The notes beneath the pieces were generated by a model. That model was given only the letters and a program-made list of their open reading frames with translations. It did not search any database and was not told the origin of the DNA. A stretch of 64,000 nt of DNA, taken from contig JASHNU010000004.1 in NCBI GenBank assembly GCA_030041475.1, positions 1 to 64,000 on the forward strand. The letters run 5' to 3'. The DNA comes from Candidatus Sulfotelmatobacter sp. (GTDB lineage Bacteria; Acidobacteriota; Terriglobia; Terriglobales; Acidobacteriaceae). Made by a program: the position numbers and the translations under genes. Below, piece after piece: positions 1-64,000 of this stretch; position 1 is the first letter of the stretch; the number at the start of each line of letters is the position of its first letter.

Positions 1-1
1 G

Positions 2-301
2 AAGCTGGTGGACTATGTGCGCACGGGCAATTCGATGCTGAGCGTGAACCTGCCGCATTGCCATCTGGAGTTTGAGGAGGGGTCACACCGGCTGATGCAT
101 ATCCATCACAACGTGCCGGGCATTTTGCGGGCGATCAACGACATTCTGGCCGACCGCGGGATCAACATCGAGCGGCAGGTGCTGGATACGCGCGGGAATT
201 TGGGCTATGCGATTTATGACATCAATCGCGCGTGCGACGAGGAGTTGATGGCGCAGTTGCGGGCGGTGCCGCATACGATTGCGGTGCGAAGAGGGGAGTG
301 A
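2..301 (+). CDS. serA: D-3-phosphoglycerate dehydrogenase, C-terminal ACT domain (partial)
   Basis: This is the 3' end of a gene that begins before the window. The readable part is an ACT domain: the segment RLMHIHHNVPGILRAINDIL, followed by a GYAIYDI strand, matches the regulatory end of E. coli-type SerA, which binds serine as feedback inhibitor. SerA oxidises 3-phosphoglycerate in the first step of serine synthesis in the cytoplasm. The catalytic and NAD-binding domains are outside the window, so the assignment rests on the ACT domain and its SerA-like spacing. Another ACT-tailed dehydrogenase remains possible. The next gene on the same strand starts 163 nt downstream. Confidence 0.85.
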   Translation, partial: KLVDYVRTGNSMLSVNLPHCHLEFEEGSHRLMHIHHNVPGILRAINDILADRGINIERQVLDTRGNLGYAIYDINRACDEELMAQLRAVPHTIAVRRGE

Positions 302-464
302 AAAGGATGCGAGCCAGGCGCGCGATTCATTGGCAAATAAGGAAGGTCGCCTCGAGCTTGTTGCGACGCAAAGAGCGCGTCGCGCGCGGTGGCTCCCCTA
401 GGTCCCTCGACTCGGCAACAAGCGCCTCGCTCGGGATGACAAAGTTTACAAGTGAGGAGAACTC
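301..464. repeat. Intergenic spacer with GATGACA-type dispersed repeat
   Basis: The gap between serA and the SDR gene holds no convincing gene. It is GC-rich with short self-complementary tracts and ends with CGCTCGGGATGACAAAGTT (near 427-446). Related endings occur at about 46951-46973 (GCCCAGGATGACAAGGTT), 30179-30199 (CGCTCAGCATGACAGAAC) and 5043-5056 (CTTCGGGATGACGCAG). I read this as one copy of a dispersed intergenic repeat of unknown function. Confidence 0.4.
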
Positions 465-1271
465 ATGCGTGGATTGAAAGATAAGCGCGTGTTGATTACC
501 GGTGGGGCGAGCGGAATTGGCGCGGCTACGGCGCGGCGGTTTCTGGAAGAGGGGTCGCGGGTGTGCGTGCTCGATCGCGATGCCGAGGCTTGCGAGCGGA
601 TGCGCCACGAGATGGCGGGCCAGAGCGGCTCGGCCGGCGTTCTTTCGGCTGGCTTCTTCTCGGCGATCATTGCCGACGTGACCGATCTGATGCAGGTGGA
701 GGCGGCGTTTGCGGAGGCGATCCTGCTGATGGGCGGCGAAGGTGTGGATGTGGTTGTGAACAATGCGGGCATCAGCATCCGGCATAAATTTTTGGACATC
801 ACGCCGGAGGAGTGGGAGCGCATTCTGGCGGTCAACCTGACGGGCGTGTTCTACGTGGCGCAGACCGCGGCGCGGCATATGTGGGAACGTTTTTCTGGAA
901 GTCAGGGTTCGGGAGTGATTCTGCAGACGGCGTCGACGAACGGAATTGTCGGGCAGCCTTTCTATGCCGATTACAACGCGACCAAGGCGGGTGTGATTGA
1001 GCTGACCAAGACGATGGCGCTCGAACTGGCGCCGAAGGTGCGGGTGTGCGCAGTGGCTCCGGGATATGTGCTCACGCCGATGCAGCGGGCGGAATACACC
1101 GACGCGATGCTTGAGGAGGTGAACCGTAAGGTTCCGCTCGGGCGGCATGCGTCGCCGGAAGAGGTTGCGGGGTTGTTCGCGTATCTGGCATCGGACGACG
1201 CGGGGTATGTGACCGGGCAGGTGATCACGATTGACGGCGGCGAAACGGCGGGCGGGCTGGCGAGCCGATGA
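465..1271 (+). CDS. SDR-family NAD(P)-dependent oxidoreductase
   Basis: A 268-residue classical short-chain dehydrogenase. The Rossmann motif TGGASGIG is at residues 12-19, NNAG at 99-102, and the catalytic set is Ser157, Tyr170 and Lys174 (YNATK). The tail VTGQVITIDGG is the usual cofactor and substrate-loop end of the glucose dehydrogenase/3-oxoacyl reductase type. Compared with typical members there seems to be a short Gly/Ser/Ala-rich insertion around residues 52-67. The start is supported by GAGGAG about 5 nt upstream of ATG. The substrate cannot be told from sequence. It lies between serA and a ProC-like gene, all on the same strand, so an amino-acid-linked role is possible but unproven. 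Confidence 0.85.
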   Translation: MRGLKDKRVLITGGASGIGAATARRFLEEGSRVCVLDRDAEACERMRHEMAGQSGSAGVLSAGFFSAIIADVTDLMQVEAAFAEAILLMGGEGVDVVVNNAGISIRHKFLDITPEEWERILAVNLTGVFYVAQTAARHMWERFSGSQGSGVILQTASTNGIVGQPFYADYNATKAGVIELTKTMALELAPKVRVCAVAPGYVLTPMQRAEYTDAMLEEVNRKVPLGRHASPEEVAGLFAYLASDDAGYVTGQVITIDGGETAGGLASR

Positions 1272-1275
1272 TGTG

Positions 1276-1322
1276 GCTGCCGAGCTGCGCTCGGCCGGAC
1301 AGCCGAGGGCGGCTGTCCCACA
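1276..1322. repeat. Dispersed hairpin repeat, copy 1 (GCTGCCGAG family)
   Basis: The segment begins GCTGCCGAGCTGCGCTCG and ends GACAGCCGAGGGCGGCTGTC. An almost identical segment occurs at 5063-5110. The two copies differ mainly in the few bases between the halves. Both sit directly after genes and can fold on themselves (GACAGCC with GGCTGTC), so they may act as transcript ends or be small mobile repeats. Confidence 0.6.
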
Positions 1323-1331
1323 TTGTTCAGG

Positions 1332-2126
1332 ATGAAAACCACTTTGTTTCTCGGCGCGGGGCGCATTACTGGTGCGCTGGCGGCGGGGCTGCGGCTGGCT
1401 GGTGATAAGCGGACGATCGTTGCCTACGATCGGAATGCGGAAAAGCTGCGGGCACTGTGGCGGGAGTCGCGCGTGGAGCTGGCGCGCGATTTGAAGTCGG
1501 CGATCGAGCACGCGGAGATGTTGATCGTCGCCGTACGGCCACGGTCGGTGAAAGAGATGCTCGCTGAGGTGGCAGCTTGCAGCGCGGCGCCGCCGAAGTT
1601 GTGCATCAGTCTGGCGGCGGGCGTGCCGTTGCGGAATTTGCAAGCCTGGCTTGGGCCTCCGGTGCGTTGGGTGCGCGCCATGCCGAGCCCGGTATGCCGG
1701 ATTGGAAAAGGACTAACGGCGTTGTGTTTCGATCGAGGAGTTTCGAAGGCGGAGCGCGCACGTGTACGGAAGTTCTTTGAACAAGTGGGGCCGGTGCTCG
1801 AGTTGCGCGAAGAGCAGATGGATGCGCTTACGGCAGTGTACTCTCCCAGCCACGGATATCATGCGCTGGCGAAGCTGGCTGCGGCGGCGCAGAGGGCAGG
1901 GCTCGATCGCAACACGGCTTTGATCGCGGCGGCACATGCGCTGGCGGATGGAATCGAGTACTGGCGCCGTAGTGGTCAGAGTCTGGACGAGTTGTTGCAC
2001 GAAGCGGCCACGCCGGGAGGGACTGCCGCAGCCACCATGGCGGCGATGGATAAGTCCGGTTATGCTCGCGCTGTGACGAATGGAATCCGGGCGGGGATCC
2101 GGCAAGCGCGGCGGAATGCGACGTGA
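1332..2126 (+). CDS. proC: Pyrroline-5-carboxylate reductase-like protein
   Basis: A 264-residue protein of the ProC family, which reduces pyrroline-5-carboxylate to proline with NAD(P)H. The N-terminal nucleotide-binding loop LGAGRITG (residues 7-14), the central AVRP segment and the C-terminal block ATPGGTAAATMAAMDKSG match the dimerisation part of the family. An in-frame TTG lies 9 nt upstream; I prefer the ATG at 1332. The sequence is more divergent than housekeeping ProC (for example the catalytic-loop region), so it could be a ProC paralogue acting on another cyclic imine. It follows the SDR gene by 60 nt, with a repeat in between. Confidence 0.7.
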   Translation: MKTTLFLGAGRITGALAAGLRLAGDKRTIVAYDRNAEKLRALWRESRVELARDLKSAIEHAEMLIVAVRPRSVKEMLAEVAACSAAPPKLCISLAAGVPLRNLQAWLGPPVRWVRAMPSPVCRIGKGLTALCFDRGVSKAERARVRKFFEQVGPVLELREEQMDALTAVYSPSHGYHALAKLAAAAQRAGLDRNTALIAAAHALADGIEYWRRSGQSLDELLHEAATPGGTAAATMAAMDKSGYARAVTNGIRAGIRQARRNAT

Positions 2127-2174
2127 TGCGCGGTGGTATCGACGTCCCGGTTACCTTTGTCACCATCCGGCGGG

Positions 2175-2190
2175 CGTGAAGTCTGTCACA
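2175..2190. promoter_or_regulatory. CRP-like palindrome upstream of PilZ gene
   Basis: CGTGA-AGTCTG-TCACA fits the CRP/FNR-family pattern TGTGA-N6-TCACA with one mismatch in the left half. It lies 72 nt upstream of the ATG at 2263. Three further sites of the same form occur in intergenic DNA of this window (7149, 7346, 34140). Binding is inferred from the pattern only. Confidence 0.45.
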
Positions 2191-2262
2191 ATAAAAAGTG
2201 CGGCGCCTCCCCCAAATTCTTACGGATCTCTTCCACGAGCGATACGCTGCTCGGAGCTCGGC

Positions 2263-2736
2263 ATGGAACTTCTGACACCCAAAGCGACCCGACGTAGCAC
2301 GCGCGTCCGCGTGGAGATTCCGGTCAGTGTGATCAGTCTGGATCGGCGTCGTCCGTTCGGCGAAAAATGCGTGGTGTTGATCGTGAGCGCGCAGGGATGC
2401 GGATTCCGCAGTTCCGAGGCGCTCGAGATCGAGACTCCGCTCATGTTGAGCGGGTTGCCGGGTGGAGGCAGCGTGACGGCGCGCGTGGCCAATTGCCTGC
2501 CTCTCGGCAACGATGGCAAGTTTTATCTGATTGGCGCGGCGCTTTACACACACGGCAACGTGTGGGGGATTGCCAATCCTCCGGAGGATTGGAAGATGGC
2601 GGCGCACGACACGCCCGTGCCACCGGCTGCGAGCAGCGAAGCGGCGGCGACGGCTCCGCAGTTGAAGATCAACAAGAAAGCCTGGCCCTACAATTTGTTT
2701 GCGGAAGGCACGGAGAGCCATCCGGGACAGAAGTAG
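2263..2736 (+). CDS. PilZ-domain-like protein
   Basis: A 157-residue soluble protein. After a basic start (KATRRSTRVRVEIPVSV, residues 7-23) it contains the pattern expected of PilZ domains: an R-rich N-terminal lead and a strand with VSAQGCGFRSSEALE in the position of the D/NxSxxG motif. PilZ domains bind cyclic di-GMP in many proteins, but the canonical RxxxR and D/NxSxxG residues are imperfect here, so ligand binding is uncertain. The reading frame is open further upstream; ATG 2263 is chosen because the upstream peptide looks non-coding and a CRP-like site lies there. The last 40 residues are Ala/Pro-rich and probably disordered. A second PilZ-like gene follows at 2944. Confidence 0.6.
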   Translation: MELLTPKATRRSTRVRVEIPVSVISLDRRRPFGEKCVVLIVSAQGCGFRSSEALEIETPLMLSGLPGGGSVTARVANCLPLGNDGKFYLIGAALYTHGNVWGIANPPEDWKMAAHDTPVPPAASSEAAATAPQLKINKKAWPYNLFAEGTESHPGQK

Positions 2737-2750
2737 TCTGGAGCCCTTCT

Positions 2751-2834
2751 TTCGCCCCTTCGGGGCTCGCTCCTCTTCCTGGCAACGGCCCACGGCTTAC
2801 GCCGTGGGCTGCATTCTTTCGCCGCTGCGCGGCA
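2751..2834. repeat. Array of three short perfect hairpins
   Basis: Three stems follow each other after the PilZ gene: GCCCC/GGGGC with a TTC loop (2754-2766), GCCCACGGC/GCCGTGGGC with a TTAC loop (2788-2809), and GCCGC/GCGGC with a TGC loop (2821-2833). Similar stem-tetraloop arrays occur at 3382-3394 and 20079-20133. No T-tract follows, so this is better seen as an intergenic repeat than a standard terminator. Confidence 0.6.
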
Positions 2835-2943
2835 TCTCAAATGTAAAGTTAAGTAGAGGAGATCAGCTTCGGCTCGTTTTCGACGGCGGTGTCGGCGCTT
2901 TGGTAACTTCGCTTTCCCTTCAACTGCCTGCCATACTCTCGGT

Positions 2944-3342
2944 ATGGCCGACCCGGATCAGACAACCGCCGCGACCACTCCCGCTCAGAACAAGTTGACG
3001 TCGCGGCCGTTTCGCGTGAAGCTGCGCGGATCGGTTCTGGTGCTGATGCGCTTGCCGAACAAGCGGGACGTGCGGGCGGCGATCCATCAGTTGTCGGTGA
3101 CCGGGGGCGTGGTGCATCTGGAGAAGCCGCTTGACGAGAAGCTGCAGGTCGAGATGGTCTTTCACATCGGCGAAGCCACGGTGCGAGAGAAAGCGCAGAT
3201 GCTGTTTCCCATGTGGGCGACGCAGGGTTGGATGCAGCCCTTCCGTTTCGTGGAAATGTCGGACGAGAGCCGCGCGAGTCTGGATGCAAGTTTGAAATCG
3301 TATCTGGGAGATGCGGCGCAGAGCGCATCGTCGGGCGCGTAG
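2944..3342 (+). CDS. PilZ-domain-like protein
   Basis: A 132-residue protein. Residues 20-50 (RPFRVKLRGSVLVLMRLPNK), then RAAIHQLSVTGGVVHLEKPL, resemble a PilZ barrel: a basic lead, then xLSxxGG in place of D/NxSxxG. This is the kind of small single-domain PilZ protein that binds cyclic di-GMP or acts as a non-binding adaptor; the weak motif leaves both open. The C-terminus is Ala/Ser-rich. It lies 207 nt after another PilZ-like gene, separated by a hairpin array, so the two need not be co-transcribed. A cyclic di-GMP-degrading HD-GYP protein is encoded at 27101-28084. Confidence 0.6.
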   Translation: MADPDQTTAATTPAQNKLTSRPFRVKLRGSVLVLMRLPNKRDVRAAIHQLSVTGGVVHLEKPLDEKLQVEMVFHIGEATVREKAQMLFPMWATQGWMQPFRFVEMSDESRASLDASLKSYLGDAAQSASSGA

Positions 3343-3584
3343 AGCGCGGCATTGCTCACACCCTTAGTTCGGCAAGGTACCGTCCCTACGGGACTCGGTC
3401 CCATTTCTCCGCACTTACCGGCCACTGCCGTGCCGGGCTTTCACATCGCTCTGCTGCGCGGCTGCGGCACCATCTGGTCCGGTAAAACCCATGCGACGAA
3501 AACGAGCCACACTGGCCGCGTGGTTACTGTCGTTACGATTTGCTCCGATGAGCGCTCGGCTATGATCGAGGCTGGAATGCTCTC
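3343..3584. other. Intergenic region with short hairpins
   Basis: No gene is seen. The region holds a GTCCC-TAC-GGGAC stem (3382-3394) and other short GC-rich complementary tracts like those at 2751-2834. No clear promoter could be recognised before the next gene. Confidence 0.4.
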
Positions 3585-4514
3585 ATGAAACGACTGAACT
3601 TCCTGGTTTCGCTGACCAATAACGACAACGACTACCAACAGGAGCAGGCGGCTGCGGCGGAAAGAGCTGGTCGGCGGCTGGGCGTGGACGTGACCATCGT
3701 TCATGCCTACAACGATGCCCTGAAGCAAAGCCAGCAGTTATTGCAATACATCCAGGACGCGTCGGTGAAACGTCCGGACGCGATCATGTTCGAACCAGCG
3801 GGCGGGACGGCGTTTCCGCAGGTGGCGCGCGCGGCTGTGGCGGCGGGCATCGGGTGGGTTGTGCTGAACCACGAAGCGGATTATCTGGCCGAGCTGCGCC
3901 GCACGTACAAGGTTCCAGTGTTTGGCATCAGTTCGGACCACGAGGAGATCGGCAAGATTCAGGGGCAGCAATTTGCGGCGCTGTTGCCGGAAGGTGGAAC
4001 GGTGTTGTATATCGAGGGGCCTCCAAACAGTCTGGCTGCGAAGGAACGCACGCGCGGGATGAACAAGACGAAACCGGCGAACGTGCAGGTGAAGTCGATG
4101 CGCGGGAACTGGACGGAAGAAAGCGCCTACCGCGCCGTAAATTCGTGGCTGCGTCTGCGCACTTCGCAGGAAAGTCACATCGACCTGGTCGGGGCGCAGG
4201 ACGACAGCATGGCGATGGGCGCGAGAAAAGCGTTCAGCCAAGTTCCACCGAGCGAGCGCGAGCGCTGGATGAAGTTGCCGTTCACGGGATGCGACGGCAT
4301 GCCCAAGACGGGGCAGGCGTGGGTGCGCAATGGAATGCTGGCGGCGACGATCTTTGTTCGTCAGAATACCGACCTTGCGATCGAGATGCTGGTGGAGGCA
4401 TTCAAGGGCGGAGCAACACCGCCGGAACGCAAGCTGACCGAACCGGAGTCAGTACCGTCGCTGGTGGAGTTGGTGAAGTCGGCGGTGAAGACGGGGAAGG
4501 GAGCAGGCGCGTAA
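3585..4514 (+). CDS. Periplasmic-binding-protein-like (type 1, sugar-binding) domain protein
   Basis: A 309-residue protein with the fold pattern of ribose/xylose-type substrate-binding proteins: NDNDYQQEQAAAAERAGRRLG near the start, PDAIMFEPAGG (about 63-73), GIGWVVLNHEAD, FGISSDHEEIGKIQGQQFA, VLYIEGP and LVGAQDDSMAMGARKAF. These proteins normally bind sugars for ABC import or chemotaxis in the periplasm. Here there is no signal peptide (it begins MKRLNFLVSLTNN) and no transporter genes adjoin it. It may therefore be a cytoplasmic sensor, or have lost its export signal. The ligand is unknown. Confidence 0.7.
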   Translation: MKRLNFLVSLTNNDNDYQQEQAAAAERAGRRLGVDVTIVHAYNDALKQSQQLLQYIQDASVKRPDAIMFEPAGGTAFPQVARAAVAAGIGWVVLNHEADYLAELRRTYKVPVFGISSDHEEIGKIQGQQFAALLPEGGTVLYIEGPPNSLAAKERTRGMNKTKPANVQVKSMRGNWTEESAYRAVNSWLRLRTSQESHIDLVGAQDDSMAMGARKAFSQVPPSERERWMKLPFTGCDGMPKTGQAWVRNGMLAATIFVRQNTDLAIEMLVEAFKGGATPPERKLTEPESVPSLVELVKSAVKTGKGAGA

Positions 4515-4573
4515 GTCAGAGTTTTCCCCGAGTGTGCCTAAAATGCAGGCAGAAACTGCATGGGTTACGCCTG

Positions 4574-4843
4574 ATGTCCAAGCAATTAGAACAATCACGA
4601 GAACAGTGGGAAGCGGAAATTCGGGCGCGGCAGCAAAACGTTACACCCGCCGACTATCCCGAAGGCTTGCAATATGTGAAAGGTTTGCTCAGGATAAAGC
4701 CCCAGTGGAGATTCTGGACGGGTGTCGTGGTCGCGGTCATCGGGTTCTCTTTTCTTCATTCCGAAATGCCACCGGCTATCGCGATTCTCAGCATTGCGGG
4801 AGGGTTCGCAGCGTCCATTTCCGCAACGCGTTGGAAGGATTAG
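4574..4843 (+). CDS. Small membrane protein, hypothetical
   Basis: An 89-residue protein with a charged, probably helical N-terminus (residues 1-45, many Glu/Gln/Arg) and two predicted membrane segments, FWTGVVVAVIGFSFLH and AIAILSIAGGFAASI, joined by a short loop. It ends RWKD. ATG 4574 has no strong ribosome-binding site, and the frame is open upstream inside the previous gene. No family is recognised; a two-helix inner-membrane protein is all the sequence supports. Confidence 0.5.
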   Translation: MSKQLEQSREQWEAEIRARQQNVTPADYPEGLQYVKGLLRIKPQWRFWTGVVVAVIGFSFLHSEMPPAIAILSIAGGFAASISATRWKD

Positions 4844-5136
4844 CTGGGAAGTTTCCATCCTGTCATAACATCCCCATTACACTCATTGAGCTAGATGGTG
4901 GGATCCACTTCCTACGGCCAAAAACAGCGTGGGTTCATGAAAATCCCCACCCTAAACGTCGCAAAGGACGGGTTCCATTCCTGTCTGCAGCGCTGGATTA
5001 GCTGCACACGAGATCCATCGCCCCGCTGGTGAAAGGCGCGGGGCTTCGGGATGACGCAGACCGCTGCCGAGCTGCGCTCGACTTGACAGCCGAGGGCGGC
5101 TGTCCCTACACGAACATCTCTTCTACACGAACATCT
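4844..5136. other. Intergenic region with repeat remnants
   Basis: No gene is supported. The segment around 4945-4971 (CCCACCCTAAACGTCGCAAAG) looks like a decayed copy of the CCACCCTAGCCGC repeat seen intact at 25778 and 31955. The GCTGCCGAG repeat copy 2 lies at 5063-5110. Confidence 0.4.
5063..5110. repeat. Dispersed hairpin repeat, copy 2 (GCTGCCGAG family)
   Basis: This is nearly identical to 1276-1322: GCTGCCGAGCTGCGCTCG, then GACAGCCGAGGGCGGCTGTC after a few variable bases. It sits just downstream of the reverse-strand acs gene. Confidence 0.6.
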
Positions 5137-5138
5137 CT
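5106..5138. repeat. Tandem 16-bp direct repeat
   Basis: CTACACGAACATCTCT occurs at 5106-5121 and again at 5123-5138, one base apart. The second copy overlaps the stop codon of acs. It looks like a local duplication. Confidence 0.7.
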
Positions 5139-7047
5139 AGCCAGCGCTTTTGAGTTCCTCGCGCATCTGGTGCCAGGCCTGGCGGACCTCTTCGACTGAA
5201 CCCTCGTCTTCGATGGTCGTGATGTCGCCGGGATTCTTGTCCTGAGTCACAGCTCGCAGCACGCGGCGCATGATTTTTCCGCTGCGCGTCTTGGGTACCA
5301 TATCAACGAAATTGAGTTCTCCGATCACGGCCACGGGACCGAGTTCGTGGCGGACGGTATCGAGTAGTTGTTTCTTCAAATCGTCGGAGGGGACGTTTCC
5401 CTGGCGCAAGACGACGAAAGCGGAGATCACCTCCCCGCGCAGTTCGTCGGGGCGGCCGATGACGGCGGACTCGGCGACTGCGGGGTGGGTGAGCAGAGCG
5501 GTTTCGACTTCGATCGTGCCGATGCGGTGGCCGGCGATCTTGATGATTTCGTCGGCGCGTCCGGCAAACCAGACGTAGCCATGCTCGTCGATCTGAGCGG
5601 AGTCGCCGGTGTAGTAGACGTTGGGAATGACGTTCCAGTAATCGCGGCCGTAGCGCTCCGGCTCGCCCCAGAGGGCCGGTGTTAAACCGGGGAAGGGGCG
5701 CTTGATGACCATGATGCCCTTTTCGTTCACGGCACAGGGCTTGCCGTCCAGGTTCATCACTTCGGCCTCTATGCCGGGCATGGGGATGGTTGCCGACCCC
5801 GGCTTGATGGGCAGCAGGCCGAGTCCGTAGGGATTGCCGAACATGGGGCCGCTGGTTTCGGTCTGCCACATGTGATCAATGACGGGGATGCGGCCCTTGA
5901 ACATTTTCTGCTGCAGCCATTCCCAGGCAGGCGCGTTCAGGACTTCGCCGGCGCAGAAGACTCGCTCGAGATACCGATGGTCGACTCTCGCGAGCGAATC
6001 GCCGTAACGCATGAGCAGGCGCACGGCGGTGGGTGACGTGAAGATGCCGGTGACGCGGTAGTCTTCCATCAGCGCCTTCCAGTTGCTGTCGGGCTGCGGG
6101 TAGTCAAGGGCGCCTTCGAAGGCGATGGTGGTGCAGCCGGCGATCAGCGGGGCGTAGACGATGTAGCTATGGCCGACAATCCATCCGATGTCGGAGGTGG
6201 ACCACCAGACATCGGTGGGCTTGAGCGCGAACAGCCACTTGCCCATGCTGTGAATGTGGACCTGATATCCGCCGTGGGTGTGGATGGCGAGCTTAGGTTT
6301 CGCAGTGGTGCCGGAAGTGGCGAGGATGAATGCCGGCTCGTTTGATTCCATCTCGACGTAGTCGCCGCTGTGGCCGGCGGCGTGGGCCAGAAATTCCTCC
6401 CAGGAAATGTCGCGCTCGGCCTTCATGGGAGTCGGGGCAGTGCTGCGCTTGAGCGTGATCACGCGCTCGACGGCGGCTTCGGTGGTGGCGAGTGCGTCGT
6501 CCACAATCTCTTTGAGGCGCGTCTCTTTTCCTTTGCGATACGTGAGGTCGGCGGTGAATACCAGGCGTGAGCCGCTGGCCTGAACGCGGTCGCCAAGCGC
6601 TTTCGCGCCGAAGCCGGCAAAGACGACGGAGTGAATGGCGCCAATGCGGACGCAGGCCAGCATGAGGATAATGGCTTCCGGACAGGTGGGCATGTAGAGC
6701 GTAATGCGGTCGCCCTTGTTGATGCCGAGTCCGCGGAGCGCCGCGGCGGCGCGCTCGACTTCCGCAAGCAGACTGGCGTAGGTAAAGACGCGGCGCTCGC
6801 CGCGCTCATTGAGGTAGACGAGGGCGGCGTGGCCTCCCCAGCCGCGTTTCACGTGATGGTCGAGTGCGTTATAGGCGAGATTAGTCTTACCGCCGACGAA
6901 CCATTTGAAAGTCGGACGATTCCACTCGAGCACGCGGTCCCACTTGCGGAACCAGGGCAACTGTTCAGCTGCGCTGCCCCAGAAGGTTTCAGGATCTTGC
7001 CGGGCGTCGTTGACCCACCGGTCTACGTTCGGATTCGAGAGCTGCAT
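5137..7047 (-). CDS. acs: Acetyl-CoA synthetase (AMP-forming)
   Basis: A 636-residue ANL-superfamily enzyme that activates acetate (perhaps propionate) to acyl-CoA through an acyl-AMP. The phosphate-binding loop TSGTTAKPK is near residue 245, WQTETSG carries the Trp that closes a short-chain acyl pocket, the hinge region reads YTGDSAQIDEHGYVWFAGRAD, and the catalytic lysine motif KTRSGKIMRR is near the C-terminus. The start at 7047 is chosen for a GAGGAG site 8 nt upstream; an upstream in-frame extension to 7194 is Cys/Ser-rich and unlikely. The leader has nine consecutive A residues (sense strand) 16 nt before the ATG. It is divergent from the porin gene with two CRP-like sites between. A second acs is at 12172. 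Confidence 0.9.
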   Translation of the reverse strand: MQLSNPNVDRWVNDARQDPETFWGSAAEQLPWFRKWDRVLEWNRPTFKWFVGGKTNLAYNALDHHVKRGWGGHAALVYLNERGERRVFTYASLLAEVERAAAALRGLGINKGDRITLYMPTCPEAIILMLACVRIGAIHSVVFAGFGAKALGDRVQASGSRLVFTADLTYRKGKETRLKEIVDDALATTEAAVERVITLKRSTAPTPMKAERDISWEEFLAHAAGHSGDYVEMESNEPAFILATSGTTAKPKLAIHTHGGYQVHIHSMGKWLFALKPTDVWWSTSDIGWIVGHSYIVYAPLIAGCTTIAFEGALDYPQPDSNWKALMEDYRVTGIFTSPTAVRLLMRYGDSLARVDHRYLERVFCAGEVLNAPAWEWLQQKMFKGRIPVIDHMWQTETSGPMFGNPYGLGLLPIKPGSATIPMPGIEAEVMNLDGKPCAVNEKGIMVIKRPFPGLTPALWGEPERYGRDYWNVIPNVYYTGDSAQIDEHGYVWFAGRADEIIKIAGHRIGTIEVETALLTHPAVAESAVIGRPDELRGEVISAFVVLRQGNVPSDDLKKQLLDTVRHELGPVAVIGELNFVDMVPKTRSGKIMRRVLRAVTQDKNPGDITTIEDEGSVEEVRQAWHQMREELKSAG

Positions 7048-7148
7048 CGTGGCTTCTCCTCGTTTTTTTTTGCAATGGCTGGCTGCGCCGACACAGGGCG
7101 GCAGCCTACAAGATGACGGGGATTCTGCTGCCATCCCGAAGAGCAGGC

Positions 7149-7164
7149 AGTGACTCAGATCACA
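7149..7164. promoter_or_regulatory. CRP-like palindrome near acs
   Basis: AGTGA-CTCAGA-TCACA fits TGTGA-N6-TCACA except at the first base. Its centre is about 110 nt upstream of the acs start codon. In E. coli acs is activated by CRP-cAMP; whether the same holds here is inference. Confidence 0.5.
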
Positions 7165-7345
7165 ATGCCCTGTGTTTTTACTCCAAGAGAACATGAAGGG
7201 AAGAGGTGGCGGGCTGCCTTGAGGGGACCGGCTGGGCGAGGAGGAGAGGCGGGTGGAGGTAGTCGAAATCGGTGGTGTAAAGAGTCCCAGAACGGATCAC
7301 AGACAAGCAGATGAGCAAGAAGTACTTGACTGTCGAGTGTCCTAT

Positions 7346-7361
7346 CGTGATACAAATCACA
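7346..7361. promoter_or_regulatory. CRP-like palindrome between acs and porin
   Basis: CGTGA-TACAAA-TCACA, with GTGAT/ATCAC forming perfect inverted arms. It lies about 300 nt upstream of acs and 220 nt upstream of the porin gene, so it could serve either direction. Confidence 0.5.
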
Positions 7362-7580
7362 ACCCTAGGTGAGCACACTTACATCTTCCCATGTTGAATC
7401 CGTCCTAGTGTTGCTCCCCTGTACCGTCTGAGAGAACCAAACTCGGACCAGGCACGAGGTCCCAAACCTGGGACCGGCCGTCGCGCGCACAGTCGGCAAG
7501 CCCCGCGCGCGGCAGCGCTGGACATTACCGTGACCTCATTCGAATGACACCGCCCCCCGGTCAAGGAGGAAAAATCGTTT

Positions 7581-9623
7581 ATGCCGTTGAGCCAATGGAT
7601 TTGTAGTGCCTTACTCGCCGCCGTGTCGGTCGCGCCGGTCCTGGCAGGGACCAAGGACGCCGCGGACGCAAAAGCCACCCCGGAAGCCACAGCCACCGCC
7701 AACCCCGCCGCGCAGCCGGCGCCTGCCGCTGCCAATCCCACCCCGACCCCAACCTTAACCCCAGCCGCAGGAACTAACACCACTGCATTGCTGGGCGTAT
7801 TAGTGATGAAGGGAGTTCTTTCGCCCGCGGAGGCGAAGTCGATCGAGGCAGCGCCCGCGGGGTCCGAGGTTCAGTTGTTGGTGGACGTGCTCACCCGCAA
7901 GGGCGTGGTCAGCGCATCAGATCTGGCTGCAGCGCCAGCGGCGCCTGCGCCGGCAGCCGAGGCTGCTCCTGCGACGGTTGCCGTCGCCGTAGCGACTCCA
8001 CAGCCAGCAGCCGCACCGGCATCCCCACCTGTGGCCGCGCTTCCGGCGGACGCACCGCCGCCACCGGCCGTGGTACCGGCTATCGCTCCTCTACGCACGC
8101 TGCCGGTCGATCCGCCGAAGAAGGATGGTCTGGCCGCGGCCTTCAAGATGGGACCGGTGAAAATGACGCCGTATGGCTTCATCAAGGCAACGGCCGCCAA
8201 GGATACGAGCGCGCCGAACGGGGACGACTTTCCGTTCATCGGATTGTTCTTGAACTCGACGGCGGTTACCAGTACTGGCCCCACGCAGGATCCGGAATTT
8301 CACCTCAAAGCGCGTTCCACGCGCATTGGGGCGAACTTCGAATGGCCTGATTCTTCGCCGAAGCTGACCTTTACTGGCAAAATTGAAGGCGACTACGAAG
8401 GCAACTTCAGCGAAGTGGACAATCGCGACGTTTCCTCCATCCGCAGCAACGCCTTCCAGTTGCGCCTGGCCTGGGCGCGCATGGATTACGCCGCTAGCGA
8501 CGCAACCGACTTCTACTTCGAAGGCGGGCAGGACTGGACCCTGTTCGGATCCAGCGTGCTGCCGAGCATTCTGGAAACCACGTTCCTGGGAGCTTTCTAC
8601 GGGGATATCTACACGCGGTCTCCGCAATTCCAGTTCGGCTTGGTGCAGAAACTGGGTGGCACTTTCAAGCTGGCACCCACGTTCGCGATCATGATGCCGA
8701 GCAGCGGTCAAATCCTGAAACTCTCCGGAACCCTCTCCGGTCTCGAGGCGCAACTCGGGGAAGGCGAGCGTGCAGGCGCCGACTCGGGCCGACCCGAGGT
8801 CGAGGGCAGACTGGCATTGCAGTTCCAACTGGATAAAGCGCCCGGGGTTGCTCCGGCACAGATCCTGTGGAGTGGATTTGAGTCCAGGCGTACCGCGATC
8901 GCTGCTGCGGCCAATTACGCTACTTGTACGCCAGGCACGGTTCTGTGCACCTATGAGGCCGCGTTCCCCAACGGCTTTACCGCTTCCAGCACCCAGTACG
9001 GCAACCAAATCGGCGTGCAACTGCCGACGCGCTGGTTCACGCTGATCGGAAGCGCCTACCGCGGAGCAGACATGCGGTTCTTCTTCGGCGGCCAGGTCAA
9101 CACGTACTACACAGACATCGCCGGGCTGTCGAACCCAATCCAATTCCAGACCATCGATGGCACGCTGGGCGCTGCAGGACCCACCATGCTGGCGTGCACT
9201 GGGCCGGTGAACCTTGCCACCGGAGCCTGTACCGGCACGGTGGTAGTTGCTCCCCAGAAGCCGATCCAGGGCTTTGGCGGATTTATCAACCTCGGACTGC
9301 CCCTTTCGCGCTGGTTCAATGCCAATCCGAAAGGTCACAACGCCGGCTGGACCCTCTATTTCCACGCTGGGAAGGACCAGGTGGTACACCGTTTCCTGGA
9401 TTTCCCCGCCAATGTCAATGCAGGAGGCAACTTGCCGCTGTTGATGGGCAAGGTCTTCGCCGCGACCCTGTACTACAAGGTAAACCCGTATGTAACGTTC
9501 GGCATTGAGCAATCGGTGTATGGCACACGACTCGAACCGGGCGCTATGTACAACATTGCCGGAGGACTGGACAACCTGTGGCAGGATCATCGCACAGAGT
9601 TCGGGCCGATCTTCACGTTCTAG
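7581..9623 (+). CDS. Outer-membrane porin-like beta-barrel protein
   Basis: A 680-residue exported protein. A signal peptide (MPLSQWICSALLAAVSVAPVLA, cut near residue 22) is followed by Ala/Pro/Thr-rich stretches. Between them are two similar segments, ALLGVLVMKGVLSPAEAKSI (about 70-90) and LLVDVLTRKGVVSASDLAAA (about 98-117). From about residue 190 the sequence alternates in beta-barrel style (KMTPYGFIKATAAKD, FYFEGGQDWTLFGSSVLP) and ends in Phe (FGPIFTF), the usual outer-membrane assembly signal. This resembles large Acidobacteriota porins with an N-terminal periplasmic extension. Its position before transporter and acs genes suggests passage of small carboxylates, but the substrate is not visible in sequence. 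Confidence 0.7.
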   Translation: MPLSQWICSALLAAVSVAPVLAGTKDAADAKATPEATATANPAAQPAPAAANPTPTPTLTPAAGTNTTALLGVLVMKGVLSPAEAKSIEAAPAGSEVQLLVDVLTRKGVVSASDLAAAPAAPAPAAEAAPATVAVAVATPQPAAAPASPPVAALPADAPPPPAVVPAIAPLRTLPVDPPKKDGLAAAFKMGPVKMTPYGFIKATAAKDTSAPNGDDFPFIGLFLNSTAVTSTGPTQDPEFHLKARSTRIGANFEWPDSSPKLTFTGKIEGDYEGNFSEVDNRDVSSIRSNAFQLRLAWARMDYAASDATDFYFEGGQDWTLFGSSVLPSILETTFLGAFYGDIYTRSPQFQFGLVQKLGGTFKLAPTFAIMMPSSGQILKLSGTLSGLEAQLGEGERAGADSGRPEVEGRLALQFQLDKAPGVAPAQILWSGFESRRTAIAAAANYATCTPGTVLCTYEAAFPNGFTASSTQYGNQIGVQLPTRWFTLIGSAYRGADMRFFFGGQVNTYYTDIAGLSNPIQFQTIDGTLGAAGPTMLACTGPVNLATGACTGTVVVAPQKPIQGFGGFINLGLPLSRWFNANPKGHNAGWTLYFHAGKDQVVHRFLDFPANVNAGGNLPLLMGKVFAATLYYKVNPYVTFGIEQSVYGTRLEPGAMYNIAGGLDNLWQDHRTEFGPIFTF

Positions 9624-9856
9624 AAGCAGGCGTTCTAGGCCGGGAGGTCTAGAGGCGTGAAGAATGTCGAAACAAGGGCGGTCTCGGTCGGGAAAACCCG
9701 GGCCGGGGCCGTCCTCTAATAAGGTCCGCGGAACGAAAGAACCAGTTGCGCAGGGCCGCTTCCGGTAGGACAATGTTGGCCGCACTTGAGCCGGTTTCCA
9801 GTACCACCGCAAAACCGGCGCGCACGGCTGAATCGGCAGGATTCAGAGGAGCCTTC

Positions 9857-10666
9857 ATGAATCGGTGCGGAATTGCCGTTGTGCAAGTGGGTCTCCTGCT
9901 GGCATGCGTGTCTGCCTACGCAGCGGTCAAGAACACCCTGATCCGGATCACGGTGGTGGATTCAGAAACTCATTCAGTCTCGCTTGGCGACAGCGGCGTT
10001 CCCATCAATTGCGATCAGGTCAACTTTGATGCGTATTGCCATAACAGCAAGAGTGCGCAGGTAACGAATACTTTACTGGTGCAGGAAGGCAACCAGCCTC
10101 CGTTTCGCGTGAGCTGCGCGGTGGAATCGAAATGGTCGAGGTGCATTCCGCTGCCCAAGGGGCAGAGTTTTGACGCCCGGCGGGAAAAGCGCGGGATCAG
10201 CGTGTACTACGCCGATGACAAAGGCAAAGTGCGCCAGCAGATGTACACCTACTTGGCGGGACAGCCAGCGCCGGCGGCGGTAGCGACGACCACAAGCTCG
10301 ACCGCGAGTTCGGCCCCGGCAAACACAGCTGCGGTGACGACCCCGGCTCCGGTCGCATCGCAGGCCGCGCCAGCGCCGGTCCCGGCCGCAGTCCCGCCAG
10401 TGTCAGCAACCCAGTCGACACCTGCTGCACAGAGCGCAAGCGCAACGCAGGGAACGGTGAAGTGCAGTTTTAGTTCGAGCCCTCCGGGGGCTGAAGTCAC
10501 AGTGGATGGAAAATATGTGGGCAGTACGCCGTCGGTTCTGACCCTGAGCACCGGCAATCACACGGTGGAAGTGTCGTTGCCCGGGTTCGCGCAGTGGAAG
10601 CGGGAACTGACGGTGTCTCCGGGATCGGAATTAACCGTAAACGCAGTTTTGGAGAAAGCGCAGTAG
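9857..10666 (+). CDS. Secreted PEGA-domain protein
   Basis: A 269-residue exported protein. The signal peptide is MNRCGIAVVQVGLLLACVSAYA. Residues 25-130 form a small domain with four cysteines (INCDQ, DAYCH, VSCAV, SRCIP). A disordered Ala/Pro/Thr/Ser linker spans about 135-200. A C-terminal PEGA domain follows: CSFSSSPPGAEVTVDGKYVG, then TPSVLTLSTGNHTVEVSLPGF. PEGA domains are extracytoplasmic and often surface-associated. ATG 9857 is preferred over upstream in-frame codons because it begins the signal peptide. It lies between the porin and the OFA transporter on the same strand. Confidence 0.75.
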   Translation: MNRCGIAVVQVGLLLACVSAYAAVKNTLIRITVVDSETHSVSLGDSGVPINCDQVNFDAYCHNSKSAQVTNTLLVQEGNQPPFRVSCAVESKWSRCIPLPKGQSFDARREKRGISVYYADDKGKVRQQMYTYLAGQPAPAAVATTTSSTASSAPANTAAVTTPAPVASQAAPAPVPAAVPPVSATQSTPAAQSASATQGTVKCSFSSSPPGAEVTVDGKYVGSTPSVLTLSTGNHTVEVSLPGFAQWKRELTVSPGSELTVNAVLEKAQ

Positions 10667-10788
10667 CACTTTTCTGTACGTCTGGTTGGGCTCGAAGAAA
10701 TCCGCGTTGGACGAGCCGGGTTGCCTGTTGGGAAGCAACGCAGGAGATGGCTCCTGGTTCGCAACTCATTGGTAAAGGAGAAAAAACA

Positions 10789-12057
10789 GTGGCTACTCAA
10801 GATGCAACCGAGTCTCATCTCAATCGCTGGTGGCATGTGGTCGGCGGGGTCTCCATGAACTTGGCCCTGGGCTCGCTGTATGCCTGGAGTGTGTTTGTAG
10901 CCCCGCTGGAAAAAGAATTCCATTGGAAGCGGGCTGATACGTCCAACGTATTCATTATTGCAGTGGTGGTCTTCGCGCTGACGTTCATTGTCGCCGGCCG
11001 GCTTCAGGACAAACTTGGGCCTTTCAAGATTTCCATCGCCGGCGCGATTCTAGTAAGCCTTGGCTTTTTCCTCTGTTCTTCCGCCGACAGCATAACCAAG
11101 TTTTTCATTTTTTTCGGCGTCCTTGGAGGATTGGGGAACGGTTGTGGCTATGCGACACCGATTCCCGTCATGTCCAAATGGTTCCCCGACAAGCGCGGGT
11201 TGGCAGTAGGACTGGCGGTGGGCGGATACGGAGCGGGGTCGGCAATCTTCGGCCCGCTGGCTGCGAGCTACCTGATCCCCACCTTTGGCTGGCGTACAAC
11301 CTTCCAAATCCTGGGCGTGATCTTCCTTGTCATGACGGTATTTGGTGCGTTCCTGCTGAAGAACCCGCCTGTGGGCTACAGGCCGGCCGGCTGGACGCCC
11401 GCTCCGGCTTCCAAGGCTGCCGCTACCACCTATGACTTCAGCCCCGGTGAGGCGCTGCGCACGCCGACGTTCTACTTCATGTGGGTGGCGTATGCGTTTG
11501 GCTGTGCGGCCGGACTGATGGTCATCAGCCAGTTAGTGCCGTTTGCTAAAAGCGTGGGCATACCTGGTACCACCCTGGCTGCTTTTGGCCTGGTCGTGGG
11601 AGCTGTGGGCAACGCGTCAGGACGAATTCTTTCCGGCTGGATGTCGGACCACCTGGGCCGCATCAACGTGTTACGCCTGATGATAGGTATCTCCATGATC
11701 GCCATGCCCATTTTGTATTACGTGGGCGGTAACGTGGTAGCCCTGTTCGTGATGCTGTTCATCGTTTACTGGTGCTATGGCACACAGCTTTCGGTCAACG
11801 CCGCAACGGCAGCCGATTTCTGGGGCACCAAGAACGTGGGCATCAACTACGGAATGCTGTTCACTGCCTGGGGCGTAGCCGGCCTGCTTGGGGGCCGCAT
11901 CGGCGGTTGGATGTTCGATAAGTACCACAACTACCAGATGGCGTTCTACACCGCGGCCATTCTGGCGGCAGTTGCGCTGCTCTGCGAACTGTTGGCCAAG
12001 CGCCCGGAAGCGCCTGCAGGAAGCGCAGTGGGAGGGAAGGCGACGGCGGCGGCTTAA
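10789..12057 (+). CDS. MFS transporter, OFA (oxalate/formate antiporter) family
   Basis: A 422-residue, 12-helix major facilitator. The start RWWHVVGGVSMNLALGSLYAWSVF is typical of the OFA family, and the conserved loop between helices 2 and 3 appears as GRLQDKLGP. GTG 10789 is chosen because AAAGGAG lies 8 nt upstream and the length then fits the family. The open frame extends back over the end of the PEGA gene but has no membrane features there. OFA members exchange or import small carboxylates such as oxalate, formate, lactate or pyruvate. The gene is followed by acs, a DUF485 gene and an actP-like gene, which points to monocarboxylate uptake; the exact substrate is unknown. Confidence 0.85.
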   Translation: MATQDATESHLNRWWHVVGGVSMNLALGSLYAWSVFVAPLEKEFHWKRADTSNVFIIAVVVFALTFIVAGRLQDKLGPFKISIAGAILVSLGFFLCSSADSITKFFIFFGVLGGLGNGCGYATPIPVMSKWFPDKRGLAVGLAVGGYGAGSAIFGPLAASYLIPTFGWRTTFQILGVIFLVMTVFGAFLLKNPPVGYRPAGWTPAPASKAAATTYDFSPGEALRTPTFYFMWVAYAFGCAAGLMVISQLVPFAKSVGIPGTTLAAFGLVVGAVGNASGRILSGWMSDHLGRINVLRLMIGISMIAMPILYYVGGNVVALFVMLFIVYWCYGTQLSVNAATAADFWGTKNVGINYGMLFTAWGVAGLLGGRIGGWMFDKYHNYQMAFYTAAILAAVALLCELLAKRPEAPAGSAVGGKATAAA

Positions 12058-12171
12058 CGTTCCGGAGCTTCAGATAGAGCGGCAGGATTCTGATTGACTC
12101 CGCCATCCGATGACACGGTGGCGGAGCTTGCAAGCAGTGCGGCACAAATTCAGCATACGAGGGCAAATGAT

Positions 12172-14283
12172 ATGGCTATGCGGAACGTTGTTCCAAACCA
12201 ACAGGTAGTAACTACGAGCGAGGCCCAAATCGCAGTTCACTGGAGGGAGGAAGAATACTACTATCCCTCTTCGAAGTTTATCGGCCAGGCAAATATGGCC
12301 GATCCCGACATCCTCAACCGGTTCAGCGAAGAGAAGTATCCGGAATGCTTCCGGGAATACGCGGACATGTTGAGCTGGGACCAATATTGGCACACCACGC
12401 TCGACACCAGCGATCCGCCGTTCTGGAAGTGGTTCGTCGGCGGCAAGATTAATGCCTCCTACAACTGCATAGACCGGCATCTCGCCAAGTACAAGAACAA
12501 AGCGGCAATTATCTTTGTTCCAGAGCCGGAAGGCGAGGCGCCGATAGCAGTGACATATCGCGAACTGTATGTGCGGGTGAATGAATTTGCGGCCCTGCTG
12601 CGCGATTTTTGCGGACTGAAGGCGGGAGACCGCGTCACCATTCACATGCCCATGATTCCCGAGTTGCCGATCACCATGCTGGCTTGCGCCCGCCTTGGGG
12701 TCATTCACTCCGTTGTATTTGGCGGCTTCAGCGGCGAGGCATGCGGCATGCGCGCTGCCGATTCCAGCAGCCATGTTTTGATTACGATGGACGGCTATTA
12801 CCGCAATGGCAAGCTGCTCGATCACAAAGCAGCCGCTGACATTGCGCTCGAGGTTTCCGGCAAGGAAGGGCACAAACTGGATAAGGTTCTGGTGTGGAGG
12901 CGGCACGCCGGCCAGAATGCTTCCGCCTCGCCCTTCGTGAAAGGCCGCGATTTCTGGATTGACGAAATCCTGCCGAACTACTCGGGCGAAATCGTAGCTC
13001 CCATTCCCATGGACGCCGAAGCTCCGCTGTTTCTCATGTACACCAGCGGCAGCACCGGCAAGCCCAAGGGATGCCAACATCGCACCGGCGGCTACTTAGC
13101 CTATGTGACAGGCACGTCGAAGTACATTCAGGATATTCACCCCGAGGATGTTTATTGGTGCATGGCCGACATCGGATGGATCACGGGTCACTCGTATATT
13201 GTGTATGGCCCGCTCGCGTTGGCGGCGAGCAGCGTCATCTACGAAGGCGTTCCCACCTATCCGGATGCCGGCAGAGTGTGGCGCATCGCTGAGCGGCTGG
13301 GCGTAAACATCTTCCACACGTCTCCCACGGCGATTCGTATGCTGCGTAAAGCTGGCCACGATGAACCCACCAAGTACAACTACCATTTCAAGCACATGAC
13401 CACGGTGGGAGAACCGATCGAGCCCGAGGTCTGGCGGTGGTATTACAACACCGTGGGCAAACGGGAAGCCGTCATTGTCGACACCTGGTGGCAGACTGAA
13501 AACGGAGGTTTCCTGTGCAGCACGAAACCTGCACTGGATCCGATGAAGCCCGGCAGCGCGGGGCCGGGGATGCCGGGAATCTACCCGGAGATCCTCGACG
13601 AAATGGGCGAAGTAGTACCCGCCGGATCTGGGAAGGCAGGAAACATCTGCATTCGCAATCCCTGGCCGGGCATCATGCAGACGATCTGGGGCGATCGCGA
13701 GCGTTTCGTCAATCAGTACTACCGGAAATACTGCAAGGACCCCAAGAGCAAGAGATGGCAGGATTGGCCGTATTTTGCGGCCGATGGAGCCGTGCTTGCC
13801 GTGGACGGATATTTCCGCATTCTGGGACGCGTAGATGATGTTATTAACGTAGCCGGTCACCGCCTGGGCACCAAGGAAATCGAGTCCGCCTGCCTGACGG
13901 TTCCGGAGGTGGCAGAAGCGGCGGTCGTGCCGGTGGTCGACGAGATCAAGGGCCGCGTGCCCGAGGTCTATATCGCCCTCAAGCCGGGAATCCAGCCCAG
14001 TCAGGAGATTCTGGACACCGTCAACAAGGCAATCGAAACCATCATTGGCAAGATTGCCCGGCCGAAACACATCCACATCGTTCCGGATATGCCGAAAACG
14101 CGTTCCGGCAAACTCATGCGCCGCATCCTCGCCGCCATTTCGAATCGCGGTGCAACCGGGGACATTACTACCCTGGCCAATCCGGATGTGGTCGAGAAAG
14201 TCCGCGAGATGGTGCAAGGCAAAGAACCGGTTGCCGTCGGCGAAGTCGCCGAGGACATCAAGCAGTTCGGGAAAGAAGACTAA
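12172..14283 (+). CDS. acsA: Acetyl-CoA synthetase (AMP-forming), second copy
   Basis: A 703-residue ANL enzyme. The N-terminal FWKWFVGGKINASYNCIDRH, the P-loop YTSGSTGKPKG, VDTWWQTENGG and the C-terminal KTRSGKLMRR are those of canonical acetyl-CoA synthetases. The double Trp before QTE fits an acetate-sized pocket. The catalytic lysine in SGK is the residue acetylated in other bacteria to switch Acs off. Start 12172 is chosen over an upstream TTG (12094). It is longer than the copy at 5137 and only moderately similar, so the two are probably not recent duplicates. It lies 114 nt after the OFA transporter and upstream of DUF485/actP, the usual acs-yjcH-actP order. Confidence 0.93.
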   Translation: MAMRNVVPNQQVVTTSEAQIAVHWREEEYYYPSSKFIGQANMADPDILNRFSEEKYPECFREYADMLSWDQYWHTTLDTSDPPFWKWFVGGKINASYNCIDRHLAKYKNKAAIIFVPEPEGEAPIAVTYRELYVRVNEFAALLRDFCGLKAGDRVTIHMPMIPELPITMLACARLGVIHSVVFGGFSGEACGMRAADSSSHVLITMDGYYRNGKLLDHKAAADIALEVSGKEGHKLDKVLVWRRHAGQNASASPFVKGRDFWIDEILPNYSGEIVAPIPMDAEAPLFLMYTSGSTGKPKGCQHRTGGYLAYVTGTSKYIQDIHPEDVYWCMADIGWITGHSYIVYGPLALAASSVIYEGVPTYPDAGRVWRIAERLGVNIFHTSPTAIRMLRKAGHDEPTKYNYHFKHMTTVGEPIEPEVWRWYYNTVGKREAVIVDTWWQTENGGFLCSTKPALDPMKPGSAGPGMPGIYPEILDEMGEVVPAGSGKAGNICIRNPWPGIMQTIWGDRERFVNQYYRKYCKDPKSKRWQDWPYFAADGAVLAVDGYFRILGRVDDVINVAGHRLGTKEIESACLTVPEVAEAAVVPVVDEIKGRVPEVYIALKPGIQPSQEILDTVNKAIETIIGKIARPKHIHIVPDMPKTRSGKLMRRILAAISNRGATGDITTLANPDVVEKVREMVQGKEPVAVGEVAEDIKQFGKED

Positions 14284-14305
14284 GAACTGGAGTTCAGCTG
14301 AACGC

Positions 14306-14353
14306 GGGAGCAAATCTTCGGGGAGAAATCCGCCGGGTTTGCTCCTGTTTTCT
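14306..14353 (+). terminator. Terminator-like hairpin after acsA
   Basis: GGAGCAAA (14307-14314) pairs perfectly with TTTGCTCC (14338-14345), followed by TGTTTTCTT. The loop is long (23 nt) and contains CTTCGGGG-type internal pairing. A perfect 12-bp palindrome GTTCAGCTGAAC lies just before it (14292-14303). It may reduce read-through from acsA into the DUF485/actP pair. Confidence 0.6.
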
Positions 14354-14437
14354 TGCGCGGATGATCTGGGCAACTGCGTCATGGGCAGACTCGGTTCGAA
14401 AACGACAGGATGAACGCCGAACATAAGAGGGGATCCT

Positions 14438-14803
14438 ATGGGAAACGCCGCAAGGAATTTTGGAATCACCGAGCCCAAGCAGTATCAGGCTGAGAAATCC
14501 AGTTGGGATGAGATTGCCGCCAGCAGACAGTTCCAGGATCTGATGGCGACGAAGAAAACCTTCATCGTGCCGGCTTTCATCTTCTTCGTCGTCTACTACT
14601 TCGCATTACTCCTTCTGGTCGGGTATGCGCCCGAGCTCATGTCCACCAAGGTTCTGGACGTGAATCTGGCCTACCTGTTCGCTCTGTCGCAGTTCTTTGT
14701 GGCGTGGATCATCGCGGGCTTGTACGTCAAGGCCGCGAATGGTTTTGACCGGCTCTCCAAAGACATTCTGGAGAAGGCCGAGAACGCCAAAGGAGGCAAG
14801 TAG
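14438..14803 (+). CDS. DUF485 membrane protein (YjcH family)
   Basis: A 121-residue protein with a soluble N-terminus and two membrane helices (FIVPAFIFFVVYYFALLLLVGYAP and LAYLFALSQFFVAWIIAGLYV), ending in a charged tail. This is the pattern of DUF485/YjcH, which is nearly always encoded just before acetate symporters. A strong GAGGGG site precedes the ATG. The stop codon is 3 nt from actP, whose ribosome-binding site (GGAGG) lies inside this gene, so translation is probably coupled. Its molecular role is unknown; it may be an accessory subunit of the symporter. Confidence 0.88.
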   Translation: MGNAARNFGITEPKQYQAEKSSWDEIAASRQFQDLMATKKTFIVPAFIFFVVYYFALLLLVGYAPELMSTKVLDVNLAYLFALSQFFVAWIIAGLYVKAANGFDRLSKDILEKAENAKGGK

Positions 14804-14806
14804 GTT

Positions 14807-16408
14807 ATGAATATCTCACTTGTCATGTTCCTGGTGTTTATTGCGATCACCCTGGGCGTTACCTATTGGGCCTCGCGGCGCTCGGCCGGGGCGAGCGCCT
14901 ATTTTGCCGCGAGCCAGATCAAAGGCTGGCAGAACGGCATTGCGGTGGCCGGCGACTATATGAGCGCGGCGTCATTTCTGGGTATCGCGGGCATCATCGC
15001 GTTTCAGGGTTACGACGGCTTCATCTTCTCGGTTGGCTGGCTGGTCGCATACTTGACGGTGCTGTTGGTGATCGCAGAACCGCTGCGCAACGCCGGGAAA
15101 TACACCATGGCTGACGTGCTGGCTTACCGGCTGAAGCCGCGGCCGGTGAGGGCCATGGCATCGCTGAGCACGCTGACAGTGAGCACCTTTTACATGATCG
15201 CGCAGATGGTGGGCGCGGGCGCGCTGGTCAAACTGCTGCTCGGCAACATGGTTACTTACAACCAGGTGGTGGCCGGGGTGGGCATCCTGATGATCGTCTA
15301 CGTGGTCTTTGGCGGCATGCTGGCGACCACGTCCGTGCCGATCGTCAAAGCGGTCTTGTTGATGGCGGGGACTGTCCTGCTCAGCATTCTGGTGATGGCG
15401 CACTTCCACTTCAGCTTTGGGCAATTCTTCGGAGCCATCGGGCAGGTGACGTATCACGATGCCAAGGGCGCAGTGGTCGTGAAAGATTTCCTCACGCCCG
15501 GACTACGCTACAAGCCGCCTTATGGTCCACTGGATCTGATTTCTCTGGGGCTGGCGCTTATCTTCGGAACGGCCGGGCTGCCGCACATTCTGGTGCGGTT
15601 CTACACCGTGCCCGATGCGAAGACGGCACGCAACAGCGTGGTGTGGGCCATGGTGCTGATCGGCAGCTTCTACATCATGACCACCTTTCTGGGATTCGGA
15701 GCGGCGACGATTGTCGGCCCCGATTTCATCAAGGGACACGGCGGCACGAACATGAGTGCGCCGCTGCTGGCGCAGGCGCTGGCGGGGAATATTTTCTTCG
15801 CGTTCATTTCCTCGATTGCGTTTGCCACGATTCTCGCCGTAGTTGCAGGTCTGACGATCAGCGCGACGACTTCGTTCTCGCATGATTTCTGGACCAACGT
15901 GATTCACAACGGCGTGGAGCGCAGGCCGGGCGAAGAAGTGCTGGTGGCGCGCATCTCGGCGTTCGTGGTGGGCGCGGTGGCCATCGGGATTGCCATCATG
16001 CTCGGACCGACGGCCAACGTCGCCTTCCTGGTGGCGCTTGCCTTCGCCGTGGCGGCGTCTGCGAACCTTCCGGTGATCGTGCTTTCCATCTTCTGGAAGC
16101 GCTTTAATACGGTCGGCGCAGTCACCGGACTGGCAGTCGGACTGCTGGCTTCGATCGGATTGATTCTAGTCAGCCCGAGCCTGATGGCGGTCGATCCGCC
16201 GACGGTGACGGGCACCGCGCGGCACCTGATTCAGGCCAAAGCGTGGTTCCCGCTGGAGAATCCCGGTATTCTGAGCATTCCGCTGGGATTTGTCGGCGCG
16301 ATTATCGGAACGCTGATCAGTAGCGAACCAACGGCAGAGGAGAAGTTCAACGAACTGCTGGTGCGGTCAAACACCGGACTCGGCGCAGAGAAGGCGGTAG
16401 CGCACTAG
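14807..16408 (+). CDS. actP: Cation/acetate symporter (SSS family)
   Basis: A 533-residue sodium/solute symporter with about 13 membrane helices. The segments GDYMSAASFLGIAG (about 46-59) and GLPHILVRFYTVPDAKTAR are hallmarks of ActP-type acetate permeases. It is predicted to import acetate and related short-chain acids with a cation at the inner membrane. It directly follows the DUF485 gene and lies downstream of acsA, the same association as acs-yjcH-actP in E. coli. The family is certain; acetate as substrate is inferred from neighbours and signature. Confidence 0.9.
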   Translation: MNISLVMFLVFIAITLGVTYWASRRSAGASAYFAASQIKGWQNGIAVAGDYMSAASFLGIAGIIAFQGYDGFIFSVGWLVAYLTVLLVIAEPLRNAGKYTMADVLAYRLKPRPVRAMASLSTLTVSTFYMIAQMVGAGALVKLLLGNMVTYNQVVAGVGILMIVYVVFGGMLATTSVPIVKAVLLMAGTVLLSILVMAHFHFSFGQFFGAIGQVTYHDAKGAVVVKDFLTPGLRYKPPYGPLDLISLGLALIFGTAGLPHILVRFYTVPDAKTARNSVVWAMVLIGSFYIMTTFLGFGAATIVGPDFIKGHGGTNMSAPLLAQALAGNIFFAFISSIAFATILAVVAGLTISATTSFSHDFWTNVIHNGVERRPGEEVLVARISAFVVGAVAIGIAIMLGPTANVAFLVALAFAVAASANLPVIVLSIFWKRFNTVGAVTGLAVGLLASIGLILVSPSLMAVDPPTVTGTARHLIQAKAWFPLENPGILSIPLGFVGAIIGTLISSEPTAEEKFNELLVRSNTGLGAEKAVAH

Positions 16409-16549
16409 AAAACCGGGCGTCGGACCGCGGACCGCGAGCGTAAGGCTGTGTTCCTGCTGGCGAAACCAGGGTCCAAGGTCTGAGGTCTCACGCCTGCGAC
16501 GTGCGCTGCAAGGAGTTGTGGGCTGGCGATTGTGCTAGATTGAGCTTGC

Positions 16550-16625
16550 GGGCCCATAGCTCAACGGTTAGAGCAGCAGACTCATAATCTGTTGGTTCCA
16601 GGTTCAAATCCTGGTGGGCCCACCA
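16550..16625 (+). tRNA. tRNA-Ile2 (anticodon CAU, lysidine type)
   Basis: A 76-nt cloverleaf: acceptor GGGCCCA/TGGGCCC, D stem GCTC/GAGC, anticodon stem GCAGA/TCTGT with loop CTCATAA (anticodon CAT at 16583-16585), T stem CCAGG/CCTGG with TTCAAAT loop, and encoded CCA. CAU can be Met or Ile2. The C4-G69 and C5-G68 acceptor pairs and the overall similarity to E. coli ileX favour Ile2, whose wobble C is converted to lysidine by TilS. Confidence 0.85.
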
Positions 16626-16662
16626 AGATCGGTGAGCAGTTGATCTGAGGATTGAGGGAGTT

Positions 16663-16935
16663 ATGGAGCACACGGTTTTTTGCGTAAAGTTCAAGAGGCA
16701 GATGCCCGGGCTGGACGAGCCGCCCTTCGACAACGAACTCGGAAAGAAAGTGTATGACAATGTGTCCCAGGAAGCGTGGCGCATGTGGATGGAGCATTGC
16801 AAGATGTTGCTGAACGAATATCGGCTGAACCCGGCGCGGCGCGAGGATCAGGAAGTGATCGTGAAGCAGCTGGAGGCGTTTTTCTTCGGTGAAGGATCGG
16901 CCAAGCCGAAAGAGTACGTGCCGCCGGCGCACTGA
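16663..16935 (+). CDS. yggX: Probable Fe(2+)-trafficking protein YggX
   Basis: A 90-residue protein matching YggX from end to end: the start MEHTVFCVKFKR with Cys7 in the conserved position, ELGKKVYDNVSQEAWRMWMEHCKMLLNEYRLN in the middle and a short acidic tail. YggX is a small cytoplasmic protein linked to iron handling and protection of Fe-S clusters from oxidation. GAGGGAG precedes the ATG. It follows the tRNA by 37 nt. The ISC operon lies about 20 kb away, so they are not linked. Confidence 0.9.
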   Translation: MEHTVFCVKFKRQMPGLDEPPFDNELGKKVYDNVSQEAWRMWMEHCKMLLNEYRLNPARREDQEVIVKQLEAFFFGEGSAKPKEYVPPAH

Positions 16936-17009
16936 GCATTTTTCCTTATCACCTGTTCGTTCCCACCCTGTCGCAAGGAACAGACGAGCGTGGGGCAGCC
17001 CCTTGCCTA

Positions 17010-17885
17010 TTACGCTCGCCGCAGATTTGACTCCGTGAGGAAGGGCGCAGCTCCCAGCATCAACGTAACCGCAGGCGCTGCCGCCCAGATCAAGAGACCG
17101 CTTGCCAAGCGGGATGGATGGCTCAGCGCGAAGGTGTTGTGCTCGAAGAACGCACTGATCGGAATCACCAGGCCACAGAGCAAAAACATTGCGAGCGCGG
17201 GAAACGCACCGGCCATCATGCGCGCGGCGCGGTTTCCGCCACCACGGGAGGACAGGTATGCTCCGAATGCTCCGCACGGCACCTGGGCGAGCAGCCACGT
17301 GATGTAGAACCAGCGCGGCAGTCCAGAGATCAGGTGAGTAGGCCGTAAGGCGATGTCGGTGAAGTAGAAGGAAGCATCGTGCACCAGAACGATCTCTTCG
17401 GCAAACATCAACATTCCCGCCGTGAAGAGGCTGACGAACCCCGGAAACCATAAGGACCGGGTGCGCAGGTTGAGGCGATTCGCCTCAGACTTGACGGCGC
17501 AGAGCAGCAGCACCATGCACGCGATCCAGATGAGCCGTTGGACAAGGGCCGCGCGGTCCAGAAAGAGCAGCGTCAGGCCGACGACGAACAGAATGGCGGT
17601 AGCGGGCAACAGGATGGTTTTGGTGCGGCGGTTCATGGTGGAATCGTTCATGGAATCCTCCTGAGATTTGGCGCGTGTAATTTTGTCTGCCAAGACTTCC
17701 CAGTCATCGACTTGTTCGAGGGCGAGCTGCGTGGCCTTTTCGCTGGACCTGGTCGCACGCGCTTCTTCGTACACTTCTTCGAGGTGAGCGGCGAGTTCGG
17801 CGACGACATCCTGACTGCAGGATCGGGGCCCGGCCAGACGCTCGCGGACGATCTGCATCCAGTCAGGCTTCATTGGTTCAGGCAT
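17010..17885 (-). CDS. HAAS-domain multi-helix membrane protein
   Basis: A 291-residue protein. Residues 1-75 (VRERLAGP, then VVAELAAHLEEVYEEARA and ALEQVDDWEVLADKI) form the HAAS-type helical prefix domain found before permease or sensor modules that are paired with PadR regulators. About six membrane helices follow, starting at TILLPATAILFVVGLTLLFL. The ATG overlaps the end of padR by 8 nt, so the two are co-translated. Function is unknown; by analogy the PadR controls its own membrane partner. Confidence 0.75.
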   Translation of the reverse strand: MPEPMKPDWMQIVRERLAGPRSCSQDVVAELAAHLEEVYEEARATRSSEKATQLALEQVDDWEVLADKITRAKSQEDSMNDSTMNRRTKTILLPATAILFVVGLTLLFLDRAALVQRLIWIACMVLLLCAVKSEANRLNLRTRSLWFPGFVSLFTAGMLMFAEEIVLVHDASFYFTDIALRPTHLISGLPRWFYITWLLAQVPCGAFGAYLSSRGGGNRAARMMAGAFPALAMFLLCGLVIPISAFFEHNTFALSHPSRLASGLLIWAAAPAVTLMLGAAPFLTESNLRRA

Positions 17886-18219
17886 GGCTCACACCTGCGA
17901 GGCGGTCGAGTGCATGGAAGAACGAGCGCCACTCCTCGCGCAGCGGCGTGAGTTGCTTGCGGCCAGCGCTGGTGAGGCGGTAGTAGCGGCGGTCGCGGCC
18001 GGCCTGGTTGGCTTGCCAATGACCCTCGACCCATCCGCGCTTCTCCATTTCGTAGAGCAGCGGATAGAGGGAGGCAAGGGTGAACTGCAGCGCGCCGCCA
18101 GTGCGTTCGCCGATCTGGCGGGCGATTTCGAAGCCATACAGCGGTTGCTGGGCGAGCAGCGACAGGATGGCGAGTTCGCCGCTTCCGCGCGCGATTTTCG
18201 AGCTGATGCGTTTGGTCAT
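17878..18219 (-). CDS. PadR-family transcriptional regulator
   Basis: A 113-residue DNA-binding protein. The winged helix covers residues 10-85, with LAILSLLAQQPLYGFEIARQI, FTLASLYPLLYEMEKRGWVEG and YYRLTSAGRKQL typical of PadR, and a short C-terminal dimerisation helix follows. A TTG 12 nt upstream is in frame; I prefer ATG 18219. PadR proteins usually repress their own operon until a ligand releases them. A perfect 13-bp inverted repeat lies 48-88 nt upstream of the start (separate entry). The next gene is the HAAS membrane protein, overlapping by 8 nt. Confidence 0.9.
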   Translation of the reverse strand: MTKRISSKIARGSGELAILSLLAQQPLYGFEIARQIGERTGGALQFTLASLYPLLYEMEKRGWVEGHWQANQAGRDRRYYRLTSAGRKQLTPLREEWRSFFHALDRLAGVSHA

Positions 18220-18266
18220 GGTCGCCTTCAAAGTGATCGGTTTCTGCCCAGTCCGCTCAAAGCTGC

Positions 18267-18307
18267 AATATAGGAATCCGATGTTCGGAGTATAGGATTC
18301 CTATATT
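18267..18307. promoter_or_regulatory. Palindromic operator upstream of padR
   Basis: AATATAGGAATCC (18267-18279) and its exact reverse complement GGATTCCTATATT (18295-18307) are separated by 15 nt. The right part also contains a self-standing 15-bp palindrome, TATAGGA-T-TCCTATA (18291-18305). This is a strong candidate for PadR autorepression, and being in the divergent region it could also affect the phosphoesterase gene. Confidence 0.7.
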
Positions 18308-18380
18308 CGAAGGCAACGTTACGAAAGGCCAGTAAGCCCTGCAGCGGCGTTACTTCGGTAGTTACCTCTATGCACCAATA

Positions 18381-18410
18381 TTGATGCAATGTTAATCATC
18401 CAGTAACAAT
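18381..18410 (+). promoter_or_regulatory. Possible promoter for the LpxH-like gene
   Basis: TTGATG (18381-18386) and TAACAAT (18404-18410) are 17 nt apart, 23 nt before the start codon at 18433. The surrounding DNA is clearly AT-richer than the genes. The -10 match is poor, so this is tentative. Confidence 0.3.
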
Positions 18411-18432
18411 CCGCTGTTAATAGATTAGGAAT

Positions 18433-19257
18433 ATGGATCCGCATGTCTACAACACGCTGATCCTCTCGGACCTGCACCTGGGTGCGGAGACCAGCCACGC
18501 GCGCGAGGCTACGCGCGTGCTGAAGGAAAACCGCTTCGAGCGGCTGATTCTGCTGGGCGACATTTTCGCCGACCTGAACTTCGCGCGCCTGACCAAGGAG
18601 CACTGGAAGTTCCTGGGGTATATCCGGAAGCTGTCGAATCCGAAGCGCAAGATCGAAGTCGTGTGGGTTGAAGGCAATCACGACCACGGGCTGGCGAACA
18701 TCATGTCGCACCTGGTGGGGGTGAGGGTTTATCAGCGGTATAAGTGGGTATATCACGGCTTGCGGCACATTGCGGTGCACGGCCACCAATTCGATGGCTT
18801 TCAGGTGAGCCGTGTGACGCTGAGCCGGGTCGCGACGTCGCTGTATCTGCTATTGCAGAAGCTGGATTTCAAGAGCAAACCGATTGCGCGGATGATTGAC
18901 CGGCTGAACACGCGCTGGCTGCGCATGTCCTCGAAGGTAGCGGAGGGGGCTCTGTCGTATGCGCGGCATCACGGGGCGGACCGCATTTTCTGCGGTCACA
19001 CGCACGAAGCGCTGCACACGGAGAAGGACGGCATTGAGTATTACAACTCGGGGGGCTGGGTGGATTCCCGGCTCACCTATCTGACGATCGACGAAGAGGG
19101 GGTGCAGATTCATGACTACGTCGAAAATGGAGAACGGGAACGAGCTGACGATCGTGATTCCGGCGAAGAACGAGGCGAAGCTGATACCGCGCTTGCTGAC
19201 CTCGCTGACGACTCAGGACTACTCGAAGATGTCGAGTACGAGGGTGTTGGTCGCTGA
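18433..19257 (+). CDS. Metallophosphoesterase, UDP-2,3-diacylglucosamine hydrolase-like
   Basis: A 274-residue calcineurin-type phosphoesterase related to LpxH. Metal-binding motifs appear in order: SDLHLGAE (residues 12-19), LGDIFAD, EGNHDHG, HGHQFD and CGHTH. LpxH removes UMP from UDP-2,3-diacylglucosamine in lipid A synthesis; relatives act on other nucleotide or lipid diphosphates. The last 48 residues, rich in Asp, Glu and Arg, overlap the next gene in another frame and look unlike the rest, so the catalytic domain probably ends near residue 226. The ribosome-binding AGGA is only 2 nt from the ATG. Co-transcription with the glycosyltransferase suggests a role in envelope glycolipids. Confidence 0.75.
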   Translation: MDPHVYNTLILSDLHLGAETSHAREATRVLKENRFERLILLGDIFADLNFARLTKEHWKFLGYIRKLSNPKRKIEVVWVEGNHDHGLANIMSHLVGVRVYQRYKWVYHGLRHIAVHGHQFDGFQVSRVTLSRVATSLYLLLQKLDFKSKPIARMIDRLNTRWLRMSSKVAEGALSYARHHGADRIFCGHTHEALHTEKDGIEYYNSGGWVDSRLTYLTIDEEGVQIHDYVENGERERADDRDSGEERGEADTALADLADDSGLLEDVEYEGVGR

Positions 19258-19870
19258 CGCGGGTTCGACCGACGGCACGCCAGAAATCGTTCTCAGCTTC
19301 CGCGACCGGTTGAACGTTAGCGTAATTCACGGCGGGATGCCGTCGGTGGGCCGCAATCAGGGCGCGGCCCAGGCGGATACGCCCTACGTTTTGTTTCTCG
19401 ACGCCGACATCGAACTGGCCGAGCCTTACCTGATTCGCCGGTGCGTCGAAAAGGCGCAAGCGCGGCAGCTGCACCTGGTCACGACGAACATTCTGTGCCG
19501 CGAAGGAAACTGGGTGGACAAGCTGTTTTATCGTGGGAACGATTTTTTCCAGTATCTGTCGTGGATACACCGTCCGTTTGCCACCGGCATGTTCATGTTG
19601 TTCGACGTAAAGAGATTCCGCGAACTGGGCGGCTTCAACGAACAGATTCGCTACGCTGAAGATTACCGGCTGAGCCAGCAGATCGAGCGCAGACGGTTTG
19701 CTATCGTGCGCGGCGGAGTGTACACGACGAATCGGCGATTCCAGAGAATGGGACATCTGCGGGTGGGCTGGCTGTTCCTGTGGACGGCGATGAATTTCTG
19801 GAACGAGAAACATTTCCTCCGCGACCACAATTATTGGTCGGAGCCGAACGGCAGCCGGACGCGCGCGTAG
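19112..19870 (+). CDS. Family 2 glycosyltransferase
   Basis: A 252-residue GT-A enzyme. LTIVIPAKNEAKLIPRLLTSL (about 12-32), VADAGSTDGT, and the metal-binding FLDADIE are the expected nucleotide-sugar motifs. GGFNEQIRYAEDYRLSQQIERR holds the ED acceptor-site motif. One hydrophobic segment near the C-terminus (LRVGWLFLWTAMNFW) may touch the membrane. The start lies 146 nt inside the preceding phosphoesterase gene in a different frame; the next ATG (residue 6) would barely shorten this. The donor sugar is unknown. Confidence 0.82.
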   Translation: MTTSKMENGNELTIVIPAKNEAKLIPRLLTSLTTQDYSKMSSTRVLVADAGSTDGTPEIVLSFRDRLNVSVIHGGMPSVGRNQGAAQADTPYVLFLDADIELAEPYLIRRCVEKAQARQLHLVTTNILCREGNWVDKLFYRGNDFFQYLSWIHRPFATGMFMLFDVKRFRELGGFNEQIRYAEDYRLSQQIERRRFAIVRGGVYTTNRRFQRMGHLRVGWLFLWTAMNFWNEKHFLRDHNYWSEPNGSRTRA

Positions 19871-20013
19871 GGAATGCGGTAGCGAGCCAGACGCGCGATT
19901 ATTGCGGCGGAAATTACGCCGCAATCCGGCTAGAGGCCTTCGCTTCGCTCAGGATTTCGGGGCGCGGCTTAGACGCCGCGCAGCGCCTCAATTTTGTACG
20001 TGGCCACAGAAAA

Positions 20014-20047
20014 CAGGATTCAGCCAACCAGCTGAATCCTGCTTTTT
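20014..20047 (+). terminator. Rho-independent terminator
   Basis: CAGGATTCAGC (20014-20024) pairs with GCTGAATCCTG (20031-20041) around the loop CAACCA, followed by CTTTTTC. It suits the glycosyltransferase transcript. Confidence 0.85.
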
Positions 20048-20078
20048 CTTGGAGGGAAGTCGAAGCCTGCGAACCTCA

Positions 20079-20133
20079 GGGGCTAAAGCCCCCACCTTCT
20101 TTTTGCTGCGCCGCAGCGCGGTTAAAACCGCGC
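20079..20133. repeat. Stem-TAAA-stem intergenic hairpins
   Basis: GGGGC-TAAA-GCCCC (20079-20092) and GCGCGGT-TAAA-ACCGCGC (20116-20133) share the same tetraloop and lie 23 nt apart. They resemble the arrays at 2751-2834. Function is unknown. Confidence 0.65.
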
Positions 20134-20160
20134 CCTTTCAAACGCAACCGGGGAACGCTC

Positions 20161-20730
20161 TTAGAAGCGCAGCACCAAGCCGGTCGACAGGCGCAAGTTG
20201 TTCTGCCCAGTGCCGAAAAAGCTGGTGTGCACGTAGTCGCCCTGGAAACGCCACGCGATGGGACGAAAAAGGCGATAATCCAACCCTCCGCCGATGGCTG
20301 TCGCGAACGACGTGTTGGACCCGAAGCCATTCGTATTGACGTGCGCAACGCCAACCTCAAACTGGCCAAACGGGCGAAATTTGCCGATCGGCACTCCGAT
20401 GCGCGGTCCGAACATGGCTTCGTAGACATGCGCGCTGGCATCTTCACTTAAGCAACCGCTGCTGGGGCACGGTGGCGTCCCGGCTGTCCCGAAATGTAAC
20501 GTCCCGTAGTGCCCGGTCAGGTCGGCCACAATTCCGAGATAGGGGAAGAGCTTGCCTTCAAGAGTTCCCTGCCAGCCGTTGAGGTTTCCGCGATTGAGCG
20601 AGAGATCGGTGTTGTAGTAGGTATAGCCGAAGTATACGTTCCCCGATGTCGGCACCTGAGCCACACCCATTTCTGCAAGGAGCCCGATGAACAACAAGAC
20701 AGCAGGCGCGATGATCAGACGTTTGCGCAT
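20161..20730 (-). CDS. Small outer-membrane beta-barrel protein
   Basis: A 189-residue exported protein with signal peptide MRKRLIIAPAVLLFIGLLAEMGVAQ, then alternating strands (GNVYFGYTYYNTDLSL, GGLDYRLFRPIAWRFQGDYVHTSFF) ending LSTGLVLRF, an outer-membrane barrel of the OmpA/OmpX-like size class. The start at 20730 has GGAGGAG upstream; an open extension to 20829 is not needed. It is paralogous to the gene at 20861-21376, with a shared tail pattern AWRxQGDxxHTxxxxxxQxxxRxSTGLVxRF. Role unknown. Confidence 0.75.
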   Translation of the reverse strand: MRKRLIIAPAVLLFIGLLAEMGVAQVPTSGNVYFGYTYYNTDLSLNRGNLNGWQGTLEGKLFPYLGIVADLTGHYGTLHFGTAGTPPCPSSGCLSEDASAHVYEAMFGPRIGVPIGKFRPFGQFEVGVAHVNTNGFGSNTSFATAIGGGLDYRLFRPIAWRFQGDYVHTSFFGTGQNNLRLSTGLVLRF

Positions 20731-20860
20731 GAATCTCCTCCGGTCTGTGGTGCTAAACCCGCACAAAGGTGGAAAGTTGTTGGATGAGCGGAGCAGTGAG
20801 TTCTGATGCCAATGATTTGACGATGCCAATCATTCGAGGCGGCGTCCATCGGTGATCAGA

Positions 20861-21376
20861 TCAAAATCTCCAGACAAGGCCGGTGGAGGCACGGTAGTCG
20901 CTCTGATTGGCGCTTAGGTAGTGGGTGTGAATGAAGTCGCCCTGTACGCGCCAGGCGAAGCTCTTAAAGGGAAGTTTGTAGTCGATGCCGCCGCCGAAGT
21001 CGATGGCATAGTGGGTGTAGAGAAAGTGGTTAGAGTTGAGCCGCTGCACTCCGCCCATGGCGTTAACAAACGGATGCCATTTGCCCCAAGTGCCGGAGAG
21101 ACGAGGACCGAAGAGGCCGTTGTATTGCGTAATGCCGGTGCGATAGTAACCGCTGGCGTCGAGCACAAAGCCGAGATGCGGTAAGCGGGCGAAGGGAAGG
21201 TCCTCGGCCGAACCGTTCCAGCCCTTAACGGACTGCGGAGTCGTCACATCGTAGAACTGGCCATACGAAACGCCGGCGAAGACGTTGCCGCGGGCGAGTA
21301 TCTGCGCCGACATCGGAATTGAGAAGAAGAGCAGCCCAACCAGCGCCAGCACTACCACGGCAGCGGTCTTAGACAA
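20861..21376 (-). CDS. Small outer-membrane beta-barrel protein, paralogue
   Basis: A 171-residue exported protein with signal peptide MSKTAAVVVLALVGLLFFSIPMSAQ, followed by an eight-strand-type barrel ending YRASTGLVWRF. The start codon is TTG, supported by GGGGAGGA about 8 nt upstream. It lies 130 nt upstream of its paralogue (20161-20730) on the same strand, so this is a tandem duplication that has diverged widely outside the last three strands. Function unknown. Confidence 0.75.
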   Translation of the reverse strand: MSKTAAVVVLALVGLLFFSIPMSAQILARGNVFAGVSYGQFYDVTTPQSVKGWNGSAEDLPFARLPHLGFVLDASGYYRTGITQYNGLFGPRLSGTWGKWHPFVNAMGGVQRLNSNHFLYTHYAIDFGGGIDYKLPFKSFAWRVQGDFIHTHYLSANQSDYRASTGLVWRF

Positions 21377-21532
21377 GAATAATTCCTCCCCGGCGAAATG
21401 CCGGCAAAATGATCACTCGAGCCAATGAAATCCGTTAGATGCAGTGTACCGGATGGCCAAGATGTCCCGCTTGACAAAATTTGTTCCCGTGTGCCGAAGC
21501 GGGCGAACGCAGCGAAAATTTAACGAACTTTT

Positions 21533-22054
21533 ATGATGCCAAACGGCCTTCACAAGCGTCTATCTATTAGCATGCAACTGATGGGGACAAACTGGCAAAC
21601 GTGGGAACAGTGGCCGGGCCTGGCCGCCACAGAACTGGGGAAGGAAACGAAGTTGAAACTGAATCTGCAAACGCGCAAGCAAGGCGACGTGATCATCGTG
21701 TGCTGCCAGGGCCGCATCGTGTATCGCGATGAAGCGGCTGCGCTCTCGCGGCTGGTTGGCCAAATGCTGGCCGGCGAAGCGCTGGCAGAGACGAGCGGGA
21801 TCGTGCTCGACCTGAGTTGCGTCAGCAGTATCGACGGCGCTGGGCTGGGCGAACTGGCCTTGCTGCAAACGTGGGCCATGCAAAGCCGGGCGAGGGGAAA
21901 AAGTGTGGACCTGAAGTTTGCGGGTCCCAATCCGTTGGTGCGAAATCTGCTCGGCCTGACCAATCTTGACCGTGTGCTCGAGGTGCATCCGTCTGTCGAT
22001 GCAGCCCTGGATTCTTTCCGCGAACAGCAGCTCTTTACCAGTGCCAGCTGCTAA
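21533..22054 (+). CDS. STAS-domain protein lacking the phosphorylatable serine
   Basis: A protein of up to 173 residues whose residues 40-165 form a STAS domain like anti-sigma-factor antagonists: GDVIIVCCQGRIVYRDEAAALSRLVGQML, IVLDLSCVSSIDGAGLGELALLQTW, NPLVRNLLGLTNLDRVLEVHPSVDAAL. The motif that normally reads DSxGLG with a phosphorylated Ser is DGAGLG here, so regulation by an RsbW/SpoIIAB-type kinase seems lost. The exact start is uncertain; several Met codons lie in the first 20 residues. It converges on the LysR gene with a 4-nt overlap of the 3' ends. Confidence 0.75.
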   Translation: MMPNGLHKRLSISMQLMGTNWQTWEQWPGLAATELGKETKLKLNLQTRKQGDVIIVCCQGRIVYRDEAAALSRLVGQMLAGEALAETSGIVLDLSCVSSIDGAGLGELALLQTWAMQSRARGKSVDLKFAGPNPLVRNLLGLTNLDRVLEVHPSVDAALDSFREQQLFTSASC

Positions 22055-22968
22055 TTCTCGCGCTGAAAGCGGTAACGCCCTTCTCGCTCCCTAGCCACGG
22101 CTTCAGCCACTTTCAGAAATGCCCGCGCTGCATGCGACAGGTTCGCATCCTTGCGGTAGATGATGCGCAACTTCCGCTTCAGCTCCAGTTCGCGCACGGG
22201 GATGCGCACCAGCTCTCCGCGCACGAGTTCGGTCTCGACGCTGATTTCGGGCACAAGTGCAACTCCACTCCCCATGGCGACGAACTGCTTGATGGCCTGC
22301 AGCGTAGGGAGTTCCAGATCCATGTGCAGCGGGGTCTTGTGCGTTTTGAAGAGCTGAATGACTTTCTCGCGGTACGGTGACGACACGATGTGAGCGACGA
22401 ACGACTCCGCGCCAAGCTGCCGGATGCTGATCTGCTTGGCTGAGGCCAGCGGGTGTCGCGGCGGGACGACGAAGACGAGTTCGTCGAGATAGACAACGAC
22501 GGACTGCAGGCTGGCTTCCTGCGGCTCATAGGAAATGACGCCGAATTCAACGCTGTAGCGCAGAACTTCGTCGGGGATGCGGCTGCTCAGGGAGCGCTCG
22601 ACGGTGATCTTGATCATGGGATGCAGACGGCGAAATTCGGCCAGCACAGGCAGCACATAGAGCACTGTGAATTCATTGGCGGCGATGATCAGCTTGCCCT
22701 TTTGCAGCTCGCGCAGCTCGTTCAGCGACTCGGAGGCTTCAGCGCGCAGGTTGATGAGCTTTTCCGCATACTCGTAGAGAACCCTGCCGGCATCGGTGAG
22801 AACGCCTTCGCGCGAGGAGCGGTCGAAGAGCGCCTCGCCCAGTTCGTCTTCGAGCTTGCGGATGGTCTGGCTGACGGCCGACTGGGTACGGAAAAGCTTT
22901 TCGGCGGCGCGCGAAAAACGGCGCTCGCGGGCGACGGCCAGGAAGACTTCGAGTTGGGAAAGCTCCAT
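22051..22968 (-). CDS. LysR-family transcriptional regulator
   Basis: A 305-residue LysR regulator: an N-terminal winged helix (MELSQLEVFLAVARERRFSR, then TQSAVSQTIRKLEDELG) and a C-terminal substrate-binding-like effector domain from residue 92. AAGGAG precedes the ATG. It is transcribed away from leuA with a 142-nt AT-rich region between, the usual arrangement for a LysR protein that controls the divergent gene. The effector is unknown; a leucine-pathway intermediate is possible but only inferred from position. Confidence 0.9.
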   Translation of the reverse strand: MELSQLEVFLAVARERRFSRAAEKLFRTQSAVSQTIRKLEDELGEALFDRSSREGVLTDAGRVLYEYAEKLINLRAEASESLNELRELQKGKLIIAANEFTVLYVLPVLAEFRRLHPMIKITVERSLSSRIPDEVLRYSVEFGVISYEPQEASLQSVVVYLDELVFVVPPRHPLASAKQISIRQLGAESFVAHIVSSPYREKVIQLFKTHKTPLHMDLELPTLQAIKQFVAMGSGVALVPEISVETELVRGELVRIPVRELELKRKLRIIYRKDANLSHAARAFLKVAEAVAREREGRYRFQREN

Positions 22969-22995
22969 CCGACGCTCCTTAATGGATTCTTACTG

Positions 22996-23008
22996 ATTCA
23001 TTAGGAAT
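22996..23008. promoter_or_regulatory. Possible LysR-type site between lysR and leuA
   Basis: ATTC-ATTAG-GAAT, a short inverted repeat, lies about 30 nt upstream of the lysR start in an AT-rich stretch that continues with ACTATAAAATAATAAG toward leuA. LysR proteins favour interrupted palindromes of this kind. Support is weak. Confidence 0.3.
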
Positions 23009-23110
23009 ACTGATTGTACAACCGGAACTGATCATAACTATAAAATAATAAGTTTTGCTTCTACGGATTTGACCCGTAGGATAGATTATTAGTCTCGCAA
23101 TGAGGAAATC

Positions 23111-24526
23111 ATGACCGCGGAACGTGCCCGAATCACGGTTTTTGACACCACGCTGCGCGATGGGGAGCAGTCGCCCGGCTGCAGCATGAACCAGCAGGAA
23201 AAGCTGCGCCTAGCCCATCAGCTCGACCGCCTGGGTGTGGACGTGATCGAAGCCGGATTTCCGATTGCGTCCGACGGCGATTTTGAATCGGTGAAGGCGA
23301 TCGCCGCCGTGGTACGCCGGCCCATTATCGCGGGCCTGGCGCGGGCCTGCCGGCCTGACATCGAGCGGGCTTGGGAAGCCCTAGAGGACGCGGCGCGTCC
23401 GCGGATTCACGTATTCCTGGCGACGTCGGACATTCACCTGCAGTACAAACTGCGGATCACGCGCGATCAGTGCGTGGCGCAGGCGCGCGATGCGGTGCGC
23501 TTTGCGAAATCTCTTTGCGAGGACGTGGAGTTTTCACCGGAAGACGCTACGCGAACGGATCCGGAATTTCTCTGCCGCGTGCTGACAGCCGTGGTGGAAG
23601 CGGGCGCGACTACGCTCAACATTCCTGATACCGTTGGCTACACCGTGCCTTCTGAATTTGCGGATTTGATCACGACCATCCGGCAACGTGTAAACGGAAT
23701 CGAAAAAGTTACGATCTCGGCACACTGCCACAACGACCTCGGGATGGCCGTGGCCAACGCGTTGGCGGCGGTGAGCGCGGGCGCGCGGCAGGTGGAGTGC
23801 ACGATCAACGGAATTGGGGAACGGGCGGGCAATGCATCGCTGGAAGAGATTGTGATGGCGATGCGGACGCGGCCGGACCGCTATCCGTACGAGACCGGCG
23901 TGGTGAGCGAGCAGATTTTCGCTTCCAGTCAGGTGCTGAGCGAAATCACCGGAGTGCCGGTGCAGCCGAACAAAGCGATTACCGGGCGCAACGCGTTTGC
24001 TCACGAGGCGGGCATTCATCAGGACGGCGTTCTGAAGAATCCACTGACCTATGAAATCATGACGCCGAGGTCCGTGGGCGTGCCTGACTCGAAGCTGGTC
24101 CTGGGCAAGCACTCAGGGCGTCACGCGCTGGGCATCCGATGCGAGCAGCTAGGCTACCAGTTCGATCGGCGCGCGCTGGATGACATCTACCGCCGGTTCG
24201 TTCGTTTGGCGGACAAGATCAAGAACGTGGAAGATCACCACCTGCTGGAGCTGATCCGCGAAACGCACAAGCCGGCGACTTCGGCGACGCCGCTGATTGA
24301 GCCGATTGCGGAGGCGAAGGCAGCAGCGGTTGGGCTTCCGGCGGCGAGCGCTGCGGCGGCTGCCACTCCCGCTGCGAGCGCTTCTACATCGAATTCGCCA
24401 GTTCCGGAGCCAGCGAAGCCCTTCCCGATTGCGCCAGTCACGAACGCGTTTGGCGCGCCGCTACCGTTGCATCACGACACTCACCACGAGCACCAGCAGC
24501 AGGAAGACTATTTGTGGGGCGTGTAG
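23111..24526 (+). CDS. leuA: 2-isopropylmalate synthase lacking the leucine-regulatory domain
   Basis: A 471-residue enzyme that condenses acetyl-CoA and 2-oxoisovalerate in leucine synthesis. The barrel starts with [17 protein letters not shown] (metal-binding Asp in TLRDGEQ), then [17 protein letters not shown] and [15 protein letters not shown], and the lid subdomain [27 protein letters not shown]. After about residue 395 the usual leucine-binding dimer domain (about 100 residues) is missing. In its place is a tail rich in Ala/Pro/Ser, ending with the His-rich [18 protein letters not shown]. Feedback inhibition by leucine should be absent or work differently. Homocitrate or citramalate synthase is a less likely alternative. 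Confidence 0.85.
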
Positions 24527-24576
24527 GAAATTGCGCGATTGAGTGATTGAGTCATTCAATCATTGAAAGTCGCAAG

Positions 24577-24599
24577 AGCCGCCTGAATGGCGGCTTTTT
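24577..24599 (+). terminator. Rho-independent terminator between leuA and leuB
   Basis: AGCCGCC-TGAAT-GGCGGCT followed by TTTT. A second small hairpin, TGATTGA/TCAATCA (24544-24562), lies just before. It should separate leuA from leuB or attenuate read-through. Confidence 0.85.
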
Positions 24600-24651
24600 G
24601 CTTGTCCGCTTGGAATTACATCTCCGCTCATACTGAGGAGCAGAAAAAGCC

Positions 24652-25770
24652 ATGCTTCTGAATCTCACTATCCTCGCCGGCGACGGCATTGGCCCGGAAG
24701 TGACCGAGCAGGCGGTGCTGGTTTTGCAGGCCGCCGCCGACGCCTTCGGCCATCAGATTCAACTGCAACGTAAACCCATTGGCGGTGCGGCGCTCACCGC
24801 GGCGAACGATCCCCTGCCCGCCGACACGGTGCAGGCTTGCCTTGCTTCCGGGGCAGTCTTGTTGGGAGCGGTAGGAAATCCGGCGTTCGACCAAAATCCC
24901 GGCCACCTTCGTCCCGAGGCGGGCTTGCTGCGTCTGCGGCGCGAGCTGGGAGCGTATGCCAATCTGCGCCCTGCAGTTTTCTTTCCCGCGCTCGAAGACT
25001 GTTCTCCGCTGCGGCCGGAGGTCGTGCGCGGGACCGACATCATGATCGTGCGCGAGTTGCTGGGTGGCGCGTATTTCGGACAGCCCAGGTCGATTTCTGC
25101 AACTTCGGAACCGGGTGGCCGCGTTGCTGTCAATACGATGCGATATAGCGAGGCGGAGATCGAGCGCATTGCGCGCGTGGCGTTTGAGCTGGCGATGAAG
25201 CGGAGGCACAAAGTGTTGTCCGTGGACAAGGCCAACGTTCTCGAGTGCTCGCGGTTGTGGCGGGAAGTGGTAACTCGCATCGGCAAGGAGTATCCGGGCG
25301 TGAAGCTCGGTCATCAGTACGTGGATTCGGCGGCGATGCTGCTGGTGCAGCGGCCCACCGAATTTGACGTTGTGCTCACGGAAAACATGTTCGGCGACAT
25401 TCTTTCCGATCAGGCGGGCGGAGTGGTGGGATCGCTCGGGCTGCTGGCTTCGGCAAGCATCGGCGGGCCAGTGGGATTGTATGAACCAGTGCACGGCTCG
25501 GCGCCCGACATCGCAGGTAAGGGTATTGCGAATCCCCTGGGAGCAATTCTGTCGGGAGCGATGCTTCTGCGCCACTCGTTTCATCTGGAGGCGGAGGCGG
25601 CGTGCGTGGAGAGCGCGGTTTCGACTGTGTTGTCGCAGGGTGCCCGCACGGCGGATTTAGCGGGCAAAACTCACTCTGCGATTTCAACCGAGGAGATGGG
25701 ACGGCGAGTGGTGGAGGCGGTCAGGGCGTCGGCAGGAACGGTGACGACTCGGACGGAAAAAACGGCGTGA
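24652..25770 (+). CDS. leuB: 3-isopropylmalate dehydrogenase
   Basis: A 372-residue NAD-dependent decarboxylating dehydrogenase for the third step of leucine synthesis. [13 protein letters not shown] opens the protein; [50 protein letters not shown] and [20 protein letters not shown] are the substrate and cofactor motifs of LeuB. GAGGAG lies about 11 nt upstream of ATG. It follows leuA but a terminator lies between, so it may have its own promoter. leuC and leuD are not in the window. Confidence 0.95.
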
Positions 25771-25777
25771 GCTTGAT

Positions 25778-25812
25778 CCCACCCTAGCCGCAAAGGGCGC
25801 GGCTAGGATGGG
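25778..25812. repeat. CCACCCTAGCCGC hairpin repeat, copy 1
   Basis: CCTAGCCGC (25783-25791) pairs with GCGGCTAGG (25799-25807); flanking CCCA and TGGG extend the stem past one mismatch. The same element is at 31955-31990, and decayed versions are near 4945 and 16954. Both intact copies lie between two converging 3' ends, so a bidirectional termination role is plausible. Confidence 0.7.
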
Positions 25813-25827
25813 GCACCCATCATCAGA

Positions 25828-26169
25828 TCAGAAGTCCGCCGCCGCGGCGGCTGCGGTGGGATGCAGGGGAACCAGCTTATTCACACTGGACACCAACAGG
25901 ACTTGCTGGATATGACCTGTGGCGCCGGCCAGGCGCAGTTGGCCTCCCGACTTTTTCATCTGGCCGGCTGACATCACGAGAATACCGACGCCAGTGCTGT
26001 CGATGCGGGTCACGCCGCTGAGGTCGAAGATGACTTTTTTCTGCTGCTCGCGAATCAGATCGTCGGTGGCTGACTCCAGCTGCCTGGATTCCCGCCCCAG
26101 GATAAGCTTTCCGGCAATTTCCAGAACCACAATGTCGGGGTCCAGCCGCTTGGTTTGAATCTCCAGCAT
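25828..26169 (-). CDS. STAS-domain anti-sigma-factor antagonist
   Basis: A 113-residue SpoIIAA/RsbV-like protein. IVVLEIAGKLILGRESRQLES and VIFDLSGVTRIDSTGVGILVMS carry the DSTGVG motif with the serine that a partner kinase would phosphorylate. Such proteins release sigma factors by binding the anti-sigma factor. No anti-sigma gene is adjacent. It is the third of three reverse-strand genes (HD-GYP, GT2, STAS) with short gaps that may form an operon. It contrasts with the STAS protein at 21533, which lacks the serine. Confidence 0.85.
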   Translation of the reverse strand: MLEIQTKRLDPDIVVLEIAGKLILGRESRQLESATDDLIREQQKKVIFDLSGVTRIDSTGVGILVMSAGQMKKSGGQLRLAGATGHIQQVLLVSSVNKLVPLHPTAAAAAADF

Positions 26170-26261
26170 GGTTCGCGCTCTTCGCCGAGAGGTGCGAGAC
26201 TTTCGAGCGAACTAATTCGCCCAAGATACACCAAGGTGGGACAAAGTCAAAACGGAGAGCG

Positions 26262-27026
26262 TCAGATTTTTCCGGACTTGAGCGCGGGAACGGTCGAATC
26301 CCCGTTGTATTTTCCGGTGATGTCGTACCAGCGGATGCGAAGCATCTCCAGGAACATGCGGGAGCCGTCGATGAGCGGGTGAATGCGCGTGCCGCCGCTG
26401 TGTCCCCAGGCGACGGGAACTTCCTTCACCTGAAAGCCGAATTTCTGCGCGAGGAAGAGGATTTCAGGATCGAATCCCCAGCGCTCAATTTTCTGCAGGG
26501 GAAAGATTACCTGCACAGCGGGCTCTTTGAAGGCTTTGAAGCCGCACTGCGTGTCTTTGAAGCGCAGACCCAGCGTGATGCGGAGCAGCAAGTTGAAGAT
26601 GCGTCCGAAGAGTTGGCGGTAGAGCGGCTGGCGCTGGGTTTGCGTTTCGGCGCGCAGCCAGCGGGAACCGATGGCGATGTCGGCGCCGTCGTCGAGCGCG
26701 TGCAGCAGCTTTGGAGCTTCGTCAATCGGCGATGAAAGATCGGCGTCACTGAAAAAAACGATGAGGCCGCTGGCATGGAGCATGCCGTTGCGCACGCTAT
26801 AACCCTTGCCGCGATTGCCGGGATTCTCAACCAGTCGCAGTGCAGGATCTTTCGCCGCGAAATTGCGGACAATCTCTGCGGTGTTGTCGCGGGAGCCATC
26901 GTTGACCACGATGACCTCGGCGTCCCAGCCCTGCGCGCGCACGTAGGCGAGAACCTTTTCAAGCGTCGCGCCCAGGCGTGCGCCTTCATTGTAGGCCGGA
27001 ATGACGATGCTGTAAGTAGGCGGCAA
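26262..27026 (-). CDS. Family 2 glycosyltransferase, dolichyl-phosphate sugar synthase-like
   Basis: A 254-residue GT-A protein. YSIVIPAYNEGARLGATLEKVL, VNDGSRDNTAEIV, NRGKGYSVRNGM, FFSDADLSSP and FKDTQCGFKAF are the motifs of polyprenyl-phosphate glucosyl/mannosyltransferases. Such enzymes attach a sugar to undecaprenyl phosphate at the inner membrane. No membrane segment is obvious. The start codon is TTG at 27026: an in-frame stop lies shortly upstream, and later starts would remove the first strand of the fold. It lies 74 nt after the HD-GYP gene. Confidence 0.85.
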   Translation of the reverse strand: MPPTYSIVIPAYNEGARLGATLEKVLAYVRAQGWDAEVIVVNDGSRDNTAEIVRNFAAKDPALRLVENPGNRGKGYSVRNGMLHASGLIVFFSDADLSSPIDEAPKLLHALDDGADIAIGSRWLRAETQTQRQPLYRQLFGRIFNLLLRITLGLRFKDTQCGFKAFKEPAVQVIFPLQKIERWGFDPEILFLAQKFGFQVKEVPVAWGHSGGTRIHPLIDGSRMFLEMLRIRWYDITGKYNGDSTVPALKSGKI

Positions 27027-27100
27027 GATTCTAAGTCATCAGTACTCAGTGATTGTACCGGGAGGAAGCGAGGTTCGCTCAACGGACGACGCGGAAACGC

Positions 27101-28084
27101 TTACGCCACCTGGCGCTTCTGCTCGAGCATGGAGAAGTATTCCGCCACCAGTTCGGCATCCCACAGGCCGCGCCGGGCTTCTTCCCGCATGGTTTCCGAG
27201 GCCTGCTCGTGGGTGAGCGGCGCTTTGTAGGAGCGGGCGGTGCGCAGGGCATCGTAGACGTCGACGACCTGAAGAACTCTTGGCAGCGCGGGAATTTCTG
27301 AACCGCGCAGTCCGTCGGGATAGCCCGAGCCGTCAGTGTGCTCGTGATGGTGGCGGATGATGGGCAGCACCAGGCGCAGCGAGCGCAACGGCCGACAAAT
27401 ATTTTCGCCGGTGATGGGATGTTGTTTCATGATCGCCCATTCCGCGGGCGTAAGGTCGCTGCCTTTTTTCAGGATCTCATCGGGCACGGCGATCTTGCCC
27501 AGATCGTGCAGGTATCCGCCGCGTTTCAAGGCGAGGATGGAATCTTCGTCCATGCCGAGGTGATGGCCCAAGTCCGCGGCGCGGACGGAAAGACGCTCGC
27601 AATGGCCCTCGGTATAAGGATCGCGGCCTTCGACGATCAGCCCGAGCGTACATAGGACCGAATCGGCCGTTTCCAGTTCGTCGGTAAATTCTTTCAGCCG
27701 CAGCAGCGATCGGACGCGGGCGATCAACTCCTCGGCGAGCACGGGTTTGTTCAGAAAGTCATCCGCGCCGGCGTCGATGCCGCGGACCTTGTCGCTGCTG
27801 TCGCTGAGTCCGGTGATCAGTACGAATGGGATGAGGCGCGTCGCAGGATTTTCCTTGAGCGAGCGGCAGAAATCGTAGCCCGATTTACCGGGCATCATCA
27901 CGTCGGACAAGATCAGATCGGGTGCCTGGCGGCGCACCTCGGCTTCGGCCTGCTCGGCGTTGGCCGCAGTGATGACGTCGTATCCACGGATGGTGAGCAA
28001 TTGGCTCATCAGGCCGGCGATCGAGGGCTGGTCGTCTACGACCAGAATCCGCGGGGCGCGGCGTCTTGGGAGAAGATCACCCAT
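27101..28084 (-). CDS. Response regulator with HD-GYP phosphodiesterase domain
   Basis: A 327-residue two-domain protein. The receiver (about 10-130) has the acidic pair VVDDQ, the phospho-acceptor in LILSDVMMPGKSGYD and the Lys in NKPV. The HD-GYP domain (about 145-320) has YLHDLGKIAVPDEIL and HHEHTDGSGYPDGLRG. HD-GYP proteins degrade cyclic di-GMP, so phosphorylation may control its level. Start 28084 is chosen because it begins just before the receiver; in-frame ATG 28168 would add a low-complexity leader with no ribosome-binding site. Cognate kinase not seen. Two PilZ-like proteins (2263, 2944) are possible readers of the same messenger. Confidence 0.9.
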   Translation of the reverse strand: MGDLLPRRRAPRILVVDDQPSIAGLMSQLLTIRGYDVITAANAEQAEAEVRRQAPDLILSDVMMPGKSGYDFCRSLKENPATRLIPFVLITGLSDSSDKVRGIDAGADDFLNKPVLAEELIARVRSLLRLKEFTDELETADSVLCTLGLIVEGRDPYTEGHCERLSVRAADLGHHLGMDEDSILALKRGGYLHDLGKIAVPDEILKKGSDLTPAEWAIMKQHPITGENICRPLRSLRLVLPIIRHHHEHTDGSGYPDGLRGSEIPALPRVLQVVDVYDALRTARSYKAPLTHEQASETMREEARRGLWDAELVAEYFSMLEQKRQVA

Positions 28085-28354
28085 ATCCTGATAAGAAGCT
28101 CCTTTCTGCCTCGAAGTTGTCCCTGCGGCAGGCCACAGCGACGAGGAAGAGGGAGTCGGGGCTTTCATGGCGGAGTCTCGAATCAGTTTCTTTGATTCTA
28201 CCGCCATTCTGGGACTCGCGCCGCGACTGCACCAGCTTTTTTGGAACGTTAGCACCAATCGTGCATCGCAGCTATTCCCACTTCGGTACTCCTGACGTTG
28301 CGGATGTGACAGAGAGCCTTGCTTCCGAGCAGTCGGCCTGTCTAGCCTTTTGTA

Positions 28355-29059
28355 ATGCGAAAGTCTGTGTCCGTCCGGCTCGTTGCCTGGAGCGTGGTTT
28401 GGCTGAGCGTTCCTTTGATGGCTTCAGGAGCGAATGCGGCGACGAAGGTTCACGTGATTGCTTTTGGCAAGTGGACCTCTGTGCAGTGGCCAGTAGAGAC
28501 AGGCGACAAAGATGCCAAGCCGCTTGTGCTCAAGATTCGGCCACTGATCGTAGACGAGCGAGTTAAAGAATATACGCTGGGCACGCCTCACGACGTCACC
28601 GACCGACTTTTTGTGGTGCGACGGGTGTTTCGCTTGAACGACAGCCTTCCCGAGGAACCAGCTCCCCATTGGCAATGGGAGCGGGGCGGATGGCTGCTGG
28701 TGGACCGCGTGACAGGGAGGGTTTCCGCCATGAATCTTCCCGAGTTCGATGTGTTCTATTCGGCGGCGAGCTGGTATCGCGACTATGTTGCTTACTGCGG
28801 AATGTCGGACGACGGAAAGAAAACTTACGCGATTGTGGCGCAGATTAGCCGACGCAAGCCGGTGCTGAAGAAGCCGCTGTCGGACGACGGTGTCAGCGGC
28901 GATGTTCCAGACTCGGCGTGCCCGGCGCCCTCGTGGCAGCGAGGCCCGATGCGAGTGAGTTTTGAGCCGCCGGGGGCCGCAAAGCAGATGTTTGCCATCC
29001 GCGGGCATGCGGTGGATCTGGTGAATGATGCGGAAGAGGAGGAAGAAGGATCGAAGTAG
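28355..29059 (+). CDS. Secreted hypothetical protein
   Basis: A 234-residue protein with a signal peptide (MRKSVSVRLVAWSVVWLSVPLMASGANAA, cut near residue 29). The mature part is a single predicted globular region containing FGKWTSVQWPVE, HWQWERGGWLLVDRVTGRV and ASWYRDYVAYCGMSDDGKKTYAIVAQI, which reads like repeats of a beta-propeller-type fold, and ends in an acidic EEEEEG tail. I do not recognise the family. Its stop codon abuts the stop of the converging EamA gene with no gap. Confidence 0.65.
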   Translation: MRKSVSVRLVAWSVVWLSVPLMASGANAATKVHVIAFGKWTSVQWPVETGDKDAKPLVLKIRPLIVDERVKEYTLGTPHDVTDRLFVVRRVFRLNDSLPEEPAPHWQWERGGWLLVDRVTGRVSAMNLPEFDVFYSAASWYRDYVAYCGMSDDGKKTYAIVAQISRRKPVLKKPLSDDGVSGDVPDSACPAPSWQRGPMRVSFEPPGAAKQMFAIRGHAVDLVNDAEEEEEGSK

Positions 29060-30010
29060 CTAGTCTCCAGCCGCTTCGACTGCGGGCAATTCCTCAGCGA
29101 CGGTTTTCTCTTTCACCTTCGCGCTGGTAACGAGAATGACCGAAAGAATCACAATCGCGCTGCCGCACAGAATGAAGCGATCCACGCGCTCATGCAGAAT
29201 CAGCCAGCCAAGGAAAACGGCCACCACGGGGTTGACGTACGCGTAGGTGGAGACTTTCGACGTGGGAACGTGCTTCAGCAGCCAGATGTACGCGGTGTAA
29301 CCGATCCAGGAACCGCAGACCACGAGATACAGAACGGCGCCCAGGCTGCGGGCAGTCCAGATGACGCGAGAGAGATCGCGATTGAGCAGCGCGAAAATGA
29401 AGTTTCCCGCTCCCGCGGCCGTTACCTGCCAGCCGGTGGCGCTGAACAAATCCATGCCTGACTGCCAGCGCTTGGAAAGCACCGATCCGAGAGCCCAGCT
29501 GAATGATCCGCCGATCAGGCTGAGAGACGCCCACAACTCATGACGGCCAAGCGAGCCTTCCTGCAGCTGCGGCCAGACGAGCACGAACAGCCCGACGATG
29601 CCGAGAGCGAGCCCGGCCTTGCCGCGGCCGGAAATGTGGTGGTCGCCGAGCAGAAGCGAATCGAGCACCAGAAACCACAATGGCGTAATGGCGATAATCA
29701 GCGCCGCCAGCCCGGTTGACACCGAAAGCTCGGCATACGAGAGCGTGAGGTTGCCCCCCATGAGCAGCAGTAGGCCTACGATCGCCGACAGGGCGATCTG
29801 CCGGGGGGAGTACAGAATCTTGTGGCCGGTAGCGGCGCAGACGGCCAGCATGACTACGCCCGCAATCGAGAAGCGCAATCCGCACATCAGCGCCGGCGGA
29901 ATGGTTTGCACGGCGATGTCAATGCCGAGGTAGGTCGATCCCCAGAACAGATAGACCAGCCCGAAGGCGAGAAATACCTTCCACGGTTTTGGGCGCTCGG
30001 CGGAGTGCAT
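29060..30010 (-). CDS. EamA/DMT-family exporter
   Basis: A 316-residue membrane protein with ten helices in two EamA repeats (about 10-145 and 160-295). FLAFGLVYLFWGSTYLGI at the start and YAYVNPVVAVFLGWLILHE in the second half are the family signatures; the closest known types are YedA/RhaT-like metabolite or amino-acid exporters. The substrate is unknown. It is convergent with the secreted protein gene and divergent from the aminotransferase across a 554-nt gap. Confidence 0.88.
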   Translation of the reverse strand: MHSAERPKPWKVFLAFGLVYLFWGSTYLGIDIAVQTIPPALMCGLRFSIAGVVMLAVCAATGHKILYSPRQIALSAIVGLLLLMGGNLTLSYAELSVSTGLAALIIAITPLWFLVLDSLLLGDHHISGRGKAGLALGIVGLFVLVWPQLQEGSLGRHELWASLSLIGGSFSWALGSVLSKRWQSGMDLFSATGWQVTAAGAGNFIFALLNRDLSRVIWTARSLGAVLYLVVCGSWIGYTAYIWLLKHVPTSKVSTYAYVNPVVAVFLGWLILHERVDRFILCGSAIVILSVILVTSAKVKEKTVAEELPAVEAAGD

Positions 30011-30564
30011 GGATGTCGGAGAAGAACAGGCGAAACTACACCATATCAGACGACGGTGGGGGCGGGCTGGATTCTAAAGTTCAGTGTGTATGTGGTCTCT
30101 CGGCCAATCTCCAAGCCTTCTTGGTGACCATAGGGATGCTTCGACTTCGCAGGCGGGATCGCTTTGCTTTCCTGTCTGCCACGCTCAGCATGACAGAACA
30201 AGACCATACCAACGTAACGATTTTGGGGGTTACGCGGCTCGTGGCTTCCGGCTATAATCAACTTGATGTCGACGGTGTTCGATGCTGCTGACCCACTCCA
30301 ACTCGCGTGTGCAGATCTCGCGTCCCGAATGCTGGCTGCATTGTCTTGTCTGCCCGCGGCGCTATCGCGCCAACCTGCCGTCGCGCCTTCGTCCCAACCT
30401 CTTCGGTAGCGACTAGCCTTCTTTTTTCCTCCCGATTCGCTTCAGTGCGTGCGCGCCTTTACCGGGGCTCCACGTGCTCAGGCTGCACGGAAACGTTCTT
30501 TGCCGCGAGAAGCAGGGAACGACAACCCGGCAACCGACTACTGACGGTTGCCTCGGAGGATGCC
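30011..30564. other. 554-nt intergenic region
   Basis: No gene is supported, although the aminotransferase frame stays open back to 30307; that stretch is Arg/Ser/Cys-rich and unlike protein. A GATGACA-type repeat remnant is at 30179-30199 and a TATAAT hexamer at 30253-30258. Confidence 0.5.
30230..30258 (+). promoter_or_regulatory. Possible promoter upstream of the aminotransferase
   Basis: A perfect -10 hexamer TATAAT (30253-30258) with a weak -35 (TTACGC, 30230-30235) at 17 nt. It would give a leader of about 300 nt. Confidence 0.35.
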
Positions 30565-31941
30565 ATGACTACCGGAACTATTCCTAACGACACCAAGACC
30601 GCAAAGATCCTCGGTCCCAGGATCAAGACCGCCCTGCCGGGCCCCAACGCCAAGCGTGTGCTCGAGGGCGATGAGAAATACATTTCGCCGTCCTATACCC
30701 GTTCTTACCCGATGGTGGCGAAGAGCGGACGCGGCATTGTCGTGACCGACATGGACGGTAACGAATTCTTTGATTTCTCCGCCGGCATTGCCGTGACTTC
30801 GACCGGCCATTGCCACCCAGGGGTGGTCGCTGCGATTCAGAAGCAGGCGGGCGAGCTCATTCACATGTCGGGCACAGATTTCTACTACGAGGGCATGGTG
30901 GAGCTGGCGGCGCGCCTCTCGAAGATTGCGCCCATGGCTGGCCCGCACCGGATTTACTACGGCAACTCGGGCGCGGAGGCGATTGAGTGCGCGCTGAAGC
31001 TGGCGCGTTATCACACCAAGCGGCAGAATGTGATCGCATTTTTTGGCGCGTTCCACGGACGCACCATGGGAGCGCTTTCTCTGACCGCGTCGAAGCCGCA
31101 GCAGCGACGGCGTTTCGCGCCGTTCGTGCCGGGAGTGACCCACGTGCGCTATCCCGACCTGTATCGCGGCTGCGTCGGCGGTGCGCAGGAGGCCGACAAT
31201 TTCGCGCTCGGCTGCGCCCGCTTCATCGAAGAAAAATTGTTCAAGACCACGCTGCCGCCGGAGGAAGTGGCGGCTGTCTTCGTGGAGCCGGTGCAGGGCG
31301 AGGGCGGCTATGTCATCGCGCCGAAAATTTTTATGCAGGAACTGCGATGCATCTGCGACCGCCACGGCATCATGCTCGTCGTTGACGAAGTGCAAAGCGG
31401 CGTGGGCCGCACCGGCAAGTGGTGGGCGGTGGAGCACACCGGGGTCGAGCCGGACATGGTCTGCATCGCCAAGGGTATCGCCTCGGGCATGCCGCTCGGC
31501 ATCACGATGACCCGCGCGGAAATCATGGATTGGGTGCCGGGTTCGCACGCCTCAACTTTTGGCGGAAATCCGGTTTGCATTGCCGCGGCGCTGGCCACCC
31601 TCGACGTGATCGAGAAAGAGCATTTGCTCGAGAACTCGATCAGCGTGGGCAACCACATCCTGCAACGCATGGCCGACTGGCCGAAGAAGCTCAAACTGGT
31701 GGGCGACGTGCGCGGGCGGGGGCTGATGATCGGCGTCGAGATCGTGAAGGACAAAGTGACGAAGGAATACGGCAACGCCGAGCGTGACCGCATTGTCGAG
31801 GCGGCCTTCGAGCGCGGTATCTTGTTTTTGGGCTGCGGGCCAAGCACGATTCGCATTTGCCCGCCGCTCGTAGTCACGAAGGAGCAAGCCGACGTTGCAG
31901 TGGATGTGCTCGAAGAGTGCATCAAGCAAGTCGGGGAGTAG
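30565..31941 (+). CDS. Class-III aminotransferase (acetylornithine/4-aminobutyrate type)
   Basis: A 458-residue PLP enzyme. YGNSGAEAIECALKLARYHTKR binds the PLP phosphate, FFGAFHGRTMGALSLTASK follows, the PLP-contact Asp is in LVVDEVQSGVGRTGKWW, and the Schiff-base Lys is in CIAKGIASGMPLG. The C-terminal RIVEAAFERGILFLGCGPSTIRICPPL is like archaeal and acidobacterial 4-aminobutyrate/acetylornithine/ornithine aminotransferases. CGGAGGA precedes ATG 30565. The substrate cannot be told from sequence; GabT-like activity is the best guess. It stands alone. Confidence 0.85.
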   Translation: MTTGTIPNDTKTAKILGPRIKTALPGPNAKRVLEGDEKYISPSYTRSYPMVAKSGRGIVVTDMDGNEFFDFSAGIAVTSTGHCHPGVVAAIQKQAGELIHMSGTDFYYEGMVELAARLSKIAPMAGPHRIYYGNSGAEAIECALKLARYHTKRQNVIAFFGAFHGRTMGALSLTASKPQQRRRFAPFVPGVTHVRYPDLYRGCVGGAQEADNFALGCARFIEEKLFKTTLPPEEVAAVFVEPVQGEGGYVIAPKIFMQELRCICDRHGIMLVVDEVQSGVGRTGKWWAVEHTGVEPDMVCIAKGIASGMPLGITMTRAEIMDWVPGSHASTFGGNPVCIAAALATLDVIEKEHLLENSISVGNHILQRMADWPKKLKLVGDVRGRGLMIGVEIVKDKVTKEYGNAERDRIVEAAFERGILFLGCGPSTIRICPPLVVTKEQADVAVDVLEECIKQVGE

Positions 31942-31954
31942 GTCGATCGAAATT

Positions 31955-31990
31955 CCACCCTAGCCGCCAGAAAAGCGCGGCTAGGATGGG
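31955..31990. repeat. CCACCCTAGCCGC hairpin repeat, copy 2
   Basis: CCTAGCCGC (31959-31967) pairs with GCGGCTAGG (31977-31985), again between converging genes. Compare 25778-25812. Confidence 0.7.
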
Positions 31991-32014
31991 GCACCCCGCT
32001 TTTCCTCAGCTGGC

Positions 32015-33550
32015 TTATTTGTTGACGGGCAGGCCCACGCGCTTTACCAGGTCCTGATATGCGGGCTCGTTGTGGAGGTTGTTGAATGCGTAATCAACTT
32101 TGACCTGAACGACCAGTTCGTCGTGCCGGTCGTAGGCGAGTTTCAGGAACTGGAGCGCCTCCTGGCTGTTTCCCAGCAGCGCGTCGGTTTGCGCCAAGGT
32201 GTAGGGCGACAAAGACCCGTCCTCGTAAAGGCTGGTTTCAAGCGCTCGGATGTTCTGCAACATGCCGCGGGCACCGGCCTGGGCATAGCCCTTTTCGGCG
32301 GCGTCAACCAGCCTCAGAGCAGAGCCATCCTTCAAAAGCGTCACTTCCTGCTTCCACTCCTTCAGATAGCCCGGAAAGCTCCCCTGGCGGAAATAGACTT
32401 CTTTTAGATAACGATGAGGAGAGACGAAGTCGGGATCAGCCCCTTCCACCTGCTTCAACAACGAAACCCCTTCGTCGCATCGGCCGGCTGCGCACAGCAG
32501 GTTGCCCTTATCGGCCAGGATGGCTTTTGATGCGGGCTCGAGAGTTTGTGCCCGTTCAATTTCAGCCAAGGATTCCGCGTGGCGGCCGACCATGGACAAA
32601 TATGTGGCATACCAGTGGCGGGCACAGGCATTATTGGGATTCAGCTCAATGGCACGACGGAATTCGCGTTCGGCCGCGGCGGCGTCCCAATTCCCCCAAA
32701 ACAGAGCGAAGGCCAGTGAGGCATGCGCTTCGGAAGACTGGTCATCCAGTTCGACTGCTCGTTGCGCTGCCGCCAGTGCCCGCGGATAGGCGTCGCTGGC
32801 GGGCATGATCGTGTATTCGCGCAACAGGTTATAGCAGTCGGCCAGGCCGACATATGCTGCAGCATAGTTTGGGTCGTGGACAATGGCTTGTGTGAAGTAG
32901 TCCAGAGCGCGGTTCAGGCCATCCGGCGTGCGCTTTTCCCAGTAGAATCGGCCCTTCAGATAAAACTGCTCGGCCTCGGCTCTCGCCGAGCCGCCTTTAA
33001 GCTCGGGAGAAGTAGACTTAACGGGAGGCGGTTGGGTGCTTCCTGCCTTGGCGGCGCGGTGCCCGGGCCAAATAGCCCAGACAGCCAGTGCCAAGGCTGC
33101 TGCCGGAAAGACCAGAGACCAACGCCAACGCAACTGCGGCCTTGGAGCGGCGTCGAACTGTTTCTGCGGTTCTGCCTGGACCGGAACCGGCCCGGGCTTC
33201 GGGGCGGGGGCCGGGATGTGAATCGGAGCGATCCAACGGTAGCCACGGCGCTCGACCGTCTCAATGAAGATCGGGTTATCGGCGGAGTCTCCGAGGGCGT
33301 CCCGCAAACGATTGATAGTGCTGCTGATGCTGTGGTCGAAGTCGACAAATACGCCCTCCGGCCAGAGGGCGTGCCGAAACTGCTCCCGGCTCAGGACTTC
33401 GTTGGGATGATCCAGCAGGAACCGCAACGCGCGGAACGGAAGCTCCTGAACTTTGACCTTGACTCCACCCTTGCGGAGTTCACCCAAGCGGAAATCGACT
33501 TCGAACCGTCCGAACTGGAGGACGCCGCCGTTTTGTGGGGCCGTTTGCAT
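32015..33550 (-). CDS. Transmembrane winged-helix regulator with TPR domain
   Basis: A 511-residue protein of the CadC-like layout. An OmpR-type winged helix (about 10-105: LQFGRFEVDFRLGELRKGGVKVKVQELPFRALRFLLDHPNEVLSREQF in segments, then FDHSISSTINRLRDALGD) is followed by a Pro-rich linker. One membrane helix comes next (SLVFPAAALALAVWAIWPG, about 147-165), then an extracytoplasmic region of TPR-like helices (AIVHDPNYAAAYVGLADCYN, AIELNPNNACARHWYATYL). Such proteins probably sense a periplasmic signal and bind DNA directly. An in-frame ATG at 33610 exists; 33550 has AGGA near it. The target genes are unknown. Confidence 0.82.
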   Translation of the reverse strand: MQTAPQNGGVLQFGRFEVDFRLGELRKGGVKVKVQELPFRALRFLLDHPNEVLSREQFRHALWPEGVFVDFDHSISSTINRLRDALGDSADNPIFIETVERRGYRWIAPIHIPAPAPKPGPVPVQAEPQKQFDAAPRPQLRWRWSLVFPAAALALAVWAIWPGHRAAKAGSTQPPPVKSTSPELKGGSARAEAEQFYLKGRFYWEKRTPDGLNRALDYFTQAIVHDPNYAAAYVGLADCYNLLREYTIMPASDAYPRALAAAQRAVELDDQSSEAHASLAFALFWGNWDAAAAEREFRRAIELNPNNACARHWYATYLSMVGRHAESLAEIERAQTLEPASKAILADKGNLLCAAGRCDEGVSLLKQVEGADPDFVSPHRYLKEVYFRQGSFPGYLKEWKQEVTLLKDGSALRLVDAAEKGYAQAGARGMLQNIRALETSLYEDGSLSPYTLAQTDALLGNSQEALQFLKLAYDRHDELVVQVKVDYAFNNLHNEPAYQDLVKRVGLPVNK

Positions 33551-33719
33551 GATTCCTAGTTGCTCGGATGGGAGCCTAGCATCGGCCGAGGTGGTTTGAA
33601 ATCGCCTCATGGTGCCAGTTGCACACCACTTTTGGCGGTTCGACTACCACCTTCTTCCGAGTGAGAAGGAGCTGCATCCGCCTGAGGAAAGGCCATTTAG
33701 CACGTGAACTACGTTTGCG

Positions 33720-33975
33720 GGAGAGGTGAATTGACGATTCCTTCCGGCTGGGTGGAAAGTGGATTTCGGTTACCGAAGTTTAGCTCCTTACTTCACCTCG
33801 CCTTGGTGCGGAACTTGTCGGGAGTTTCGCGACCGGAAAGTGCGGTGAAACTGCGGAGCGTGCGAGAGGGCGCGCTCCGCAGGTTCTTGGGTTCGGAGCA
33901 TGGTCGATTTTGTCTGCCACCTCCGCGGGGGAGGATGGCGACCCAGCCTACGGCTCAGTCCGTAGGCTTTTTTGT
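33720..33975 (+). ncRNA. Candidate structured non-coding RNA
   Basis: On the + strand a succession of stems ends in a terminator. GAGGTGAA (33723-33730) pairs with TTCACCTC (33792-33799) and encloses TTCGG-TTA-CCGAA (33765-33777). CTGCGGAGCG (33851-33860) pairs with CGCTCCGCAG (33873-33882). GTCtGCCACCTCC (33912-33924) pairs with GGAGGaTGGCGAC (33930-33942), with one bulge on each side. The terminator hairpin and six T residues follow. No known RNA class was recognised. The structure may instead be a cluster of intergenic repeats. Confidence 0.4.
33945..33973 (+). terminator. Rho-independent terminator in the structured region
   Basis: AGCCTACGG-CTCAGT-CCGTAGGCT, a perfect 9-bp stem, followed by a run of six T (33968-33973). 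No gene precedes it on this strand for about 2 kb, so it needs a transcript that starts within the gap. Confidence 0.8.
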
Positions 33976-34005
33976 CGGAAGGTGAAAGCACGAGACGATC
34001 ACTAT

Positions 34006-34120
34006 CCTCCCGCACAAACCGCGGGAGGGATTGGGCAACCACGTATATAACCCACCCGCTCAAACTACGAACGGGTTTGAGTGGGCTATCCGTCGGGTTT
34101 CCCTTTTCCGGATTGCCCAA
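34006..34120. repeat. Nested hairpin module before yraN
   Basis: CCTCCCGC/GCGGGAGG (34006-34028) is followed by the long-range pair TTGGGCAA (34031-34038) with TTGCCCAA (34113-34120). This encloses CTCAAAC/GTTTGAG (34059-34081), itself extended by CCCA/TGGG. It could be a leader structure or an independent element. Confidence 0.45.
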
Positions 34121-34139
34121 CGCTTCAACTCCATCAGTT

Positions 34140-34155
34140 TGTGAGGCGAATCACA
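34140..34155. promoter_or_regulatory. Perfect CRP-like palindrome upstream of yraN
   Basis: TGTGA-GGCGAA-TCACA matches TGTGA-N6-TCACA at every fixed base. It ends 23 nt before the yraN ATG. Confidence 0.55.
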
Positions 34156-34178
34156 TCAATCCCACGGATTCAGACGCT

Positions 34179-34658
34179 ATGCTCGCCTCTTATCAAGTCC
34201 TGGCCCTAATGCTTCCTGCTGGTCTTACTCGAATGATTGTCCGCGGCCTTGACTTTGTCGCTCAACGGGTTCTTCCCGGCGACACGAGACCGTTGCGGCA
34301 CCGCATCGGAGAGCAAGGCGAGGAGGAGGCTTACTTCCACCTGAGAAGGCGCGGCTATGCGATCGTGGCGCGCAATTTCCGTTCGCCGCGCTGCCGCGGC
34401 GAGATTGATCTGATTGGCTGGGATGAAGATGTCCTCTGCTTTATCGAAGTCAAGACCAGGACTTCACGGGATGTGAAGCCGCCTGAGGCGGCGGTGGATC
34501 GTCACAAACGGCGGGAAATCGCCGAAGTAGCACGGGAGTACCTGAGGCACTCGCCACCATCGTGCCAGTGGAGATTCGATATCGTGAGCGTATACTATGA
34601 GGGTCAAACGGCCCGCCCGCACATTGAAGTGTTCCAGAATGCCTCCCTGGCGGCGTAA
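34179..34658 (+). CDS. yraN: UPF0102/YraN-family endonuclease-like protein
   Basis: A 159-residue protein. RHRIGEQGEEEAYFHLRRRGYAIVARNFRSP, then GEIDLIGWDEDVLCFIEVKTRTS, is the UPF0102 signature with a PD-(D/E)xK-like nuclease core (E, D and E-V-K). The biological role of the family is not settled. The frame stays open far upstream, but that part looks non-coding. ATG 34179, or Met 11 or 19, are possible starts; the family core begins about residue 38. It lies 39 nt before galT and may be co-transcribed. Confidence 0.82.
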   Translation: MLASYQVLALMLPAGLTRMIVRGLDFVAQRVLPGDTRPLRHRIGEQGEEEAYFHLRRRGYAIVARNFRSPRCRGEIDLIGWDEDVLCFIEVKTRTSRDVKPPEAAVDRHKRREIAEVAREYLRHSPPSCQWRFDIVSVYYEGQTARPHIEVFQNASLAA

Positions 34659-34697
34659 AATACGAAGTTTGCGCAGTCCATTGAAAGGACTTAGTAC

Positions 34698-35735
34698 GTG
34701 CCGGAACTGAGAAAAGATCCGATTGTTGGCCGCTGGGTGATTATTTCCACCGATCGGGCCAAGCGACCGACAGATTTTGTCCGCGAGAATATGAAGATCA
34801 AGGGCGGCTTTTGCCCGTTTTGCTACGGAAACGAGAGCAAGACGCCACCAGAGATCCAGGCCTACCGCCCAAGCTCGAATGGCGGTTCACCGCAGCGGGA
34901 CGCGCCGGGATGGACCGTCCGAGTTGTACCGAACAAGTTCCCCGCCCTGGGGATCGAGGGCAACCTGAATCGCCAGGCCGAGGGCATGTTCGATCGTATG
35001 AACGGCGTCGGGGCACATGAAGTCATCATCGAGACTCCCGACCACAATGCCAGCTTGGCGACGCTGCCTCCCAAACGGATTGAAGACGTCCTATGGACCT
35101 TCCGCGACCGCATTCTGGACCTGAAGAAAGACCGCCGGTTCAAATACATCCTGATCTTCAAGAATCACGGGGAGGCGGCCGGAGCGTCCCTCGAACACGC
35201 CCACTCGCAGCTCATCGCCTTGCCCATCCTCCCGATCAACGTGACCCAGGAACTCGAGGGTGCGAAGCAATACTTTCTGTATAAAGAGCGCTGCGTGTTC
35301 TGCGACATCATTCGCCAGGAAATGGACAGCGGCAGTCGCGTGGTGAGCGAAAACGAGAATTTCGTCACCCTGGCGCCGTACGCGCCGCGCTTCCCGTTTG
35401 AGACATGGATTCTGCCCAAACAGCACGAATCGGCATTTGAGAACTCGTCGTCGCACATGTTCGAAAACCTGGCCCGGGCGCTGAAAAATCTGCTCGGACG
35501 CGCGGACCGAGTGCTCGACAATCCTCCCTACAACCTCGTCATTCATAGCTCGCCCGTGCAAGATCCGACCAACGACCACTATCACTGGCACATCGAATTT
35601 ATGCCCAAGCTGACCAAGACGGCCGGATTCGAGTGGGGCACGGGATTCTATATCAACCCGACTCCGCCGGAAGAGGCGGCGAAATTCCTGCGCGAGGCCA
35701 ACGTGGAAGAATCGCAGCCGGCTCCGGTGAGCTGA
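34698..35735 (+). CDS. galT: Galactose-1-phosphate uridylyltransferase
   Basis: A 345-residue HIT-superfamily enzyme of the Leloir pathway. RKDPIVGRWVIISTDRAKRP opens the protein; zinc-type cysteines lie in CPFCYGNE and CVFCDII. NHGEAAGASLEHAHSQLIALP carries the catalytic HxH (a His nucleotidylated during the reaction), and the second HIT part contains NDHYHWHIEFMPKL. The start is GTG with AAAGGA 8 nt upstream. No other galactose genes adjoin it. Some family members use ADP- rather than UDP-sugars, so the nucleotide is not certain. Confidence 0.9.
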   Translation: MPELRKDPIVGRWVIISTDRAKRPTDFVRENMKIKGGFCPFCYGNESKTPPEIQAYRPSSNGGSPQRDAPGWTVRVVPNKFPALGIEGNLNRQAEGMFDRMNGVGAHEVIIETPDHNASLATLPPKRIEDVLWTFRDRILDLKKDRRFKYILIFKNHGEAAGASLEHAHSQLIALPILPINVTQELEGAKQYFLYKERCVFCDIIRQEMDSGSRVVSENENFVTLAPYAPRFPFETWILPKQHESAFENSSSHMFENLARALKNLLGRADRVLDNPPYNLVIHSSPVQDPTNDHYHWHIEFMPKLTKTAGFEWGTGFYINPTPPEEAAKFLREANVEESQPAPVS

Positions 35736-35768
35736 GCAGCCTCAAAAAATCTCGAAGCTAGAAAAATA

Positions 35769-35793
35769 GGGCACGGCGTGAGAGGCCGTGCCC
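35769..35793. repeat. Perfect 9-bp hairpin after galT
   Basis: GGGCACGGC (35769-35777) pairs with GCCGTGCCC (35785-35793) around GTGAGAG. No T-tract follows. The rest of the 285-nt gap up to iscX shows no gene. Confidence 0.6.
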
Positions 35794-36020
35794 GTTCCAT
35801 TGTGGCCGGAGAGAGAGAAGGGCCTACAGGTGAAGGGCCCTTACAACCCAGAATAAGCGGGGCTGACCGCAGGATTTGTCAACAAAATGTAAAAACTTAG
35901 CCGGGAGGCCGTGACTGGGTGACTGCAGTTTTGCAGGGGCACCAGCCGTCTCTTGATCATTGACCCGGCGCCGCAGCAATTAAGTGCCTTGCACGTGGGT
36001 GTGGTCATGCTTCAGTACGA

Positions 36021-36242
36021 TCATGCCTGAGTACGATCTAAGAACTCTTCGTGCCACGCCATCTGAATGGCCTCGAGTTTAGCCTCGTTGGAGGCCTTGG
36101 GATCGCCAGCGAATTCCGGCAGTTCAGTGACATAGCGATGCAGGTCGGTGAAACGGACCGCTAGCGGGTCGAGCTGGGGATGAGTTTCGGAAAGAAGGAT
36201 GCCGATATCTTCGGCGTCGTCCCAGGTAAGTGATTTGGGCAT
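36021..36242 (-). CDS. iscX: Fe-S assembly protein IscX
   Basis: A 73-residue acidic protein like E. coli IscX/YfhJ: LTWDDAEDIGILLSETHPQLDPLAVRFTDLHRYV in segments, then FAGDPKASNEAKLEAIQMAW. IscX binds iron and IscS and modulates cluster assembly. Start 36242 is chosen for GAGGAG about 8 nt upstream; an in-frame codon at 36272 is unlikely. It is the last gene of the ISC operon. Confidence 0.92.
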   Translation of the reverse strand: MPKSLTWDDAEDIGILLSETHPQLDPLAVRFTDLHRYVTELPEFAGDPKASNEAKLEAIQMAWHEEFLDRTQA

Positions 36243-36361
36243 CGGATAACTCCTCGATAGAGCAACAAGCACTCAGCATTGGGCATTCAGTCAATCGGAA
36301 CTTGGGATTGGGTCAACCGGCGTCCAGAGGGTTGGATGCCGACGGCTGAGCGCTGACTGCT

Positions 36362-36808
36362 TCAGTGATGTTCCTCCGAAACGTAGTTTCTGTTCCAAGC
36401 CGGAATCTCCACCACCACTTTTCCCGGCTTGACGATCTGCGCCTGGCAGCCGAGACGCGAGTTTAGCTGGAGATCGGCCGCCATGTCCAACCGGTCCGCC
36501 TCGTCGTCGTCCATTTCGGAGAGATTCTCTGCGCCTTCCTTCACCCAGACGTGACAGGTGGTGCAGGCACAATTTCCGCCGCAGGCGTGGTCGAGCGGAA
36601 TGCCGAAGTTCAGGGCAATGTCGAGGATGGATTCCTCCTTGCCGTGATCTTCGTACGGCAGTTTGCCGTGCTCGAACTGCACCGTCTTGCCTTCAGGCAA
36701 AAACTTGATTTGGACCAGATTCTCTCCGATCGTGTTTTCGTCGATCGGGTTTTCGCCGGGAGCTTCTTCGGTGGCTGCTCCGGCGCCTTGTGGCTTTTCT
36801 TCTGGCAT
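36362..36808 (-). CDS. fdx: ISC-type [2Fe-2S] ferredoxin
   Basis: A 148-residue ferredoxin. The cluster ligands are Cys76, Cys82, Cys85 and Cys121 (C-x5-C-x2-C-x35-C), the spacing of Isc adrenodoxin-like ferredoxins; Cys80 is extra. The first 30 residues form a Glu/Pro-rich extension not found in E. coli Fdx. It supplies electrons for cluster assembly on IscU. It lies between hscA and iscX on the same strand. Confidence 0.92.
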   Translation of the reverse strand: MPEEKPQGAGAATEEAPGENPIDENTIGENLVQIKFLPEGKTVQFEHGKLPYEDHGKEESILDIALNFGIPLDHACGGNCACTTCHVWVKEGAENLSEMDDDEADRLDMAADLQLNSRLGCQAQIVKPGKVVVEIPAWNRNYVSEEHH

Positions 36809-36837
36809 GAAATGCCCCTCTATTTGCCTCTGTGTTT

Positions 36838-36900
36838 CTCTGTGATCTTTGTGGTCACGTCACAAAAAGACCACGGAGGGTGCGGAGTCACACAGAGAGG
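36838..36900. repeat. Imperfect inverted repeat between hscA and fdx
   Basis: CTCTGTGATCTTTGTGGTCA and the later GACCACGGAGGG...CACAGAGAGG are partly complementary around CGTCACAAAAA. It may stabilise or process the operon transcript at this junction. Confidence 0.35.
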
Positions 36901-38814
36901 TTACTTGAACTCCGCCTTCGCCATAGGATGCGGCGCGGTCACACCTTCACCGAGATCCGCCTCGTCCATTTTCTTGCCTTTGAGCGCCGACGAGACCGCT
37001 GTGTCCATCATCAGCTCGGCGAGCCGCATCGTGCCCTGATTCAGGGCGTCAATGGCCCTGCGGATCGCCTGATAATCGTCGTCGGCGTTCACTGCGAGGA
37101 GCGCTTTTTCCATCTTGGCGATTTGCTTTTTCTCGTCCGACGTGAGCTGGCCCCAGGCCGCAGACCTCTTTCCTTTTTCCAGCGCGCCGAGAATGGTCGC
37201 GGCTTCGTTGCGCGCTTCGATGAGCTGGCGGCGGCGAAAATCTTCCTCGGCATTGTCGAATGAATCCAAAATCATGCTCTCGACCTGGTCGTCGGTCAGG
37301 CCGTAGCTCGGCTGCACCTGAATTTCCGCCTCTTTACCGCTGCGCTGCTCACGTGCAGTAACGTTCAGAATGCCGTTGGCGTCGATCAGAAATTTGACCT
37401 CGACCCGCGGAATTCCCGCGGCCATGGGGGGAATGCCCTTCAGATCGAAGCGGGCCAGCGAACGGCAATCCTTGGCCAGTTCGCGCTCTCCCTGCAGCAC
37501 GTGAATCGCAACATTGGCCTGGCCGTCAATTTGCGTCGTGTAGAACTGCGTGGCCGAAGCGGGAATCGTCGAATTGCGCAGAATGATCTTGTCGGTGACG
37601 CCGCCCGCGACCTCAATGCCGAGCGACAGCGGAGTCACATCCAGCAGCAGCATGTTCTGCGTGGCCTGCGTACCTCCGCCAAGAATGACGGCCTGCACGG
37701 CCGCGCCCAATGCAACCACTTCGTCGGGATTCAGATCGGTATGCGGCTCGTGGCGGAACATTTCCTTGACCAGCGCGCGAACCTTCGGAATGCGCGTGGA
37801 ACCGCCGACGAGCACGACTTCGTCAATCTGTTCCGGCTTGAGGTTGGCGTCTTTGAGCGCCTGCTTGCACGGGCCCACCGTGCGATCAATGATCGGCTGA
37901 ATCAGCTGTTCGAACTGGTCGCGGGTAATTTCGCGCTGATAGCGCTTGCCGCCGGCCAGTTCGCTAGGCAATTCAATGTCGAGTTTGACGGACGGCTGCG
38001 AAGAGAGCGCGATCTTGGCCTCGATGACGGCCTTGCGGATCGCCTGCACAGCTTCGGCGTTACGGCGAAGGTCGAGGCCGAGGTCGCCGCGAATATCGTC
38101 AAGCGCGATGGTGATCAGCAGGTTGTCGATGTCGTCACCGCCGAGGTGCGTGTCGCCGTTCGTGGCGACCACTTCGAAGATGCCGTCGTGCAGTTTGAGA
38201 ATCGAAATGTCGAACGTGCCGCCGCCGAGATCGTAGACGGCGACGATACCGTTCTGTTTCTTGTCGAGGCCGTATGCCAGCGACGCGGCAGTCGGTTCAT
38301 TCACCAGGCGAAGGACTTCCAAACCGCCGATGCGGCCGGCATCTTTGGTGGCCTGCCGCTGCGCGTCGTTAAAATACGCAGGAACGGTAATAACGGCCTT
38401 CGTGACCGGACCGCCGAAATATCGTTCGGCGTTGCGCTTGAGCTGGCGCAGGATGAGCGCGGAAATTTCGGGTGGTGTAAATGTCTTGTCGCCCAGCTTG
38501 ATGCGCAGCACTTCGCCCGGCTGCAGGTCTTCGGCCAGACGGAATGGGAAAAGCTCCAACTCTTCCCGAATGTCTTCGACGGCGCGTCCCATGAGTCGTT
38601 TGATCGAGTAGACAGCGCGCTCAGGCGTTTCGATCAGCAGGTTGCGGGCGGCGTTACCGATGATGGGTTGGTTGTCACGGTCCAGCGCCACGACCGAGGG
38701 CACGAGATTCGATCCGTCCTCGCCCGGAATTACGACAGGCGTCTCCCCTTGCATGTAGGCCACAAGCGAGTTCGTGGTTCCCAGGTCGATGCCGACGATG
38801 TGATCCGATGCCAT
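36901..38814 (-). CDS. hscA: Fe-S cluster assembly Hsp70 chaperone HscA
   Basis: A 637-residue Hsp70 family protein. [14 protein letters not shown] opens the ATPase domain; [35 protein letters not shown] and [12 protein letters not shown] follow, and the substrate domain begins near residue 390 ([17 protein letters not shown]). It is shorter than DnaK at the C-terminus and sits directly after hscB (3-nt gap) in an ISC operon, so HscA rather than DnaK. It helps transfer clusters from IscU, recognising the LPPVK motif present in this IscU. Confidence 0.93.
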
Positions 38815-38817
38815 TTC

Positions 38818-39609
38818 TTAGTCTTCCAGCGCCACGTTTACATCCCTCACCAGATTGCGAATGTAGTTGCGGCGATTCAGCACGTCCACCATCTTGGCGG
38901 TGATCTTCGCGCGTTCCTCGGCTGGGGCTTTTGAGCCCTGATTCTGATCGAGGAAGCTGCGGTCAATGAGGTTGTCCCAGTCGGTCCAGTATGTTTCGAG
39001 CTCCTGCAAGAGCGCTTCATGTTTGGCCTCGAGCGCGTGTTTGTGCTGACTGATTTCCGCCGTCAGCGCCGGATCGTCTTCGCCCATTTTCTTGTTCATG
39101 CGCAGTTCCTCGAGTTGCATATTCAACTCGAAGACTTCTTCCAGAAGATCCGGCGGAACGATCTGCTTCTTGATTTCTCCCGTGGCGCGGGCCCGCTCGG
39201 TGGCGCTTTTCGACTGCTCTTCCAGCGCGACGCCCTCCAGGTGAAGAAGATATTCCGTGCGCTTGATCGGGTCGCGCAGCGTGCGGTAGGCATCGTTCAG
39301 CATGGAGCTCTGTTCCAGGCTCCATTCCTGCTCACGACTGCCAGCGCGCGCGTTCAGATCGGGATGGAGCCTGCGGCTCAGCTCGTAGAACTCTTTCTCG
39401 AGAGCGGCGACATCCACGGTGAGCTTGGGCGGCAGGCCGAAAAACGTGAAGTAGTCCACCGGTGTCGGGGGCTGCACCTTGCCGCACGACTCGCAGAAAT
39501 GGGCGGCGCGCATCGATCCGCACGACCAGCAGGTGTGCGTTCCCTCAGGGAGGGGTTTCGGACTGATCGCGGTAAGAGTCGACTTCGTTGTCACGTTCGA
39601 ATTCCTCAA
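38818..39609 (-). CDS. hscB: J-domain co-chaperone HscB with N-terminal zinc-ribbon motif
   Basis: A 263-residue protein. Residues 51-125 are a J domain with HPD at 82-84, and a C-terminal three-helix IscU-binding part follows (VFELNMQLEELRMN). An unusual N-terminal segment has Cys27-x2-Cys30 and Cys39-x2-Cys42, a probable zinc-binding pair absent from E. coli HscB but known from eukaryotic HSC20. It stimulates HscA and presents IscU. The first possible start is TTG 39609; GTG 39594 also has a good ribosome-binding site, and either keeps the Cys motifs. Confidence 0.92.
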   Translation of the reverse strand: MRNSNVTTKSTLTAISPKPLPEGTHTCWSCGSMRAAHFCESCGKVQPPTPVDYFTFFGLPPKLTVDVAALEKEFYELSRRLHPDLNARAGSREQEWSLEQSSMLNDAYRTLRDPIKRTEYLLHLEGVALEEQSKSATERARATGEIKKQIVPPDLLEEVFELNMQLEELRMNKKMGEDDPALTAEISQHKHALEAKHEALLQELETYWTDWDNLIDRSFLDQNQGSKAPAEERAKITAKMVDVLNRRNYIRNLVRDVNVALED

Positions 39610-39702
39610 ACTACTTCCTTCAAGTTACTGTGGACAGGCTGCGCCGGTTGCCTGGATTGTCCGGTTGCACAGGCCGTCGCGGACAGGAGTGTCCGCGCCA
39701 CA

Positions 39703-40074
39703 TCAGGCCGAGAACGAGGTCCCGCAGCCGCAGGATTTCGTCGCCTGAGGGTTGACGAAGACGAAGCCCTGTTGCATCAGCGTTTCCTGATAATCCAGGG
39801 TCATGCCGTGGAGGTAGATGAACGACTTCGGATCCACGAAGACCCGCACGTCCCCGAACTGGAAGATGCGGTCACGCTCGCGCGGCTGGGTGTCGAAGCG
39901 GATGTTGTAGCTCAGGCCCGAACACCCGCCGCCCTGCACGCCGAGCCGCAAGCCGCCCTGCTCGGGCGAAATGCCTTCCTTGGCCATCGCGCTCCGAATC
40001 TTGGCGATGGCCTTTTCGGTTACGCTGATGCCTTTGGCGGTAGCCTGGGGCGTTGTTTCGGTTGCAGTCGTCAT
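39703..40074 (-). CDS. iscA: Iron-sulfur assembly protein IscA
   Basis: A 123-residue A-type carrier. The three cluster ligands are Cys51 (GGCSG), Cys115 and Cys117 (SCGCG), and the body ISVTEKAIAKIRSAM and LDYQETLMQQGFVFVNP matches IscA/HesB proteins. It delivers clusters or iron to target proteins. It lies between iscU and hscB in the operon, separated by 89 and 93 nt. Confidence 0.93.
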   Translation of the reverse strand: MTTATETTPQATAKGISVTEKAIAKIRSAMAKEGISPEQGGLRLGVQGGGCSGLSYNIRFDTQPRERDRIFQFGDVRVFVDPKSFIYLHGMTLDYQETLMQQGFVFVNPQATKSCGCGTSFSA

Positions 40075-40163
40075 AAAAACCCGCTATGAGCAACGAACTC
40101 TGAGCGATGAGCAAACCATACATGAATGCTCACGTTCCACTGCTCGTCGTGCGCTACCCTGCG

Positions 40164-40577
40164 CTACTTCGCTTCAGCGGCTACCGGCTTGCCACTTTCC
40201 TGCTTCTTCTTCCAGTCGCCGATGGCGGCCCGGATCGCATCCTCCGCCAGCACCGAACAGTGAATCTTCACCGGAGGCAGCGATAGCTCCTTCACGATGT
40301 CCATGTTCTTGATGGCGAGCGCTTGGTCAACGGTCTTGCCCTTCACCCACTCGGTGGCGAGCGACGAGGAGGCGATGGCCGAGCCGCAGCCGAAGGTCTT
40401 AAACTTCGCGTCTTCGATGACGCTGGTTGCAGGGTTCACCTTGATCTGCAACTTCATCACATCGCCGCACTCTGGTGCGCCGACCAGGCCCGTGCCCACG
40501 TCCGTGCTGTTCTTGTCCATCGAACCGACATTGCGCGGGTTGTTGTAGTGATCAATCACTTTGTCGCTGTATGACAT
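40164..40577 (-). CDS. iscU: Fe-S scaffold protein IscU
   Basis: A 137-residue scaffold. MSYSDKVIDHYNNPRNVGS opens the protein; ligands Cys37, Cys64 and Cys107 with Asp39 are present, and LPPVK (100-104) is the HscA-binding motif. Clusters are built here with sulfur from IscS. The C-terminal PVAAEAK tail is slightly longer than in E. coli. CAGGAG precedes ATG. It follows iscS by 89 nt. Confidence 0.96.
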   Translation of the reverse strand: MSYSDKVIDHYNNPRNVGSMDKNSTDVGTGLVGAPECGDVMKLQIKVNPATSVIEDAKFKTFGCGSAIASSSLATEWVKGKTVDQALAIKNMDIVKELSLPPVKIHCSVLAEDAIRAAIGDWKKKQESGKPVAAEAK

Positions 40578-40666
40578 TTGCTTCTCCTGAATTTGTGTTC
40601 AAAGAACCCCTTACTACCGCACGGCCGAAGCCGCGCCTTCCCAAACCTCACACTCCGCAGCAACTT

Positions 40667-41944
40667 CTACTCCGCAGCCCACTTCACGTCCTTCAGGTTG
40701 ATGCCTTCCTTTGCCATCTCGTACAGCGGAGAAAGTTCGCGCAACCGCTCCACTGTCTCGATGACGCGATCGGCAACATAGTCGACTTCGGCTTCGGTGT
40801 TGAAACGGCCGAGGCCGAAGCGAATCGAGCTGTGCGCCAGATCGTCGCCCGCGCCAAGAGCCTTCAATACATAAGATGGCTCCAGCGTCGCGGAAGTGCA
40901 TGCCGAACCGCTCGAAACCGCGATGTCGTTGATGCCCATCAGCAGCGACTCGCCTTCCACGTACGCAAAGCTGATGTTCAGGTTGCCAGGCAGACGATGT
41001 TCCATCGAGCCGTTGATGTAAGTTTCGTCGAGGCGCGTCATGATGCGGTCGCGCAGTCGATTGCGCAGGCCGGCCAGGCGGCAGGACTCTTTCGGCATTT
41101 CCTCCTGCGCGATCGCGCAGGCCTTGCCCAGACCGACAATGCCGGGGACGTTCAACGTTCCTGAGCGCATGCCGCGCTCGTGGCCGCCGCCGTCGATGAT
41201 GGCGGAGATCTGCACGCGCGGATTCTTGCGGCGCACGTACAACGCGCCCACGCCCTTTGGCCCGTACATCTTGTGGCCGGAGATGGAAGCCAGATCGATG
41301 TTCTGCTTTATCACATCGACTGGAACCTTGCCAATTGCCTGCGTGGCGTCGGTGTGGAAGACGACGCCCTTCTCGTGGCACAGCTTGCCAATCTCGGCGA
41401 TCGGCTGCAGCACGCCGATTTCGTTGTTGGCGAACATGATCGTGACCAAAATGGTTTTGTCGTCCATGGCGCGCTTCAAGTCGTCGAGATCGATCAGGCC
41501 GTCTTTCTGCACCGGCAGATAGGTCACGCGATAGCCGTACTTTTCGAGGCGCTTACAGGTATCGAGCACAGCCTTATGCTCAGTGACCGCGGTGATGATG
41601 TGGTTGCCCTTTTCGCGGTACATTTCCGCGACGCCCTTGATGGCGAGGTTGTCGCTCTCCGTGGCACCCGACGTGAAAATGATTTCCTTCGTGGTCGCGC
41701 CGATCAGCTTCGCGATGCGCTCGCGCGCGGTTTCGGTACCTTCTTCGGCAACCCAGCCGAAAGAGTGGTTGCGGCTGGCCGCGTTGCCAAACTTCTCCAT
41801 GAAGTAAGGCAGCATCTCTTCCAGCACCCGCGGATCCATGGGTGTGGTGGCGTGATTGTCCATATAAATGGGCAGCTTCACGCCTTCGGGCGCTGCGTGG
41901 TGCGTCTTGGGCAATGTCTGGGGGATTTTTACGTCCGTGCTCAT
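40667..41944 (-). CDS. iscS: Cysteine desulfurase IscS
   Basis: A 425-residue PLP enzyme that removes sulfur from cysteine. PLP is bound at Lys225 ([10 protein letters not shown]), the HTDATQ motif precedes it, and the sulfur-carrying Cys349 lies in [17 protein letters not shown], in the long loop typical of IscS. The first 24 residues are an extension compared with E. coli IscS. AGGAG precedes ATG 41944. It is the second gene of the ISC operon, 94 nt after iscR. Confidence 0.96.
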
Positions 41945-42038
41945 TGATTGCGTCTCCTACCTGTTTGAATCAGCCCTGTTTAAATCAGTTCGCTAAAATG
42001 TAACTGAACTAACTTGATGACCTTTTCGCTCCGACGGC

Positions 42039-42497
42039 TCACGTGATCGTTACTAACTCTGCTGGCTTGGGCGAGGCCGTCGCCGGTTCTTCTACCTCTT
42101 CTCGCATATGCGAAATTTTGATGCGCCGCAAAACGGCTTCAATGCTCTCATTGACCTTGCGTAACGGCTCGCGAATATTGCAGCGGTCGGTCTGATCGCA
42201 CTCGCCGCGCTGCGTCACGCAGGAAGTGATGAACAGCGGGCCATCAATGGCCTGAATCACTTCAAAAGCCGAAATCGTGTGCGCCGGCCGGGCCAGCACG
42301 TATCCACCATTGATGCCATGCTGCGAATGCAGCAAGCCGGCTTTCGCCAGACGCTGCAGAATCTTGGCTAATGCCTCTGGCGGAATGCCAAAGGCATCGG
42401 CGACGTCCTTGGCGCTGCGCGACGCGCCGGCGGCGTGCTCGGCGAGATGCTTCATCGCCATCAGGGCATAGTCGGCCTTCTTGGTGAGCTTGAGCAT
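42039..42497 (-). CDS. iscR: Fe-S-dependent regulator IscR (Rrf2 family)
   Basis: A 152-residue winged-helix regulator. LKLTKKADYALMAMKHLAEH and GIPPEALAKILQRLAKAGLL form the DNA-binding part; cluster ligands are Cys93, Cys100 and Cys106 (SCVTQRGECDQTDRCN), spaced close to the E. coli pattern. With a [2Fe-2S] cluster IscR usually represses its own isc operon. A matching site (GAC-N7-GTC palindrome) lies 16-37 nt upstream of the start codon. It is the first gene of the operon. Confidence 0.92.
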   Translation of the reverse strand: MLKLTKKADYALMAMKHLAEHAAGASRSAKDVADAFGIPPEALAKILQRLAKAGLLHSQHGINGGYVLARPAHTISAFEVIQAIDGPLFITSCVTQRGECDQTDRCNIREPLRKVNESIEAVLRRIKISHMREEVEEPATASPKPAELVTIT

Positions 42498-42512
42498 CGC
42501 GTGCCTGCTAAA

Positions 42513-42534
42513 TTACGACCGAATTGGTCGGATA
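42513..42534. promoter_or_regulatory. IscR type-1-like operator
   Basis: The core CGACC-GAATT-GGTCG (42516-42530) reads on the iscR strand as TCCGACCAATTCGGTCGTA, which fits the type-1 IscR pattern YYGAC-N7-GTCRR. Its place before iscR suggests feedback repression by the Fe-S form. Confidence 0.6.
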
Positions 42535-42698
42535 GAATGCCGACCTTTTTCGTCGTATTTAATTGTAAGCTATCCTGCCCTCGTCCTGCAAGGCGTGGCA
42601 GCGAGCGAATGAAAATTCGGATCGAGTGGTAACTATCGAGGGCTGAAAGGCTTAGAGTAGTCAGCGAACCTAGCCTGGAAAGGCGCCTAAGGCCGAGT

Positions 42699-43004
42699 AT
42701 GAGAAAAGACAAGCCGGAGATATACCACTTGACAAGCGGCAATGCCGTTCTACAATACCGGGAAATTGCCGCGAATTCGCCCTCCGTTGTGAGGTGGAGA
42801 GGCGCTTCCGGGTTTATGACAGTTAGACCGCCCTCTGCTCGTCCAAGCGCAGGCCCCCCGCAGCCCTGCAAGCATCCCCGTGTGCAGATCGTCAGCCGCG
42901 ATGCCGACTCTGAGTTTGTGGAGTGCAAGGAGTGCGGCGAGATCTTCGAGTCCAGCGAATTCAAAGACATGAACATCGAGGAAAGCACTCGAGAAGAGTG
43001 CTAG
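42699..43004 (+). CDS. Small Cys-rich (zinc-ribbon-like) hypothetical protein
   Basis: A protein of up to 101 residues. The C-terminal half has PCKHPRVQIVSRDADSEFVECKECGEIFESSEF, where CxxH and CxxC could bind one zinc ion. The start is uncertain: ATG 42699, or ATG 42816, which would leave 62 residues including the whole motif; neither has a strong ribosome-binding site. The family is not recognised. It lies 202 nt from iscR on the opposite strand. Confidence 0.55.
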   Translation: MRKDKPEIYHLTSGNAVLQYREIAANSPSVVRWRGASGFMTVRPPSARPSAGPPQPCKHPRVQIVSRDADSEFVECKECGEIFESSEFKDMNIEESTREEC

Positions 43005-43125
43005 GTCCTTCCGCGCAGTGACGAATGTAACCGCCTATGCCTGTTTAGTGTTGTAGTGCTCTTTTTGCGTTGCTATCGTGCAGGCCGGGGGGCGTGTGCA
43101 GGTAGGCCCCCGTCTCTCTTCAACT

Positions 43126-43506
43126 ATGCCTGCCGTAGCTCTCGTCGTCGACGACTCGATGCTGATTCGCTACACCGTGTGCCGCTTCCTTGAAGGACGC
43201 GGGTTCACGGTGGAGTCGGCGACCAATGGCCTCGAGGCCCTGGAAGTTCTTGCCCGTGTTCAGCCGGATTTGATCGTCACCGACATGCAGATGCCGAAGA
43301 TGGGCGGCAGTGAACTGATCACGGCGCTCAAGAGCAAACCCGAGACGGCGCAAGTTCCGATCATCATTGTCGCAGGCCGGGCCAGCGGCTTTGACGAAAA
43401 AGAAAAGAGAGCCGATTTCGCGATTTACAAGGACATTGATATCGAAGGGCAGCTGGAGAAGGCGCTGAAAAAATTGTGCGGCCGTGGGAAGGCTGCAGGG
43501 AAGTAG
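43126..43506 (+). CDS. Single-domain response regulator
   Basis: A 126-residue CheY-like receiver: acidic pair in LVVDDSMLI, phospho-acceptor Asp in LIVTDMQMPKMGG, and the conserved Lys in IYKDIDI. The usual Thr/Ser after the fourth strand appears to be Ala (IIIVAGRA), which may alter signalling. GTG 43078 is in frame upstream but adds a Gly-rich leader; ATG 43126 is preferred. It has no output domain and no kinase nearby. Confidence 0.85.
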   Translation: MPAVALVVDDSMLIRYTVCRFLEGRGFTVESATNGLEALEVLARVQPDLIVTDMQMPKMGGSELITALKSKPETAQVPIIIVAGRASGFDEKEKRADFAIYKDIDIEGQLEKALKKLCGRGKAAGK

Positions 43507-43536
43507 GCCTACTCAACCCACAACTGGTGCCTGCCT

Positions 43537-44088
43537 TTACTGCTCCAGTTTGAATGATGTAAAGAATTTCTGTATGTTTTCTTTTTCCAACGGTGACACC
43601 CTCGAGTCCACCACCGAAAGTGAGTAAATACGATTGCCGGCTCGAATTGCCAGGTTTTCCACTGATAGACCGTTTCCGGTCATTATGAAAATCAGCTTCG
43701 CCGGATATCCCTGCACCTTAGCGTCTTTCTCACCCTCGACTCGGGCCTGAAACACTTTTATGTCGCACTGCCGAAACCGTGCGAACAACTCTTCCGTCGT
43801 CTGATCCCGCTGTGCTGGATTCTCCCACCAACTCACAACATAGAATACGTGGTCGGCCGGGTTGCTCTTGAGCATATGGGAGACGAACTGGCGCCCGTCC
43901 GCCGACTTTTCGCCTGTCTCCAAAAGTGAAGGAGTGGAAGGGAAGCTCAGGTGGAACCGGTTGTCCGACGAAGCCACTTCTCGCCATTCGTATGAGCGCG
44001 GACGAAGGATGTAAATCGCGGCCCCGGCGCACAACATCAGCGCTGCTATCAGGAACGACAGCCCGAGAAATATCTTGCGCAGGCGCAT
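43537..44088 (-). CDS. Membrane-anchored hypothetical protein
   Basis: A 183-residue protein with one N-terminal membrane helix (FLGLSFLIAALMLCAGAAIYIL, about 7-28). The extracytoplasmic domain contains FHLSFPSTPSLLETGE, MLKSNPADHVFYVVSWWENPA and YPAKLIFIMTGNGLSVENLAIRAGNRIYSLSVV. Similar small beta-rich domains occur in many bacteria without known function. It is convergent with the response regulator and upstream of nothing on its strand. Confidence 0.65.
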   Translation of the reverse strand: MRLRKIFLGLSFLIAALMLCAGAAIYILRPRSYEWREVASSDNRFHLSFPSTPSLLETGEKSADGRQFVSHMLKSNPADHVFYVVSWWENPAQRDQTTEELFARFRQCDIKVFQARVEGEKDAKVQGYPAKLIFIMTGNGLSVENLAIRAGNRIYSLSVVDSRVSPLEKENIQKFFTSFKLEQ

Positions 44089-44173
44089 CGCCAGAAGGAC
44101 CTATTCGCAAATTATAGACTGAGCGGCCTAAGAGCCACGTTTTGAACCGTTCATGGAGCACTTTGCGCGTCTC

Positions 44174-45391
44174 TCAGCGCAAGGCTAGCCCCGCTTCTGC
44201 CGAGAAGTCCATCGGCGCGAAATCCTTAACCTGAAACTTCGGGAACGCTGCGGCCGCGATCATCGCGGCGTTGTCGGTCGAGAGCGGACGTGACGGAAAG
44301 TAGACCGGCAGCCCTTCCTTGGCGCCCTCGCGCTCGAAGGTCTGACGCAGTTCCTGGTTCGCGGCAACTCCGCCAGTCACAAACAAAGTTGCGACGTCGT
44401 AGGCGCGCGCGGCGGCGAGCGTCTTGCCCACGAGATCGCCAACAATCGCGCGCTGGAACGAGGCCACGAGATCGAGCGTGCGCCGGTCGCAACGCGCAAG
44501 GTAATCCTCGAGCTTCGGCTTGGCGATCTGCGACAAGGCTTTGCGCCGCGCGTCGATGCCCTTGCGCATGTTGTGCGCTTCAACGTAGCGCACGATGGCA
44601 GTTTTGATGCCGCTGTAGGAAAAGTCAAAACGCGGATGATCGTCATTCGAATCGGAAACCAACTCGACCGAGCGCCCATCTTTCCGTCCGCGACGATCGG
44701 CATGCTTGATCTGCGCGGGCGGAAACTTCACGGCGTTGGGGTTGCCATGCGGTGAGAGGCGGTCGATGACCGGCCCTCCGGGATATCCCAGACCGAGAAG
44801 CTTGGCGACTTTGTCGAAAGCTTCTCCGGCGGCATCGTCGCGCGTGTGGCCGATGTTTTCGTAAATCCAGCTGCGATCGTTTTGCCGCGCCAGATAAAGA
44901 TGCGTGTGCCCGCCGGAAACGACGAGCGCCAAAACCGGAAACTGCAGTTCGTGATTGCCCTTCTGCCGCTCGTGATTTTGCGAAAGCTGATTTTGCGAAA
45001 GCTGATCTTGCGAAAGATCAAGCAGCACGGCGTGAATATGACCCTCGAGATGGTTGACGGCAATCAGTGGCTTGTCGAGCGCGAAGGCCAGCGCCTTGGC
45101 ATAGCTGATTCCGACCAGCAGCGCGCCCGCCAGCCCTGGACCTTGTGTGACCGCGATGGCATCTACGGAATCGTACGTTTGCTTCGCTTCGGCCAGCGCC
45201 TGCCGCACAACGGGCACGATGGCACGCAAGTGTTCCCGCGAAGCCAGCTCGGGTACGACACCGCCGTAGGGCTGATGCGTAGCGATCTGCGAAGCGACCA
45301 CGTTTGAAATCACCTGCTCGCCTGATCGCACCACGGCCGCTGCGGTTTCGTCGCAGGAGCTTTCAATGCCGAGGATGTAGGCGTCGGGCAT
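44174..45391 (-). CDS. tsaD: tRNA threonylcarbamoyl transferase subunit TsaD
   Basis: A 405-residue ASKHA-fold enzyme that with TsaB/E makes t6A37 in ANN-reading tRNAs. ILGIESSCDETAAAVV, the metal-binding His114/His118 in NHLEGHIHA, VSGGHTHLYL and FVTGGVAANQELR are present. It is longer than the usual 340 residues, partly because of an insertion at 126-150 formed by a 15-nt tandem repeat (LSQDQ-LSQNQ-LSQNH), between HLEGHIHA and VSGGHT. There is no ribosome-binding site; the start codon abuts a 19-bp palindrome. Divergent from cca. Confidence 0.93.
   Translation of the reverse strand: MPDAYILGIESSCDETAAAVVRSGEQVISNVVASQIATHQPYGGVVPELASREHLRAIVPVVRQALAEAKQTYDSVDAIAVTQGPGLAGALLVGISYAKALAFALDKPLIAVNHLEGHIHAVLLDLSQDQLSQNQLSQNHERQKGNHELQFPVLALVVSGGHTHLYLARQNDRSWIYENIGHTRDDAAGEAFDKVAKLLGLGYPGGPVIDRLSPHGNPNAVKFPPAQIKHADRRGRKDGRSVELVSDSNDDHPRFDFSYSGIKTAIVRYVEAHNMRKGIDARRKALSQIAKPKLEDYLARCDRRTLDLVASFQRAIVGDLVGKTLAAARAYDVATLFVTGGVAANQELRQTFEREGAKEGLPVYFPSRPLSTDNAAMIAAAAFPKFQVKDFAPMDFSAEAGLALR
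44974..45018. repeat. In-frame 15-nt tandem repeat inside tsaD
   Basis: GATTTTGCGAAAGCT occurs twice exactly (44974-44988, 44989-45003) and a third time with two changes (45004-45018). Each unit adds five residues, so the number of copies may vary between strains. Confidence 0.9.
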
Positions 45392-45392
45392 G

Positions 45393-45411
45393 GTTCTAAT
45401 ATTATTAGAAC
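45393..45411. promoter_or_regulatory. 19-bp palindrome between tsaD and cca
   Basis: GTTCTAATA-T-TATTAGAAC is a perfect 9-bp inverted repeat with one central base. It begins 2 nt before the tsaD start codon. It contains TAATAT in both directions, so it may be a shared symmetrical -10 element, a regulator site, or both. Confidence 0.6.
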
Positions 45412-45435
45412 ATCACCGGTTTGCGGCTTTTGCCT

Positions 45436-46821
45436 ATGCCGAAGGACTTCGCCATCTCGATCGCGCAGACCTTGCGCCAGCGCGGGTTTCAGGCCTACCT
45501 GGTCGGCGGCTGCGTGCGCGATCTTCTGCTCGGTCGCGAGCCCAAGGACTACGACGTCGCCACCAGCGCCACGCCGGACGAGGTGATGGCAATCTTTCCC
45601 GAAACCTATGCCGTGGGCGCGCAGTTTGGGGTGGTGCTCGTTCCGGTGCCTGACGATGTCGTCTCCAGTGCTTGCAGCGAAGCGTCATCGAAGTCCCGCA
45701 CCATCGAAGTCGCCACGTTTCGCAGCGACATCGGATACTCCGACGGCCGCCATCCTGACGAAGTGCGATTCAGCCATGATCCGCGCCAAGACGTCGCCCG
45801 CCGCGACTTCACCATCAACGGCATGCTGCTGGATCCGATCTGCGAAAGGGTGGGCGGAGGTGTATCCGCTCAGGTGCCCGGCGAGCTGCTTGACTTTGTC
45901 GGCGGCCGCAGAGACCTTGAGGCTGGAATCATCCGCACTATCGGTGATCCCGAACTGCGGTTCGCCGAAGACAAGCTGCGCATGCTGCGGGCGGTGCGCT
46001 TTGCCGCGCGGTTCGAATACACGATCGAGACCGGAACGTTCGCGGCAATCCAAAAGCTGGCGCAGGGAATCGCGCTCGTTTCGCGGGAGCGCGTGCGCGA
46101 AGAACTGACTCGCATGCTGACGGAGGGTCATGGGCGGCGAGCGTTTCTTCTGCTGGATGAAAGCGGCCTGCTTTCGCATGTGCTGCCTGAGATTTCGGCG
46201 ATGAAGGGCGTGGAACAGCCTCCGGAGTTTCATCCTGAAGGCGACGTGTTCGTGCATACTCTGCTGCTGCTCGAAAATCTGCCGCAGCCCTGCCCGGCGA
46301 CATTGGCTTGGGGCGCTCTGCTGCATGACGTCGGGAAACCGGCCACGTTCCGAGTGGCCGAGCGGATTCGCTTCGACAATCATGTCGAGGTGGGCGTGAG
46401 GATGGCTGAGGAGATTTGCCGGCGGCTGCGGTTTTCGAGCGATGACATGGCGCAGATTCTGGCGCTGGTCGCCAACCACATGCGCTTCGGCCATGTCACG
46501 AGCATGAGCGAGTCGACGCTGAAGAAATTTCTCCGCATGCCTCGGTTCGATGAGCACCTGGCGCTGCACCGTGCGGACTCCCTGGCCAGCCATCGCATCC
46601 TGAGCACGTATGAGTTCATTCAGCAGAAGCAAAGAGAGATTCCAGCGGCGAAGATGCGGCCGGTGCCGCTCGTGACCGGTGACGATCTAATTGCCGCAGG
46701 ACACGTTCCCGGACCGAAATTCCGCGAAATTCTGAGCGCAGTGGAGGATGCGCAACTCGAAGGTCGCCTGCCCTCGCGCGATGCGGCGCTCGATTTTGTG
46801 CGCCGGGAATTTCCTGTGTGA
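45436..46821 (+). CDS. cca: tRNA nucleotidyltransferase (CCA-adding / poly(A) polymerase family) with HD domain
   Basis: A 461-residue protein. GGCVRDLLLGREPKDYDVATSA is the nucleotidyltransferase motif, RRDFTINGMLLDP and DKLRMLRAVRFAARFEYTIE follow, and a C-terminal HD domain has LLHDVGKPATF. Enzymes of this class finish or repair the CCA end of tRNA; some only add A or CC. The tRNAs seen here encode CCA, so repair is the likely role. ATG 45436 is preferred over TTG 45421. Divergent from tsaD with a 44-nt gap. Confidence 0.88.
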   Translation: MPKDFAISIAQTLRQRGFQAYLVGGCVRDLLLGREPKDYDVATSATPDEVMAIFPETYAVGAQFGVVLVPVPDDVVSSACSEASSKSRTIEVATFRSDIGYSDGRHPDEVRFSHDPRQDVARRDFTINGMLLDPICERVGGGVSAQVPGELLDFVGGRRDLEAGIIRTIGDPELRFAEDKLRMLRAVRFAARFEYTIETGTFAAIQKLAQGIALVSRERVREELTRMLTEGHGRRAFLLLDESGLLSHVLPEISAMKGVEQPPEFHPEGDVFVHTLLLLENLPQPCPATLAWGALLHDVGKPATFRVAERIRFDNHVEVGVRMAEEICRRLRFSSDDMAQILALVANHMRFGHVTSMSESTLKKFLRMPRFDEHLALHRADSLASHRILSTYEFIQQKQREIPAAKMRPVPLVTGDDLIAAGHVPGPKFREILSAVEDAQLEGRLPSRDAALDFVRREFPV

Positions 46822-46849
46822 ACTATATATCAGTGCCATTTAATTTGGA

Positions 46850-46973
46850 GGCGAGCCGAACGCGCGCTTGCTGCGTCGCAGCTTCTCCTAATGAAAGCTG
46901 CGCGACGCTTTCGCGCGGCTCGCCCAGATCCTTCGCTGCGCAACGAGCGCTCGCCCAGGATGACAAGGTTCCT
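46850..46973. repeat. GATGACA-type intergenic repeat with hairpin
   Basis: After cca the sequence GCGTCGCAGCTTCTCCTAATGAAAGCTGCGCGACGC forms a long GC-rich hairpin, followed by GCTCGCCCAGGATGACAAGG, which resembles the tract at 427-446. Such segments recur between genes here. Confidence 0.5.
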
Positions 46974-47001
46974 CCCTGCCGCGAACCGGAATGCTAGAAT
47001 C

Positions 47002-47316
47002 ATGGCTTCCACAATGACCCGCCAACTGGAGCACGCTGCTGCCGGGCTGGACCAACTCGTGACGCAATCGCTGCGGCTGGCGCCTGCCGAGGAAGGACCG
47101 CTCTTAGCGTGGCCGGTGGTCTGCGGTTCAGTCGTTGCTCAACGAACGCGCGCGGTCGCGGTTCAAGATGGAATCCTGCGCGTGGAAGTTCCGGACGCGG
47201 GATGGAAAGCGGAACTGCAGGCGCTCGCGCCACGATATCTGGCGGCAATCCAGCGTTATGCGCCCGATGCTGTGCGTCGGATCGAGTTTGCGATAACTCC
47301 TACTGAAAAGCGCTGA
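47002..47316 (+). CDS. DciA-like (DUF721) protein
   Basis: A 104-residue protein with the DUF721 pattern: QLEHAAAGLDQLVTQSLRLAP, LLAWPVVCGSVVAQRTRAVAVQDGILRVEVPDAGWKAELQALAP. DciA is the ancestral loader of the replicative helicase DnaB in bacteria without DnaC/DnaI. ATG 47002 is chosen; upstream in-frame codons fall in the intergenic repeat. The gene is 19 nt before gatC. Family membership is likely; the helicase role is from known relatives. Confidence 0.75.
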   Translation: MASTMTRQLEHAAAGLDQLVTQSLRLAPAEEGPLLAWPVVCGSVVAQRTRAVAVQDGILRVEVPDAGWKAELQALAPRYLAAIQRYAPDAVRRIEFAITPTEKR

Positions 47317-47335
47317 TCACATCGCTGCTAATTTC

Positions 47336-47674
47336 ATGAAAGTCACCGACAAAGACGTCGCCTATGTCGCCGAGCTCGCCAATCTTGAGCTCACGAGCGA
47401 AGAGCACAATGGCATGCTGCGCGACCTGAACTCGATCCTCGACTACATCGACCGGCTCAACGAGCTCGACACCACCGACGTTCCGGCAATGGCGCAGGTC
47501 TCTGACCGTTACGGAGTCGACGAGTCGAAACAGGGGAGCGAACGGTTCGCGTACGCGAACCGGAAGGATGTAGTCGAAGGACTGCGCAAGTCGTTGCCGC
47601 ATGAAGTCGCGCTTGCGAACGCTCCCGACGCGAATGAAGATTTTTTCCGCGTGCCGAAAGTGATTGAACGCTAA
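47336..47674 (+). CDS. gatC: Asp/Glu-tRNA amidotransferase subunit C
   Basis: A 112-residue GatC. VTDKDVAYVAELANLELTSEE, LNSILDYIDRLNELDTTDVPAM, and a tail with ALANAPDANEDFFRVPKVIE are diagnostic. It stabilises GatA in the complex that converts Glu-tRNA(Gln) or Asp-tRNA(Asn). gatA starts 19 nt later; gatB is not in the window. Confidence 0.94.
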   Translation: MKVTDKDVAYVAELANLELTSEEHNGMLRDLNSILDYIDRLNELDTTDVPAMAQVSDRYGVDESKQGSERFAYANRKDVVEGLRKSLPHEVALANAPDANEDFFRVPKVIER

Positions 47675-47692
47675 GCCGCCTGCACAAGAAAC

Positions 47693-49126
47693 GTGGACCT
47701 GACTTCCCTCAGCATCGATGCCGCGCGCTCCGCCGTGCAGGAGCGCAAGACGACCGCTCTCGCTCTGGCGGAGGCGCACTACGCTCGCATTCAGAAGGAA
47801 GACGGGCAGATCGGCGCTTTCCTTACGCTGTCGAAAGATCGCGCGCTGGAGCAGGCGGATCGCATCGATCGCATGGCGGCGGAGGGCAAGCAGCTGCCGC
47901 CACTGGGCGGCGTGCCGGTCGGCATCAAAGACGTGATGAGCACGCGCGGCGTGCGCACGACCGCCGGTTCTAAAATTCTGGAAAACTACGTCCCGCCCTA
48001 CGACTGTACGGCCGTCGCGCGCATGGAAGCGGCCGGCGCAGTCGTGCTCGGGAAAATGAATTGCGACGAGTTCGCGATGGGCTCGTCGAATGAGAATTCG
48101 GCGTATCATCCCGTGCGCAATCCGCGCGATTTGAGCCGCGTGCCCGGCGGTTCTTCAGGTGGATCAGCAGCATCCGTAGCCGCCGACATGGCTGTCGTGA
48201 CCCTCGGATCCGACACTGGCGGATCGATTCGCCAGCCGGCGTCGTTTTGCGGCGTGGTCGGCTTGATGCCCACGTACGGGCGCGTCTCGCGCTACGGTCT
48301 CATCGCGTTTGCGTCCTCTCTCGATCACATTGGACCGCTGGCAAAAACAGTGAAAGATGCGGCGATCGTGTTGCGCACGATTGCCGGCCGCGATGCGATG
48401 GATTCCACTTCGGCCGAGGTTCCCGTTCCCGACTACGTGGCCGAACTCGCGAAGCCGGTCCGCGGAATGAAGGTTGGCGTGGCCAGAGAATATTTTGGGG
48501 AAGGGCTGGATGATGAGGTTCGTCAAGCAGTGGAATTGGCCATCGATCAACTGCGCGGATTGAGCTGCGAAATTGTCCCGGTTTCTCTCCCCCACACGCC
48601 GTACGCCATTCCAACCTATTACCTGATCGCGACCGCCGAAGCGTCGGCGAATCTGGCGCGCTATGACGGCGTGCGCTACACGGTGCGCGCCCGCGGCGTG
48701 AAGACGCTCGCGGAAATGTACCGCCGCACCCGCGACGAAGGCTTCGGCGCCGAGGTCAAGCGCCGCATCATGCTCGGCACTTATGCCCTCAGCGCCGGCT
48801 ATTACGACGCCTATTACTTGAAGGCGCAAAAAGTGCGAACGCTGTTGACTCGCGATTTCGATGAAGCGTTCCAAAAAGTCGAAGCGATCGTTACGCCGAC
48901 CAGTCCCACGCCCGCGTTCCGGCTGGGCGAAAAATCGAATGATCCGCTAGCGATGTATCTCGCTGACATCTACACGGTAACTGCCGATCTGGCGGGGATT
49001 CCGGGGATTTCCATTCCATGCGGCAAGACAAAAGAAAAACTGCCGATCGGATTACAGATTCTAGGCAAGCATTTCGACGAGAGCACGATTTTGCGACTGG
49101 CGCACGCGTACGAGCAGGCGGCGTAA
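47693..49126 (+). CDS. gatA: Asp/Glu-tRNA amidotransferase subunit A
   Basis: A 477-residue amidase-signature enzyme that releases ammonia from glutamine for GatB. PPLGGVPVGIKDVMSTRGVRT contains the catalytic Lys; RVPGGSSGGSAASVAADMAVVTLGSDTGGSIRQPA contains the cis-Ser and nucleophile Ser; GLMPTYGRVSRYGLIAFASSLDHIGP follows. The start is GTG 47693 with weak ribosome binding; translation may be coupled to gatC. Confidence 0.95.
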   Translation: MDLTSLSIDAARSAVQERKTTALALAEAHYARIQKEDGQIGAFLTLSKDRALEQADRIDRMAAEGKQLPPLGGVPVGIKDVMSTRGVRTTAGSKILENYVPPYDCTAVARMEAAGAVVLGKMNCDEFAMGSSNENSAYHPVRNPRDLSRVPGGSSGGSAASVAADMAVVTLGSDTGGSIRQPASFCGVVGLMPTYGRVSRYGLIAFASSLDHIGPLAKTVKDAAIVLRTIAGRDAMDSTSAEVPVPDYVAELAKPVRGMKVGVAREYFGEGLDDEVRQAVELAIDQLRGLSCEIVPVSLPHTPYAIPTYYLIATAEASANLARYDGVRYTVRARGVKTLAEMYRRTRDEGFGAEVKRRIMLGTYALSAGYYDAYYLKAQKVRTLLTRDFDEAFQKVEAIVTPTSPTPAFRLGEKSNDPLAMYLADIYTVTADLAGIPGISIPCGKTKEKLPIGLQILGKHFDESTILRLAHAYEQAA

Positions 49127-49136
49127 AACCGTGCGG

Positions 49137-49718
49137 TCATGCCGGACGGTAGTAAGTCTCACCGGCGCACGCGCGGCACAGCACTTTCCCGCCTCGTCGC
49201 ACTTCGCGGCGAAAATTGATGCCTTCACCGCATTGCTCGCACACCACGCGCTCGCCTTTGTATCCGGGGAACTCTTCCGGCGGCAACTCGACCTTGACCC
49301 ACTGCGTCGAGAACAGGTCCTCGTCTGAAATTTCGCGGTAGGCCAGCATCTGCTGCTGGTTTCTGTCGGCGATTTCCGGATGCATCTGGCGCGCCAGCGC
49401 TTTCGACGATTCTTTTGCAGCGATGCGGATGGCCTTGCCGCTGCTCACGTCCACAAACGTGGCCGCAACCTTGCCCCAGTCGCGGAATTTCAGGGCGCGT
49501 TTGCCCAGGCGGCAGCCGGTGACCACGGCCACGGCGTCGGTGGCGCAGCGGTCGATCTCGACGAACGTCACCAGCCGCTTGCGATCCTTGCCGCGCGGAT
49601 CGTCAATGCCCAGCTTCTCGAGGCCGAGCATCGCCAGGCGCACGCCGAGAACCTGACCAGCACAGAGATGTCCGTGAGCTTGTTCGGCGTCGCGAAGATA
49701 TTCGTCGAGGGACTTCAT
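49137..49718 (-). CDS. FmdE-family protein
   Basis: A 193-residue protein. The N-terminal part HGHLCAGQVLGVRLAMLGLEKLG, ATDAVAVVTGCRLGKRALKFRDWGKVAATF, is the FmdE domain first described with formylmethanofuran dehydrogenases. The C-terminus is a treble-cleft or zinc ribbon with VCEQCGEGINFRRE and LCRACAG. The role outside methanogens is not established; binding of a metal or a molybdopterin-like cofactor has been suggested for relatives. No molybdoenzyme gene is nearby. It converges on gatA and follows cysS on its own strand by 46 nt. Confidence 0.82.
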   Translation of the reverse strand: MKSLDEYLRDAEQAHGHLCAGQVLGVRLAMLGLEKLGIDDPRGKDRKRLVTFVEIDRCATDAVAVVTGCRLGKRALKFRDWGKVAATFVDVSSGKAIRIAAKESSKALARQMHPEIADRNQQQMLAYREISDEDLFSTQWVKVELPPEEFPGYKGERVVCEQCGEGINFRREVRRGGKVLCRACAGETYYRPA

Positions 49719-49764
49719 AGCTGCAGTTATCAGATTCTAGTATCCCCCGGCAGCGATTCTTCTC

Positions 49765-51249
49765 TTATTTTCTGCGCCAGCGGATTCCGTCTTTGGTGAT
49801 TTCGACGATGATTCCGGCGTCGGCGAGTTCGGCACGTAGCGCGTCGGAAGCCTTGAAGTCGCGGGAGGCACGCGCGGCCTTTATGGCGGCGATCTTCGAT
49901 TCGATATCAGCGTCCGTCAGCTGATTCGACCGCACCGCCTCCCGCAACTCATTGCTGATTTCCTTCTCGCGTCCCTCCGTCGGTGCCCACTCCAGAACTT
50001 GCTTCATCTTGGGGACGTCGTCATCGTCGAGCACGGCAAAGATTTCGTCGAACTTTCGGAGCGCCACGAGCAGCGGCGGAACGTCATCCTTTTTGATGCT
50101 TCCCGTGTCGAAGGCGGCATTGGCCTGCCGCACCATTTCGAAAATCGCGCCTTGCGCCTGAGCGGTGTTGAGATCGTCGTCGAGAGCGACTCGCATGCGC
50201 TCGATAGTTTCGGTCGCGAGCGACTGCATGGCAGGGTTGGCGCCGGCGGGAAAACTGCCAGTGCTCAGACGGAGACCGAAATTACGCAACCGCTCAACCG
50301 ATACTGCGGCCTGCTTGAGCCCGTCGAAGGTGAAGTTCAGCTGATTTCGGTATGGGACCGAAGTGAGCAGATACCGGATCGAAGACGGCCTGTGTCCCTT
50401 CAGCACGAGGTCGCGAAGGGTAAAGAAATTCCCGAGACGTTTCGACATCTTCTCGCCCTCAACCAGCAGGAAGCGTGCGTGAAACCAGAAACGGGCGAAA
50501 GGTTTCGAGGTGAGCGACTCCGACTGCGCAATCTCGTTTTCGTGATGCGGAAAAATCAAGTCTTCCCCGCCGGCATGCAAGTCAAAACTTTCACCCAGCT
50601 CCTGCATCGACATGACGGAGCACTCCAGGTGCCAGCCGGGGCGACCCGGACCGATCGCCGTTTCCCATGAGGCCTCTCCGGGCTTGGGCCCCTTCCACAG
50701 CGCGAAATCGCGGGCGCTGTCTTTGTCATAATCATCGACATCCACACGCGCGCCGTCGATCATTCCGCTGAAGTCTTTTTTCGAGAGCTTCCCGTAGGCA
50801 GGGAACTTCGCGATGCGGAAGTAGTACGAGCCATCGTCGGTGCGGTAGGCGATTTCCTTCTCCATCAGCTTTTGGACGAACTCGGCCATCGGCTGGATGT
50901 TGTCCGTCGCGCGCACCAACTTGGGCGGCTCGATGTTGAGCATCGCCGAGTCTTCGCGGAAGGCTTTCTCGTATTTCGCCGTAAACTGTTGCACGCTGAC
51001 TCCGTCGCGGGCAGAGTTGCGGATGATTCTGTCATCCACGTCGGTGATGTTCATGACGTAGTGAACTTTGAAACCGCTCTGGCGCAGAAATCGGTGCAGA
51101 AGATCGACCGCGATGAATGTGCGGAAGTTTCCGATATGGCCGTAGTCGTATACCGTGGGCCCGCAGGCATACATGCGAACTTCGTTGTTGCGAAGCGGAC
51201 GGAACTCCTCAATCCGCGATGACATGGTGTTATAGAGGCGAAGCGCCAT
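49765..51249 (-). CDS. cysS: Cysteinyl-tRNA synthetase
   Basis: A 494-residue class-I synthetase. The zinc-binding Cys and HIGH-like motif lie in MYACGPTVYDYGHIGNFRTF, WHLECSVMSM and HHENEIAQSES supply the other zinc ligands, and KMSKRLGNFFTL is the KMSKS loop. Start 51249 (MALRLYNTMS) is preferred; an open extension to 51321 is Arg-rich and unlikely. It charges tRNA-Cys. It lies 109 nt after pgsA. Confidence 0.95.
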   Translation of the reverse strand: MALRLYNTMSSRIEEFRPLRNNEVRMYACGPTVYDYGHIGNFRTFIAVDLLHRFLRQSGFKVHYVMNITDVDDRIIRNSARDGVSVQQFTAKYEKAFREDSAMLNIEPPKLVRATDNIQPMAEFVQKLMEKEIAYRTDDGSYYFRIAKFPAYGKLSKKDFSGMIDGARVDVDDYDKDSARDFALWKGPKPGEASWETAIGPGRPGWHLECSVMSMQELGESFDLHAGGEDLIFPHHENEIAQSESLTSKPFARFWFHARFLLVEGEKMSKRLGNFFTLRDLVLKGHRPSSIRYLLTSVPYRNQLNFTFDGLKQAAVSVERLRNFGLRLSTGSFPAGANPAMQSLATETIERMRVALDDDLNTAQAQGAIFEMVRQANAAFDTGSIKKDDVPPLLVALRKFDEIFAVLDDDDVPKMKQVLEWAPTEGREKEISNELREAVRSNQLTDADIESKIAAIKAARASRDFKASDALRAELADAGIIVEITKDGIRWRRK

Positions 51250-51357
51250 AGAGGTTAAGAGCCTTCGGCGACGGATCCGCAAAACGGACCCGCAAGACGA
51301 ACCTACGATTCTAGGGGGCATGGAGAAAACGGGTCAAATCGCCATCCCGGTACTGGT

Positions 51358-51939
51358 TTATGTACTTGCCGGTGGAAGAACGTGCGGGTGCTCGCGCAGG
51401 CGATGCTGCACCAGAGCGACGTAATGCAGGGCAGAAATGATGGTGAACAAGAATGTCGCGCGGAGGAATACGGTGCGCGTGATCCAGATCCAGCGCTGAG
51501 GCTGGATCTCAAAGAGAAGCACGAAGAACACAGCGCTGATCTGGGAGAACGTGTTGGCTTTGCCGAAAATGCTGGGGCGGAAGTTTCTCAGGCCCGCAAT
51601 CGCAAAGAGCACGGCTGATGCAGCGAGGATCGAAATGTCTCGGCTGAAAACCAGGACTGTATATTTCCAGGGAATCTTGTGCAGTATGGAAAGCACAAGA
51701 AACATGCTGCTCAACAGAAGCTTGTCGGCAATGGGGTCGAGGTATTGCCCCAGCAAGGTTTGCTGATGGAGCGTGCGGGCGAGCAAGCCATCCAGCCCGT
51801 CACTGAATCCCGCAACCACGAACACAACCAGCGCCCACAGGTAACGGCCTTCGACGAGATGGATGACGATGAAGGGAACAAAAATCATCCGCAGCAGTGT
51901 GAGTTGATTGGGAGCGGTGAAGAACTCGGAAAGCTTCAA
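51358..51939 (-). CDS. pgsA: CDP-diacylglycerol-glycerol-3-phosphate 3-phosphatidyltransferase
   Basis: A 193-residue inner-membrane enzyme. The CDP-alcohol phosphotransferase motif DG-x2-AR-x8-G-x3-D-x3-D is complete (DGLDGLLARTLHQQTLLGQY, then LDPIADK). About five membrane helices. It makes phosphatidylglycerol phosphate, but other CDP-alcohol transferases cannot be excluded. The start is TTG, overlapping the stop of the upstream gene as TTGA, with GGAGG 7 nt before. Confidence 0.82.
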   Translation of the reverse strand: MKLSEFFTAPNQLTLLRMIFVPFIVIHLVEGRYLWALVVFVVAGFSDGLDGLLARTLHQQTLLGQYLDPIADKLLLSSMFLVLSILHKIPWKYTVLVFSRDISILAASAVLFAIAGLRNFRPSIFGKANTFSQISAVFFVLLFEIQPQRWIWITRTVFLRATFLFTIISALHYVALVQHRLREHPHVLPPAST

Positions 51940-52331
51940 GCGCTTTCCTCCGCGGCCTGCGATCGGGTGGTGCCGGGCTGATCTCTATTGCCCGGCGAGA
52001 GTGCGATCGAGGGCTCCAGCCCGGTACGAGTCAGAAAACGCTGCGCCAGCGACGGCAGAGTCCCATCGGGCAGATCGAGTTCCACGCGTTCGATGCGATG
52101 CATGGGGAAGAAGACGACCGCCGGGGTAAATGGCTCGCCGTCTTTCACCATTGCAGTGAAGTCTTCGAACGAGGCGAGCTCCGCCCCGCTCAGACTCAAA
52201 CCCTCGGGAGCAAGGGCGAGAATCATCCCCCAGAATTTCTCGCGCGGGTTGCCCAGAGTCGCGATGACGAGGGCGCCCGGTTGAAAGGGAGCGCGCACCG
52301 CCGCAGACGACGCCGATGAACTGCCGGTCAT
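51936..52331 (-). CDS. Conserved hypothetical protein upstream of pgsA
   Basis: A 131-residue soluble protein. The readable core is FQPGALVIATLGNPREKFWGMILALAPEGLSLSGAELASFEDF, then VVFFPMHRIERVELDLPDGTLPSLAQRFLTRTG, a compact beta-rich domain flanked by Ser/Ala-rich ends. Its sequence is reminiscent of small RNA- or nucleotide-binding folds, but I cannot name a family. It overlaps pgsA by 4 nt and is therefore translationally coupled to it. Start 52331 is preferred to 52415. Confidence 0.65.
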   Translation of the reverse strand: MTGSSSASSAAVRAPFQPGALVIATLGNPREKFWGMILALAPEGLSLSGAELASFEDFTAMVKDGEPFTPAVVFFPMHRIERVELDLPDGTLPSLAQRFLTRTGLEPSIALSPGNRDQPGTTRSQAAEESA

Positions 52332-52478
52332 TGAATTTCTTTCACAGAGTTTGTTTCCACGAGTTCGTTTCCACGCAACGATTGTCGCTGGGTCAAGCGC
52401 GCATTGCAACTCCACCGTTCGCTTGAGTGCTCTGCCACGCGCTTTACTTTTTGGCGAGCGCTTCTTACCTTATATCGG

Positions 52479-53144
52479 ATGCCATCTTATTTCAGTACTG
52501 ATCTGTTCCGTTTTCTCGCACGCCTCAAGCGCAACAACAAGCGTGACTGGTTCCTCGCCCACAAAGGCGAATATGAGGTGCAGGTGCGCCAGCCGGCCCT
52601 GCGTTTTATCGCCGACTTCGCCGCCCCGTTGTACGACATTTCGCCTTATCTGGTGGCCGATCCGCGCCCGTCGCGTGGTTCTCTGTTTCGCATTTACCGC
52701 GACACGCGTTTCTCTCACGACAAGCGGCCCTATAAGACGCACGTCGCCATGCGCTTTTCGCACAAGGGTAAGAATGTGCACTCCCCGGGCTTCTATTTTC
52801 ATCTTGAGCCCGGAGGCTGTTTTGCAGCCTGCGGCCTATGGCATCCTGAGCCGCCAATGTTGCTGAAGGTTCGCAGCGCGATCGTCTCGCGCCCCGAGGA
52901 ATGGCGGCGCGTTCGGAAGCTGCTCAACTGGGATGACGCCAGCAGGCTCAGCCGCCCTCCCCGCGGATTTCCCTGCGATCACGAGTTCGTAAACGACCTG
53001 AAGCTGCGCGATCTCGGGACGACGATAGAGTTCACAGAAGCGCAGGTCTGCAGTCCAAAATTTATGGCTGCATTCACCACGGCCTGCCGCAAGATGTCTC
53101 CGCTGGCGATTTTTCTAAGCAGGGCTGTTGGATTGCAGTTCTAA
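52479..53144 (+). CDS. DUF2461-family protein
   Basis: A 221-residue protein with the DUF2461 pattern: FSTDLFRFLARLKRNNKRDWFLAHKGEYE, FRIYRDTRFSHDKRPYKTHVAMRFSH, GFYFHLEPGGCFAACGLWHP. The function of the family is unknown. ATG 52479 begins the conserved part; the frame continues upstream without features. It is 30 nt before the amidohydrolase gene. Confidence 0.85.
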   Translation: MPSYFSTDLFRFLARLKRNNKRDWFLAHKGEYEVQVRQPALRFIADFAAPLYDISPYLVADPRPSRGSLFRIYRDTRFSHDKRPYKTHVAMRFSHKGKNVHSPGFYFHLEPGGCFAACGLWHPEPPMLLKVRSAIVSRPEEWRRVRKLLNWDDASRLSRPPRGFPCDHEFVNDLKLRDLGTTIEFTEAQVCSPKFMAAFTTACRKMSPLAIFLSRAVGLQF

Positions 53145-53174
53145 AGCCGGGCAAGGCGCAAAGGAGCAGCGATC

Positions 53175-54449
53175 ATGAGAATTGTAAAAATCCTTCCGTG
53201 CATCGTGGGCGTCATCGGTGTTTACGTGCTGACGCCGCACACTGTCGCACAAGTGCCGGCGGCAAGCCAACGCATCGTAATCGCGGCGAGTGCGGTCCTC
53301 GACGGCAAAGGAGGTGTGTTGCACAACACACGCATCGTCGTCGAGGGTGCAAAGATCGTCGCGATCGATCCCAAGGCCAGGCCCGTAGACTACGACCTGC
53401 ATGGCCTGACCGTGCTTCCCGGCTGGATTGACGCGCATGCCCACATCACGTGGCAGTTTGGCAAGGACGGGAAGAATGTCGGCATGGGAGAGACCACGCA
53501 GGAAGCGGCCTATCAGTCGGCGTCAAATGCATGGGTCACGCTGATGGCGGGCTTCACCACCATCCAGAGTCCGGGCTCGCCCAATGACATCCCGCTGCGG
53601 GACGATATCGCAAAGGGAAAACTTCCCGGGCCGCGCATCTTGACTGCAGCAGAACCGCTTGTGGGTCGCGGCGACGCGACCGGCACACCCGATGAACTCC
53701 GAGCCTATGTGCGCAAGCAAAAAGAGGCTGGCGCCGACCTCATAAAAATCTTCGCGTCGCAGTCGATCCGCCAGGGCGGAGGAATGACTCTTTCGCAGGA
53801 ACAATTGAACGCCGTCTGTGACGAGGCCAAGAAACAGGGACTGCGCACCCTGGTGCATGCTTACAAAGACGCCGTGCGCGCTGCTACTCTTGCGGGCTGC
53901 ACCGAAATCGAGCATGGCACGCTGGCCACGGACGACGACCTGAAATTGATGGCGGAGAAGGGCACGTATCTGGACCCACAGGCAGGACTCGTCATCGAGA
54001 ATTATTTGGCCAACCGGGACAAATATATTGGCACGCCCGGCTACACCGAGGAAGGCTTCGCGGCGATGGAGAAGATTTTGCCCATGAATCACGACATCGT
54101 GCGACGCGCGGCGAAAACTCCCGGAGTGAAGATGGTTTTCGGCACCGATGCAGTGGCGGGCGCGCATGGGCGCAACGCCGAGGAGTTTATTGACCGCGTC
54201 CGCGACTGCGGAGTGGACCCAATGGCTGCCATGGTCTCGGCCAACTCGCTTGGAGCCGAAGCGATGGGCCTGGGCGATCAAATCGGGTCGATCGCGCCGG
54301 GGTTGCAGGCCGACATCATTGCACTCGATGGAGATCCGTTGAAGGACATCACCGCCGTTCGCCGGGTTGTGTTTGTGATGAAGGGCGGCGTGGTCTACAA
54401 GAATGCCGCCCGCAATGCGATTCCGCGTTATGCCGGCGTCGAGCCGTAA
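53175..54449 (+). CDS. Secreted amidohydrolase (imidazolonepropionase-like)
   Basis: A 424-residue metal-dependent hydrolase with signal peptide MRIVKILPCIVGVIGVYVLTPHTVAQ. Metal ligands: HAH in PGWIDAHAHITW (about 84-91), Lys in GADLIKIFAS, His in LVHAYKDA and IEHGT, Asp in FGTDAVAGAHG. Such enzymes are probably Xaa-Pro or cyclic-imide/peptide hydrolases in the periplasm; the substrate is not known. AAGGAG precedes ATG. No operon partner is evident beyond the DUF2461 gene. Confidence 0.85.
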   Translation: MRIVKILPCIVGVIGVYVLTPHTVAQVPAASQRIVIAASAVLDGKGGVLHNTRIVVEGAKIVAIDPKARPVDYDLHGLTVLPGWIDAHAHITWQFGKDGKNVGMGETTQEAAYQSASNAWVTLMAGFTTIQSPGSPNDIPLRDDIAKGKLPGPRILTAAEPLVGRGDATGTPDELRAYVRKQKEAGADLIKIFASQSIRQGGGMTLSQEQLNAVCDEAKKQGLRTLVHAYKDAVRAATLAGCTEIEHGTLATDDDLKLMAEKGTYLDPQAGLVIENYLANRDKYIGTPGYTEEGFAAMEKILPMNHDIVRRAAKTPGVKMVFGTDAVAGAHGRNAEEFIDRVRDCGVDPMAAMVSANSLGAEAMGLGDQIGSIAPGLQADIIALDGDPLKDITAVRRVVFVMKGGVVYKNAARNAIPRYAGVEP

Positions 54450-54479
54450 AAGTGCACGCACTCGGAATCGGCCACAGGC

Positions 54480-55409
54480 TCAGCGCCGGGACTTCGCCGG
54501 CACCTTGCCTTCCTTCAGGAACGTTCCTTCCTGCAGCTCCGTGAAGGCGTGCTGCAGTTCTGCCTGTGTGTTCATCACGATGGGGCCGTACCAGGCGACG
54601 GGCTCCTCCAGCGGTTTTCCCGAAACCAGCAGAAATCGGATTCCATCGTCTCCGGCCTGAACGGTGACTTCGTCGCCTCGATCAAAAAGAATCAGCGAGC
54701 GGTTGTCGGCTTCGACGGGCGGGGCGGTGTCCAGCCATTTCACCGCCTCGGTCGGCACGGCGAGTGGAGCCGATGCGTTGCAGAACTTTCCGCTGCCAGA
54801 AAAAACGTAGGCAAACGCGTGACGAACCGTTTCCACAGGCAGTGTTTTTCGCTTGCCCGGGGCGACGGACACGTCGAGATACATCGGATCGGCGGCAACT
54901 CCCTGCACGGGGCCAGTCTTTCCCCAGAAATTTCCGCAGACCACCCGCACGTGCGTGCCATCGTCATCGGTGATTTCAGGAATCTCGCCGGACTTCACTT
55001 CCTGATAACGCGGAGCGGTCATCTTCAGCGCGGATGGCAGATTCCCCCACAACTGAAATCCGTGCATCCGTCCTGTGCCGTCACCTTTCGGCATTTCCTG
55101 ATGGATAATGCCGCTGCCGGCGGTCATCCACTGCACATCGCCCGGCCCGATGACGCCGGCGTTCCCGATGCTGTCGCCATGAGCCACTGTGCCGGTCAGC
55201 ACGTAGGTGATCGTCTCGATGCCGCGATGCGGATGCCAGGGAAATCCGGCAAGGTAGTCCTCGGGAACGTCGTTGCGGAAGTCGTCGAGCAACAGAAACG
55301 GGTCAAAATCCTTTGTGTTTCCAAATCCGAAGGCGCGGCGAAGATGGACGCCGGCGCCCTCCAGCGTGGGTTTGGATTTAATAACGCGTTTAATCGGCCG
55401 GATGGACAT
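54480..55409 (-). CDS. Pirin-family protein
   Basis: A 309-residue bicupin. The N-terminal cupin holds the metal site: FPWHPHRGIETITYVLTG (two His), AHGDSIGN, and GSGIIHQEMP (His, Glu). The C-terminal pirin domain includes AYVFSGSGKFCN and RFLLVSGKPLEEPVAWYGPIVMNT. Bacterial pirins have been linked to redox sensing and quercetinase activity. CAGGAG precedes start 55409. It lies 29 nt downstream of egtD on the same strand, so it may belong to the ergothioneine operon. Confidence 0.9.
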   Translation of the reverse strand: MSIRPIKRVIKSKPTLEGAGVHLRRAFGFGNTKDFDPFLLLDDFRNDVPEDYLAGFPWHPHRGIETITYVLTGTVAHGDSIGNAGVIGPGDVQWMTAGSGIIHQEMPKGDGTGRMHGFQLWGNLPSALKMTAPRYQEVKSGEIPEITDDDGTHVRVVCGNFWGKTGPVQGVAADPMYLDVSVAPGKRKTLPVETVRHAFAYVFSGSGKFCNASAPLAVPTEAVKWLDTAPPVEADNRSLILFDRGDEVTVQAGDDGIRFLLVSGKPLEEPVAWYGPIVMNTQAELQHAFTELQEGTFLKEGKVPAKSRR

Positions 55410-55438
55410 ATGAGTCTCCTGGGACAAGACTTCGAGTG

Positions 55439-56407
55439 CTATTCCGCGATAAGCAGGCTCTCGGCAAAAGGCCACTGCTCATCGATCCACTGAGCATCGC
55501 AGCGGAACCCCGCATCGCGTGCGGTCAGAAATATTTCATCCGCGGAATATTTGTGGCTGCTCTCGGTCCAGATTGTTTCTCCCTGAAGAAAGTCGACAAC
55601 GATTTCTGCGGCCGGAATAGTCACGGTCTGCCGCTGCAGGGAACGCAAATGCATCTCGACGCAACGCCCGTCCTGGCTGATCTTTGCCTGATGGGCAAAC
55701 TGACCAAGGTCGAAGTCGGCATCCAATTCGCGATTGATGCGCACCAGCAGGTTCAAGTCAAACGCGGCGGTCACGCCGAGTTCATCGTCATAGGCGTGGA
55801 GCAGTTGCGTATTGGATTTTTCCAGATCCGTGCCCAGAAGCAACGAATCGCCGGACTCAAGAATCTGGCGAACTTCCGCCAGGAACTTCACTCCTGCCAG
55901 CCGATCAAAATTTCCGATTGTGCTTCCCAGAAACAAGACTAGCAGATGTTGGCCGGCCTTGCGCTGCGCCGCGACCTCCAGCAAGCCGTCGAGATACTCG
56001 CGCTCGAAACCCACGATGCTGATCGAATCTATGTCACCAAGTTCGCGCTCGCACTTGGCCAGAGCCAAACGAGAAATTTCGACCGGATAATAAAAAGTAC
56101 GCTGGCGCCGGCAAAGCGCTTCCAGCAACCAGCGCGTTTTCCGGCCGCTGCCGCTGCCCAGTTCGGCGACCGCAACTGGCCCTGCCAGAAGATCGACGAT
56201 CTCGTGGGAGTAGCGCCGTAGCAACCGCTCATCGGCACGCGTCAGGCCGTACTCGGGCAGATGGCTGATCACTTCGAAAAGCGCCGAGCCCACGTCGTCG
56301 TAGAGATATTTGCAGGGAAGTTGCTTCTGTCCCTCCCGCGTAAGCCCGGCACGCACGTCGGACGCAAACTCGTAGGTGGCATCGGTGGTAATGGCGTGGA
56401 CGAGCAT
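55439..56407 (-). CDS. egtD: L-histidine N-alpha-methyltransferase EgtD
   Basis: A 322-residue SAM-dependent enzyme that makes hercynine, the first step of ergothioneine synthesis. LPCKYLYDDVGSALFEVISHLPEYGLTRAD is the family-specific start; AELGSGSGRKTRWLLEAL is the SAM loop; LLVLFLGSTIGNF follows; and FHL/LVRINRELDADFDL is the histidine-binding region. AAAGGAG precedes ATG. egtB is 23 nt upstream on the same strand. Confidence 0.92.
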   Translation of the reverse strand: MLVHAITTDATYEFASDVRAGLTREGQKQLPCKYLYDDVGSALFEVISHLPEYGLTRADERLLRRYSHEIVDLLAGPVAVAELGSGSGRKTRWLLEALCRRQRTFYYPVEISRLALAKCERELGDIDSISIVGFEREYLDGLLEVAAQRKAGQHLLVLFLGSTIGNFDRLAGVKFLAEVRQILESGDSLLLGTDLEKSNTQLLHAYDDELGVTAAFDLNLLVRINRELDADFDLGQFAHQAKISQDGRCVEMHLRSLQRQTVTIPAAEIVVDFLQGETIWTESSHKYSADEIFLTARDAGFRCDAQWIDEQWPFAESLLIAE

Positions 56408-56430
56408 ACTTTCTCCTTTAAGGGTCTGCT

Positions 56431-57768
56431 TCAGCGATTCACGCAGCGGAAGCCGGCATACACGTACTGGTAGTGGGGCTGAAACCAGTTGCGAAATGTC
56501 GGCCGCAGCATGCAGGTGGATGTGCGCGCTGATCCGCCTTTCATGACGAAGTGGCGGCCGTCAAAAAAGTCCGCTGAGTATCCGCGATAGAAAGGGAACG
56601 GCTGAAATCCGGGAAAGGACGAAAAAACCGAAGATGTCCATTCCCATCCGTTGCCCAGCATGCCGCTGACGCCGAACGCGGAGTCGCCAGCGGGAAATGC
56701 GCTCACTGCCTGCGGATCCCACGAGTTGAAGTCAAAGTTACCGAAGCGCGAAGCCAACGCTGCGCTGCCCCATGGGTAGGTTCGTCCGTCCCCGTCACCT
56801 TCGTTCGCGGATCCATATGCGGCTCGGTGCCACTCTTCTTCGGTCGGAAGCGACCTGCCAGTCCACCGTGCATAGGCCGATGCCTCGGCGTGACTCACGT
56901 AAACCGGCCAGTCCAAGGGCAACGGAATTCCCTCAAACATCGCGCGGTAAAACCACCGGTCTCCTATCTTGTTCCAGAACACAGGATGCGTGATTCCGCA
57001 TTCTGTTCTCCATTTCCAGTCAGGTTCGTTCCAGAGCGTGCGCGCATCGTAGCCGCCGGCGCGGATGAATTCGAGATACTGCCGGTTCGTCACCATGTAT
57101 CGATCGATTTCGAACGCGGGCACGGCAATTTCGTACGATTCGAATTCGTTGTCCCACCCGAACGCGCTGTTGTCCCGCGACAGTCCAAGCTTCGCTATGC
57201 CAGCCGGAATTTGAGCCATCCGCGGTGTCACCGGCGGAGTCGCCGCCGACGCAGAGCTTGATTGCGGGACCTTCTTGTCGAAGGACAACTGATGGAGCAT
57301 GTAGGCCAAAGTCTCGAGATGCATGAGACGATGCTCAACCGCGACATTGAGCAAAATGGCGAGGGGAAAGCCCTTCGCGTCGCCGGTTGGCGGGGTGTCG
57401 TGGTCAAGTTTGGCATCGAGAGTGGACCGGACCTCACCGACGTAATCGCGCACAGAATCAACTGCGGGCCAGTCTTTCGGCTGGTCGGTGGGCAATCCTC
57501 TGCCGACCGGATCAATGCCGAAGGCAAACAGCCGGTCAAATTCAGGATGGAAACTCTTTTCGCCCAGGACGTTCGCGTGCAGAAGATTCCAGTCGAAGGC
57601 CTCCAGGTGCCCAACATAAAAAATGATGCGATGCCGCTCCGGAATCGGCCGGTCGTACAGCGCAGCCGGGCGCACTAACTTGAATAACGCATCGCTTCGC
57701 TCTCGTGCGTCGAGGAGCCGCTGCAACAGTTGCTGCCTGATTGTCAGATCTTCCTGCACAGCGATCAT
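56431..57768 (-). CDS. egtB: Ergothioneine-type sulfoxide synthase EgtB
   Basis: A 445-residue non-haem iron enzyme that joins a thiol to hercynine with O2. The DinB-like N-terminal domain supplies His54 (FYVGHLEAFDW) and His146/His150 (EHRLMHLETLAYML); the C-terminal FGE-type domain runs to WEWTSSVFSSFPGFQP and YQYVYAGFRCVNR. ATG 57768 with GGGGGA upstream is preferred to GTG 57780. Thiol donor (cysteine or gamma-glutamylcysteine) cannot be read directly; absence of egtA and egtC nearby favours cysteine. Confidence 0.9.
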   Translation of the reverse strand: MIAVQEDLTIRQQLLQRLLDARERSDALFKLVRPAALYDRPIPERHRIIFYVGHLEAFDWNLLHANVLGEKSFHPEFDRLFAFGIDPVGRGLPTDQPKDWPAVDSVRDYVGEVRSTLDAKLDHDTPPTGDAKGFPLAILLNVAVEHRLMHLETLAYMLHQLSFDKKVPQSSSASAATPPVTPRMAQIPAGIAKLGLSRDNSAFGWDNEFESYEIAVPAFEIDRYMVTNRQYLEFIRAGGYDARTLWNEPDWKWRTECGITHPVFWNKIGDRWFYRAMFEGIPLPLDWPVYVSHAEASAYARWTGRSLPTEEEWHRAAYGSANEGDGDGRTYPWGSAALASRFGNFDFNSWDPQAVSAFPAGDSAFGVSGMLGNGWEWTSSVFSSFPGFQPFPFYRGYSADFFDGRHFVMKGGSARTSTCMLRPTFRNWFQPHYQYVYAGFRCVNR

Positions 57769-57808
57769 TTGGTCCCCCACGTCATCCCCTCAATTTGCCC
57801 GCAGTGGC

Positions 57809-58108
57809 TCAGGCTCCGCGTTCGACCGGCACGAAGCCTTCAGGCCGCAACTCACCCGGTTCAAGCTGGTCCACGTAGCACCACACCCAGGCTTCTCCCG
57901 GCTCGACCGAGCGCATCAGCGGATGCTTTGTATGATGAAAATGCTTGGTCGCGTGCTTGTTCTTCGACGAATCACAGCAGCCGACATGGCCACATTCCAG
58001 GCACATTCGCAGATGAACCCAGGTGTCGCCGGTTTTGACGCAGTCCTCGCAAAAGTGTTTGTCGGTGCTGGTGAATTTGATCTGATTCAGATGCTTGCAT
58101 AGAGCCAT
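57809..58108 (-). CDS. UBP-type zinc-finger protein
   Basis: A 99-residue protein that is essentially one zf-UBP domain: CKHLNQIKFTSTDKHFCEDCVK, MCLECGHVGCCDSSKNKHATKHFHHTKHPLMRSV, WVWCYVD. The Cys/His set could bind three zinc ions. In eukaryotes this fold binds ubiquitin C-termini; bacterial versions are often fused or adjacent to thioredoxin-reductase-like flavoproteins, as here (next gene upstream ends 53 nt away). GGAGG precedes the ATG. Confidence 0.88.
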   Translation of the reverse strand: MALCKHLNQIKFTSTDKHFCEDCVKTGDTWVHLRMCLECGHVGCCDSSKNKHATKHFHHTKHPLMRSVEPGEAWVWCYVDQLEPGELRPEGFVPVERGA

Positions 58109-58160
58109 GATTCGCCTCCGCACAAACGGTTTGTTCGTCACTCGCAACTGCGCGCGAGCT

Positions 58161-59843
58161 TCACAGCTCCGCTAGAGTGCGATGCACCAGGTGAACCGAG
58201 ATGGCGCCCTCGCCCACCGCGGACGCCACGCGCTTAACATTCCCCGCCCGAACATCTCCGACAGCAAAGACTCCCGGAAGGCTGGTCTCAAGCATCTGCG
58301 GAGCCCGCGACAACGGCCAGGCAATGGCGCCGTCGGAGCCTCGCAAAGGATCGAGATCGCGCCCGGTCAGGATGAAACCCTTGTCGTCCATGGCTACACA
58401 TCCGCGCAGCCATTCGGTTCTAGGCGATGCTCCGGCCATGATGAACAAGTGGCGAATTTCGTGCGCTGAAGTTTGGCCGGTGACCTTGTCGCGCCAGGAG
58501 ACGCATTCAAGGTGCGTGTTTCCATCCAAACTAACGATCTCGGTGTTGCAGCGCAGATCAATCGCCGGATTCTCCGCAATTCGCTGGATCAGATAACGGG
58601 ACATGCTATCGGCCAGCCCGCTGGAGCGTACAAGCATGTGGACTTTGCTGGCACTCTGCGACAAGTAAACTGCAGCCTGCCCGGCGGAGTTCCCGCCGCC
58701 GACCACGATGACTTCTTCATCCCCACACAGCTGGGCTTCAATGTAGGTTGCGCCGTAGTAAACACCCTGGCCTTCGAACTGTTTGAGATTAACGATTGGC
58801 GGCTTGTTGTACTGGGCGCCGGTGGCGATGACGATGGCCCGTGTCGCCAGTTCGCTGCCGTCATCGAGGATCACCTTGTAGGGGCGGACGTCGCAATTCA
58901 ACCGGGCGACGCTGTGAGCGATCATCATGCGCGCGCCAAATTTCTGCGCCTGCGTGACCGCGCGTGACGCCAACTCGAAGCCGGACACGCCGGTTGGGAA
59001 GCCGAGATAGTTTTCGATCTTGGAACTTGACCCGGCCTGCCCGCCGGGTGCCTCTGTTTCAATCACCAGAGCGTCAAGGCCCTCGGAAGCAGCGTAAACA
59101 GCTGCTGCCAGCCCCGAAGGACCTGCGCCCACGATGATCAAATCGCGAACGTGCGAGTTGTCGAGACTGGCGTTCAAGCCAATACAATCCGCCAGTTTTT
59201 GCGGAGAGGGGCTGCGCAGGACGAGTCCAGTGGCGTTACAAATCACGACCGGAATCTCTTCCACCTTCACTGCAAACCGATCAAGAAGCTCCTGCGACAT
59301 CTTGTCCGTGTCAAGGTCGACATACGTGTAGGGGTACGCGTTACGGCTGAGGAATTCGCGTAAACGCAATGTGGAAGCCGAATGCCGTGACCCCATCAGA
59401 ATCATGTTCCCCAGGTGATTGGTGATGAGAGCGAGGCGGCGCAGAATAAACGCGCGCATGACGATCTCGCTCAACTCCGCGTCCCTGGCGATGAGCGCGC
59501 GCAGGCCTTCGGTGCTCAATGCGAGAACTTCGCCGGACCTCGTGATGCGCCCAAGGACTAAGCACCGCTGCCCGGAGATCATGCTGAGTTCACCGGTAAA
59601 TCCCGCGGCGTGATGCGTGGTGATGAGCTTCTCGCCGTCGATTGCTGGCTGAACGATCTCCAATTCGCCCGACAGCAGAACAAAGAATGGGACATTCATG
59701 TCCCCCGGTCGAAACAAAATATCGCCCGACTCGACTCGGCGATGCACGCTGCCTATGCGGATGCGATCGATCTGGGCAGGAGTCAGATCCGGGAAAATCT
59801 GAGTTCGAGAATCCAGCGCACTTGGTATGGGAAAGGTGGACAT
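58161..59843 (-). CDS. cNMP-binding thioredoxin-reductase-like flavoprotein without CxxC
   Basis: A 560-residue three-part protein. Residues 15-130: cyclic-nucleotide-binding domain with GELSMISGQRCLV, the phosphate cassette keeping Glu and Arg93. Residues 150-222: thioredoxin/glutaredoxin-like domain without a CxxC. Residues 233-560: thioredoxin-reductase fold with FAD motif GAGPSG (239-244), NADPH motif GGGNSA (382-387) and FAVGD (526-530). The redox pair CATC of true reductases is replaced by GATY (364-367), so disulfide reduction by the usual route is not expected. Possible regulation by cAMP or similar. It lies upstream of the UBP zinc finger gene, probably in one transcript. Confidence 0.88.
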   Translation of the reverse strand: MSTFPIPSALDSRTQIFPDLTPAQIDRIRIGSVHRRVESGDILFRPGDMNVPFFVLLSGELEIVQPAIDGEKLITTHHAAGFTGELSMISGQRCLVLGRITRSGEVLALSTEGLRALIARDAELSEIVMRAFILRRLALITNHLGNMILMGSRHSASTLRLREFLSRNAYPYTYVDLDTDKMSQELLDRFAVKVEEIPVVICNATGLVLRSPSPQKLADCIGLNASLDNSHVRDLIIVGAGPSGLAAAVYAASEGLDALVIETEAPGGQAGSSSKIENYLGFPTGVSGFELASRAVTQAQKFGARMMIAHSVARLNCDVRPYKVILDDGSELATRAIVIATGAQYNKPPIVNLKQFEGQGVYYGATYIEAQLCGDEEVIVVGGGNSAGQAAVYLSQSASKVHMLVRSSGLADSMSRYLIQRIAENPAIDLRCNTEIVSLDGNTHLECVSWRDKVTGQTSAHEIRHLFIMAGASPRTEWLRGCVAMDDKGFILTGRDLDPLRGSDGAIAWPLSRAPQMLETSLPGVFAVGDVRAGNVKRVASAVGEGAISVHLVHRTLAEL

Positions 59844-60036
59844 CGACCTGCCTAAAGATGACTAGATGTTTTTCGCGATCAGAAGATTCAAGCCGCGAGA
59901 AGAAGACCAGGCGGCGGCTTACCCCAGAAAAAGTGGCCACAGCAAAATAAACCAAGTTGCCGCTGGATTTCCAGTCTTTGTATCATAGGCGGCTACCCAG
60001 AATTCCTCGCCAAACCTACTCACCCGGGAGGGCACC

Positions 60037-62337
60037 TTGAAGCCGAACCGTCTCTTATTCTGCTGCCTGTTTTCCTGCTGCATCATTCTGCTTGCGCCAA
60101 GCAACTTCGCCCAGACCACTCCAGCCAAAACCGGCGATTCTGCCCGCTTCCTAGGCTACACTGCGCAATCATCTGGGCCCGAGCGCGACTGGGAGAAAAA
60201 ATTTCAGGATGGCATTGTCCGCGATAACGTCCGCGAGTACATGCGCCGCATGAGCGCCCGCCCGCATCACGTAGGTTCTCCGTATGACAAGGACAATGCC
60301 GACTGGATTTTGTCGAAATTCAAGGAGTTCGGCTTCGATGCGCACATCGAGACTTTCCAGGTCCTGTTTCCGACGCCGAAAGAGCGCGTGGTCGAAATGA
60401 TCGCGCCCACTACGTTCCGCGCCAAGCTGCAGGAGCCTCCGGTCGCGGGCGATCCGACCTCGAGCCAGACCTCAGAGCAGTTGCCGACCTACAACGCCTA
60501 TTCGATTGATGGTGACGTCACCGCGCCACTCGTGTACGTGAACTACGGCAACCGTGAAGACTACGAAGAACTCGATCGCCTGGGGATTTCCGTGAAGGGA
60601 GCGATCGTGATCGCGCGCTACGGCGAAGGCTGGCGTGGCATCAAGCCGAAAGTGGCAGGAGAGCACGGCGCGATCGGCTGCATCATTTACTCGGATCCGA
60701 AAGACGACGGCTACTTTAACGGCGACGACTACCCAAAGGGCGGCTGGCGCCCGAAGGACGGCGTGCAGCGCGGCAGCGTAATGGACACCGATTATCCCGG
60801 CGACCCGCTGACGCCGGGCGTGGGTGCAACAGCTGACGCGAAGCGCCTTTCCATCAGCGAAGCCAAGACGATCACCAAAATACCGGTTCTTCCGATTTCG
60901 TGGGGTGATGCGCTGCCCCTGCTCTCCGCGCTCGCCGGCCCGGTTGCGCCGGAAAAATGGCGTGGCGGACTGGGCATTACTTATCACGTGGGCCCGGGGC
61001 CGGCGAAAGTGCATCTTAAGGTCGCGTCGAACTGGGATTTGAAGCCAGTGAACGATGTGATCGCGACGATCCGCGGCTCGGAAGTTCCGGACCAGTGGGT
61101 GATCCGTGGCAATCACCACGACGCATGGGTAAACGGAGCGGACGATCCGTTGTCGGGCATGTCAGCGGTGCTCGAAGAGGCTCGCATGCTCGGCGAACTG
61201 CACAAGCAAGGCTGGAATCCGAAGCGGACCATCATCTACTGTGCGTGGGACGGCGAGGAACCAGGACTGCTCGGCTCCACGGAATGGGTAGAAACGCACG
61301 GCGACGAACTGCAGAAGCATGCCGTGGCCTACATCAACTCGGACAGCAATGGCCGCGGGTTCTTCTATGCTTCCGGTTCGCACGATCTGGAAAAAGTGAT
61401 CAATGACGTGGCCCGCCAGATCAACGACCCGGAAAAAGACATTTCGGTCTGGCAAAGGGCGCGGCTGGCACGAATCTCGCGGGCACGGAACCAGGAAGAT
61501 CGGAATGAAATTCGCAAGCGCACGGAGCTTTCGATCGGCTCGCTGGGAGACGGCTCCGACTACGCTTCGTTCCTCGATCATGCGGGCATTTCGGCGCTGA
61601 ATATTGGCTACGGCGGTGAAAACGATGCGGACGCCTACCACTCCATTTATGACGACTTTTACTGGTACACGCACTTCATGGACACGGATTTCTCCTATGG
61701 ACGCGCTCTGGCGCAAACCGGCGGCACGGCCGTCCTGCGCCTGGCCGATGCCGAACTGATCCCGTACGAGTACACGGAAATGGCGGAGCAGATCGGCAAG
61801 TATGTGACTGAACTGGAGAAGCAGTTAAAGGACAAGCAGGAGGAAATCACCGAGCGCAATCTCGAGTTGAAGGAGGGAGTCTTCTCTGCGGTCGCCGACC
61901 CGCGCAAAACGTCGGTGCCTCCACCGCGCGAAACTGTTCCGCCGTACATGAATTTTGCTCCGCTGAAGAATGCAGTGGAGTCCATCAAGCGAAGCGCGGA
62001 GCGTTATCAGGCCGCCGCGACGAAGGCGCAGGCCGAAGGGGTCACGCTCTCTGCGGAAGCGCTCAACTCCATCAACACCGATCTGCTGAAGGTCCAGCGC
62101 ACGTTCCTGACCGAACGCGGCCTTCCCGAGCGGCCTTGGTTCAAGCATCAGGTGTATGCGCCGGGCGCCTATACGGGTTATGGGGCCAAGCCGATTGCCG
62201 CCGTTCGCGAATATATGGACGAGAAAAAGTGGGCGGAGGCGGATGCGCAAATCCCTGGGGTCGCGAAGGTGCTTGAGGACGTCGCGGCCGCGATCGGGAA
62301 AGTTGCGGACGAACTGGACGCAGCGGCTGGGCGTTAA
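60037..62337 (+). CDS. Secreted M28-family peptidase (glutamate carboxypeptidase II-like)
   Basis: A 766-residue exported zinc peptidase. Signal peptide MKPNRLLFCCLFSCCIILLAPSNFAQ; a PA domain around 150-330 (GISVKGAIVIARYGEGWRGIK); catalytic domain with GNHHDAWVNGADDPLSGMSAVLEEAR (first zinc ligands), WDGEEPGLLGSTEW (catalytic Glu) and DADAYHSIYDDFYWY; and a helical C-terminal dimerisation domain. It probably removes C-terminal acidic residues from peptides. The start is TTG, backed by GGGAGGG 4 nt upstream. Confidence 0.9.
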   Translation: MKPNRLLFCCLFSCCIILLAPSNFAQTTPAKTGDSARFLGYTAQSSGPERDWEKKFQDGIVRDNVREYMRRMSARPHHVGSPYDKDNADWILSKFKEFGFDAHIETFQVLFPTPKERVVEMIAPTTFRAKLQEPPVAGDPTSSQTSEQLPTYNAYSIDGDVTAPLVYVNYGNREDYEELDRLGISVKGAIVIARYGEGWRGIKPKVAGEHGAIGCIIYSDPKDDGYFNGDDYPKGGWRPKDGVQRGSVMDTDYPGDPLTPGVGATADAKRLSISEAKTITKIPVLPISWGDALPLLSALAGPVAPEKWRGGLGITYHVGPGPAKVHLKVASNWDLKPVNDVIATIRGSEVPDQWVIRGNHHDAWVNGADDPLSGMSAVLEEARMLGELHKQGWNPKRTIIYCAWDGEEPGLLGSTEWVETHGDELQKHAVAYINSDSNGRGFFYASGSHDLEKVINDVARQINDPEKDISVWQRARLARISRARNQEDRNEIRKRTELSIGSLGDGSDYASFLDHAGISALNIGYGGENDADAYHSIYDDFYWYTHFMDTDFSYGRALAQTGGTAVLRLADAELIPYEYTEMAEQIGKYVTELEKQLKDKQEEITERNLELKEGVFSAVADPRKTSVPPPRETVPPYMNFAPLKNAVESIKRSAERYQAAATKAQAEGVTLSAEALNSINTDLLKVQRTFLTERGLPERPWFKHQVYAPGAYTGYGAKPIAAVREYMDEKKWAEADAQIPGVAKVLEDVAAAIGKVADELDAAAGR

Positions 62338-62409
62338 CCCAGGGTCGCGCCTGCGCAACTGGAGTTCTTTCAGCCTGAACTGGAAGAGATGCCTGAACCG
62401 CCGCGTGCT

Positions 62410-63024
62410 CTACGGATCGTAGACAGAGGTGTGCATGCCCGCACGCCTGGCCGCGTCCTGCATCTGATCGAGATGCCGCTTCTGCTCGTCGAGCATCTGA
62501 TGCATCTGAGCAAGGCGTTCCATCTGAAGCTCCTGATAACGCGTGTACGGTCCTTCGGACTGCACCGTGCCGCCAGTGGAGCGAGCCCGCGCTGTCATCT
62601 GGTCGATCCGCGCCTGCAGGCTGGCGACACGGTCTTCTTGCATCAGGATCCGCTGGCGCCATTGCTCGGCCGCGCGCTCATCCGCGAAATGCTGGCCAGC
62701 ATAGCGCTGGTCGGAGTAGCGCTGATTGGGGGAGGGCCGGTTGGCGAATTCCCGATTGGCGAATTGATGGCTGAAAGGATCGTCCGCGTTGCGGGCGATC
62801 GCGGCGGGGTGTGCCGGCTGTTGCGCTGGTTCGGATTCGTCACTGCCGTTAGGATTGGCCGGAAGGTCTTTGTTGGTGAACAGCTTGGGGCGCGTGCCGT
62901 TGGCATCCTCAGCCGCCTGTTTGTCCCGGTACTCACGGGCAATGTCGCCCAGCGACTGCTGGCCGTAAACCGGGAAGCTCATCAGCGCCGCAATCGCGAC
63001 CATCTTCAAGAACATTCGCAGCAT
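62410..63024 (-). CDS. Secreted coiled-coil hypothetical protein
   Basis: A 204-residue exported protein with signal peptide MLRMFLKMVAIAALMSFPVYGQ. It continues with SLGDIAREYRDKQAAEDAN, a recurrent start of Acidobacteriota secreted proteins. Then come a Pro/Asn-rich stretch with short near-repeats (HQFANREFANRPSPNQRYSDQRYAGQ in parts) and a Gln/Met-rich coiled coil (about 120-195). GGGAG precedes start 63024. Function unknown. Confidence 0.65.
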   Translation of the reverse strand: MLRMFLKMVAIAALMSFPVYGQQSLGDIAREYRDKQAAEDANGTRPKLFTNKDLPANPNGSDESEPAQQPAHPAAIARNADDPFSHQFANREFANRPSPNQRYSDQRYAGQHFADERAAEQWRQRILMQEDRVASLQARIDQMTARARSTGGTVQSEGPYTRYQELQMERLAQMHQMLDEQKRHLDQMQDAARRAGMHTSVYDP

Positions 63025-63371
63025 AGGCTTCTCCCGCTCCGCACGCCCCAATTGTTCTCTCGGGACTTTGGGATAATGGTAGCTCCTGGCTGGCGGTCTG
63101 TCCTCAGTTGAATGGGTGCGAAAGGCAAACCAAAGTGACACTCGAAGGTGACTGAGGGGTCAGGTCGGTCAACTGCGCAAGGCCATGTCCCACGTCTGGT
63201 TACCAATGTTTCTCTGTTGATCGGACGATCCGTACCCTTTCCGCGGCCGCAACCTCTGCCCCGGGAGGAGCGCGGACGTTCCCAGAGCGAAGCGCCCGGG
63301 CCGCGTGATAAAATTCTTGCTCGCGTTCGGATGAACCCACGCCGAGACGGTGGCTTCCGCTTCGCCGAGAT

Positions 63372-63449
63372 AGGCCCGTAGCTCAGTTGGTCTAGAGCGC
63401 TTCCTTGACACGGAAGAGGTCGATGGTTCGAATCCATTCGGGCCTACCA
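63372..63449 (+). tRNA. tRNA-Val (anticodon GAC)
   Basis: A 78-nt cloverleaf: acceptor AGGCCCG/CGGGCCT, D stem GCTC/GAGC with a 10-nt loop, anticodon stem CTTCC/GGAAG with loop TTGACAC (GAC at 63407-63409), T stem GATGG/CCATT with TTCGAAT, and encoded CCA. An integrase lies immediately downstream, so its 3' end is a likely attachment site. Confidence 0.92.
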
Positions 63450-63519
63450 TATCTTTTCAACGGTTTGCAGCTGTTGCCCACTTGATCAGTCCCAGTTTTT
63501 ATCCATTGTTCAATCCACT

Positions 63520-64000
63520 CTAGTTCACCGGACCTTCGGCGTGCTGGAAGATTGCGTCCAGCATCATCTCTTGGGCCGCAATCAGCTCATCCATATCGGT
63601 CTGCGCGTACAGATCGAGCATGGTAGTGGTCCTTGCGTGCCGCATACTCCGCTGCGCCGTCTTAACATCCGTCTTCTTCTTGGATACCAAGAATGAAGCC
63701 AGACTGTGACGCAGGTTGTGAAATCCGAAACGTTGTCCGTCCTCCAATTTCACTCCGGCCTTTACCGCGGCAGGACGGATGTAGTCTCGGCACAGCATAT
63801 TCCCGACGCGCGGGGTCCGCCCCCGGGTTTTCCGAGACGCAAATACCCAATCCTCCGGTTTCGCGTACTCGCTTTGAACCCGCCACGCTTGCAGATATCT
63901 AGCAAGCAATGGGGCCATTGCCACGGGAGCCTTCGACTTCTTGGACTTCGGCTCTCTGACATTGCGCCGAATCCAGTGGCGTCGGACGTGGATCTGGTTG
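63520..64000 (-). CDS. Tyrosine-type site-specific integrase, C-terminal part
   Basis: The frame is open to the right edge, so the N-terminus is missing; at least 159 residues are seen. Catalytic motifs: FGFHNLRHSLASFLVSKK (HxLRH) and RSMRHARTTTMLDLYAQ (second His, Arg and nucleophile Tyr). The gene points toward tRNA-Val(GAC), 70 nt away, the usual arrangement for an element integrated at a tRNA 3' end. The remainder of the element lies beyond 64000. Confidence 0.88.
   Translation of the reverse strand, partial: NQIHVRRHWIRRNVREPKSKKSKAPVAMAPLLARYLQAWRVQSEYAKPEDWVFASRKTRGRTPRVGNMLCRDYIRPAAVKAGVKLEDGQRFGFHNLRHSLASFLVSKKKTDVKTAQRSMRHARTTTMLDLYAQTDMDELIAAQEMMLDAIFQHAEGPVN

Follow-up and report, generated by a model that had tools for sequence, protein, structure and literature searches.

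A thioredoxin-reductase-like flavoprotein without the CxxC motif and with an N-terminal cyclic-nucleotide-binding-type domain in Candidatus Sulfotelmatobacter sp.

The DNA analysed here, a stretch of 64,000 nucleotides from Candidatus Sulfotelmatobacter sp. (the window), encodes the flavoprotein P0001, in which a domain of the cyclic-nucleotide-binding (CNB) type is followed by a glutaredoxin-like domain and by a domain with the fold of thioredoxin reductase (TrxR) that lacks the redox-active cysteines. On balance, and with a confidence slightly better than even that applies to the general mechanism only, we favour the reading that P0001 is an FAD enzyme of gated activity that oxidises NAD(P)H and uses the TrxR scaffold to deliver electrons directly to an external acceptor. 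This mechanism is suggested by the loss of CxxC throughout the family, combined with conserved FAD and NSAGQ motifs and a separate canonical TrxR in the genome. It is also consistent with the FR-like conformation of the model, the exchange of sensor domains between branches of the family, and the redox and stress genes found nearby.

Domain organisation of P0001 and its gene neighbours

The features of the window that are discussed below are:

58161–59843, minus strand: CxxC-less TrxR-like flavoprotein P0001, open reading frame from ATG to TGA, 560 residues
59481–59741, minus strand: CNB ("cNMP") domain, residues 35–121, with an atypical phosphate-binding cassette (PF00027, 40.2 bits, cut-off 27.5; cassette columns)
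59160–59420, minus strand: glutaredoxin/NrdH-fold domain, residues 142–228, without CxxC (AF2 model, fold match)
58743–58754, minus strand: GATY, residues 364–367, replacing the CATC redox motif (alignment)
57809–58108, minus strand: zf-UBP protein, from its ATG start (PF02148, 5.8e-15; alignment)
56431–57780, minus strand: EgtB/OvoA/SenA-like sulfoxide synthase (FGE-sulfatase and DinB), below all three model cut-offs
55439–56407, minus strand: EgtD-like histidine N-methyltransferase (TIGR03438, 287.2 bits, cut-off 290.9)
54480–55475, minus strand: pirin-family protein, GTG start, last gene of the putative operon (Pfam)

The PF00027 match confirms the original prediction that a cyclic-nucleotide-type domain is fused in front of the flavoprotein. 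The FAD/NAD(P)H TrxR-like domain comprises residues ~232–560 (PF07992 at residues 234–546, 118 bits). The segment between them has no Pfam match. The AF2 model of residues 142–228 alone (pLDDT 87.8) resembles BC3987 (3zit), with a Z score of 12.8 and an rmsd of 1.6 Å over 77 residues, and is thus of the glutaredoxin/NrdH type, at a best Foldseek E-value of only 1e-3. The residues SAST, as read by eye from the sequence, occupy the position of the CPYC of glutaredoxins, in line with the earlier claim that the middle domain also lacks CxxC.

The full-length model has a mean pLDDT of 84.1, with residues 275–284 below 50, and ends in a helix formed by residues 539–559 (single chain). Its TrxR part superimposes onto the FR state of Lactococcus TrxR with an rmsd of 1.9 Å over 302 residues; the corresponding value for its FO state is 6.6 Å over 300 residues. 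The three best Foldseek matches are AhpF structures, with a poor overall rmsd of 14–20 Å. AhpF and P0001 share a thioredoxin-fold domain ahead of the TrxR domain; however, AhpF contains CxxC in both modules, and P0001 contains none. The order of PF00027, glutaredoxin-fold, and TrxR-like domains in P0001 is that of the RefSeq family "cyclic nucleotide-binding domain-containing thioredoxin-disulfide reductase", whose members similarly combine CNB and TrxR-like parts in ~550 residues. The genes L058 and L080, which bear this name, are rows of the CxxC-less family, the motif of which does not support the disulfide chemistry that the name implies.

The genes for P0001, the zf-UBP protein, the EgtB-like and EgtD-like enzymes, and pirin follow each other in this order on the minus strand, with 52, 28, and 23 bp between the first four and an overlap of 37 bp between the last two, and apparently form an operon. 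The overlap with egtD results from the GTG start of the pirin gene, which has an internal ATG 22 codons further in. The position of the zf-UBP gene given in the original prediction, 57809–58108, fits its ATG start, and the protein has all the Cys and His residues that are invariant among 30 aligned relatives. The EgtB-like protein scores 260.3 with TIGR03440 (cut-off 360), 275.5 with the OvoA model (cut-off 400), and 254.9 with the SenA model (cut-off 420). The EgtD-like gene is the only TIGR03438 match in the genome (E ≤ 0.001), and the EgtD homolog in L034 is above the cut-off, at 305.6. The EgtB-like and EgtD-like genes directly downstream were missed by the original prediction, as was the family-wide loss of the motif, and they distinguish P0001 from the RefSeq family and from ATII-TrxR, which is described below. 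On the opposite strand, positions 60037–62337 (plus) encode a putative M28-type peptidase, as judged from the sequence; a gene 95% identical to it adjoins the flavoprotein gene in L032 too.

Missing redox motif and alternative cysteine routes

In alignments, GATY of P0001 falls on the C-A-x-C of solved TrxRs and on the CATC of L002, the canonical TrxR encoded separately in the window genome; one alignment with L002 carries a one-residue gap inside the motif. CxxC is absent from the active site in all 69 family rows but present there in the two canonical TrxRs of the alignment. The replacement of CATC by GATY at residues 364–367, as originally predicted, is thus upheld, and because the motif is missing throughout the family, a mutation of one gene is ruled out as its cause. 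The alignment of 71 rows (69 of the family including P0001, and two canonical TrxRs) was obtained from 81 matching open reading frames by removing those not spanning residues 240–480, duplicates, and the window's own copy. At most five candidates were scored per genome, which makes the copy counts lower bounds. By record names or inference, the family rows come from Acidobacteriota, Bacteroidota, Gemmatimonadota, Actinomycetota, Pseudomonadota, and Cyanobacteriota, with the Acidobacteriota label inferred from relatives (for example L032, Candidatus Sulfotelmatobacter, 89% identity).

The alignment to TrxRs had been proposed as a check. A hidden motif elsewhere in P0001 is ruled out as well, since CxxC is absent from its entire 560 residues. 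Eight of the 69 relatives have a CxxC somewhere else in the protein. Five related rows of the receiver-domain (RR) branch described below (L023, L026, L027, L028, and L031) have in common a CxVC in the FAD domain, just ahead of its ATG motif. In the region of the former CxxC, the family has Ala365 (67/69 rows), Glu369 (63/69), and Cys373 (65/69). Cys373, which follows the second catalytic cysteine position by six residues, is without a conserved partner, because residue 482 is a cysteine in only 32 of the 69 rows. In one relative (G155:C10:29103-30501), the TrxR-like gene is represented by two adjacent matches in separate open frames, which may reflect a frameshift.

NSAGQ, the dinucleotide motif, is conserved in the family, as are the FAD residues, and GGGNSA is kept in P0001. 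The motif HRRxxxR, defined in the available text of PMC8564101 as that of the NADPH 2'-phosphate, reads V405-R406-S407-S408-G409-L410-A411 in P0001, so that R406 is the sole residue retained. The earlier statement that P0001 keeps FAD and NADPH sites therefore holds for the FAD motif and GGGNSA, but not for the 2'-phosphate motif, and with a single arginine left the preference between NADH and NADPH could go either way. In the mechanism that we favour, hydride from NAD(P)H would reduce FAD, as suggested by the FR-like model and by the conservation of the motifs for FAD and the dinucleotide, and the reduced flavin would pass electrons directly to the external acceptor, which may enter at the position of the CATC helix.

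Low-Mr TrxRs (TIGR01292) have the fold, the GxGxxG FAD motif, and the GGGxxA dinucleotide motif in common with P0001, which differs from them in the absence of CxxC and the loss of most of HRRxxxR and scores 224.1 bits against the cut-off of 343.45. YpdA has a TrxR fold without CxxC and a flavin-site cysteine within GGGPCG. P0001 differs from YpdA/Bdr in reading GAGPSG, without the flavin-site cysteine, and in its TIGR04018 score of 69.9 (cut-off 339.9). A CxxC-less TrxR fold is also common to P0001 and the TrxR-like FNRs, which are described in the accessible part of PMC8564101 as reducing external partners and provide a precedent for the general mechanism. In the FNRs, a C-terminal loop lies over the FAD of the neighbouring subunit; the single-chain model of P0001 has the helix 539–559 at this end. 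The shared scaffold without CxxC could indicate that P0001 belongs to the ordinary TrxR-like reductases of ferredoxin/flavodoxin or quinones. However, this is very unlikely, since the sequence of P0001 is nearer to TrxR (5uwy, 142 bits) than to the best chain named "ferredoxin--NADP reductase" (3ab1, 63.3 bits), and the annotated plasmid regions include no gene named ferredoxin or flavodoxin (judged by name; L056 is unannotated). Assignment to the FNRs by fold was set aside: the FNR chain 8c16 (Z 25.3) ranks below many TrxRs in the structural VIA list, a ranking that excludes nothing.

Evidence for another chemistry comes from ATII-TrxR, a CNB-TrxR protein of 552 residues that is reported to share 87% identity with a protein of Cupriavidus metallidurans and to catalyse NADPH-linked reduction of DTNB and thioredoxin, with a Km of 5.21 µM for NADPH and 1.03 µM for ATII-Trx and a kcat of 28.4 per s (PMC6544261, as far as its text is available). 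The cysteines named there are Cys206, 223, 376, and 467; CxxC as a term is absent from the paper. The first three are spaced by 17 and 153 residues. The spacing in L056 from the Cupriavidus metallidurans megaplasmid is identical (17 and 153), and that in P0001 differs by one residue (18 and 153); Cys467 has no counterpart at such spacing in L056 or P0001. Because of the matching spacing and the missing term, we take ATII-TrxR to be apparently a CxxC-less relative of P0001, a relationship judged from the cysteine positions given in PMC6544261 rather than from its sequence. If it is one, thioredoxin reduction in the family would have to follow an unusual route, or else the ATII-TrxR result needs repeating. 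Normal thioredoxin reduction by the purified protein had been named in the original prediction as evidence that would speak against it, and the ATII-TrxR report points in this direction, to the extent that the spacing reflects kinship. The reported kcat is unexpected for a dithiol-free enzyme and counts against the general mechanism, as does the possibility that the widely conserved C373 is catalytic.

These properties of ATII-TrxR would agree with P0001 being a true thioredoxin reductase that acts through C373, through the C202/C220 pair of the glutaredoxin-like domain, or by direct transfer from flavin to thioredoxin. We regard this as possible but rather unlikely. It gains from the presence of trxA beside the gene in all four hand-picked actinobacterial plasmid loci and from the joint occurrence of C202 and C220, which are both cysteines in 29 of the 69 rows, with one present in 2 and neither in 38 (the truncated L018 counted among the latter). 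However, these suggestive counts correspond to only three (starred branches) to four independent pairs on the tree, two of them in the same direction (sign test, p 0.5), and a coevolving redox pair was therefore not accepted. C202 terminates a strand in the model, and C220 is helical. The missing partner of C373, the reliance on spacing for the kinship of ATII-TrxR, and the lack of a counterpart of its Cys467 also argue against a true thioredoxin reductase.

The N-terminal domain as a probable input to the flavoenzyme

In a tree built from the FAD/NAD(P)H part, the rows with a CNB domain (cNMP, 51), with a receiver domain (RR, 15), and with neither (3) each lie on one side of a branch, and P0001 falls inside the cNMP clade. 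The tree is a quick one, with an SH-aLRT support of 98 for the 51 cNMP rows, among which L018 and L044 are truncated before or within the CNB domain. The receiver domain was confirmed by Pfam in all three RR-branch proteins scanned (L026, L063, and L065); the other RR labels are from sequence, and L025/L166 are without the N-terminal part. A histidine kinase is encoded within 5 kb of the gene in 22 of 22 RR-branch loci, and PF00027 was found in four of the five kinase open reading frames scanned, the fifth of which ends at a contig end. A CNB domain is thus either fused to the flavoenzyme or present in a kinase that accompanies a receiver domain, and this swap supports the role of the N-terminal part of P0001 as an input. 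The CNB-fold domain would gate the activity, as would the receiver together with the neighbouring CNB histidine kinase in the sister branch. The core of the original prediction, a TrxR-fold NAD(P)H flavoprotein that combines a sensor-type domain with the absence of an internal dithiol, is supported.

The phosphate-binding cassette of cyclic-nucleotide domains contains a Glu and an Arg-[Ser/Thr/Ala]. In P0001, Glu85 and Arg93 are present, and the latter is followed by a Cys. In the cassette columns of 49 cNMP rows, residue 85 is Glu in 35 and Asp in 14, and residue 93 is Arg in 20. Class III (PF00211) and class I (PF01295) cyclases, the classes covered by the search, were not found in the window genome, which is 99.56% complete; in 14 control genomes, PF00211 matched in five and PF01295 in one. 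The poor conservation of the cassette arginine and the failure to find cyclases of these classes make a cyclic-nucleotide ligand of the P0001 CNB domain doubtful. Of the proposed cyclic-nucleotide control, the role of the N-terminal domain as an input is supported, whereas cAMP or cGMP as the signal is weakly supported.

The exchange of N-terminal sensor domains, together with the CNB kinase encoded next to RR-branch genes, would also be expected if P0001 turned over little and served to sense redox state or NAD(P)H. Its flavin state would then alter the binding of zf-UBP, through which the signal would reach Kef-type antiporters or other targets. Such a sensor is unlikely, as the nucleotide and flavin motifs are those of active enzymes and ATII-TrxR shows turnover according to the accessible text of PMC6544261. 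Further evidence on both sides comes from the antiporter genes considered in the next section.

Gene neighbourhoods and candidate partners

Among the new evidence on the family, its gene neighbourhoods are the most useful. Within 5 kb of the gene at 46 Acidobacteriota places of the cNMP form, the window excluded, EgtB is encoded at 12, EgtD at 10, and zf-UBP at 13. About a quarter of the Acidobacteriota relatives thus have zf-UBP or egtB nearby, and the gene orders are shuffled: flavoprotein-UBP-egtB-egtD-pirin in L032, flavoprotein-egtB-egtD in L033, egtB-egtD-flavoprotein-UBP in L034 and L035, and UBP-flavoprotein-egtB-egtD in L141, with egtBD on the opposite strand in L136–L140. That this company is kept despite the shuffled order speaks for a functional link. 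Neither partner is obligatory, as EgtB was not found at 34 and zf-UBP at 33 of the 46 places within 5 kb or the shorter available flank. The counts combine genome-contig and whole-genome loci, some of which may come from the same organism, and a second family copy in L158 was left out of the counts.

The suggestion that P0001 works with the adjacent zf-UBP protein is strengthened by the occurrence of zf-UBP beside family genes in four phyla, albeit at a minority of the Acidobacteriota places. In Bacteroidota (six loci), zf-UBP accompanies the gene in four, and so does an antiporter (PF00999 in 4/4 scanned). The actinobacterial plasmid loci, in which the gene follows a chaperone-clpB-trxA run, contain trxA and clpB in all four cases and zf-UBP in three. 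A Paraburkholderia plasmid carries a family gene near those for a Clp ATPase, Hsp20, and HdeD. This locus resembles the tLST stress-tolerance island, which also includes trx and kefB according to the available text of PMC8290217. In contrast, no zf-UBP was found within 5 kb in five of seven Pseudomonadota cNMP plasmid loci, which argues against a tight link. The plasmid loci were hand-picked, some for an already seen zf-UBP match nearby, and their flank lengths vary.

In 247 genomes of the window's phylum, 62 zf-UBP places are above the cut-off. A TrxR-like gene is near 10 of them and a canonical TrxR near one, and five are antiporter fusions, one of which is split by a stop; the flanks extend to ~4 kb at most, and less at contig ends, and blast found no zf-UBP in L109. 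An exclusive partnership of zf-UBP with the flavoprotein is ruled out by the 10 of 62. A zf-UBP gene comes immediately after the canonical CxxC TrxR in L095:924-2236. The zf-UBP domain is C-terminal on Kef-type antiporters of Acidobacteriota (L061:3604-6000, L063:2729-4942, L084, and L101) and, on a Deinococcus ficus plasmid (H95/H171), at the C-terminus of a gene annotated as an antiporter. It is fused to an LtrA membrane protein in L064:1658-3109 and precedes a DAC (diadenylate cyclase, DisA-type) domain in L066:3015-4022 (the same place as L108). A recurrent same-strand neighbour of zf-UBP occurs in L132:4366-5280 and 11 further loci, and its stop-to-stop open reading frame starts PGMSPADLTDKWPALPL.

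The zf-UBP–antiporter fusions in L061, L063, and Deinococcus ficus and the antiporters in four of the six Bacteroidota loci favour the sensor reading. On the other hand, an antiporter was found at none of the 46 Acidobacteriota cNMP-form places within 5 kb or the shorter available flank. KefF, an oxidoreductase for comparison, has a quinone-reductase fold and is unrelated to the flavoprotein. As far as the text of PMC10224563 is available, KefC requires this oxidoreductase subunit for full activation, which lends the sensor reading some support; the likeness lies in an oxidoreductase tied to a Kef-type antiporter, whereas the antiporter link of the flavoprotein family consists of gene order and fusion in relatives. 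Under the favoured electron-transfer mechanism, the glutaredoxin-fold domain, devoid of its cysteines, and the zf-UBP protein may serve as docking or adaptor parts. In the window operon, the electrons would most probably go to a thioredoxin-type disulfide or to an oxidised thiol belonging to the EgtB/EgtD-type pathway.

A system of this kind is known, as is evident from the RefSeq name and from work by Burroughs, Iyer and Aravind in 2011, in which bacterial ZF-UBP domains were reportedly predicted to act in a cyclic-nucleotide-dependent redox signalling system. In that system zf-UBP reportedly lies next to a CNB-TrxR-like gene, as it does here. The 2011 work is cited in PMC4506424. The titles and abstract openings of papers found in one open-access library mention neither the missing CxxC nor the Egt link, which we do not claim to be unpublished, and name no ergothioneine-linked TrxR-like enzyme; "cyclic nucleotide" does not occur in the accessible part of a Deinococcus thiol-reductase review (PMC8945050).

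A broader proposal, which we consider improbable, is that, in Acidobacteriota, the gated dithiol-free flavoenzyme uses NAD(P)H to reduce the thiol of an ergothioneine-type system, and that in relatives the same flavin module is coupled by zf-UBP to Kef-type K+/H+ antiporters and acts as their redox subunit. It would then be a general switch with an exchangeable input (a CNB domain, or a CNB kinase and a receiver) and an exchangeable output (a thiol pool or ion transport).

The family, found in six phyla, is partly named thioredoxin-disulfide reductase, yet it lacks the cysteines that define such chemistry, and the sole biochemical report on an apparent relative, ATII-TrxR, seems to be at odds with the motif, as far as the text of PMC6544261 is available. 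The neighbourhoods with Egt, zf-UBP, thioredoxin, chaperone, and antiporter genes provide a short list of candidate partners. If an oxidised thiol of the ergothioneine type is the acceptor, this would suggest how such bacteria recycle it.
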